A DNA stretch of 31,294 bases from a virus: IMG/VR virus record IMGVR_UViG_3300022752_000262, positions 1-31,294 of that record; one strand, 5' to 3'. The notes below the pieces were generated by a model, which was not told the DNA's origin, searched no databases, and saw only the letters and a list, made by a program, of their open reading frames with translations. Positions within the stretch are counted from its first letter, which is position 1, and every line of letters begins with the position of its first letter. This document shows positions 1-31,294 of the stretch, piece by piece. A program made the translations under genes and the position numbers.

Positions 1-441
1 TTCTTTGATCAATTCCAATACATTGTCATCACAACGTCCAGTCTTTAGCAAATTGCCTTCCATATCAATTTTGCCAAAATAGATATTATCTCCGAATGGA
101 CCACCGTCAGTAATCATTACTTGACCAGCGTATTTACTACGCTCGCCAGCAATAGTGAAAACAACATTTTGATTAAATGTTGTCTTAAGTCTGATTTTCA
201 TGCGCTTCAATGATTTACTTGCCTTTGCAAACAAGTTTTTAATTTCGACAACAGAAACCAATTCAGTTGATGCCATTGGTTTTGCGCCGTTGGCGCGTTG
301 AATCAGCACATTAACCCAATACAATTGCTTTTCAGAAACCCTACCATATCGATCAAAACCTTCGATTAAACTACCGGCAAAATCTCGATCACGGTCGCCA
401 AGCTTATTGAAAACAGACTTAAGGGTTGCAATTTCATTCAT
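1..441 (-). CDS. Hypothetical protein, 3' end outside the window
   Basis: A leftward reading frame of 147 codons runs off the left edge without a stop. I chose the ATG at 441 because a GGAG ribosome-binding site lies 8 nt upstream of it. The visible N-terminus (MNEIATLKSVFNKLGDRDRD) continues with DFAGSLIEGF and then GRVSEKQLYWVNVLIQRA. This 'gap, Gly-Arg-x-Ser-Glu-Lys-Gln' helix pattern recurs in uncharacterised phage and plasmid proteins. No catalytic motif is visible in the part present. It is the third gene of a leftward cluster and is separated from the Gp88-like gene by a hairpin/T-run. Its function is unknown; a role in early or DNA metabolism is only a guess from its position opposite the structural genes. 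Confidence 0.75.
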   Translation of the reverse strand, partial: MNEIATLKSVFNKLGDRDRDFAGSLIEGFDRYGRVSEKQLYWVNVLIQRANGAKPMASTELVSVVEIKNLFAKASKSLKRMKIRLKTTFNQNVVFTIAGERSKYAGQVMITDGGPFGDNIYFGKIDMEGNLLKTGRCDDNVLELIKE

Positions 442-456
442 TTTAAAAACTCCGAT

Positions 457-488
457 TGAAAAAAAGAAAAGCCGTTATTGCTAACGGC
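457..488 (-). terminator. Intrinsic-type terminator between two leftward genes
   Basis: A perfect 7-bp stem (GCCGTTA at 471-477, TAACGGC at 482-488) closes a TTGC tetraloop. Read on the minus strand it is followed by a T-rich run (complement of 459-470). It lies 9 nt past the stop of the Gp88-like gene and about 30 nt before the next leftward start. The short stem suggests partial termination or an RNA 3'-end stabiliser rather than full shutdown. Confidence 0.7.
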
Positions 489-496
489 TAGTGAAA

Positions 497-1285
497 TTAG
501 GCGGCAACAATTTGAATTGTTTTTGCAGCATCAACCACAAAACCAGTCATATCCTTTTTGGCTTTACCCTTTGCATAAAGGGCAACAACAACGCCATTCG
601 GATCAAGATGTCGGATATCGCTATCGTCGCCATCAATGCATTGCATGCCATTGAATGACGTTGGAATTGATGCCTTAGTGCGAAACACTACGGCAATTCG
701 CATTCCCGATGCAATTGCCTTATTGACATAAGGCTGAAACTTAATGACACCACTATAAGAGAATGTCAAATCGTAATTGGCAGGGATATCTTTACGATTA
801 GGGATTTTTGTGTAATCGTAGAATTGAATTTCAGGAAACAATGCGAAGATGTTTTTGTAAACACCCATTGGCTTGCCAATTGTTGCTGACAATTTAGCGT
901 CAACATCAACGCTAATTAATTCCCACCGGATATCGGTTGTGCCATTCAATCTGCAAAGAAAATTGAAACCCTTTGCAATAACCTTTGCATTGGTTTTGAA
1001 TATTTCCTTTGCAAGATGACGCATAAACCCCAATTGATCTTCAATGAAATAGCGGGCCTTGTTGTAACGCCCTTTAGTTTTTGCATCGGCAAATGCGGGA
1101 TTGCCAGCGGTATTCAAACATGCAATGTCGCATTGTGCGACTTCTGCCATTGCACAAAGATTAATTCCCGACATTCTAGCAGGAGCCATATATAATACGG
1201 CTGTCATAAAACCGTATTGCTGTCCTTTTAATGTTTTAGGGTTGGTGTCAACCGAGAAAAGAGCATTAGGGATATAGTGTGCCAT
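497..1285 (-). CDS. Gp88-like phage protein of unknown function
   Basis: This 262-residue protein has motifs I recognise from the phage 'Gene product 88' family. Three cysteines near the N-terminus (C44, C52, C56) lead into CLNTAGNP. They are followed by KARYFIEDQ, then RLNGTTDIRWE, FYDYTKIPNR, LTFSYSG, AVVFR and IDGDDSDIRHLDP. The frame extends 13 codons further upstream to an ATG at 1324, but I chose the ATG at 1285 (MAHYIPNALF) because GGAG sits 7 nt before it and the extension is hydrophobic junk overlapping a terminator T-run. The family is conserved in many phages and has no established biochemical role known to me. The cysteine cluster could bind metal or an iron-sulfur centre, which is inference. 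It is the middle gene of the leftward cluster, with hairpin terminators on both sides. Confidence 0.75.
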   Translation of the reverse strand: MAHYIPNALFSVDTNPKTLKGQQYGFMTAVLYMAPARMSGINLCAMAEVAQCDIACLNTAGNPAFADAKTKGRYNKARYFIEDQLGFMRHLAKEIFKTNAKVIAKGFNFLCRLNGTTDIRWELISVDVDAKLSATIGKPMGVYKNIFALFPEIQFYDYTKIPNRKDIPANYDLTFSYSGVIKFQPYVNKAIASGMRIAVVFRTKASIPTSFNGMQCIDGDDSDIRHLDPNGVVVALYAKGKAKKDMTGFVVDAAKTIQIVAA

Positions 1286-1300
1286 GATAATTCTCCGAAT

Positions 1301-1367
1301 AAAAACAAACAAAAAAGAAAACACCCACTAATGCACCATTGTTGCCAATGATGCATTGATTGGTGTT
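1301..1367 (-). terminator. Strong leftward intrinsic terminator
   Basis: Two 22-nt arms (1320-1341 and 1346-1367) flank a TTGC loop, with only a few mismatches or G-U wobbles. On the minus strand the stem is followed by TTCTTTTTTG and more T-rich sequence (complement of 1301-1320). It begins 1 nt past the stop of the 56-residue gene and ends 35 nt before the Gp88-like start codon, so it sits inside the leftward gene cluster. Confidence 0.75.
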
Positions 1368-1538
1368 TTAATAAACGTATAAATCGACCTTGTCATCGTT
1401 TACATAAAGCCATTCTGAATCGTCACTAATAATTGTATATTGAATTGAACCGCCATATTTAACGCGATAGTCAATAATGAATCCGTAATGACGAATGCCG
1501 CGAACAATTGCTGTTACATAAGTGCCATTTTCAAACAT
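1368..1538 (-). CDS. Small hypothetical protein, 56 residues
   Basis: A complete leftward frame starts at the ATG at 1538 (MFENGTYVTAIVRGIRHYG) and ends with DDKVDLYVY and TAA. An AAAGGG stretch about 9 nt upstream can serve as a ribosome-binding site. The alternation of hydrophobic and polar residues, with a GGSIQYTIISDD turn, suggests a small beta barrel (SH3-like). That is inferred from pattern only. Its tight placement before a strong terminator and ahead of the Gp88-like gene supports a real gene. It is the first gene of the leftward transcript entering from the divergence region. Function unknown. Confidence 0.65.
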   Translation of the reverse strand: MFENGTYVTAIVRGIRHYGFIIDYRVKYGGSIQYTIISDDSEWLYVNDDKVDLYVY

Positions 1539-1586
1539 GATAAAACCCTTTTAATTAAGATATTAACGGCATCCTAATAAACACCG

Positions 1587-1618
1587 CCAATGCAATCTAT
1601 TTAATTAAATTGCATTGG
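1587..1618. repeat. 10-bp inverted repeat in the leftward leader
   Basis: CCAATGCAAT (1587-1596) and ATTGCATTGG (1609-1618) are perfect inverted copies around a 12-nt AT loop. It lies about 50 bp upstream of the 56-residue leftward gene, so it would fold in that gene's 5' leader or act as an operator. There is no good T-run after it on either strand, which makes a terminator less likely. Confidence 0.55.
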
Positions 1619-1710
1619 ATAAAACAATGCGTCGGAATACCCTATTAATCCCTTCGCATTGCCACAACAATATAAAAACAATCAATTAATAATTAATTGT
1701 CTTTACTTAT

Positions 1711-1746
1711 GGGATTGACGCTAACGCATGCGCGGCAATCAATCCC
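1711..1746. repeat. Inverted repeat enclosing CGCATGCG
   Basis: GGGATTGA (1711-1718) pairs perfectly with TCAATCCC (1739-1746). The 20-nt interior contains the palindrome CGCATGCG (1725-1732). The nested symmetry fits a protein-binding site or a folded leader, but no specific factor can be named. Confidence 0.5.
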
Positions 1747-1816
1747 TTCGAACCTCGCACTAGCATGCAATCGTTAGTCGCATGATCAAAGCGGTAAGCC
1801 GTGGTTTGTAAGCGTT

Positions 1817-1862
1817 ACAGCGTCAGCGCTGTGTGGTTTGGTTTTTCGTGTTGCTGACGTTG
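1817..1862 (+). repeat. Two mutually exclusive hairpins
   Basis: A short hairpin uses ACAGCG (1817-1822) with CGCTGT (1827-1832) around a TCAG loop. An alternative 10-bp stem uses CAGCGTCAGC (1818-1827) with GCTGACGTTG (1853-1862), with one G-U pair. They share the 5' arm, so only one can form at a time. A T-rich segment (GGTTTGGTTTTT, 1835-1846) follows the short hairpin and would lie in the loop of the long one. This resembles an attenuator, although no downstream gene within 1 kb supports it. Confidence 0.4.
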
Positions 1863-1932
1863 CCCTACCGGCACACACAATATAGCAGATACCGTGCCAG
1901 CGTGAAAACCCGCTACAACCCGCATTCTACCG

Positions 1933-1944
1933 TGGAAGCTTCCA
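1933..1944. repeat. Perfect 12-bp palindrome
   Basis: TGGAAGCTTCCA reads identically on both strands. It lies 17 bp from the paired TTGCCGGTAGAG repeats. An operator half-site pair is plausible; the binding factor is unknown. Confidence 0.5.
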
Positions 1945-1960
1945 TTTTATAGAACGATAG

Positions 1961-2000
1961 CGGCAAGCTTTGCCGGTAGAGTTTGCCGGTAGAGCGGCAA
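1961..2000. repeat. Twin 12-bp direct repeats flanked by inverted CGGCAA
   Basis: TTGCCGGTAGAG occurs at 1970-1981 and again at 1983-1994, a 13-bp step. CGGCAA at 1961-1966 and 1995-2000 can pair with the TTGCCG of either repeat. The symmetrical arrangement suggests cooperative binding by a repressor or initiator, or a cruciform. The 13-bp spacing does not match one 10.5-bp helical turn. Confidence 0.55.
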
Positions 2001-2022
2001 TAATGTCGTTATGGGATTTTGC

Positions 2023-2303
2023 ATGAGTGCTGGCGCGGATCGCGAGCGACTAATAAAGAAAACGTGCGCCCGCGCGAAGAGCATAAAGCATGCCAGCGGC
2101 TCTATCATGCTATTTTTTGATACTATTTTAAGGGTAAACCCTATGCCTTTAAAACGCGATAGGAAGCCCGTAGAGCGTTTTTCGGGATTGTGAAGGGTAG
2201 GGTAGCGACTAGATCGCGATCGATTGCTGTAGAGCGATTGGCAGGTTTTTCATGCTATTTTTTGGTATGTTTTTTCGTTCTTTTCTCTAGAATGAGTGCT
2301 GGC
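2023..2303. repeat. Direct repeat pair ATGAGTGCTGGC
   Basis: The 12-mer ATGAGTGCTGGC is present exactly at 2023-2034 and 2292-2303. A second exact pair, the 15-mer TCATGCTATTTTTTG, occurs at 2105-2119 and 2250-2264. The two pairs are interleaved, suggesting a duplicated regulatory block that later diverged, or recurring phage promoter elements. No sigma70-like pair of boxes fits them well. Confidence 0.55.
2131..2142. promoter_or_regulatory. Operator-like inverted repeat AGGGTAAACCCT
   Basis: AGGGT and ACCCT are inverted around AA and followed by ATG-like sequence (CCCTATG). A related element, ATAGGG-GTTT-CCCTAT, lies at 2330-2345 and is also followed by GG. The two share the CCCTATG edge and symmetry, so they may bind the same dimeric regulator. 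This is inference from symmetry only. Confidence 0.35.
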
Positions 2304-2329
2304 ATGCATGCTTTCTTTTTACGGTCAAT

Positions 2330-2345
2330 ATAGGGGTTTCCCTAT
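2330..2345. promoter_or_regulatory. Operator-like inverted repeat ATAGGG/CCCTAT
   Basis: Six-base arms are perfectly inverted around GTTT. It is the better of the two AGGG/CCCT-type symmetric sites in the divergence region (the other is at 2131-2142). Confidence 0.35.
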
Positions 2346-2696
2346 GGTAAAGAATGCGAAAGTGTGCTAGGCATTTTTCGTTATAGACATTGTAACGAAT
2401 GGGGTAGGGGTAGTGATAAATTTTAGGATGATAGTGTCGACCGGTTCACTACACTGTAACACAGTCGTAATAATTCCTAGAATAGTGTTATTTTATATAA
2501 CTATATTTATATGCTTATCAGTAGCAGAATGATTATGCTCAAAAGTATAGTTATGCTCAGCGGTACGATGTTGCTCCACAGCATAGTGAGTGCTGCTAGA
2601 ATGATTATGACGCATTGCATCATACTTTATCGCATGATAGTTATCTTTTCCATAAGCAATCGTAATTAACTTTAGTATCATTCTAATGTATACTAC

Positions 2697-2730
2697 GGTG
2701 GGGGGACGCGTGGGCCACCGGGGGGTATGG
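2697..2730 (+). other. G-rich tract, possible G-quadruplex
   Basis: Runs of six G at 2700-2705, three at 2712-2714 and six at 2720-2725, plus a GG at 2729-2730, stand out in AT-rich surroundings. GGTGG (2697-2701) can also pair with CCACC (2715-2719). A three-tier quadruplex is possible by splitting a six-G run. The base composition differs sharply from both flanks. Confidence 0.4.
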
Positions 2731-2828
2731 CGTTATCTGTATATACGTCTACCCACAGAAGGGTAAAATTGACTTGTTAACCACTTTGTATTTTGGCTAG
2801 TGTCTACAACGTCGGCAACACAACAAAA

Positions 2829-2844
2829 TGTTTCATGTGGAACA
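2829..2844. promoter_or_regulatory. parS-like 16-bp site (ParB-binding motif)
   Basis: The sequence TGTTTCATGTGGAACA differs from the chromosomal parS form TGTTTCACGTGGAACA at one position, and from TGTTTCACGTGAAACA at two. The mismatch changes the central CACGTG to CATGTG, a position usually important for ParB. The site lies in the gene-free region beside two stem-loops. No ParA or ParB gene is visible in the window. Confidence 0.4.
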
Positions 2845-2861
2845 ATAAAGATGAAAATCAT

Positions 2862-2908
2862 TCTCATTTAGAAAAGGAAAGAACAACATCTTTGTTGTAT
2901 AAATGAGA
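2862..2908. repeat. Nested stem-loop, 9 bp outer and 6 bp inner
   Basis: TCTCATTTA (2862-2870) pairs with TAAATGAGA (2900-2908). Inside, ACAACA (2883-2888) pairs with TGTTGT (2893-2898) around TCTT. The asymmetrical 12-nt internal side (GAAAAGGAAAGA) is purine-only. It could be a folded RNA element upstream of the rightward genes. Confidence 0.5.
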
Positions 2909-2953
2909 CATTCTGGAAAGTCTTTGCTCTTTTCCCTATTTTTTCCTATAACA

Positions 2954-2972
2954 TCTACATAGTTGATGTAGA
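2954..2972. repeat. 7-bp stem-loop
   Basis: TCTACAT (2954-2960) and ATGTAGA (2966-2972) are perfect inverted copies around AGTTG. It sits just upstream of the candidate promoter for the rightward block. Confidence 0.5.
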
Positions 2973-2990
2973 CAATATCACTCTGTAAAA

Positions 2991-3020
2991 TTGATTAGTA
3001 ATTTTAATTACTTATTTTAT
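2991..3020 (+). promoter_or_regulatory. Candidate sigma70-type promoter for the rightward block
   Basis: TTGATT (2991-2996) is followed, after 18 nt, by TTTTAT (3015-3020). The spacer contains the inverted repeat AGTAATT-TT-AATTACT (2997-3012). The first rightward start codon is at 3073. The match is moderate and the sequence is very AT-rich, so chance matches are likely. Confidence 0.35.
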
Positions 3021-3072
3021 ATATTTTTATATGCTGATGTTATGCTGACAGCAACCTATATAGATCATTATA

Positions 3073-3354
3073 ATGAATGAACAAAAAATAAATAAACTTT
3101 TTAGAACAAGAAAAGAATTAGAAACAACAGGAGAAATAAACATACCTCCTTATTCTATTATTACAGAAGCATATAAACTTTTACATGAAGGAAAAGAAAC
3201 AAAAATACATATTCCTCATAGTGATGTTTATTTTGTTAGAATTGCTCTGGAAAAACATAGCGGATTTTTCTTTCCTTTAAATGTTGTTGAAGAAGCCATG
3301 CGGATGGAAGGCTGGAAAGAACAAAGACATGTTTATTTAGGAAAGAGTTTATAA
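3073..3354 (+). CDS. Hypothetical protein, 93 residues
   Basis: It opens the rightward gene series. The frame begins MNEQKINKLFRTRKELETTG and ends KEQRHVYLGKSL. No strong Shine-Dalgarno precedes the ATG, so it may be translated from a near-leaderless or weakly initiated message. The middle (IHIPHSDVYFVRIALEKHSG) looks like a small alpha/beta fold with a charged amphipathic helix at the end. I do not recognise a family. Its position right after the divergence region suggests a regulatory or early product, but nothing in the residues proves it. Confidence 0.6.
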   Translation: MNEQKINKLFRTRKELETTGEINIPPYSIITEAYKLLHEGKETKIHIPHSDVYFVRIALEKHSGFFFPLNVVEEAMRMEGWKEQRHVYLGKSL

Positions 3355-3403
3355 AAAAGAAATTAATAGTTTTTTTGTTATAAGAAAACAGGAGGAAAAT
3401 TTT

Positions 3404-3715
3404 ATGCCAATCGACTACCACGGTAAGACGTTTCCGGGTTATAACAAGCCAATCAAATCCGACCGGAAAGAAAAAGTAGGAATGGTGTTAGCCAAAGAAG
3501 GGGAAAAAGTTAAACTCATCCACTTCGGTGATTCCTCAATGGGGCATAACTACAGCCCAGAAGCTAGAGAAGCTTTTAAAAGTAGACATCAAAAGAATAT
3601 AGACAAAGGCAAGATGTCAGCAGCGTATTGGGCTGACAAACAGCTTTGGAAAAAAGGTGGAGATGTTAAACAACCTCCAGCTTCGCAGAAGAAAACATTT
3701 GGTAAAAAGACTTAA
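3404..3715 (+). CDS. Small basic phage protein, AYWADK-motif family
   Basis: This 103-residue protein has a strong AGGAGG site 8 nt before its ATG. The stretch LIHFGDSSMGHNYSPEAREA, then FKSRHQKNIDKGKMSAAYWADK and LW, matches a pattern I recall from many aquatic phage genomes. There it reads 'FKARHxKNIxKGKMSxAYWADKxLW'. The role is unknown, but the Lys/His/Arg-rich core suggests nucleic-acid binding or packaging with DNA. The C-terminus carries KKGGDVK, the first example of a KGGxV motif shared by several nearby proteins. Confidence 0.75.
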   Translation: MPIDYHGKTFPGYNKPIKSDRKEKVGMVLAKEGEKVKLIHFGDSSMGHNYSPEAREAFKSRHQKNIDKGKMSAAYWADKQLWKKGGDVKQPPASQKKTFGKKT

Positions 3716-3743
3716 TGTCTTTTATTTTTTTTAGGAGATAGAC

Positions 3744-4736
3744 ATGGGTTTGCTTACTGTTGGTGGAAGAGAAATTGTAAAGAAAAGCGGAAAGAAAGCT
3801 GCTAATGAAGAAGCTGCTAATCTAGTTAAAGGTGCCACTGGCAAAGTTGCTGGTAGCAAAACCTCTGCTGCCAACGAACTCAATCTAGAAGATTTTCAAC
3901 CCCGTCAATCTTATGGAAAGTTTGCTGGAAAGTATGAACAAGAAAGCGGAAAGGCAGCAAGAGAAGCTATGGAAGGTGGTGTTCCTTCTGTTAAGTCTGG
4001 TGGGCGTCTTGCTGTTAAAGCTGAAGAAGAGGGCAGCAACGCTCTCACACGCCGTACAAGCCTCGCAGAGACTGCTGCCAATGCTAAGGCTAGGGCGGAG
4101 AAAAATATGGGCATGGCAGACGTTGTAGAGGCTGTAAAACTAAAGGATGAAACTTTAAGAGCCGGAACAAGAGCGGCTGGTTCTTCTGGTAGCGGAAAAG
4201 CTGCTGGCATTGCTGCTGGTATTGCTGGCGCTGGTAGTCTTGGTGTTATTGCTCTTATGGATAGGAATGAAAAAGAACCAAGTAAAGCTAACAAAGCTAG
4301 CAAAGACAATGAGTCAACTTCTTCTAACAAAGCTAGCGAAAGTAAAAGCGATAGCGGTTCTTTGGCTGACGCAGTTAAAGACATGCCTGAAAAGAAAGCT
4401 AAAAAAACTATTAGCGATTTTGAAAAAGCTTTTGCTGAAGCTAGAAAAGCTGGTGACAAAACTTTTTCTTTTAAAGGATCAGAATTTACTACCCGTTTAA
4501 AAGAAGAGTCTGTTAGTGCTTTTAACAAAAAATTTGAAAGCAAAGATGACTTTGCTGGCCGTATGGAACAAAGCTACGAAAATCGTCAACGCTACGAAGC
4601 AGGTGAAATGAATGTTCTTGCTAAGGGTGGATTTGTTAAAGCAAAGCCAAAAGCTCATAATGGCAACCGTACTTCTCATTCAATGAATTACAATTCTATT
4701 GATATGGGAAAATTTATGAAAAAAGTAAAGAAATAA
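3744..4736 (+). CDS. Lys/Ala/Ser-rich protein with one membrane-like segment
   Basis: A 330-residue protein starting MGLLTVGGREIVKKSGKKAA after an AGGAGAT site. Most of it is low-complexity and strongly basic. Near residues 148-172 a small hydrophobic run (AAGIAAGIAGAGSLGVIALM) could insert in a membrane or be a packed helix. A KASES/KSDS-type linker follows, then a more ordered C-terminal part with DFEKAFAEARKAGDKTFSFK. Near the end is LAKGGFVKAKPK, the shared KGGxV motif. A minor virion or DNA-associated protein fits the composition and location. A long antisense reading frame over it is a composition artefact. Confidence 0.65.
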   Translation: MGLLTVGGREIVKKSGKKAANEEAANLVKGATGKVAGSKTSAANELNLEDFQPRQSYGKFAGKYEQESGKAAREAMEGGVPSVKSGGRLAVKAEEEGSNALTRRTSLAETAANAKARAEKNMGMADVVEAVKLKDETLRAGTRAAGSSGSGKAAGIAAGIAGAGSLGVIALMDRNEKEPSKANKASKDNESTSSNKASESKSDSGSLADAVKDMPEKKAKKTISDFEKAFAEARKAGDKTFSFKGSEFTTRLKEESVSAFNKKFESKDDFAGRMEQSYENRQRYEAGEMNVLAKGGFVKAKPKAHNGNRTSHSMNYNSIDMGKFMKKVKK

Positions 4737-4752
4737 ATTATAAGGTTTTACA

Positions 4753-4953
4753 ATGAAACTTTCTCCAGAAGTAGCCAAACAAATGGGAAAGAAAACTGCA
4801 ATGATGGGCAGCGAAGTTAATAGCCCCGGCATTTTTCCAATTAATATGGTGGAGCCTCATTCAAGGTTACAAAAAGGCGGATATGTAAAGAGTAATGTTG
4901 GTTACGCCAATTGTGGGGCTTCCGTAAAGCCAGCGCAAAAAAGAAAAAATTAA
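4753..4953 (+). CDS. Small protein with C-terminal KGGxV/YANCGASVKPAQK tag
   Basis: A 66-residue protein, MKLSPEVAKQMGKKTAMMGS, with AAGG 8 nt before the start. Its last 25 residues contain QKGGYVK and then GYANCGASVKPAQKRKN. The next protein ends with almost the same sequence. The rest is short, with a proline-containing linker (SPGIFPINMVEPHS). No enzyme motif is seen. It is probably a small virion component or a substrate of whatever recognises the shared tail. Confidence 0.65.
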   Translation: MKLSPEVAKQMGKKTAMMGSEVNSPGIFPINMVEPHSRLQKGGYVKSNVGYANCGASVKPAQKRKN

Positions 4954-4962
4954 GGAGATATC

Positions 4963-5364
4963 ATGCAAAAGTGGGAAAGGCTTAATGAGCTAGTACAAGA
5001 ACAAGAAAAGCTTAAAAAAGAATATAGAAAAGCAAGCATGCTTCCTATTGGTGGGGAAGCTGTTAAAATGGGAAGTAATTTATTTTCTTCTAAAAAAGAA
5101 AAGAAAGACATGGAAAAAGCATATAATAAACTTCAAAATATGCGAGAGCAGGAAATTGAAAACAATGCTGTAAAAATTAAAGAACTAAGAAAAGAAGTTT
5201 ATAAGGATACTAAAGATTACGGTCCTAGTGATGAAGATAAAAAACTAGCTAGGGATGACGAGTTTAGACAAATGACGTTAAAAGATATTGGTTTTAGAAA
5301 AGGTGGTGTTGTGTATGCTAATTGCGGTGCTTCAGTAAAGCCAGCGCAAAAAGCTAAGAAATAA
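4963..5364 (+). CDS. Coiled-coil protein with C-terminal KGGxV/YANCGASVKPAQK tag
   Basis: A 133-residue protein with a strong AAGGAGAT site 6 nt before ATG. The N-terminal 38 residues are a charged helix (LNELVQEQEKLKKEYRKA), then there is a GGEAVKMGS linker and a second long Lys/Glu helix. The C-terminus is RKGGVVYANCGASVKPAQKA. At DNA level the tail is near-identical to that of the preceding gene (4904-4944 against 5316-5356), so it arose by duplication or recombination of a 3' module. Function unknown. Confidence 0.65.
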   Translation: MQKWERLNELVQEQEKLKKEYRKASMLPIGGEAVKMGSNLFSSKKEKKDMEKAYNKLQNMREQEIENNAVKIKELRKEVYKDTKDYGPSDEDKKLARDDEFRQMTLKDIGFRKGGVVYANCGASVKPAQKAKK

Positions 5365-5385
5365 AAGTCTTTTAAGGAGATAGAG

Positions 5386-5820
5386 ATGGCTGTTGGCGAA
5401 AAGAAAACTGATGCTCAGAAAATTGCTGAGCTTAGAAAAGCTGCTGAAGACAAAACACTTCCTCAAGCTGTTAGAAACACTTATCTGGACAGAGCAAATC
5501 AACTTGAACGTGCTGGCTACGAAAAGATAAAAATACAGGAAGGATTGGGGATGGCTAAAGGTGGAAAAGTTCCATCAAAAGCAAAGCCAGCAAAGCCAGC
5601 AATGGCTATTATGATTGGACTTTCTCCAACAAAGAAAATGGCTAAAGGAGGCGCAGCTATTAGCGAATATGGCGGCAAAGAAAAATATCCTTCTAAAACT
5701 GCTATGATGAAGCATGAAAAGAAAGAGCCAAAGAAAATGGAAAAAAAAGAAGGTATGATGGCTAAAGGCGGGGCTGTAAAAAAGAAGCCCATGAAAGGTG
5801 TTATTAATAAGTTTGTATAA
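5386..5820 (+). CDS. Basic protein with three MAKGG motifs
   Basis: This 144-residue protein follows AAGGAGAT. A helical N-terminal third (KTDAQKIAELRKAAEDKTLP) precedes a Lys/Pro-rich tail. The tail holds three motif copies: MAKGGKVPSK, MAKGGAAISEYGG and MAKGGAVKKKPMKG. The spacing between copies is 25-50 residues. High Lys content suggests contact with DNA or another anionic partner. It ends in TAATG, sharing one base with the next start, so translation is probably coupled. Confidence 0.65.
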   Translation: MAVGEKKTDAQKIAELRKAAEDKTLPQAVRNTYLDRANQLERAGYEKIKIQEGLGMAKGGKVPSKAKPAKPAMAIMIGLSPTKKMAKGGAAISEYGGKEKYPSKTAMMKHEKKEPKKMEKKEGMMAKGGAVKKKPMKGVINKFV

Positions 5821-5972
5821 TGGTAAAAACTCCTAATAAAAAAATTGCAAAGGTAATGGGTGAATTTAAAGAAGGCAAACTTCATAGTGGAAAGTCTAAA
5901 AAGATTGTCAGCAACCCAAAACAAGCCATTGCCATTGCTTTAAGTGAGGCTGCAAGAGTTAAGAAGAAATGA
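5820..5972 (+). CDS. DUF6496-like small protein
   Basis: A 50-residue protein starting at the TAATG junction: MVKTPNKKIAKVMGEFKEGK, then LHSGKSKKIVSNPKQAIAIA and LSEAARVKKK. The KVMxEFKxGKLxSG and SxxKQAIAIALSEA motifs match the small bacterial and phage proteins annotated as DUF6496 as I remember them. The likely fold is two helices with a basic loop; the biochemical role is unknown. It ends in ATGA with the following gene, so the two are translationally coupled. Confidence 0.7.
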   Translation: MVKTPNKKIAKVMGEFKEGKLHSGKSKKIVSNPKQAIAIALSEAARVKKK

Positions 5973-7222
5973 TTACTGTATATCCTGAATTAGGTAGTAG
6001 TGCTACCAATGCTGTAAATGTAAAGCTTCCTTCCACTAGCAGCGATGCTTTTGGAAGGCTTAGAATTTCAGAAGCTTTCACTCTATTTGATTCATCTCAT
6101 AGATACGCAGATAACGGGCTGTGGGTTGAAAGTATTACAGGAACGGCTAGTTCTTCTTTTTCAGCAAATGAAGGAGTTGTAAATCTTTCTGTTGGTACAG
6201 CTAGTGGTGATCAAATCATAAGAGAAACTGTTCGGGTATTTGCTTATCAGCCCGGAAAAAGTTTACTCAATATGAACACATTTGTTATGGGGGCTGCTAA
6301 AACAAACCTAAGACAAAGAGTGGGATATTTTGGTAATGATAATGGTTTTTATTTAGAAAGAGAAAGCAGCAACGTCTATCTTGTAGAAAGAAGCATTGTT
6401 ACTGGCTCTGTTGTTAATACCAGAATAGCGCAATCAAGTTGGAATCAAGACAAACTTGATGGCACTGGTCCTTCTAAACTTACATTAGATTTATCTAAAG
6501 CTCAAATTTTATACACTGATATTGAATGGCTTGGCCTTGGCACTGTTAGAATGGGGTTTGTTATTGATGGAGTGTTTGTCCCAGCCCATAGTTTTCATCA
6601 TGCTAATATTGTAACCACAACATACATCACCACTGCTAGTTTGCCTTTGCGTTATGAAATGACCAATATTGGTACTACAGCAAGCAGCAGCACATTAAAA
6701 CAAGTTTGTTCCACTGTTATTTCTGAAGGTGGCTACGAACTTAGAGGACTTCAACAAGCTATTGGTACTCCTATAACAACTTCTAGAAGTACGTTAGCTA
6801 GTGGTGCTTTTCTTCCTGTTGTAAGCTTACGTCTTAAATCAGCTAGGCTTGATGCTATTGTTATTCTTACAGCAATTAGTATTATGGGTGGGGGCAGTAA
6901 TAATAATTATAATTGGCAAGTACAAAGTAATCCAACTACTACTGGCGGTACATGGGTTAGTGCTGGAGCTAATAGCAATGTAGAATATAATTTAACAGGT
7001 ACTGGACTTACTACCTCTGGTAGAGTATTGGCTAGTGGTTATTTTTCCAGTAGTAATCAATCAACATCATCTGTAGATATTTTAAAAGAAGCTTTGTTTT
7101 CATTTCAACTAGAAAGAAATTATTTTACTTCTACTCCATATGAACTTGCTTTGGTGGTGGCTGGAGGATCTTCTGGTCAGCCTATTTATGGGTCAATGGA
7201 TTGGGAAGAAATTAGTAGGTAA
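5969..7222 (+). CDS. Virion surface-type structural protein (AFGRLRISE family)
   Basis: A 417-residue, beta-rich, Ser/Thr-rich protein. The N-terminal motif DAFGRLRISEAFTLFDSSHR is followed by YADNGLWVES, ETVRVFAYQPGKSLL and RQRVGYFGNDNGFYLE. I recall these as typical of a large family in uncultured marine and freshwater phages. The C-terminal half has jelly-roll-like strands with poly-Ser/Thr turns. By pattern it is an exposed virion protein (head decoration or receptor-contacting), not an enzyme; the exact position is unknown. Start is the ATG in the ATGA overlap with the DUF6496-like gene. Confidence 0.7.
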   Translation: MITVYPELGSSATNAVNVKLPSTSSDAFGRLRISEAFTLFDSSHRYADNGLWVESITGTASSSFSANEGVVNLSVGTASGDQIIRETVRVFAYQPGKSLLNMNTFVMGAAKTNLRQRVGYFGNDNGFYLERESSNVYLVERSIVTGSVVNTRIAQSSWNQDKLDGTGPSKLTLDLSKAQILYTDIEWLGLGTVRMGFVIDGVFVPAHSFHHANIVTTTYITTASLPLRYEMTNIGTTASSSTLKQVCSTVISEGGYELRGLQQAIGTPITTSRSTLASGAFLPVVSLRLKSARLDAIVILTAISIMGGGSNNNYNWQVQSNPTTTGGTWVSAGANSNVEYNLTGTGLTTSGRVLASGYFSSSNQSTSSVDILKEALFSFQLERNYFTSTPYELALVVAGGSSGQPIYGSMDWEEISR

Positions 7223-7225
7223 ACT

Positions 7226-7561
7226 ATGTCATCATTACGCGACAGAACACTAGGAAAAGAATTGACTACATCTAGTCAAGATATTTATTCTATTCCTAAC
7301 AGTTTTATTTCCCATATGGATAGCATTATTATTAGTAATATTACTAGTGCAAGTGTTACTTTTACTTTGCAATGGTATTCTGCTACAGATGCTGTAACAT
7401 ATAGTATGTTTTATAATAGTGTGTTACCTGCTAATACAACCATTCAAATTACAGATCCTCTTATTCTTCAAGCTGGCGATAAACTTAGAGGATTGGCTAG
7501 TGCTAATAGTTCGGTAAATATTACATTGCGGGTACAAGAAGAATATTCTGTTGTTAATTAA
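7226..7561 (+). CDS. Small beta-rich structural protein
   Basis: This 111-residue protein begins 3 nt after the preceding stop. The sequence alternates strands and turns: SIIISNITSASVTFTLQWYS, SVLPANTTIQITDPLILQAG, DKLRGLAS and ITLRVQEEY. This 'VTFTLQWY...LPANTT...LILQAGDKL' pattern is common to small phage head or tail accessory proteins. Its pairing with the AFGRLRISE-type protein suggests the two assemble together on the virion. No catalytic residues are evident. Confidence 0.65.
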   Translation: MSSLRDRTLGKELTTSSQDIYSIPNSFISHMDSIIISNITSASVTFTLQWYSATDAVTYSMFYNSVLPANTTIQITDPLILQAGDKLRGLASANSSVNITLRVQEEYSVVN

Positions 7562-7571
7562 GGAAAAAGAA

Positions 7572-7757
7572 ATGGCTCAAAAGAAAAATTGGATTGCAGA
7601 CGCTATTGAAAAACCCGGTGCTTTGCGTAAAACTTTAAAGATGAAAAAAGATGAAACTATTCCTACAAAACTTTTGGAAAAAGCTGCAAAAGGCAATGGA
7701 AAAACTGCTAAACGCGCAAGGCTTGCTATCACACTTAAAGGAATGAAACATGGCTAA
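7572..7757 (+). CDS. Small basic phage protein, 61 residues
   Basis: I chose the ATG at 7572 (MAQKKNWIADAIEKPGALRK), preceded by AAGGAAAAAG, over an upstream in-frame ATG at 7551 that lies inside the previous gene. The sequence IADAIEKPGALRKTL, then KRARLAITLK, is a widespread pattern in phage small proteins of unknown role. It is lysine-rich and mostly helical. It overlaps the terminase small-subunit start by 8 nt, placing it in the packaging block. Confidence 0.7.
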   Translation: MAQKKNWIADAIEKPGALRKTLKMKKDETIPTKLLEKAAKGNGKTAKRARLAITLKGMKHG

Positions 7758-8118
7758 GGAACTTAATGAGAAACAAAAAAAGTTTCTTTCTGTTTTATTT
7801 GATGAAGCTGGCGGCAATCCGCTAATTGCTAAGCAACTTGCTGGATACACCAAAGACTACAGCACCCGAGAAGTTGTTAGCGGTTTAAAAGATGAAATTG
7901 TTGAAGCTACACAGCTATATATTGCTATGAATGCGCCTAGAGCAGCGGCAGCAATTGTTAGCGGTATGGTGTCGCCTACAGAGTTGGGTATTAAAGAAAA
8001 GCTTAATGCTGCTAAAGACATGCTTGATCGTGCTGGCTTTACTAAGACAGAAAAAGTACAAGTTGAAAGCAGTAATGGTGTTATGATATTGCCAATTAAG
8101 GATGTTTCAGACGATTAA
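7750..8118 (+). CDS. Terminase small subunit
   Basis: A 122-residue protein that would recognise phage DNA and load the large subunit for packaging. The N-terminal helix-turn-helix-like region NEKQKKFLSVLFDEAGGNPL, then IAKQLAGYTKD, resembles TerS DNA-binding domains. The central helices (VEATQLYIAMNAPRAAAAIV) and the tail EKLNAAKDMLDRAGF-TKTEKVQVE fit a family of TerS proteins in aquatic phages. The large subunit begins 280 nt after its stop, with one gene between. GGAATGAAAC precedes the ATG. I would call it a terminase from both sequence pattern and position. Confidence 0.75.
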   Translation: MAKELNEKQKKFLSVLFDEAGGNPLIAKQLAGYTKDYSTREVVSGLKDEIVEATQLYIAMNAPRAAAAIVSGMVSPTELGIKEKLNAAKDMLDRAGFTKTEKVQVESSNGVMILPIKDVSDD

Positions 8119-8126
8119 GGAGTGTT

Positions 8127-8573
8127 ATGGCTGAGCGAGGACTGGGAAAGTGGATCTTGCCCCAACCTAAAAATAAAGAATACGTTACAATACCAAGGAT
8201 TAGTAGGACAATTCCGTTTGGCTACAAAGTAGAGCATAAAGATGATGAATGGCTTATTCCGATTCCCTCTGAATTAGAGGCTTTAGAGCAAGCAAAAAAA
8301 CATCTTAAGCAATATTCATTAAGGGAAGTAGCTAATTGGCTAACAACATTAACTGGGCGTCCTATTTCCCATGTTGGTTTATCAAAAAGAATAAAAAGTG
8401 AGCAATCCCACAAAAGAAAGTCTACAACGTACCGCAACATTGCCAGAAAATATCAAAAAGCCCTCCAGAAAGCGGAGCAGTACGAAGAAAGAATCGGTAC
8501 AAAACCCCCAGAGTTCTTCGAATCCGATATCTGGAAGTCCATCAATAGTTTCGATCCAACCAGAAAGCATTAA
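8127..8573 (+). CDS. Helix-turn-helix protein wedged between terminase subunits
   Basis: A 148-residue protein with AAGGAG 4 nt before ATG. Residues about 29-90 read IPFGYKVEHKDDEWLIPIPS, then ELEALEQAKKHLKQYSLREV and ANWLTTLTGRPISHVGL. This resembles the 'Recombinase' HTH domain of serine recombinases (PxGY..., then SLREVAxWL). There is no serine-recombinase catalytic domain. The C-terminal helix (YRNIARKYQKALQKAEQYEE) is charged. It probably binds DNA in packaging, perhaps as an extra terminase component. Its last 176 nt overlap the large-terminase frame. Confidence 0.65.
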   Translation: MAERGLGKWILPQPKNKEYVTIPRISRTIPFGYKVEHKDDEWLIPIPSELEALEQAKKHLKQYSLREVANWLTTLTGRPISHVGLSKRIKSEQSHKRKSTTYRNIARKYQKALQKAEQYEERIGTKPPEFFESDIWKSINSFDPTRKH

Positions 8574-9984
8574 AGAGCAGGAACAAACACAAAATGTCAT
8601 CTTTAAACCCAACGCAGGACCGCAAACAGCATTCTTGGCAGCTAATGAAAGAGAAGTGTTATATGGCGGCGCGGCAGGGGGCGGTAAGTCATATGCAATG
8701 TTGGCTGACCCTTTACGCTACTTGGGCCACCCTCAATTTTCTGGCCTTCTCTTACGTCACACAACAGAGGAACTCAGAGAGTTAATCTGGAAAAGCCAAG
8801 AAATGTATCCACAAATATACCCCGGTATTAAGTGGAGCGAAAGAAAGATGCAGTGGCAAGCGCCATCTGGGGCAAGATTGTGGATGTCATACCTAGATAG
8901 AGATGAAGATGTATTAAGATATCAAGGTTTGGCGTTTAGCTGGATTGGTTTTGATGAATTAACGCAATGGTCTACACCATTTGCATGGAATTATATGCGG
9001 TCACGTTTGCGTACTCCCGCTAGTGACTTACCTATTTTCATGCGAGCAACAACTAACCCCGGTGGTCCCGGTCATTCATGGGTTAAGAAGATGTTTATTG
9101 ATCCAGCACCGGCTGGTAAAGCTTTTTGGGCAACGGATATTGAAAGCGGGGAAGCATTAAAATACCCCGTTGGGCATTCTAAAGAAGGACTTCCTCTTTT
9201 TAAACGTCGGTTTATTCCGGCAATGTTATCAGACAATCCTTATTTGGCTGATGGTGGTGATTATGAGACAATGTTGTTGTCTCTTCCAGAGCATCAAAGA
9301 AAACAATTGCTGGAAGGTAATTGGGATGTTGCTGAAGGGGCTGCATTTCCTGAATTTAATAGGCAAGTACATGTTGTATCCTCTTTCGACATACCTAAAA
9401 ATTGGACAAAGTTTCGCTCATGCGATTATGGTTACGGTAGTTTCAGTGCTGTTGTGTGGTTTGCCGTGTCCCCTTCTGAACAGCTTGTGGTATATAGAGA
9501 GCTATATGTCAGAAAAGTATTGGCAAAGGACCTTGCCCATTTGGTATTAAGAGCGGAAGAAAACGACGGTTTAATTAGATATGGTGTATTAGATAGTAGT
9601 TGTTGGCATAAAAGAGGTGACACTGGTCCCTCATTAGCAGAACAAATGATATTAGAAGGTTGCAGATGGCGACCGTCAGATAGAAGTGCTGGAAGTAGGG
9701 TTAGTGGAAAAAATGAATTGCATAGGCGTTTACAGACTGATCCGTTTACAGAACAACCGCGAATGGTTATAACAAGCAATTGCACAAATCTTATAGCACA
9801 ATTACCAATACTTCCGTTAGATAAAAGAAATCCAGAAGATATTGATACGCATGCTGAAGATCATTTGTATGACGCTTTGCGTTACGGAATTATGAGTAGA
9901 CCTAGAAGTAGTTTGTGGGATTATGATCCTTTAGCTTCTAGACATTCTGGAATGAAAATTGCAGATGCCACATTTGGATATTAG
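8398..9984 (+). CDS. terL: Terminase large subunit (ATPase and nuclease)
   Basis: The motor that pumps DNA into the procapsid and cuts concatemers. Walker A is GGAAGGGKS (residues 90-98), Walker B is WIGFDE (182-187), and the coupling motif is ATTNPGG (217-223). The RNase H-like nuclease has D343 in SCDYGYG, D399 in GVLDSS and D488/D492 in AEDHLYDALRY. The start shown is GTG at 8398, because no ATG occurs in frame before the Walker A region. This gives an unusual 60-residue Ser/Lys/Gln-rich N-terminal extension overlapping the HTH gene by 176 nt. A later non-ATG start is possible. The family usually begins close to FKPNAGPQ (residue 69). Confidence 0.93.
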   Translation: MSNPTKESLQRTATLPENIKKPSRKRSSTKKESVQNPQSSSNPISGSPSIVSIQPESIKEQEQTQNVIFKPNAGPQTAFLAANEREVLYGGAAGGGKSYAMLADPLRYLGHPQFSGLLLRHTTEELRELIWKSQEMYPQIYPGIKWSERKMQWQAPSGARLWMSYLDRDEDVLRYQGLAFSWIGFDELTQWSTPFAWNYMRSRLRTPASDLPIFMRATTNPGGPGHSWVKKMFIDPAPAGKAFWATDIESGEALKYPVGHSKEGLPLFKRRFIPAMLSDNPYLADGGDYETMLLSLPEHQRKQLLEGNWDVAEGAAFPEFNRQVHVVSSFDIPKNWTKFRSCDYGYGSFSAVVWFAVSPSEQLVVYRELYVRKVLAKDLAHLVLRAEENDGLIRYGVLDSSCWHKRGDTGPSLAEQMILEGCRWRPSDRSAGSRVSGKNELHRRLQTDPFTEQPRMVITSNCTNLIAQLPILPLDKRNPEDIDTHAEDHLYDALRYGIMSRPRSSLWDYDPLASRHSGMKIADATFGY

Positions 9985-9993
9985 GAATAAATA

Positions 9994-12108
9994 ATGGCAG
10001 ATATTATGACTGATAAACAATTGGCCCTAGATGATATTTCTGATGGGTCTTTTGCTACACCAGAAGCTCAAAGCGTTATTAGTTTTGTTGAACAAAGATA
10101 TAGTAAAGCTGAAGAAAGCAGACGTAAAGACGAAGACAGATGGTTGCGAGCCTATCGCAATTATCGTGGCATTTATAGTTCTGATGTTCAATTCACTGAA
10201 ACTGAAAAATCGCGTGTATTTATTAAAGTGACCAAGACAAAAGTTTTGGCTGCTTATGGTCAAATTGTAGATGTTCTTTTTGCAAATAACAAATTTCCTC
10301 TTAGTGTAGATCCATCTATCCTTCCAGAAGGTGTTGTTGAGGCTGTTCACTTTGATCCAAAAGAAGCCCCTCCCAATCAACCACAGGCTCCTACATCTCC
10401 AACTGAAATCCCTTTTGGAGAAGAAGGAAGCGCCAGCATTGGCGAAGGATTTGGCATTGATCAATTGGAACAATTATTGGGATCACTTAAAGAAGAATTG
10501 GGGGATATTAAAAATCTTAAAGAAGGTGTGGGATCTACGCCAACATCAGCAACTTTTTATCCTGCAATGGTTGCTGCAAAGAAAATGGAAAAGAAAATTC
10601 ATGACCAGCTAGATGAAAGTGGAGCAACTAAACATTTGAGAGCGGCTGCTTTTGAATGTGCTTTGTTTGGTACTGGTGTCATGAAAGGTCCATTTGCAAC
10701 AAATAAAGAATATCCAAGATGGGGTGAGGATGGTAAATACAATCCTAGTATCAAGACAGTGCCAGAAGCTTCGCATGTTAGTATATGGAACTTTTATTGG
10801 GACCCGGACGCAAACAACACTGAAAACAGCCAATACGTCATTGAAAGACATAAGCTTAGTCGGACCCAACTTCGCGCTCTTAAACGTCGCCCCTTCTTCA
10901 GAGCTAATGTCATCGACAACATTATCGCTCAAGGCGAAGGCTATGTTAAGAAGTATTGGGAGGACGATATCCGCGACTACCAACCCAACTTTGGAGTTGA
11001 TAGATTTGAAGTGTTAGAATATTGGGGCAACATTGATATTGATTTGCTAGAAGAAAATGACATTAATATTCCAAAAGAATACCAAGAAATGGAAGAGCTT
11101 CAAGCAAACATTTGGTTTTGTAATGGAAAAATTATTAGGTTTGTTCTTAATCCATTTAAACCAGCAAAGATTCCGTATTATGCTGTTCCGTATGAACTCA
11201 ATCCATACTCCCTTGCTGGTGTTGGCATTGCAGAAAACATGGAAGATACGCAGACTTTGATGAATGGTTTTATGCGTATGGCTGTAGATAATGCTGTTCT
11301 TTCTGGTAATTTAGTTTTTGAAGTGGATGAAACCAACTTGGTTCCGGGTCAAGACATGCAAGTGTTTCCCGGTAAAGTGTTTAGAAGACAGGGCGGTGCG
11401 CCGGGACAAGCTATTTTTGGAACAAAGTTTCCCAATGTTTCACAAGAAAACTTGCAACTTTTTGACAAAGCAAGACAGCTTGCAGATGAATCAACAGGTA
11501 TGCCTTCCTTTGCACACGGGCAAACAGGTGTAAGTGGTGTAGGTAGGACAGCATCTGGTATTAGTATGTTAATGAATGCCGCTGGTGGCAGCATAAAAAC
11601 AGTTATTAAAAACTTTGATGACTACTTGCTTTCACCAATTGGAAAAGCATTCTTTAGTTTTAATATGCAATTTGATTTTGATCAAACCATCAAAGGCGAT
11701 CTGGAAGTTAACGCTAGGGGTACAGAGAGTTTGATGGCTAACGAAGTTAGAAGTCAACGGCTTATGCAATTCTTACAAATTGCCAGTACCCCTTCTCTTA
11801 TGCCATTTGCTAAGTTTCCATACATCATTAGAGAAATTGCAAAAGCAATGGATTTGGACCCAGACAAAGTTACAAACAATATGGATGAGGCAATGCGACA
11901 GGCAGAAATCTTGCGGCAGACACAGCCGCCAGCGCCCCCTGCTGGGGCTACTCCCCCACAAGGGGTAGGAGGCCCACCATCAGTCGCTGACATGTCTGGA
12001 GGGGGTGGTGGCAACATTGGTGTAGGAGCCGCTCCTGTCCCCGGAGAACAGGGATTCTCAGCCGCTCCACAAGGTGCTCCTCCACCGGCAGCATCACCAC
12101 AAGGCTAA
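9994..12108 (+). CDS. Portal protein
   Basis: A 704-residue protein forming the dodecameric DNA gateway at one capsid vertex. Position immediately after terL, size, and the N-terminal pattern RRKDEDRWLRAYRNYRGIYS, then SRVFIKVTKTKVLAAYGQIV, fit long podovirus-type portals. Later features are EVLEYWGNIDIDLLEEND, YALPY-like YYAVPYELNPYSLAGVGIAE and GVGRTASGISMLMNAAG. Residues about 125-190 are an acidic/Pro insertion with a coiled segment. The last 60 residues are Pro/Gly/Ala-rich and probably disordered inside the capsid. AGGAATAA precedes the ATG. Confidence in the portal call is high; subtype is inference. Confidence 0.88.
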   Translation: MADIMTDKQLALDDISDGSFATPEAQSVISFVEQRYSKAEESRRKDEDRWLRAYRNYRGIYSSDVQFTETEKSRVFIKVTKTKVLAAYGQIVDVLFANNKFPLSVDPSILPEGVVEAVHFDPKEAPPNQPQAPTSPTEIPFGEEGSASIGEGFGIDQLEQLLGSLKEELGDIKNLKEGVGSTPTSATFYPAMVAAKKMEKKIHDQLDESGATKHLRAAAFECALFGTGVMKGPFATNKEYPRWGEDGKYNPSIKTVPEASHVSIWNFYWDPDANNTENSQYVIERHKLSRTQLRALKRRPFFRANVIDNIIAQGEGYVKKYWEDDIRDYQPNFGVDRFEVLEYWGNIDIDLLEENDINIPKEYQEMEELQANIWFCNGKIIRFVLNPFKPAKIPYYAVPYELNPYSLAGVGIAENMEDTQTLMNGFMRMAVDNAVLSGNLVFEVDETNLVPGQDMQVFPGKVFRRQGGAPGQAIFGTKFPNVSQENLQLFDKARQLADESTGMPSFAHGQTGVSGVGRTASGISMLMNAAGGSIKTVIKNFDDYLLSPIGKAFFSFNMQFDFDQTIKGDLEVNARGTESLMANEVRSQRLMQFLQIASTPSLMPFAKFPYIIREIAKAMDLDPDKVTNNMDEAMRQAEILRQTQPPAPPAGATPPQGVGGPPSVADMSGGGGGNIGVGAAPVPGEQGFSAAPQGAPPPAASPQG

Positions 12109-12113
12109 TATAA

Positions 12114-12329
12114 ATGTTTAGTGCAGAACAATATCAAAAACTTAAACCGTTTGTAAATTCTATTCCTCAATGGGGAGTATTTTCTGATCTTGTTGATTTC
12201 TACATTGAAAGACAACACAAAGTTATGGAACAAACAAATAATGTTGCAGAACTACACAAAGCTCAAGGGGCACTGGCAGTATTAAGGCAATTTCAAAATC
12301 TTAAGGATGTTGTGAATGGATGCAATTAA
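12114..12329 (+). CDS. Small helical protein after the portal
   Basis: A 71-residue protein starting 5 nt after the portal stop: MFSAEQYQKLKPFVNSIPQW, then VDFYIERQHKVMEQTNNVAE and LHKAQGALAVLRQFQNLKDV. It is almost wholly helical. Small helical proteins with an 'ELHKAQGxxxVLR' pattern commonly sit downstream of podovirus portals; their role is unknown. There is no strong ribosome-binding site, so it is probably coupled to portal translation. It overlaps the next gene by 14 nt. Confidence 0.65.
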   Translation: MFSAEQYQKLKPFVNSIPQWGVFSDLVDFYIERQHKVMEQTNNVAELHKAQGALAVLRQFQNLKDVVNGCN

Positions 12330-12699
12330 ACAAAGTAAAAACCTCTTTGAAGACGGTGGCCTTAATCAACAAGGAAACACTGTAGACAAAGCCAGTGGTA
12401 ATGACGTTCCTCCCGGCGCTCTTCAAAAAGAAGTTAGAGATGATGTTGATGCAAAACTTAGTGAAGGGGAGTTTGTATTTCCTGCTGATGTAGTTCGTTA
12501 TATTGGTTTAGAAAGACTAATGGAAATGCGTGATATGGCAAAAAAAGGTTTGCAGCGCATGAATGACATTGGTCAAATGGGTAACGCTGAAGAAGTAGAA
12601 AATCCAGAAGCTCTTCACGGTGAAGAAGAAATGGATGATGAAATGTTTTCTTCTGAAGTAGATAAAGTTTTACAAGAAGGTGTAGAAAATAATGACTAA
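12316..12699 (+). CDS. Acidic phage protein, VPPGALxKEVRDDVxAxLSEGE family
   Basis: A 127-residue acidic protein. The motif DKASGNDVPPGALQKEVRDD, followed by DAKLSEGEFVFPADVVRYIG and LERLMEMRDMAKKGLQRMND, is one I recall from cyanophage and pelagiphage genomes. It lies between the portal and capsid genes there too. Domain order is a disordered N-terminus, a compact core around residues 30-95, then an acidic tail (EEEMDDEMF). It may be a minor virion or assembly protein. The overlaps (14 nt at the start, 8 nt at the end) suggest coupled expression. Confidence 0.7.
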   Translation: MDAIKQSKNLFEDGGLNQQGNTVDKASGNDVPPGALQKEVRDDVDAKLSEGEFVFPADVVRYIGLERLMEMRDMAKKGLQRMNDIGQMGNAEEVENPEALHGEEEMDDEMFSSEVDKVLQEGVENND

Positions 12700-13147
12700 T
12701 TATACTGATAGCAAAGTTAAACAACTATCTACATTACAAGTTTTAGAGTCAGCAGCAGAACAATTAAAAGTTGAAGATTTTCAAGATTTTAAAAATAGAT
12801 TTGCTATTTTTGCTAATGCTCCTACAGCATGGAAAATGAAAGAAGGTAATTCTATTTTTGTTGTTCAAAAAACAAATACTCCCGGCGCTGGATTACTAGT
12901 AACATATAACGCTGATACCATTAGAAACTATATTAACAATATTAAAACATTTTGCCTTGCTGCTTATAAGTCTGGATTTGACGTAGTGTTTTGTTATTTT
13001 AATAATGTCAGATATGTAGATGTATTTAAACTTGTCTTTAAAGATATGCCTAATAAAAACATGGGTTATTCAGTTAAAAAAACAAAAGACAATGGATATG
13101 TAATTCAAGCAGTATTAGGTCCAATTAGGAGCAACAACAATGGCTAA
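12692..13147 (+). CDS. Possible acetyltransferase-like or internal virion protein
   Basis: This 151-residue protein begins MTNYTDSKVKQLSTLQVLES. The central section WKMKEGNSIFVVQKTNTPGA, then LLVTYNADTIRNYINNIKTF and CLAAYKSGFDVVFCYF, has a strand-helix-strand order similar to small GNAT-like phage proteins. No clear acetyl-CoA loop (Q/RxxGxG/A) is visible, so an enzyme is not claimed. It stands where podoviruses keep their first internal-core proteins. It overlaps its neighbours by 8 nt on both sides. Confidence 0.55.
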   Translation: MTNYTDSKVKQLSTLQVLESAAEQLKVEDFQDFKNRFAIFANAPTAWKMKEGNSIFVVQKTNTPGAGLLVTYNADTIRNYINNIKTFCLAAYKSGFDVVFCYFNNVRYVDVFKLVFKDMPNKNMGYSVKKTKDNGYVIQAVLGPIRSNNNG

Positions 13148-14660
13148 TGAAGTTAAAAAAATAGGAAGTGCTATTGATGATGCAGCTCATGACGTTGTAG
13201 ACTTTGTTGGAGATGTTGGAACTACTGTTGGTAGAAGTATTGAAGATGCAGCAAGTTGGGTAGGAGATAGGCTTACAGATGTTGTAGAGTCTATTGAAAA
13301 AAATCCAATGATTTTATTGGCTGCTGTTGGTGGTTATTTTGCTATTCAAGGCATTATGGCAAGCATGGCTGCTGCTGGTAGTATTTCTACATCAGCTATA
13401 TTGGCAGAAGCTGGTGTAGATGCAATTATGCTTGAAATGCCAACGGCTGCTGCTGCTACTGCTACTGGTGTAGGAACACTAGAAGCAACTGGTGTTGCAA
13501 CAGCAAGTGCAGCTTCTGCTGATATTGCGGCATCAACAGCTTTACAAGCCGGAGCTACAACGGCTGAAGCAACATCTATTGCTTCTTCTGTTTCACAAGG
13601 CAGCGGATTAATGGATGCTGTCACACAATATGCTAGTAGCATTGTTGATAAAATTAATCCTTTTACAGCAGCCGCTGATGTAACTTCTACATCGTCAGCT
13701 TCTCAAAGTGTTTTTTCTCAAATTGGCGAACTAAGTAACAAATTATATACAAGCATTGGGGAAACTATACTTCCAGATGCAAGTGCAGGTGTACAAAAAC
13801 TTGCAGGACAAGGGGTATTTAATACAACTCTTAATGGAGGAGATTTAGAAGCCGGAGTTAAATCTACTTTAATGACATTTGGACTAGAAAATTTAGGATC
13901 TATTCCAGACCTAGCTGGTAAATCAATAGACGATGCCACTTCTTATTTTAAAAATTTGTTCCCAGAAAGTTTTAAAACTCTTGGGACTACAACTACAGAT
14001 TTTGCAAGTAAATTTGATACGGGTGCTTTGACAACACCAACAAACGCTTTAACAGAAACTTCAAATTTAACTCAAGGATTAGGAAGTCCTCCTAGCACTG
14101 GGGGATTAGATACTTTAGAAGCAATAAATAAAACAGGACAATCTTCTGCTATTACCGCTCCAATAGAAACTCCGACAATTAAAACAGGGCTTGGCGTTCC
14201 TCCAACTTCTAGTGATCTTTATAGTAAAATTACCACTGCACCCATTGGACAACCAACTGGCATGGTTACACCGGCTGGTCAAGGATATACTGGACCAGTT
14301 GAATCTGGTTACATGAAGGCGGCACCACCGGGATTTTTTAATCCAGAAACTAAAGCAAATATTGAAGGACTAACTGCTGGCGCAAAACTTGCTACTGCTG
14401 GTTATGGGGTAGCTAGAATGACTGGTTTAATTGGTCCAGATGAGCCAGCAAAAAAAGCAAAAACAAGTTATGATTATTCTGGATTAGGCAGCACTTACAC
14501 TGGCGGCACTACAATGCCTACTAAAGCCACTTATTCAAATGCTCCTATACAAGGTTTTCATATGGTAAAAGTTAAAAACCAAAGCGGGAATTCTTTGTAT
14601 GTCCCATTTATTGGTGAAAAACCACTAAACCCTATCCCATCTGGATATACACCAATTTAA
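13140..14660 (+). CDS. Ala/Thr-rich protein with membrane-like segment, probable virion/ejection protein
   Basis: A 506-residue protein. The N-terminus has DDAAHDVVDFVGDVGTTVGR, then IEDAASWVGDRLTDVVESI, an amphipathic repeated DVVxxVGD pattern. Residues about 55-80 (NPMILLAAVGGYFAIQGIMA) are hydrophobic enough for a transmembrane helix. A long Ala/Thr/Ser low-complexity region follows. The C-terminus (HMVKVKNQSGNSLYVPFIGE) is more ordered. The composition and site between portal and capsid genes fit an internal protein ejected with DNA, but no lytic transglycosylase motif is visible. Its TAA lies inside the 5' arm of the pseudoknot described next. Confidence 0.55.
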   Translation: MANEVKKIGSAIDDAAHDVVDFVGDVGTTVGRSIEDAASWVGDRLTDVVESIEKNPMILLAAVGGYFAIQGIMASMAAAGSISTSAILAEAGVDAIMLEMPTAAAATATGVGTLEATGVATASAASADIAASTALQAGATTAEATSIASSVSQGSGLMDAVTQYASSIVDKINPFTAAADVTSTSSASQSVFSQIGELSNKLYTSIGETILPDASAGVQKLAGQGVFNTTLNGGDLEAGVKSTLMTFGLENLGSIPDLAGKSIDDATSYFKNLFPESFKTLGTTTTDFASKFDTGALTTPTNALTETSNLTQGLGSPPSTGGLDTLEAINKTGQSSAITAPIETPTIKTGLGVPPTSSDLYSKITTAPIGQPTGMVTPAGQGYTGPVESGYMKAAPPGFFNPETKANIEGLTAGAKLATAGYGVARMTGLIGPDEPAKKAKTSYDYSGLGSTYTGGTTMPTKATYSNAPIQGFHMVKVKNQSGNSLYVPFIGEKPLNPIPSGYTPI

Positions 14661-14703
14661 CTGTTGACGAAGCCAGTTAAATAATTAATAATAATCTTCG
14701 TCA
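14655..14703 (+). ncRNA. Candidate H-type RNA pseudoknot before the scaffold gene
   Basis: Stem 1 is a perfect 9 bp: ATTTAACTG (14655-14663) with CAGTTAAAT (14674-14682). Its 10-nt loop contains TGACGAAG (14665-14672), which pairs perfectly with CTTCGTCA (14696-14703) as stem 2 (8 bp). Single-base junctions lie at 14664 and 14673, and a 13-nt A/T loop at 14683-14695. This order is that of a classical H-type pseudoknot. It contains the stop codon of the upstream gene. Stop-codon readthrough looks unproductive, since another in-frame stop follows at 14682-14684. It may regulate scaffold expression or mark an RNA-processing or termination point. Confidence 0.55.
14664..14692 (+). promoter_or_regulatory. 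Candidate promoter overlapping the pseudoknot
   Basis: TTGACG (14664-14669) and AATAAT (14687-14692) are separated by 17 nt, a good sigma70-type arrangement 50 bp before the scaffold start. It overlaps the paired elements of the pseudoknot, so the same bases might serve as a DNA promoter, an RNA fold, or both. Confidence 0.35.
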
Positions 14704-14742
14704 TTTGCGACCTGCAAGTGCAGCCCAACCTTAAGGACTTTT

Positions 14743-15591
14743 ATGGAAATGGTAATCGAACAAGAACAAAAAGTAGTTGCTTCCGCTTTTGGTAAAAGAA
14801 ATACCAATAAAGACCGCATTGAACAAGAAGAAGCAGAAATTGCTGCTTTGGAAAAAGGTAATGTTCCCGAACAAGAAGAGCAAGAACAAGAACCACAAGA
14901 CGCTGAAGAAAAAACATTTAAAAAGCGTTATGGTGATCTTCGTAGACATGCTCAAGAACAAGAAAATAAACTTAAACGTCAAATTGATGAACTAAGTAAA
15001 CAACTACAACAGTCTACTGAACAGCAAATTCAACTTCCTAAAAGCGAAGAAGAACTTGCTGCTTGGGCAGAAACATACCCAGATGTGGCTAAAATTGTAG
15101 AAACAATTGCAATTAAGAAAGCCAAAGAACAGTCTGTTAACATTGAACAAAAACTTAAAGTTTTGGATGAAAGAGAGAAACAAACAAAAAGAGAAAAAGC
15201 TGAAACAGAGCTTTTGAGACTACATCCTGATTTTGATGATATTCGTAGTTCGGATGACTTTCATTCTTGGGTTGAAGACCAACCTCAATGGGTTCAAGAT
15301 GCTTTGTATGCAAATGAAAATGATGCTAGATCTGCTGCAAGAGCAATTGATTTGTACAAATCGGATAAAGGTGTAAGCAAGAAAAAAACACCTGATTATA
15401 AAGAAGCGGCTAAGAGTATAGTTACTAGAGGAAATAGATCTACTCCAGATGAGAGTAGTCTTGACGGAGTTATTTACGAATCTCAAGTAGCTAAAATGTC
15501 TTCTAAACAATTTGAAAATGCTATGGACGCTATTCAAAAAGCTCAGGCCACTGGAAAATTTGTATATGATTTGAGTGGAGCAGCCCGTTAA
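14743..15591 (+). CDS. Scaffolding protein
   Basis: A 282-residue acidic, Gln/Glu/Lys-rich protein directly before the major capsid gene, the normal scaffold position. The first 60 residues are disordered acidic sequence (QEEQEQEPQDAEEKTFKKRY), then a coiled coil (QEQENKLKRQIDELSKQLQQ) and a helical core with AWAETYPDVAKIVETI and LRLHPDFDDIRSSDDFHSWV. The C-terminal helix (ENAMDAIQKAQATGKFVYDL) would bind coat protein. It guides capsid assembly and leaves the mature particle. AAGGA lies 8 nt before ATG 14743; a second in-frame ATG at 14749 is possible. Confidence 0.82.
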   Translation: MEMVIEQEQKVVASAFGKRNTNKDRIEQEEAEIAALEKGNVPEQEEQEQEPQDAEEKTFKKRYGDLRRHAQEQENKLKRQIDELSKQLQQSTEQQIQLPKSEEELAAWAETYPDVAKIVETIAIKKAKEQSVNIEQKLKVLDEREKQTKREKAETELLRLHPDFDDIRSSDDFHSWVEDQPQWVQDALYANENDARSAARAIDLYKSDKGVSKKKTPDYKEAAKSIVTRGNRSTPDESSLDGVIYESQVAKMSSKQFENAMDAIQKAQATGKFVYDLSGAAR

Positions 15592-15820
15592 GTATTGACA
15601 TAACAATATTTTATTGTTATATCTCTTTTCATCAACGTAACTGGAGCCGGTTTACCTACCTTCAGTTACGTTACTTGTAAAAACGCAAATAACAGATTCA
15701 GAGACACCTGTTCCTTTCTAGCCTAAAGTTTTAATTAATTTAAAATTTTACACCTAGATAATACAGCCCCTGTAGAAAGTTGAGCGTATTAATTTATGCC
15801 TACACTATAGGAGAACTATC
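15592..15820 (+). promoter_or_regulatory. 229-nt structured leader of the capsid gene
   Basis: No gene lies here. It contains four stem-loops. ATAACAATA/TATTGTTAT spans 15600-15620 (9 bp). AACGTAACTG/CAGTTACGTT spans 15634-15672 (10 bp). A TCTAG/CTAGA stem around an AT palindrome spans about 15716-15758. TACAG/CTGTA spans 15762-15774. The leader ends in AGGAG before the capsid ATG. Long folded leaders can raise mRNA stability for highly expressed capsid messages, or be bound by a regulator. Confidence 0.55.
15595..15623 (+). promoter_or_regulatory. Candidate capsid promoter
   Basis: TTGACA (15595-15600, a perfect -35 box) and TATATC (15618-15623) are separated by 17 nt. The spacer is almost entirely the 9-bp inverted repeat centred on 15610. 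It starts 4 nt after the scaffold stop and would provide extra transcription of the capsid gene. Confidence 0.5.
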
Positions 15821-16891
15821 ATGGCATTTCCAAAGGCCACAGGATATAATAACCTACCTAATGGTAATTTTAGTCCTGTAATCTACAGTAAGAAAGTCCA
15901 GCTTGCTTTTCGCAAAGCTTCGACTGTTGAAGACATCACTAACAGTGATTATTTTGGCGAAATCGCTAACATGGGCGATAGCGTTAAAATCATCAAAGAA
16001 CCAGAAGTTTCTGTCACGACGTATGCTCGCGGTACGCAAATTACTGCACAAGACTTGACTGACGAAGACTTTACGCTGGTTGTTGACCAAGCTAACTACT
16101 ACGCATTCAAGATTGACGATATTGAAGCAGCACATTCGCATGTTAATTTCATGCAAATGGCTTCCGATCGTGCAGCCTATCGTCTGCGTGACCAGTATGA
16201 CCAAGACGTTCTTGGCTACCTGTCGGGTTACTACCAGTCGGCTAAGCATGTTCAGTCTGATACTGCCCGTACCACTTTCCCCGGTACTAAAGCAATTACC
16301 ACTGCTGGTTCAGATGAATTGCTTGCAACAATGAAATTGAAGAAAGGCGACTTTGGTAACATTACCACTGGTTCTGCTGGCGACCATTCAATCCCATTGT
16401 CACCACGTTTGCCCGGGGCTACTGCTGCTTCCACTTCAACCGCAACTCCATTGCAAGTTATTGCACGGATGAGCCGTTTGCTTGATCAACAGTTTGTTGA
16501 CACGCAAGGGCGTTGGCTTGTTGTTGATCCAGTGTTTGTTGAGCTTCTTAAAGACGAAGACAGCCGTCTTTTGAATGGCTTGTTTGGTGGCGAAGGTCTA
16601 CAAAATGGTTTGGTTATTAACAACCTGCACGGCTTCCGTGTATATGTTTCTAATAACCTTCCTAAATTGGGAACGGGGCCATCTACTACAGGTACTGCTA
16701 ACCAAAACTCCAACTTTGGTGTAATGGTTGCTGGTCATGACTCTGCTGTTGCAACTGCTCAGCAAATCACCAAGACTGAAACCTATCGTGATCCTGACAG
16801 CTTTGCTGACATTGTGCGTGGTATGCATCTTTATGGACGCAAAATCTTGCGTCCTGAAGGCATTGTCACTGCTAAGTATAACGCTGCTTAA
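15821..16891 (+). CDS. Major capsid protein (HK97-type)
   Basis: A 356-residue protein forming the head shell. Evidence is its place after the scaffold and the pattern FSPVIYSKKVQLAFRKASTV, then EDITNSDYFGEIANMGDSVK, TTYARGTQITAQDLTDEDFT, AAYRLRDQYDQDVLGYLSGY, RWLVVDPVFVELLKDEDSR and NLHGFRVYVSNNLP. These recall the E-loop, spine helix and P-domain order of phage coat proteins. Codons here end in C or G more often than in neighbouring genes, as expected for a highly expressed product. AGGAGA lies 7 nt before ATG. The long leader may further boost expression. Confidence 0.9.
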   Translation: MAFPKATGYNNLPNGNFSPVIYSKKVQLAFRKASTVEDITNSDYFGEIANMGDSVKIIKEPEVSVTTYARGTQITAQDLTDEDFTLVVDQANYYAFKIDDIEAAHSHVNFMQMASDRAAYRLRDQYDQDVLGYLSGYYQSAKHVQSDTARTTFPGTKAITTAGSDELLATMKLKKGDFGNITTGSAGDHSIPLSPRLPGATAASTSTATPLQVIARMSRLLDQQFVDTQGRWLVVDPVFVELLKDEDSRLLNGLFGGEGLQNGLVINNLHGFRVYVSNNLPKLGTGPSTTGTANQNSNFGVMVAGHDSAVATAQQITKTETYRDPDSFADIVRGMHLYGRKILRPEGIVTAKYNAA

Positions 16892-16902
16892 GGAGAAATA
16901 TA

Positions 16903-17403
16903 ATGGCAACAATTACTACTCTCTCTAATGCGGTTGGTGCTGGCACGCATCCTTCGCGTGGCATTCGTCAAATGCCTTATGTCGCAGAAACCGTCATTGA
17001 TTTGGCTGCTGCTGTTACGGCAAAAGGTAGTGCTTTGGCTGCTGCTGATGTGATCGAAGCTCTTCAGATTCCTGCACAATCCGTTGTGTTGTCTGCTGGC
17101 TTTGAAATTATCAGTGCTGTAACGGGTAGCTGCACGGTGAGCTTGGGCGTTACTGGTGTAACGGCTGCTGCTTATGTGTCTGCTTTTGGTGTAACTGGTT
17201 CTTTGTCTGTTGGCGACTATGCAACGCCAGCCACTGCCGGTTATCCTATCGTGACTAAAGCTGCTGACACCTTGGACTTGCTGTTGGTTACTGAAACCAC
17301 CACGCTAAGTGCAGGTAAGATCCGCGTCTTTGCTGTTATTTGCGATGTACAAGACCGTAGAGAAATCTTGGGTCTGTCAGTTGACCGCGATCAGCTTGCT
17401 TAA
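16903..17403 (+). CDS. Capsid decoration or stabilising protein
   Basis: A 166-residue protein starting 11 nt after the capsid stop, with AAGGAG before ATG. It is hydrophobic, Ala/Thr/Val-rich and beta-strand dominated: IEALQIPAQSVVLSAGFEII, then CTVSLGVTGVTAAAYVSAFG and TLDLLLVTETTTLSAGKIRV. It shares the capsid gene's C-rich codon use, indicating similarly high expression. Proteins with the 'LQIPAxxVVLSAG...VxLGVTG' pattern follow the capsid gene in many aquatic phages and are presumed head accessory proteins. The strong terminator right after it closes the capsid transcript. Confidence 0.72.
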   Translation: MATITTLSNAVGAGTHPSRGIRQMPYVAETVIDLAAAVTAKGSALAAADVIEALQIPAQSVVLSAGFEIISAVTGSCTVSLGVTGVTAAAYVSAFGVTGSLSVGDYATPATAGYPIVTKAADTLDLLLVTETTTLSAGKIRVFAVICDVQDRREILGLSVDRDQLA

Positions 17404-17417
17404 TGTAAGCTAGTAAT

Positions 17418-17456
17418 AGGGGCAGCATCAGCAATGGTGTTGCCCCTTTATTTTTG
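17418..17456 (+). terminator. Strong intrinsic terminator after the capsid genes
   Basis: AGGGGCA (17418-17424) pairs with TGCCCCT (17441-17447). Further pairs, including G-U wobbles, extend the stem to about 12 bp around an AGCAAT loop. The tract TTATTTTTG follows. It lies 15 nt after the decoration-type gene stop and ends 9 nt before the next start, so capsid mRNA would be largely separated from the tail genes. Confidence 0.85.
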
Positions 17457-17465
17457 TAGGGTATT

Positions 17466-18176
17466 ATGGCTACCTATCTTTCTCTAACCAACGAATTGCT
17501 TCGTAGACTTAACGAAGTGACAATGGATGTTTTAGACTTTCCTAATGCTAAAAACATTCAAGCATTGGCTAAAGACGCTATTAATAATGCCATTAGAGAA
17601 ATGCTGCATTATGCTCAAGAGTGGCCTTTTACTCTTGTAACATACACACAAACATTGACTGCTGGAACTGGTGTTTATTCTTTTCCAACAGCAGCCGCTA
17701 GTGTTGATTGGGATAGCTTCTATTTAAAGAAGTCTTCTACATATAACAATAACCCCGGCAAATTAAAACTCATTACATTTGATTATTACACAGAAAATCG
17801 TAGACCTGTAGATGACAATGCTGGCACTGGTGGCTATGCTCCTCCAGTATATGTCTACCAAACGCAAGAACTTAAATTTGGGCTTAGTCCTCTTCCCGCA
17901 TATGCGTATGAAGTAGAGTATAAATATTGGTCTTTTCCAGATGATCTAGTTCTTCATTCAGACGTATGTATAATTCCAGATAGATTTAAAAATGTCATTA
18001 TTGATGGTGCAATGGCATACATGATGTTGTTTAGATCAAATGAACAAAGTGCTAACATCCATCTTGAAAAGTTTGATCAAGGTATTAGAGCAATGAGAAG
18101 GCTTCTTCTTGATGAGCCTATTAGTGTGCAATCTACTGCTATTACAAGATCGTATGTTTCTCTTAGGGTGATGTAG
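17466..18176 (+). CDS. Tail tubular protein A / head-tail adaptor
   Basis: This 236-residue protein is the likely T7 gp11-like adaptor that joins the portal to the tail. It starts MATYLSLTNELLRRLNEVTM, a pattern typical of this family. It continues with AINNAIREMLHYAQEWPFTL, YSFPTAAASVDWDSFYLKK, YYTENRRP and YWSFPDDLVLHSDVCIIPDR, then a terminal helix (FDQGIRAMRRLLLDE). GTAGGG precedes the ATG. Its last base is shared with the next gene (TAGTG), implying coupled translation. Adaptor, then nozzle, then fibre is the normal order in short-tailed phages. Confidence 0.82.
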   Translation: MATYLSLTNELLRRLNEVTMDVLDFPNAKNIQALAKDAINNAIREMLHYAQEWPFTLVTYTQTLTAGTGVYSFPTAAASVDWDSFYLKKSSTYNNNPGKLKLITFDYYTENRRPVDDNAGTGGYAPPVYVYQTQELKFGLSPLPAYAYEVEYKYWSFPDDLVLHSDVCIIPDRFKNVIIDGAMAYMMLFRSNEQSANIHLEKFDQGIRAMRRLLLDEPISVQSTAITRSYVSLRVM

Positions 18177-19744
18177 TGGCTGACAGAATTAGTGGTTTTA
18201 AAGTTACTTGTTCTGGGGGTTTGGACACCAATAGAGATTTTCTTGGTCAATCAGAAACCTCTCCCGGCAGCGCCACACAATTAATTAATTACGAGCCTTC
18301 TATAAATGGTGGGTATAGGCGTATTAGTGGTTTTGCTAATAACTATGGCACTGTAACTGGCACTGGAAATGTATTAGGGGTAGCAGTAGTTGAAGGATTA
18401 AATGACGCTGTATTTGCTTGTCGTGCTCCTTCAGCAGGTACAAATTATTTTTATAAATGGGTAAACTCTAGTAGTACATGGTCTGCAATTTCTACTCCCG
18501 GTACAATAACAATGACGGGTGTAAAGAAAGTTAGATTTATTAAATATAATTTTTCATCTAAGAAAGTATTACTAGTAGACGGTATTAATCCTGCTGCTAT
18601 TTATGATGGCACAACGTATACACAAATTACAGACTCTAACGCACCAAATTCTCCTAAGTATGCAGCCGTATTTAAAAACCACATGTTTTTAGGGGGCGAT
18701 CCAACAGATCCTCAAAATCTTTATTTTTCTGCTCCTTTAGCTGAAACCAATTATAGCCCAGCAAACGGTGCTGGAGTTATTAATGTTGGTTTTGATGTTG
18801 TACAACTTAAGCAATTTAGAGATGATTTATTTATCTTTGGTAAGAACGCAATTAAGAGGCTAACAGGGACAAGCATCACTGATTTTATGCTTGTTGAAGT
18901 TACGTCTAATTTAGGTTGTGTAATTCCAGATAGTGTTATTGAGCTTTCTGGTAATCTTTTATTTTTAGGTCCGGATGGTTTTAGACCAATTTCTGCTACA
19001 TCAAACGCTACAATTGGTGATGCAAATATTGAAACAATTTCAAAGAAAATTCAATTTAGTATATCTGCTCTTTTACAAGAACTTATATCAGGATCAATTG
19101 ATGTAGAAACACTTTCTTCTGTCATAATTAGAAAAAAATCACAATTTAGACTTTTTATTCCAAATGAAGCAATAATTGGAATATTAGGTGGTTTAAGACA
19201 GACAGAACAAGGAATTGGCTTTGAATATGGTCTACTTTTTGGTATACCAGCTACTTGTGCAGATAGTGGATATGTTGGTGTAAATGAAATTGTATTACAC
19301 GGGGACTCTACTGGCAAAGTATATTTACAAGAAAGTGGCTCTAGTTTTAATAGCGATCCTATTTTAAGTGTGTACCAGACCCCTTATTATTATTTTGAAG
19401 ACCCAACTATAAGAAAGAATTTTTATAACATTTCCACTTTCTTAAGAAGTGAAGGATCTTCAAACATTGTATTTTCTATCACTTACGATTTTGATACAAC
19501 AGATCATGTAGAAGTATGGAATCCTTCTAATTTTACAATTACTACTGCCGGGGCTGCTGCGTATTATAATGAAGCAGTGTATAATGCACAGGCCATTTAC
19601 GATGGTAACCCGACTCCAGTTAGAAAAACAAATATTAATGGTAGTGGCTTTTCAATAGCAATGAAATATGTTACAAATGATACAAATGCAAGCCACACAA
19701 TTCAAGGATTTGTCTTGAATTATTCAATGAACGATAGGCGATAA
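18176..19744 (+). CDS. Tail nozzle / tubular protein B-like or stabilisation protein
   Basis: A 522-residue protein starting with GTG at the TAGTG junction. The N-terminal SGGLDTNRDFLGQSETSPGS, then LINYEPSINGGYRRISGF, matches the start of the phage nozzle/stabilisation families. These continue with beta-propeller-like repeats such as VFKNHMFLGGDPTDPQNLYF, FRDDLFIFGKNAIKRLTG and NLLFLGPDGFRPIS. Its place after the adaptor supports a role in the tail tube or nozzle of a podovirus. Whether it is nearer to T7 gp12 or P22 gp10 cannot be decided here. Confidence 0.75.
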   Translation: MADRISGFKVTCSGGLDTNRDFLGQSETSPGSATQLINYEPSINGGYRRISGFANNYGTVTGTGNVLGVAVVEGLNDAVFACRAPSAGTNYFYKWVNSSSTWSAISTPGTITMTGVKKVRFIKYNFSSKKVLLVDGINPAAIYDGTTYTQITDSNAPNSPKYAAVFKNHMFLGGDPTDPQNLYFSAPLAETNYSPANGAGVINVGFDVVQLKQFRDDLFIFGKNAIKRLTGTSITDFMLVEVTSNLGCVIPDSVIELSGNLLFLGPDGFRPISATSNATIGDANIETISKKIQFSISALLQELISGSIDVETLSSVIIRKKSQFRLFIPNEAIIGILGGLRQTEQGIGFEYGLLFGIPATCADSGYVGVNEIVLHGDSTGKVYLQESGSSFNSDPILSVYQTPYYYFEDPTIRKNFYNISTFLRSEGSSNIVFSITYDFDTTDHVEVWNPSNFTITTAGAAAYYNEAVYNAQAIYDGNPTPVRKTNINGSGFSIAMKYVTNDTNASHTIQGFVLNYSMNDRR

Positions 19745-19754
19745 GGAGAATATT

Positions 19755-22700
19755 TTGGCTGGTTACGTTAGACAATCATCTGCTGATATAGTACCTACGG
19801 CTATTGTTCGTGCGGCACCAATTAATAATGAGTATAATGCTCTTAGAGATGCGTTTGCTCAAGCAAGTGGGCATAAACACGATGGCTCTACTGCTGAAGG
19901 AGCCTATGTTCCTTTAATTTCAGACAGCAATGCTTATAATAAAGTTGTAGTAGATAGCACTAATAATAGAATTGGTTTCTTTATTAATGTTTCTAATGCC
20001 GCTGCTGAACAAGTTAGACTTGCTCAGAATGTTTTTAATCCCCTTACCACTGATGTACTTAGTCTAGGAACTAGCGGTCTTAAGTTTAAAGACTTGTTTC
20101 TTTCTGGCACAGGGACAATTCCAACTCTTACGACATCATCAGCTACTATTACTGGTGGCTCAATTAATGGGACAACCATTGGGGCAACTACTGCCTCCAC
20201 TGGTGTCTTTACCAACCTAACAGTAAACACTGCTGCAACTATTGCTTCAGCAGCAATTAGTGCTGGAACAATTAATAACACTGTAATTGGTGGTACTACA
20301 GCATCAGCAATTACCGGAACTACAATTACAGCTAACACTGGTTTTTCTGGGCCACTGTCTGGTGCTGTAACTGGTAACGTCACTGGCAATCTAACCGGCA
20401 ACGTCACTGGTAACGTAACTGGTAATCTAACAGGAAACGTAACAGCTTCTAGCGGTACTTCTACATTTACCAACGTCACTATTAATGGTTCGTTGGATAT
20501 GAATAGTGGTACTGCTGGGACAATCACTGGACTTTCTACTCCTTCTAATTCAACAGACGCAGCTACTAAAAGTTATGTAGACACTTCTATTAGTAATCTG
20601 ATTAATTCTGCTCCCGGCACATTAGACACGCTTGCTGAACTTGCCACTGCATTGGGTAATGATGCAAGTTTTTCTACTACAATTACCAATTCCATTGCAA
20701 CTAAACTAGCACTTGCTGGTGGCACTATGTCTGGTGCAATTGCAATGGGAAGTAATAAAATTACCGGATTGGGGACACCAACAGCAGGTACAGACGCCAC
20801 TACAAAAACATATGTAGACAATGCTGATGCTCTTAAATTAGCTCTTACTGGCGGCACAATGTCCGGCGCTATTGCAATGGGCACTAGCAAAATTACGGGA
20901 CTAGGCGATCCAACAAACGCTCAAGATGCAGCTACTAAAACGTATGTCGATAGTATTTTGGGAAGTGCTACTTCTGCGGCTACTTCGGCGGCGGCTGCGT
21001 CTACTTCTGCCAGCAACGCAGCTACGTCGGCTTCCAATGCGTCTACATCGGCTTCCAATGCAGCAACAAGTGCTTCTGATGCTGCTGCTTCTTACGATAG
21101 CTTTGATGATCGCTATTTGGGGCCTAAAGCAACTAATCCATCGTTGGATAATGACGGTAATGCTCTTCTTACAGGTGCTTTGTATTTTAATACAACATCT
21201 AATGAAATGCGTGTTTATACGGGATCGGCATGGATAGCACTGTCTGGGGGTGGCGGTGGTTCTGGGACGGTCACAAGCGTTGGATGGACAGGCGGAATTG
21301 TTTCGGTCGCCAACCCAACCACAACGCCAGCGTTTACAATTGCTGGAACTTCTGGCGGCGTTCCTTATTTTTCTAGTGGAACCGCTTGGGCATCAAGCGC
21401 AGCACTTGCCGCTAACGCTCTAGTTATTGGTGGTGGTGCTGGCGCTGCTCCAGCAACGACCACGACCGGAACCGGAGTTGTTACGGCTCTGGGCGTTAAT
21501 ACTGGCTCTGCTGGCGCTTTTGTTATTAATGGCGGCGCGTTAGGAACACCATCTAGCGGTACTGTTACTAATTTGACTGGTACTGCCTCAATTAACATTA
21601 ACGGCACGGTTGGTGCAACTACAGCAAACACTGGCGCGTTTACTACATTAAGCGCAAGTTCAACCGTTAGCGGTACTGGATTTAGCACTTATTTGGCATC
21701 TCCGCCTGCCATTGGAGGGACGGCCCCGGCAGCGGGTACGTTTACGACGGCAAAAGCAATTGCAGCAGCAACGCAAGACGCCGTTCAATTGCAAGGTCGA
21801 GCAGGTGGAACAAGTAGTTACGTTGCGACTATTACTCCAACAACGCTGACTGCAAGCCGTACTTTTACTCTGCCAGATGCTACCGGAACTTTGTTAATTA
21901 GTGGGGGCGCATTGGGAACACCTTCCAGCGGTACAGTAACTAATCTAACCGGAACTGCTTCAATTAACATCAACGGCACTGTAGGGGCAACAACTCCTGC
22001 TGCCGGAACTTTTACTTCTGTTGGATACAAAGGTGCAACAAGCGGTACAATTACTTTAAGTGCCCCGGCTGTAGCTGGATCTGCAAATTATGTATTGCCG
22101 TCAGCAGACGGGACTACTGGACAAGTATTAAGTACGGATGGGACAGGAAATTTAAGTTGGACTAGCACATTGCCAATTTTAATTTATTATCTTATTGTTG
22201 CTGGGGGAGGAGGTGGAGGCGCTGGAGGTGGAGGCGCTGGAAGTGGAGGTTTTTTAACTGGAACGTCTGTTCTTACGCAGGGAACTGTTTATTCTGTAAC
22301 TGTGGGTGCTGGTGGATCAGGCGCTCCTACAGCAACAAATACAACTAGTGTACAAGGGTCGGATGGAAGTAGTTCGTCTTTTTCAGCAATAAGCACTGTT
22401 GGCGGTGGCGGTGGCGGCTCTGTTCAAGTTACCACATTAAGTTTTAACAACGGACGATCCGGGGGTTCTGGAGGCGGTGGTTCTGTTTCTGGTTCTTCTG
22501 GGACGGGAGGATCTGGAACTTCTGGTCAAGGGTTTGCTGGTGGAAACAACGCGGCTGCTGGACCAGCGTATGGAGGTGGCGGCGGTGGAGGTTCTTCTGC
22601 CGTTGGATCCGCTGGGTCTTCTAGCACCGGCGGCGGGGCGGGGGGAGCAGGAACTTCATCGTCTATTACAGGAACATCAGTAACTTATGCCGGTGGCGGC

Positions 22701-23000
22701 GGAGGGGGATCTTATACATCTGGTTCTGGTGGATCTGGCGGGGCTGGTGGAGGAGGTGCGGGTGGAGCTAATACTGCTGGAGGAACGGCTGGCACAACTA
22801 ACACTGGCGGAGGGGGTGGAGGCGGAGGCCAAAACAGTTCTGCCGGGGCAATTTCAGGAGGCAACGGAGGTTCTGGTGTAGTAATTTTGTCTATTGCAAC
22901 AGCAAATTACACTGGAATCACAACAGGGTCTCCAACTGTTACAACAAGCGGAAGCAACACAATTATCAAATTTACATCTAGCGGGAGTTACACTGCATGA
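19755..23000 (+). CDS. Tail fibre with polyglycine adhesin-type C-terminus
   Basis: A 1081-residue fibre starting at TTG 19755, with AGGAG 6 nt upstream and no nearer ATG. The N-terminal attachment region contains SGHKHDGSTAEGAYV. Then come beta-helix-like repeats (GNVTGNLT series near residues 204-228), two KITGLGxPTxxxDAxTKxYVD units (near 335 and 375), and a Ser/Ala coiled region (402-446). Residues 814-1045 are glycine-rich, beginning YLIVAGGGGGG. That resembles the glycine-sandwich receptor-binding adhesins of phages such as S16 gp38. Repeat-rich DNA and GC-rich codons mark this region as rapidly evolving. It would recognise the host surface. Confidence 0.85.
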   Translation: MAGYVRQSSADIVPTAIVRAAPINNEYNALRDAFAQASGHKHDGSTAEGAYVPLISDSNAYNKVVVDSTNNRIGFFINVSNAAAEQVRLAQNVFNPLTTDVLSLGTSGLKFKDLFLSGTGTIPTLTTSSATITGGSINGTTIGATTASTGVFTNLTVNTAATIASAAISAGTINNTVIGGTTASAITGTTITANTGFSGPLSGAVTGNVTGNLTGNVTGNVTGNLTGNVTASSGTSTFTNVTINGSLDMNSGTAGTITGLSTPSNSTDAATKSYVDTSISNLINSAPGTLDTLAELATALGNDASFSTTITNSIATKLALAGGTMSGAIAMGSNKITGLGTPTAGTDATTKTYVDNADALKLALTGGTMSGAIAMGTSKITGLGDPTNAQDAATKTYVDSILGSATSAATSAAAASTSASNAATSASNASTSASNAATSASDAAASYDSFDDRYLGPKATNPSLDNDGNALLTGALYFNTTSNEMRVYTGSAWIALSGGGGGSGTVTSVGWTGGIVSVANPTTTPAFTIAGTSGGVPYFSSGTAWASSAALAANALVIGGGAGAAPATTTTGTGVVTALGVNTGSAGAFVINGGALGTPSSGTVTNLTGTASININGTVGATTANTGAFTTLSASSTVSGTGFSTYLASPPAIGGTAPAAGTFTTAKAIAAATQDAVQLQGRAGGTSSYVATITPTTLTASRTFTLPDATGTLLISGGALGTPSSGTVTNLTGTASININGTVGATTPAAGTFTSVGYKGATSGTITLSAPAVAGSANYVLPSADGTTGQVLSTDGTGNLSWTSTLPILIYYLIVAGGGGGGAGGGGAGSGGFLTGTSVLTQGTVYSVTVGAGGSGAPTATNTTSVQGSDGSSSSFSAISTVGGGGGGSVQVTTLSFNNGRSGGSGGGGSVSGSSGTGGSGTSGQGFAGGNNAAAGPAYGGGGGGGSSAVGSAGSSSTGGGAGGAGTSSSITGTSVTYAGGGGGGSYTSGSGGSGGAGGGGAGGANTAGGTAGTTNTGGGGGGGGQNSSAGAISGGNGGSGVVILSIATANYTGITTGSPTVTTSGSNTIIKFTSSGSYTA
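21534..21995 (+). repeat. Duplicated 30-residue module inside the fibre
   Basis: Two segments, 21534-21623 and 21906-21995, encode the same 30 residues (GALGTPSSGTVTNLTGT followed by ASININGTVGATT). Their DNA differs at many synonymous positions. The copies are 124 residues apart and both precede a TGAFT/AGTFT turn. Such repetition fits a beta-structured shaft. Confidence 0.75.
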
Positions 23001-23371
23001 GTCACTTTGCAAAAGTTTTAGATGGTAAGGTAATTCAAGTTATTGTTGCAGAACCTGAGTTTTTCCAAACATTTGTGGATTCATCCCCGGGTGAATGGGT
23101 TCAAACTTCATACAATACTCACGGCGGAGTTCATGTCAACGGTGGCAAACCTATTCGCAAAAATTATGCTGGAATTGGGTTTGGTTATGACCGAATTCGA
23201 GATGCGTTTATCCCTCCACAACCGTTCCCGTCTTGGACATTAAACGAAGATACTTGTTTGTGGGACCCGCCAGTCTCTATGCCGACAGATGAGCAGTTCT
23301 ATAACTGGGATGAGGCCACTACGTCATGGGTGGTACAGCTAAATCTTTTGGAAGCTAATTCCACAATTTGA
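22997..23371 (+). CDS. Fibre-associated protein, MSHFAKV family
   Basis: A 124-residue protein starting in an ATGA overlap with the fibre stop. The pattern MSHFAKVLDGKVIQVIVAEP, then GEWVQTSYNTHGGVHVNGG, RKNYAGIGFGYDRIRDAFIP and PFPSWTLNEDTCLWDPPV is very common in aquatic phage genomes beside fibre genes. It is small, aromatic-rich and likely beta-structured. It may chaperone fibre assembly or be part of the adhesin; neither is proven. Confidence 0.75.
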   Translation: MSHFAKVLDGKVIQVIVAEPEFFQTFVDSSPGEWVQTSYNTHGGVHVNGGKPIRKNYAGIGFGYDRIRDAFIPPQPFPSWTLNEDTCLWDPPVSMPTDEQFYNWDEATTSWVVQLNLLEANSTI

Positions 23372-23386
23372 TAATGGAAAGAAATA

Positions 23387-23542
23387 ATGGAAATTGCTGA
23401 ACTTTTTCTTAAAGCATGGCCCATACTATTAGGCTTTGTCACCTTAATCATTGTATTATCTAAGCTTGATTTGCGTGTGGCTGTTTTAGAAGAAAAAGTA
23501 AAAACTGCTTTTGATATTATTAATAAAATGAAAGACAAGTAA
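23387..23542 (+). CDS. Small single-TM protein with cytoplasmic coil
   Basis: A 51-residue protein: MEIAELFLKAWPILLGFVTL, then IIVLSKLDLRVAVLEEKVKT and a Lys-rich end. One transmembrane helix is predicted by eye for residues 9-25, followed by a heptad-like helix (LDLRVAVLEEKV). GAAAGAAATA precedes ATG. It lies at the start of the lysis/accessory block, so an accessory holin, antiholin or spanin-like role is plausible but unproven. TAATG links it to the next gene. Confidence 0.65.
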   Translation: MEIAELFLKAWPILLGFVTLIIVLSKLDLRVAVLEEKVKTAFDIINKMKDK

Positions 23543-23709
23543 TGGCAACAAAACCTGCTAACAACTACACAAAGCCAACTTTGCGTAAAAAAATTGTAGC
23601 TGAAGTTAAAGCTGCTGCCACTATGGGTACTGGTGCTGGTGAATGGTCAGCCCGTAAAAGTCAATTGGTAGCAAAGAAATATAAAGCTGCTGGGGGCCGT
23701 TATAAATGA
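23542..23709 (+). CDS. DUF5872-like N-terminal module (WSARKxQLVAKKY)
   Basis: A 55-residue protein starting at the TAATG junction: MATKPANNYTKPTLRKKIVA, then EVKAAATMGTGAGEWSARKS and QLVAKKYKAAGGRYK. The GEWSARKSQLVAKKYKAAGG pattern recalls the front half of DUF5872 proteins, which are usually one longer chain. It overlaps the next gene by ATGA. Both genes are small and basic. I infer a split two-subunit version, not a frameshift error, because both have clean starts and stops. Confidence 0.65.
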   Translation: MATKPANNYTKPTLRKKIVAEVKAAATMGTGAGEWSARKSQLVAKKYKAAGGRYK

Positions 23710-23948
23710 GTAAACTTTCTGCTTCTCAAAAGTCTTTAAAAGACTGGACAGAACAAAAATGGACAACAAAATCTGGTAAGAAATCTTCAGAGACTGGTGA
23801 AAGATATTTACCTAAAGCAGCTATTGCTTCTTTAAGTAATAAAGAATATGCTGCTACTACTAGAGCAAAAAGAGAAGGGAAGAAAGAAGGAAAACAATTT
23901 GTAGCTCAACCAAAAGCTATTGCTAATAAAACTAAAAGGTTTAGATAA
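23706..23948 (+). CDS. DUF5872-like C-terminal module (KWTTKSGK...GERYLP)
   Basis: An 80-residue basic protein. The sequence SLKDWTEQKWTTKSGKKSSE, then TGERYLPKAAIASLSNKEYA and ATTRAKREGKKEGKQFVAQP, matches the second module of the DUF5872-type proteins as I recall them. The preceding gene supplies the first module. It ends in TAATG with the next gene. It is probably a nucleic-acid-associated or virion-packaged small protein; function unknown. Confidence 0.65.
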   Translation: MSKLSASQKSLKDWTEQKWTTKSGKKSSETGERYLPKAAIASLSNKEYAATTRAKREGKKEGKQFVAQPKAIANKTKRFR

Positions 23949-24349
23949 TGCTAGTTAAGAAGCCCATGAAAGACGGAACTGGTAAAGACATTGGTACGCT
24001 TATTGGTATCTTGTTTCTTAGTCGAGAAGTAGCGCATAGAGAACATCTTGCAACCAAAAGCTTTGCTGCTCATATGGCATTAGGAAATTTCTATGACAAC
24101 ATTGTAGAAAGGGCTGATGCCATTACTGAAGCGTATCAGGGAAGAAATCAAGTGTTGATTAAAATTCCTTTTGTTCCTTATACACATGGTGATGTAGACA
24201 TCATTGAATGTCTTAAAGAATTTCAAGCAGAAATAGAAGACATTCGTTACACGGCTGTTTCTAAAGACGACACTCCTATTCAGAATTTAATTGATGAAGC
24301 TGTTGCCACTTTCCTTAGTGTCATTTACAAGTTGACGTTTCTTAAATAA
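23948..24349 (+). CDS. DUF5856-like, possibly ferritin/Dps-type helical protein
   Basis: A 133-residue protein with TAATG coupling to the gene before. The pattern LFLSREVAHREHLATKSFAA, then HMALGNFYDNIVERADAITE and AYQGR, fits the DUF5856 family, thought to be a ferritin-like or Dps-like helical bundle. The His/Glu/Asp spacing (REVAHREH, NFYDNIVERAD) is compatible with a metal site, but I cannot confirm it. Small Dps-like proteins are found in several aquatic phages, possibly for DNA protection. Confidence 0.6.
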   Translation: MLVKKPMKDGTGKDIGTLIGILFLSREVAHREHLATKSFAAHMALGNFYDNIVERADAITEAYQGRNQVLIKIPFVPYTHGDVDIIECLKEFQAEIEDIRYTAVSKDDTPIQNLIDEAVATFLSVIYKLTFLK

Positions 24350-24370
24350 GAAAATTAGAAGGTAATTTTT

Positions 24371-24859
24371 ATGTTTGAGCTTCTTAGCGGTGGTTTGTTA
24401 GGTAGTCTTTTTGGTGGACTGTTTCGTCTAGCACCAGAAGTGCTGAAATTCTTTGATAAGAAGAATGAACGCACTCATGAACTTTCCATGTTCACTCTTC
24501 AAACTGATTTGGAGAAGATGCGTGGTGAGTTTAAAATGGAAGAGAAGTATGTTGACTATTCCTCTAATCAGTTAGATGCAATTAAAGAAGCCTTTAAAGA
24601 ACAGTCAACCACTGCTAAAGAAGCTGGCTGGTTTGTCTCTGCTGTGTCTGCTCTAGTTAGACCCGGAATTACATGGGCTTTGTTCTTTATGTATGCTGCT
24701 GTAAAAGCGGCTGCTATGGCTATGGCTTACTCTTCTGGGGCAGACTGGACAAATGTAGTTACGGCTGTATGGACAACAGATGATTTTGCTTTGTTTAATA
24801 TGGTCATTTCTTTTTATTTTGTTGGAAGACCGATTGAAAAATATAATGCAACAAAATGA
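24371..24859 (+). CDS. Holin, 3-TM type (gene-transfer-agent holin family)
   Basis: A 162-residue inner-membrane protein that would open holes for the endolysin. Its N-terminal amphipathic part (LLGSLFGGLFRLAPEVLKFF, with DKKNERTHELSM) and the VRPGITWALFFMYAAVKAAA segment (96-115) match the 3-TM holin family best known from gene transfer agents. A last hydrophobic helix lies near 139-155 (FALFNMVISFYFVGRPI). Between them is a charged helix. AGAAGG lies 8 nt before ATG. The holin-HNH-endolysin order supports the lysis call. Confidence 0.7.
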   Translation: MFELLSGGLLGSLFGGLFRLAPEVLKFFDKKNERTHELSMFTLQTDLEKMRGEFKMEEKYVDYSSNQLDAIKEAFKEQSTTAKEAGWFVSAVSALVRPGITWALFFMYAAVKAAAMAMAYSSGADWTNVVTAVWTTDDFALFNMVISFYFVGRPIEKYNATK

Positions 24860-25476
24860 AAGTCTGTTCAAAATGTAAAGAACAAAAAGATGTCGGATTT
24901 TTCTATCTAAGAAAAGGAAAGCCTGACTCTTGGTGTAAAATGTGTTATAAAGATGCTAATACAAAATATGTTAAAACAGATGAGTGGAAAATAAAGAAGA
25001 AGGGTAACGCAAATAAACCAGAAAACAAAATTAAGAAAGCGTTAGCAGATAAGTTGTACCGAGAAAATAATATGTCAGCTATTAAAGAAAGTAAAAAACA
25101 ATACTATATTAATAATAAAGACACCATATCAAAAAAAGTTTCTGCTCGTTATCAAGTAAATAAAGAACATGTAAAGACTAATGTTTTATTGTGGAAAACA
25201 AAAAATAAAGACAAGGTAAACGCTTATGTTATGCATAGGTTAACTACAAAAAAACAAGCATGTCCTAAATGGCTAACAGAAGATGACAAATGGATGATTG
25301 AAGAAGCTTATTCTTTGGCTAAACTTAGAGAACAAATTGTTGGAGGGGTGTGGCATGTTGACCACATTATTCCTTTACAGAACAATATAGTATGCGGTAT
25401 GCATGTTCCGTGGAATTTACAAGTAATACCAGAGTCTGTAAATTGTTCTAAAAGAAATACTTTTGTTCAACAATGA
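24856..25476 (+). CDS. HNH endonuclease with zinc-ribbon N-terminus
   Basis: A 206-residue protein overlapping the holin stop by ATGA. Cysteines C4, C7, C27 and C30 form a likely zinc finger. A basic, lysine-rich linker follows. The nuclease core is WHVDHIIPLQ (residues 166-175, D169/H170), VCGMHVPWNLQVIPESVN (179-196) and CSKRN (197-201). The HNH set is complete by eye (H170, N187, N196). Such nucleases are typical free-standing homing-type genes in phages. Its insertion between holin and endolysin suggests mobility, although its base composition matches its surroundings. It could instead assist packaging. Confidence 0.8.
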   Translation: MKVCSKCKEQKDVGFFYLRKGKPDSWCKMCYKDANTKYVKTDEWKIKKKGNANKPENKIKKALADKLYRENNMSAIKESKKQYYINNKDTISKKVSARYQVNKEHVKTNVLLWKTKNKDKVNAYVMHRLTTKKQACPKWLTEDDKWMIEEAYSLAKLREQIVGGVWHVDHIIPLQNNIVCGMHVPWNLQVIPESVNCSKRNTFVQQ

Positions 25477-25943
25477 CAACAGAAGCGATCACCATTGCTG
25501 CCAACGTCTTAGTAAAACCTTTTGAAGGATATGCTAAAAGACTTCCCAATGGCGATTGTAAAGCCTATCCAGATCCCGGTACTAAAGGACATCCTTATAC
25601 TATTGGGTGGGGCTGTACCGGATCTGATATAACGCCTGATACTGTCTGGACCGAAAAGAAAGCACAAGAAGAGCTAGATAAACATCTTCTTTATTTTGCA
25701 AGTCAAGTGGCTAAGCTTTCTCCTTCTTTGTTAAAGACAGAGCCAAGAAGATATGCAGCAATTATTAGTTTTGCTTATAATTGCGGAGTTGGTAATTATA
25801 GGATTTCTACATTAAAAAAACGGATTGATAGCAACAATTGGGAAGGCGCACAAGAAGAAATTGTTAAGTGGAACAAAGCTGCTGGTAGGGTGTTAGCAGG
25901 ACTAACTAAGAGAAGACAAGCTGAAGCTTCTTTACTTTCTTGA
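25473..25943 (+). CDS. Endolysin, GH24 lysozyme
   Basis: A 156-residue muramidase cutting peptidoglycan at lysis. The T4-lysozyme-type motif is seen as VKPFEGYAK with E18, AYPDPGT with D34, and YTIGWG with T43. Later blocks are RRYAAIISFAYNCGVGNYRI and VKWNKAAGRVLAGLTKRRQA. The E-to-D spacing is longer than in T4 lysozyme. There is no signal or membrane-anchor segment, so export depends on the upstream holin. The ATG at 25473 overlaps the HNH stop by 4 nt. It shares TGATG with the next gene. Confidence 0.88.
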   Translation: MTTEAITIAANVLVKPFEGYAKRLPNGDCKAYPDPGTKGHPYTIGWGCTGSDITPDTVWTEKKAQEELDKHLLYFASQVAKLSPSLLKTEPRRYAAIISFAYNCGVGNYRISTLKKRIDSNNWEGAQEEIVKWNKAAGRVLAGLTKRRQAEASLLS

Positions 25944-26158
25944 TGGAAACTAACATGAGTGAAATTGATCCTTTTTCTTATGGACAATTAACAGCTAAAG
26001 TGGAAAGCTTAGAAAAGAAAGTGGATAAACTAGAGCAGGGTGTTACTCAGCTATTAGAACTAGCTAACAAAAGCAAAGGTGGCTTTTGGGTAGGTATGGT
26101 TATTGCTTCCTTTATTGGGGGCGTTATTACATTTGCCATTGATAAGCTATTTAAATAA
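25943..26158 (+). CDS. Coiled coil plus C-terminal TM protein, lysis-associated
   Basis: A 71-residue protein read from the ATG in the TGATG junction with the endolysin; an ATG at 25955 (MSEIDPFSYGQL) is an alternative start. Residues 20-45 (VESLEKKVDKLEQGVTQLLE) are a heptad coil, and residues 49-67 (WVGMVIASFIGGVITFAI) form one hydrophobic helix. The topology recalls haemolysin XhlA-type or small holin partners. Its place immediately after the endolysin supports a lysis role, unproven. Confidence 0.65.
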   Translation: METNMSEIDPFSYGQLTAKVESLEKKVDKLEQGVTQLLELANKSKGGFWVGMVIASFIGGVITFAIDKLFK

Positions 26159-26175
26159 GACAAGGCTTTAAGCTA

Positions 26176-29100
26176 ATGGAACAAAACTTTACCGAAACTC
26201 AAAAAGAAATTGTTGCACGTAAATTGGGATATGAAGGCCCAATGAATATGTTTGACAAGTTTCTTGAGTCGGATGCTGGCGCACAACAAAGATATGGGAA
26301 AGTTGTTTCCGCTATTGGGCCAAAGATGCGTAAAGGCGGGATGGTAAAGAAGTTTGTTGCTGGTGGTGATGTAAGCGGTGGCGGTCATTGGGAATATATT
26401 GATCCGGGTCCGGGTAGTGGCGCTGACCCATATGCCGTGTGGGTTGTCGATACACCTTCGAAAACAACGACAACCACTGGCGGCACGACAGGGACAACCA
26501 CAACTACTGGTGGTTATGGACCATCATATGTCTATGGGCCAGATGGTACACGTTATTCAAGCTATGGTGACGCTATAGCTGCTGGTGTTTACAACGCTTC
26601 TACTACTCCTCCTGTTAAGACAGGGACAACCACTGGCGGCACGACAGGGACAACCACTGGCGGCACGACAGGGACAACCACTGGCGGCACGACAGGGAAA
26701 ACCAATACCGGAGGAGCAGCCGATATTGTTGCTGGTGGTGGTCCTACAATGGGAACTAAGCCGGTTGCTACTGCTTCACAAACCGCTACAACTGACTTAG
26801 GTGCAGATGTTGTTAAAGCTAGTACAGCAACTACAGGAGCTACAACAGGCACTATAGCAACTGCTGGTACTGCTGCTGCGCCCACTGCTATTAGCACTGG
26901 AGCTATTCCAACAGAAACAGCACAAACAACTTTAGAAACAGCACAGGCTAAACAAACAGCAGCGGCTGGAAAAGTTTCTGAGGAAGCTAAAGTAACAGCA
27001 CAACAAGGAGCAGTTTCTCCTCAAGCTGTTGCTGCTGCTCCTATAGCCCCAGCAGGGGCAAAGGTAGTTGGACCCGCAGCTAGAACTCTTGGTGCAGGAG
27101 AAACAGCAGCAGCAGCTACAAAGGCTGATATTACTGTTCCAACAGCACAGGCACAAACTACTGCAAAGACATTTGAAACAACTGCTGCCCAATTTGCTGG
27201 AGCAACACCAGAGACTCAAGCAGCAGACACTTATAATGTAGCAGCTACTAAAATTGCTGAATTAGCTCCAACTAAAGTTGAAGCGGCTGCTAAAGCAGCA
27301 GCAATACCAACAGCACAAGCAGCAACTACTGGAAGAGTGTCAACTGTTGAAGGAGCTACAAGAGAAATTACTTCTAATGAACTTGTTGATTTAGAAGCTC
27401 AAAAACTTCAAATTAAAGACGCTGTTCAAGCCACAGCAGCAACAATGGCTGAACTCGATAAAGCCTCTATAGCAGTGGCTCAGCAAGGAAGTTTTAGTCA
27501 GGTAATGGCAACTGTTCAACAAGGCGCTGTAGACGCTGCCAGCACCGTTCAAGGGCAGCTTGCAAACCTTATGGCTCAATTCAATAACGGCACTCCTGCA
27601 TGGGCTGCTGGGGCCATTAGAACCGCTAATGCTGCTATGGCTGCTAGGGGGTTAGGTAGTAGCTCTATGGCTGGTGCTGCCATTGTTCAAGCAGCGATGG
27701 AAAGTGCTACACCAATTGCAGCTAAAGATGCTGAGACATTTGCCAATATGAATTTGGCAAATTTGAACAACAGACAACAGACAGCGTTGGCTAATGCTGC
27801 TGCTGGTCAAAATCTTGAAATAGCAAATTTAAGTGCTAGGCAGCAAACAGCTTTACAGAATAGTGCTAATTCTTTTGCACTACAAAGTGCAAACCTTTCT
27901 AATCAACAGGCTGTTGTTCTTGCTAACGCTCAACTTAAAGCTGGTGTTCAGCTTAAGAACTTAGACGTTGCTACACAAACAGCAATTGTTAATGCTGCTA
28001 AATACGCTGAAACTAATAATATTAATTTATCTAACAGACAACAGGCTGCTTTGCAGAAATCTGCTGAGAATATGCAGATTGATTTAACAAATCTTAATAA
28101 CACGCAGCAAGCAGCCATTGCTAATTTACAAGTGAGAGCATCCATCACTGGGCAAGAACTAACCAACGAACAGCAAATGGCAATGCTTAAAAGCACACAA
28201 ACTTTTGAAGCTGCTAAGTTTGATGCTACTAGTAAACAACAAGCTTTCTTGCAAGATGCACAGGCACAAGCTGCTCTTCAAGGAAAGGTATTGGATAATA
28301 AACAACAAACAGCATTGTTTAATGTTTCTACCAAGCTTGAAGAAAGAAAAATTAATCTTACCAATGAACAACAAACTAAGTTGTTTAATACAACAAATGC
28401 TCTTACTATTGAGACAACCAATCTTTCTAACAAGCAACAGACAGCCTTGTCAAATGCACAGATTGATGCTGCTTTAGCAGGGCAAGAGCTTAGCAATAAA
28501 CAGCAAGTTAATATTACTAATGCTGCTAAAGTTTCTGAAATTGCAAACTTAAACTTCACAACAGCTCAACAAAATGCTCTTGCTAATGCTCAGTTTATTC
28601 AACAAATTAATTTAGCTGATCTGTCTAACAAACAAGCAACTGTATTGGCTAATGCTGCTACATACGCTGCAATGGATATGAAAAATCTTGATGCTAAACA
28701 ACAGGCTGCTGTTGTCAATGCTCAAGCATTCCTTGCAATGGACATGCAAAATTTAAATAATTCACAGCAAATGGCTGTTATTAAGTCACAGGAAATTTCA
28801 CAAGCTATTCTCACTGATGCTGCTGCTAAAAATGCAGCGGCAATTACTAGTGCTTCTAATAAACTTGATGCAGATAAAGTGAATGCTCAACTTACGGCAG
28901 CTACAAATCAATTTAATGCTGCTGAGCAAACTAAAGTGTCTATTGCTAATCAAGCACTTTCTGCTGATATTTCTAAATTTAATGCTCAGCAAGCAAATGC
29001 AAGAGAAGAGTTTAATGCTAATTTAGGAACACAAGTAGAAATTGCCAACTCTAAACTTCTGGCTGAAGTTTCTGTAGCAAATACAGCAGCTACTAATGCT

Positions 29101-29400
29101 GCCAACACTGTTAATGCAAAAAATGCCACAGACCTCACTGCTGCTGAGTATGCTCAAGCCTCTCAGACATATAGAGATACATTAACACTGTCTTGGAAAA
29201 CTGGTGAGAATGAGTTTGATAGGTCAGCAGAAATCATTAAAACCACCATCTCTGCCAATGCGGGCATTGCATCAGCAACTATTAAAGCAGATGCAGATGC
29301 GTCTGCCGCTATTGGTCAGGGAGCAATTGATTTGCTAAAGGATGCTAGCTCTATTACTAATAATATTGATAAGTTTGCAACTTGGTTAGGAAGTAGATAA
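26176..29400 (+). CDS. Large repetitive internal/ejection-type virion protein
   Basis: A 1074-residue protein. Residues 1-60 include RKGGMVKKFVAGGD, the KGGxV motif again. Residues about 95-185 are Thr/Gly-rich, with 24-bp DNA repeats. Residues 190-450 are Ala/Thr/Gln low-complexity. Residues 529-880 are sixteen consecutive 22-residue units with consensus NLSNKQQTALxNA, that is two 11-residue turns each. The C-terminal 190 residues are helical (FNAQQANAREEFNANL). I recall similar 'NLNNxQQxAxxNAQAF' proteins in cyanophages and other marine phages. A long rod or internal ejection protein is likely. AAGG precedes ATG. Confidence 0.75.
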   Translation: MEQNFTETQKEIVARKLGYEGPMNMFDKFLESDAGAQQRYGKVVSAIGPKMRKGGMVKKFVAGGDVSGGGHWEYIDPGPGSGADPYAVWVVDTPSKTTTTTGGTTGTTTTTGGYGPSYVYGPDGTRYSSYGDAIAAGVYNASTTPPVKTGTTTGGTTGTTTGGTTGTTTGGTTGKTNTGGAADIVAGGGPTMGTKPVATASQTATTDLGADVVKASTATTGATTGTIATAGTAAAPTAISTGAIPTETAQTTLETAQAKQTAAAGKVSEEAKVTAQQGAVSPQAVAAAPIAPAGAKVVGPAARTLGAGETAAAATKADITVPTAQAQTTAKTFETTAAQFAGATPETQAADTYNVAATKIAELAPTKVEAAAKAAAIPTAQAATTGRVSTVEGATREITSNELVDLEAQKLQIKDAVQATAATMAELDKASIAVAQQGSFSQVMATVQQGAVDAASTVQGQLANLMAQFNNGTPAWAAGAIRTANAAMAARGLGSSSMAGAAIVQAAMESATPIAAKDAETFANMNLANLNNRQQTALANAAAGQNLEIANLSARQQTALQNSANSFALQSANLSNQQAVVLANAQLKAGVQLKNLDVATQTAIVNAAKYAETNNINLSNRQQAALQKSAENMQIDLTNLNNTQQAAIANLQVRASITGQELTNEQQMAMLKSTQTFEAAKFDATSKQQAFLQDAQAQAALQGKVLDNKQQTALFNVSTKLEERKINLTNEQQTKLFNTTNALTIETTNLSNKQQTALSNAQIDAALAGQELSNKQQVNITNAAKVSEIANLNFTTAQQNALANAQFIQQINLADLSNKQATVLANAATYAAMDMKNLDAKQQAAVVNAQAFLAMDMQNLNNSQQMAVIKSQEISQAILTDAAAKNAAAITSASNKLDADKVNAQLTAATNQFNAAEQTKVSIANQALSADISKFNAQQANAREEFNANLGTQVEIANSKLLAEVSVANTAATNAANTVNAKNATDLTAAEYAQASQTYRDTLTLSWKTGENEFDRSAEIIKTTISANAGIASATIKADADASAAIGQGAIDLLKDASSITNNIDKFATWLGSR
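26621..26698 (+). repeat. Tandem 24-bp repeats, three exact copies
   Basis: Units start at 26621, 26645 and 26669, beginning CAGGGACAACCACTGG and ending CGGCACGA. A partial fourth copy begins at 26693. An earlier related stretch lies at 26470-26501. Each unit encodes eight residues of the Thr/Gly-rich linker. Exact DNA identity implies recent slippage or recombination. It is in frame, so length can vary without breaking the protein. Confidence 0.85.
27760..28815 (+). repeat. Sixteen 66-bp protein repeats of 22 residues
   Basis: Every unit is exactly 22 codons long over 352 residues (529-880), with no insertion or deletion. Conserved positions are N/D-L-S/N-N-x-Q-Q at the start and A/V-x-x-N-A in the middle. 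The DNA units have diverged, unlike the 24-bp linker repeats, so length is under constraint. Twenty-two residues equal two hendecads, expected for a straight or right-handed coiled coil. Confidence 0.8.
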
Positions 29401-29600
29401 TGAAAATGATTAAAGCTTATTTTGTTAAAATTGATGACATCATCAATAAGAAACAATCTAAAAAAACTAAACTAAAAAGTAATAGTTTTCTTTCTCCTCT
29501 TCAAAAAGAAGAAAAAACTACTAATAAAGATTTAACTTTAGTAGCTGAAATTGTAGAAGGAATTAGAGAAGCTAGAGCGGAGATGATGAATGGAAGATGA
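29400..29600 (+). CDS. Small lysine-rich protein, 66 residues
   Basis: It starts in the TAATG shared with the large repeat protein: MKMIKAYFVKIDDIINKKQS, then KKTKLKSNSFLSPLQKEEKT and LTLVAEIVEGIREARAEMMN. The protein is mostly helical and basic in its first half. I recognise no family. It overlaps the next gene by 11 nt, so it is expressed with the virion genes; its own role is unknown. Confidence 0.55.
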   Translation: MKMIKAYFVKIDDIINKKQSKKTKLKSNSFLSPLQKEEKTTNKDLTLVAEIVEGIREARAEMMNGR

Positions 29601-30078
29601 TAAAAATACAGGATCTGCTTCTGACTTTAGAGCCAGTATTCCCGGCATCTCTTGGACAGTGCCTCCTAAGACTTATGCATGGCAGCGTCCTCCTAAATAT
29701 GTAAATACAGTGGATGTAGCCAAGCTTTATATTGATGCTTTTTCTGATCAAGAAATTGCTGATGGTATGTTAGACACTATTAAAAAAGGATACCCATTAG
29801 CTACAATTGCTGAGATGTTAATGCTTAGTGGTGTTGGTAAAGGTAGTCACACTATTGATTCTGGTATTCTTATTACTCCAGTTATTATTGAACTACTAAA
29901 AACACTAGCGGTTATTAATAATGTAGATTTTCATATATTCATGGAAGACAAAGTGCAAAAACAAAAACCAGTGGGTGCTGATATTATTGATGAAGCAATT
30001 AAAAGAGCATTGTCTAGTTTTGAAGAAGAGAAAACAGAAACTTCTAAGTCTGTTGGACTTATGAGTAAGGGAGAATAA
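29590..30078 (+). CDS. Conserved phage structural-type protein (WQRPPKY family)
   Basis: A 162-residue protein with GGAG 8 nt before ATG. The pattern SWTVPPKTYAWQRPPKYVNT, then YIDAFSDQEIADGMLDTIKK, YPLATIAEMLMLSGVGKGSH and ILITPVIIELLKTLA is one I recall from many uncultured phages, next to the large repeat protein. It is helical, without enzyme motifs. Probably a minor virion protein that acts with its two large neighbours. Confidence 0.65.
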   Translation: MEDDKNTGSASDFRASIPGISWTVPPKTYAWQRPPKYVNTVDVAKLYIDAFSDQEIADGMLDTIKKGYPLATIAEMLMLSGVGKGSHTIDSGILITPVIIELLKTLAVINNVDFHIFMEDKVQKQKPVGADIIDEAIKRALSSFEEEKTETSKSVGLMSKGE

Positions 30079-30079
30079 A

Positions 30080-31294
30080 ATGGGTTTTAGGCTATCGTCT
30101 TTTATTGGAGGAGTTGCTAAAGGCTACTCCGAACAAGTTGCAGAAGAAGAAAAGAATGGAAAACAATTTGGATTGTTAGCCGGTAAGAACCTATTGGAAA
30201 TGCACCAAAAAGCTAGAGAAAATAAAGAAACAGAAATTGAAAAAAGAGTGGATATTATTAAATCTCTTCGTTCTTTTAATCCAGATTTCACTGAAAGAGA
30301 ATTGAGAGATTTGGCTGCAAACAATGGTGTTGTGGACATTATTACCAAACAAAAAGGATCAGTTAATTTTGATCCTTCTTCTATTGATTGGAAATCTCTA
30401 ATTAAGAAATCTGCTGGTGCTATTGCTGAAGCTCCAGATAAAGACACTAAGACTGCTGAACAAAGAGTTAGAGAAGAATATATGGGGGCTGTGTCCACTG
30501 CTCCTGCTGATAGCGAAATTGCACTTCCTCCCAATATTGGTAGTAGGGGTCAAAAAGCTATGCAAAAAACCATTGATGAATTAGCTACTGTATACGGCGT
30601 TAGTAAAGAAGAGCTAATGGCTGCGCGTAATTACAAGAAAACTCAACTTGCTGAAGGTGGAATACAAGTAGACTTTGGTGTGTTTAGCCCACAAGACATT
30701 GATAAAGATATTAATAAAGCTCAAGTGGAACTTAAAAGAGCTATTCAAAGCGGTGATCAAGGAAAGATTGATGTTGCAAGAAATTCCATTTTTGATTTGA
30801 ACGACATTAAAAACTCTGGCGATCCTAAGAATTTGTTAGAGAATGCTTCTGTTCGTCAAGCCTATGCAAAATTAAAAATGGAAGAAAATCCTTCTGAAAA
30901 AAACAATAATAAATATGCAGACGCTGTAAAAAAATACACTATTGCTGCTGAAGCTTCTGTGGATTCTGTTATTGGTAAAGCAAGAACTTATGAAGAAGGC
31001 AATACAGCTCTTATAAGTCAAATTGTTCCTCTTAAATTAAAAGAGAACAAAACTGATAGTGAAAAGAAAGCATTGGCTTCTTTAGAAACAATTTTGGCAA
31101 CACGACAAGCTTTGCATAAAGGACCACAAGGTGAAGAAGGTGCTTCTGTAAAAGCCGGTACGCTTGTGTCTGTGGCTAAAAGCCATCTAAGTCAATACAC
31201 AGCAGCTTTTTTAGGACCGGGTAATTATTATACAGATCCGGCCACTGGTAATATTATCCCTACTGGTGATGGGAAAAATGCAGCAAAAGCTACA
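30080..31294 (+). CDS. Large virion protein, 3' end outside the window
   Basis: An open frame of 405 codons to the right edge, with GGGAG before ATG 30080. It begins MGFRLSSFIGGVAKGYSEQV, a start I associate with internal or tail proteins of aquatic phages. The visible part is charged and helical (LLEMHQKARENKETEIEKRV, then IIKSLRSFNPDFTERELRDL), followed by a middle region with RGQKAMQKTIDELATVYGVS. The last visible residues are Asn/Gly-rich. Nothing identifies an enzyme in the part present. Its full length and C-terminal function cannot be told from this window. Confidence 0.75.
   Translation, partial: MGFRLSSFIGGVAKGYSEQVAEEEKNGKQFGLLAGKNLLEMHQKARENKETEIEKRVDIIKSLRSFNPDFTERELRDLAANNGVVDIITKQKGSVNFDPSSIDWKSLIKKSAGAIAEAPDKDTKTAEQRVREEYMGAVSTAPADSEIALPPNIGSRGQKAMQKTIDELATVYGVSKEELMAARNYKKTQLAEGGIQVDFGVFSPQDIDKDINKAQVELKRAIQSGDQGKIDVARNSIFDLNDIKNSGDPKNLLENASVRQAYAKLKMEENPSEKNNNKYADAVKKYTIAAEASVDSVIGKARTYEEGNTALISQIVPLKLKENKTDSEKKALASLETILATRQALHKGPQGEEGASVKAGTLVSVAKSHLSQYTAAFLGPGNYYTDPATGNIIPTGDGKNAAKAT

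Follow-up and report, generated by a model that had tools for sequence, protein, structure and literature searches.

Does the RNA just upstream of the probable scaffold gene of an HMO-2011-type virus fold into a pseudoknot, and what would such a structure do there? We examined this in the window, that is, the whole 31,294-base stretch analysed here, a virus record of HMO-2011 type. Its head genes matched those of Roseobacter phages (CRP-1 and others), of Puniceispirillum phage HMO-2011 and of a spring-water relative. The gene starting at 15821 is supported as the capsid gene by its assignment to phrog_267 and PF25209. The 282-amino-acid protein encoded before it had its best match in phrog_13678, a family whose function is not known; a Pfam search with this protein returned no family, and a search of solved structures gave two weak matches, both coincidental. 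We call it a probable scaffold protein because of its position and its charged, helical-looking composition. Elsewhere in the window, 879 bases without an obvious gene separated the left-end genes from the structural gene block (2194-3072), and a strong intrinsic-terminator-like hairpin of 13 pairs followed by a T-rich tail was found 3' of the next gene after the capsid gene (17418-17447).

An earlier note on this DNA, made from the sequence alone, had described an H-type pseudoknot at 14655-14703, and its coordinates, stem lengths, one-nucleotide junctions and 13-nt third loop were reproduced letter for letter. A perfect 9-bp stem (S1) interlocks with a perfect 8-bp stem (S2), loops L1 and L2 are short and a longer L3 crosses stem 1, as expected for this class. 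The note had also placed the stop codon of the upstream gene in the first stem and the start of the scaffold gene shortly after the structure; both were found in the window, with TAA at 14658-14660 and 39 nt between the end of the pseudoknot and the gene start. The separate stems had energies of about -6.2 and -7.3 kcal/mol. Nested RNA folding gave no signal at this position (z -0.31), since nested folding forbids pseudoknots and is blind to them. With an explicit H-type score, 14655-14703 was the top site of the + strand (score 40; runner-up 31.5), and 4 out of 800 dinucleotide-shuffled versions of the entire strand reached a score of 40. Taken from the window alone, the pseudoknot is suggestive, i.e. 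moderately surprising but not proof. We also considered RNase III processing of the leader and rejected it, the stems being too short.

Features of the scaffold and capsid leaders in the window, with the basis of each assignment
Feature	Position	Strand	Basis and remarks
Stem 1 (S1), 5' strand ATTTAACTG	14655..14663	+	Sequence; homologous stem covaries in relatives
Loop 1 (L1), T, 1 nt	14664..14664	+	Sequence; 0-2 nt in relatives
Stem 2 (S2), 5' strand TGACGAAG	14665..14672	+	Sequence
Loop 2 (L2), C, 1 nt	14673..14673	+	Sequence
Stem 1 (S1), 3' strand CAGTTAAAT	14674..14682	+	Sequence; covariation in relatives
Loop 3 (L3), AATTAATAATAAT, 13 nt, A/T only	14683..14695	+	Sequence; A/T-rich in relatives
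Stem 2 (S2), 3' strand CTTCGTCA	14696..14703	+	Sequence; pairing in relatives
Second module TTGC-GACC-TGC(AAGT)GCA-GCCC-AA, hairpin with conserved NACC bulge	14705..14728	+	Comparison of 26 leaders
Shine-Dalgarno AAGGA of the probable scaffold gene	14733..14737	+	Sequence
Probable scaffold gene, 282 aa	14743..15591	+	phrog_13678; position immediately 5' of the capsid gene
Capsid-leader sigma70-type promoter, TTGACA, 17 nt, TATATC	15595..15623	+	Sequence; comparable TTGACA...TATAAC in relatives, e.g. L035, L009
Structured capsid leader, ACC/GCC internal loops akin to the second module	15636..15775	+	Comparative alignment

The relatives were decisive. We recovered about 60 leaders from 80 capsid-bearing contigs, and nearly all of them had an H-type pseudoknot upstream of the probable scaffold gene, built from different letters. 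Stem pairs included CCAG/CTGG with TGGTGGG/CCCACCA, AGTCTG/CAGACT with TGGTGGG/CCCACCA, and AGCTAT/GTAGCT with GAAGGGT/ACCCTTC; the 5' strand of S2 was TGGTGGG, TGACGGG, TGATGGG or GAAGGGT, each with its matching 3' strand. In the main clade, stem 1 was composite, with an outer helix of 4-6 bp, a bulge of 2-3 nt and an inner helix of 4-6 bp. We then used an independent sample, for which IMG/VR was scanned only with patterns of the module that follows the pseudoknot, so that the structure played no part in the choice. The sample comprised 143 unique upstream sequences of freshwater HMO-2011 relatives, taken from module-pattern matches in the loci collected to that point. The pseudoknot (score of at least 24) was present in 142 out of the 143 leaders, compared with 14 out of 715 shuffled controls; the sole exception, L048, had a single mismatch in stem 2. 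The view of the earlier note that chance was unlikely thus drew modest backing from the window and its real strength from this comparison.

In an alignment of 27 leaders, 97.8% of the cells in S1 and 94.7% of those in S2 were paired; with the helices of the downstream module included, the figure was 95.6%, against 24-44% with slid partners. Double-sided changes occurred in 7 out of 10 S1 pairs and 2 out of 7 S2 pairs, and in 11 pairs when the module helices were included; the covariation score of the alignment was 0.343, compared with 0.03-0.055 for slid partners. RNAalifold, unaided, found stem 1 and the downstream stem. Substitutions that break either stem without compensation, which the earlier note had named as grounds for refutation, were looked for, and the outcome favours the pseudoknot. 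The compensatory changes that it had proposed to look for in both stems were significant for S1 against a phylogeny-aware null modelled on R-scape, in which 5 out of 2415 column pairs passed the cut-off (E<0.05), all of them in S1. Each of the two variable S2 pairs showed double-sided change on three branches, and neither reached significance by itself (E 0.27 and 20), so covariation of S2 within the main clade is weak and this stem rests on its wholesale replacement between clades together with its high overall pairing. Finally, a manual count in the table of the phylogeny-aware test, with the mostly unpaired outermost position excluded, gave 43 G-U against 6 A-C stem cells on the + strand, which points to + strand RNA. 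Overall, the pseudoknot is well supported as a structure, and the proof comes from the relatives.

The close clade members of the window have identical stems, and therefore the window clade shows no covariation of its own. It is tied to the family through position, geometry, the downstream module and a model from whose construction the window clade was left out; this model matched the window at 14644-14745 (E 0.014). It found at most one site per genome among the genomes searched, so that none of them had the scaffold leader twice. The stop codon within stem 1 was peculiar to the window clade, and in most relatives the upstream gene ended before the structure; what the earlier note had observed is correct for the window clade and does not extend to the family, and hence the structure does not appear to be a readthrough device. 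Pseudoknots that act in recoding follow the site of the shift, or the stop codon, at a distance of 5-9 nt. A readthrough or frameshift signal of the upstream gene would fit the stop codon of the window, which falls inside S1, but in most relatives the pseudoknot lies in non-coding DNA and follows a -10 box, and we find this reading hardly credible.

A sigma70 promoter match (TTGACG-17-AATAAT, 14664-14692) overlaps the pseudoknot, agrees with the consensus at 10 out of 12 positions and is kept in the window-clade members examined. The conserved letters of this clade could accordingly belong to a DNA promoter, with the pairing incidental. That account leaves the exact complements CAGTTAAAT and CTTCGTCA unexplained, and a homologous pseudoknot is present in clades that do not have this promoter, which makes it very improbable.

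Two elements absent from the earlier note were found on either side of the pseudoknot. Upstream, in 17 out of 17 representatives outside the window clade, a -10-like hexamer (TATAAT, TACAAT or TATACT) preceded the first S1 pair by 4-8 nt. The distance was generally 4-5 nt, and 8 nt in the L027 group, where TTGACT or TTGTCT was also present 18 nt upstream; outside the L027 clade, the -35 boxes before the scaffold leader were mostly poor. Because the -10 box abuts stem 1, we infer that a sigma70 transcript of these relatives would start at the stem or within a few nucleotides of it. At the 5' edge of the window-clade pseudoknot we found no convincing promoter (TATACA, no -35). The upstream coding region continues into S1 in this clade, so that here the pseudoknot may lie inside a longer transcript.

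Downstream lies the second element (14705-14728), a module in which GC-N-AC and GC-C were invariant across 26 leaders, including those of HMO-2011, the CRP isolates and the Rhizobium phage RHph_N3_13. Its inner hairpin changed from TGC/GCA to CGC/GCG within the window clade. The module was common to the marine isolates and the more distant Rhizobium phage, and most marine isolates had it without a clear pseudoknot, which is therefore dispensable in the wider group. Four leaders (L049, L059, L064, L066) carried an extra hairpin (e.g. GGGCTATTTTAAATAATAGCC) between pseudoknot and module, which shows that the two domains are separable. By sequence, the bulge ACCU could pair with the Shine-Dalgarno AGGU in many members. 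Sequestering of the Shine-Dalgarno by the ACC(U) bulge was not sustained as more than a side possibility, as predicted accessibility was scattered between 0.05 and 0.69 with no common fold.

Conserved core nucleotides between covarying helices, with a bulge able to reach the ribosome site, would also suit a small-molecule riboswitch or ribosensor, with the NACC/GCC core as the pocket and the pseudoknot as its support. The Rfam 15 covariance models gave nothing meaningful for the leader, and the statement of the earlier note that it matches no known riboswitch consensus holds. With that, the occurrence of the leader only before head genes and the inconsistent sequestering in predicted folds, we regard a riboswitch as quite improbable.

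A consensus-like promoter and a structured leader serve the capsid gene separately, which makes the joint scaffold-capsid message assumed by the earlier note doubtful. The functions that the note had suggested for the pseudoknot, to control the ratio of scaffold to capsid protein or to act as an RNA-processing barrier, are conjectural. In the alignment of capsid leaders, ACC, GCC, CACC and GC(C) blocks were invariant or nearly so, and two helices covaried strongly (0.668, compared with at most 0.102 for slid partners); Rfam gave no match for the capsid leader within 15592-15820. We read its ACC/GCC internal loops as equivalent to those of the scaffold-leader module, a reading of our own from the sequences. 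The pattern CTACC-gap-GGCCC occurred at the scaffold and capsid leaders and at scattered sites, with no genome-wide pattern beyond the two leaders. An HNH endonuclease-like coding stretch (e.g. RIDSSKGYVVGN...) was observed immediately 5' of the capsid leader in L011, L014, L023, L059, L080 and L087, and one HNH-like stretch between the scaffold and capsid genes is annotated as HNH in MW202701.1.

This distribution bears on whether the leader could act as nascent RNA on RNA polymerase, by antitermination or anti-pausing. Like HK022 put RNA and EAR, it is a folded RNA of suitable size directly 3' of a host-type promoter in the relatives. It differs from both in lying only before head genes and in having no sequence or model match to them. 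Long operons elsewhere would need antitermination too, but the scaffold leader has no second copy in the genomes searched and the ACC/GCC motif no wider pattern; given also the lack of an Rfam match and a pseudoknot that marine relatives can do without, such a role seems improbable.

The leader thus combines a structure on the + strand, conserved in position across the family and present at most once in each genome searched, with a module of conserved letters. We tentatively favour, at a little under even confidence, a cis-acting two-domain leader of the probable scaffold message, in which the pseudoknot would serve as a 5' cap by its shape only and the module would be the regulated site. In most relatives, the pseudoknot would start about where a host sigma70 promoter begins the transcript, would offer 5'-end-dependent decay of the RppH/RNase E type few unpaired nucleotides, or none, to act on, and would also keep the fold of the site downstream fixed. 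The NACC-bulge hairpin before the Shine-Dalgarno would be read by a common factor setting scaffold and capsid synthesis. We favour a mechanical role of the pseudoknot, rather than one in sequence-specific binding, because its shape is kept and its letters are not, at a probable transcript start; the module is the likelier recognition site because its letters are kept and it recurs before both head genes. Both the stability function and the trans-acting factor are what we infer from comparing sequences. We counted as fitting the cap that the RppH of B. subtilis requires at least two unpaired 5' nucleotides (PMC3997798), and as against it the lack of a promoter at the window-clade pseudoknot, the marine isolates with the module but no clear pseudoknot, the weak covariation of S2 within the main clade, and the mostly poor -35 boxes outside the L027 clade. 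The stabilising structure at the 5' end of the E. coli ompA leader is alike in that it lies at or adjoining the transcript start and its exact sequence is immaterial; it is a plain hairpin, whereas here a pseudoknot would have the putative stabilising role.

The P22 scaffold protein limits its own synthesis. P22 is not known to have such a pseudoknot or operator. HMO-2011 has an annotated P22-type coat, and the probable scaffold gene lies beside a coat gene of this type, as in P22. The scaffold protein itself is possibly the ligand of a translational operator, in which a protein would nucleate on the pseudoknot and then cover the A/U-rich stretch and the Shine-Dalgarno, as for gene 32 of T4. 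The T4 operator consists of a pseudoknot, an A/U-rich stretch with UUAAA-like sequence and the ribosome site (PMC535899, PMC3014915), and we consider it the closest working parallel to the leader. In T4, T2 and RB69, the gene 32 pseudoknot is likewise H-type with very short loops, lies towards the 5' end of the message, some tens of nucleotides before the Shine-Dalgarno, and keeps its shape among related phages. Here too, a pseudoknot 5' of the ribosome site (39 nt before the ATG), an A/U-rich stretch with the UUAAA-like CUUAAAAGG and the ribosome site follow one another within 40-60 nt. However, gene 32 encodes a single-strand binding protein in another phage group, and the leader of the probable scaffold gene differs in its abutting promoter, in the bulged composite stem 1 of the main clade and in an extra structured module. 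The stretch that is unstructured in T4, with UUAA(A) repeats, is replaced here by this conserved module with one UUAAA-like unit, and marine relatives retain the module without a clear pseudoknot. We therefore hold a T4-like operator to be unlikely, though worth keeping in mind.

The two-domain leader can be extended to the capsid gene. The ACC/GCC motif would then be present in both messages, carried by a 5'-terminal pseudoknot in that of the scaffold gene and by a long leader of several helices in that of the capsid gene. A single RNA-binding factor would co-ordinate scaffold and coat synthesis, making this new leader-RNA family a capsid-assembly RNA regulon of an abundant aquatic phage group. 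We consider this extension possible but doubtful.

HMO-2011-type phages are described as a dominant and broadly distributed marine group, and the paper on their genome diversity mentions neither promoters nor RNA polymerase (PMC9038755). In the open-access literature, we found no work on the timing or balance of structural proteins in these phages and no description of the leader element, so its novelty is probable, not certain. According to a 2010 review, autoregulation of translation by a viral pseudoknot may be limited to that of T4 gene 32 (PMC3014915); with the leader, an unrelated phage group would provide a second candidate. The leader adds an RNA family absent from Rfam and appears to be a new element controlling how virus heads are made. 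How phages set the ratio of scaffold to coat is a long-standing question, which the leader makes testable with a 90-nt reporter construct.
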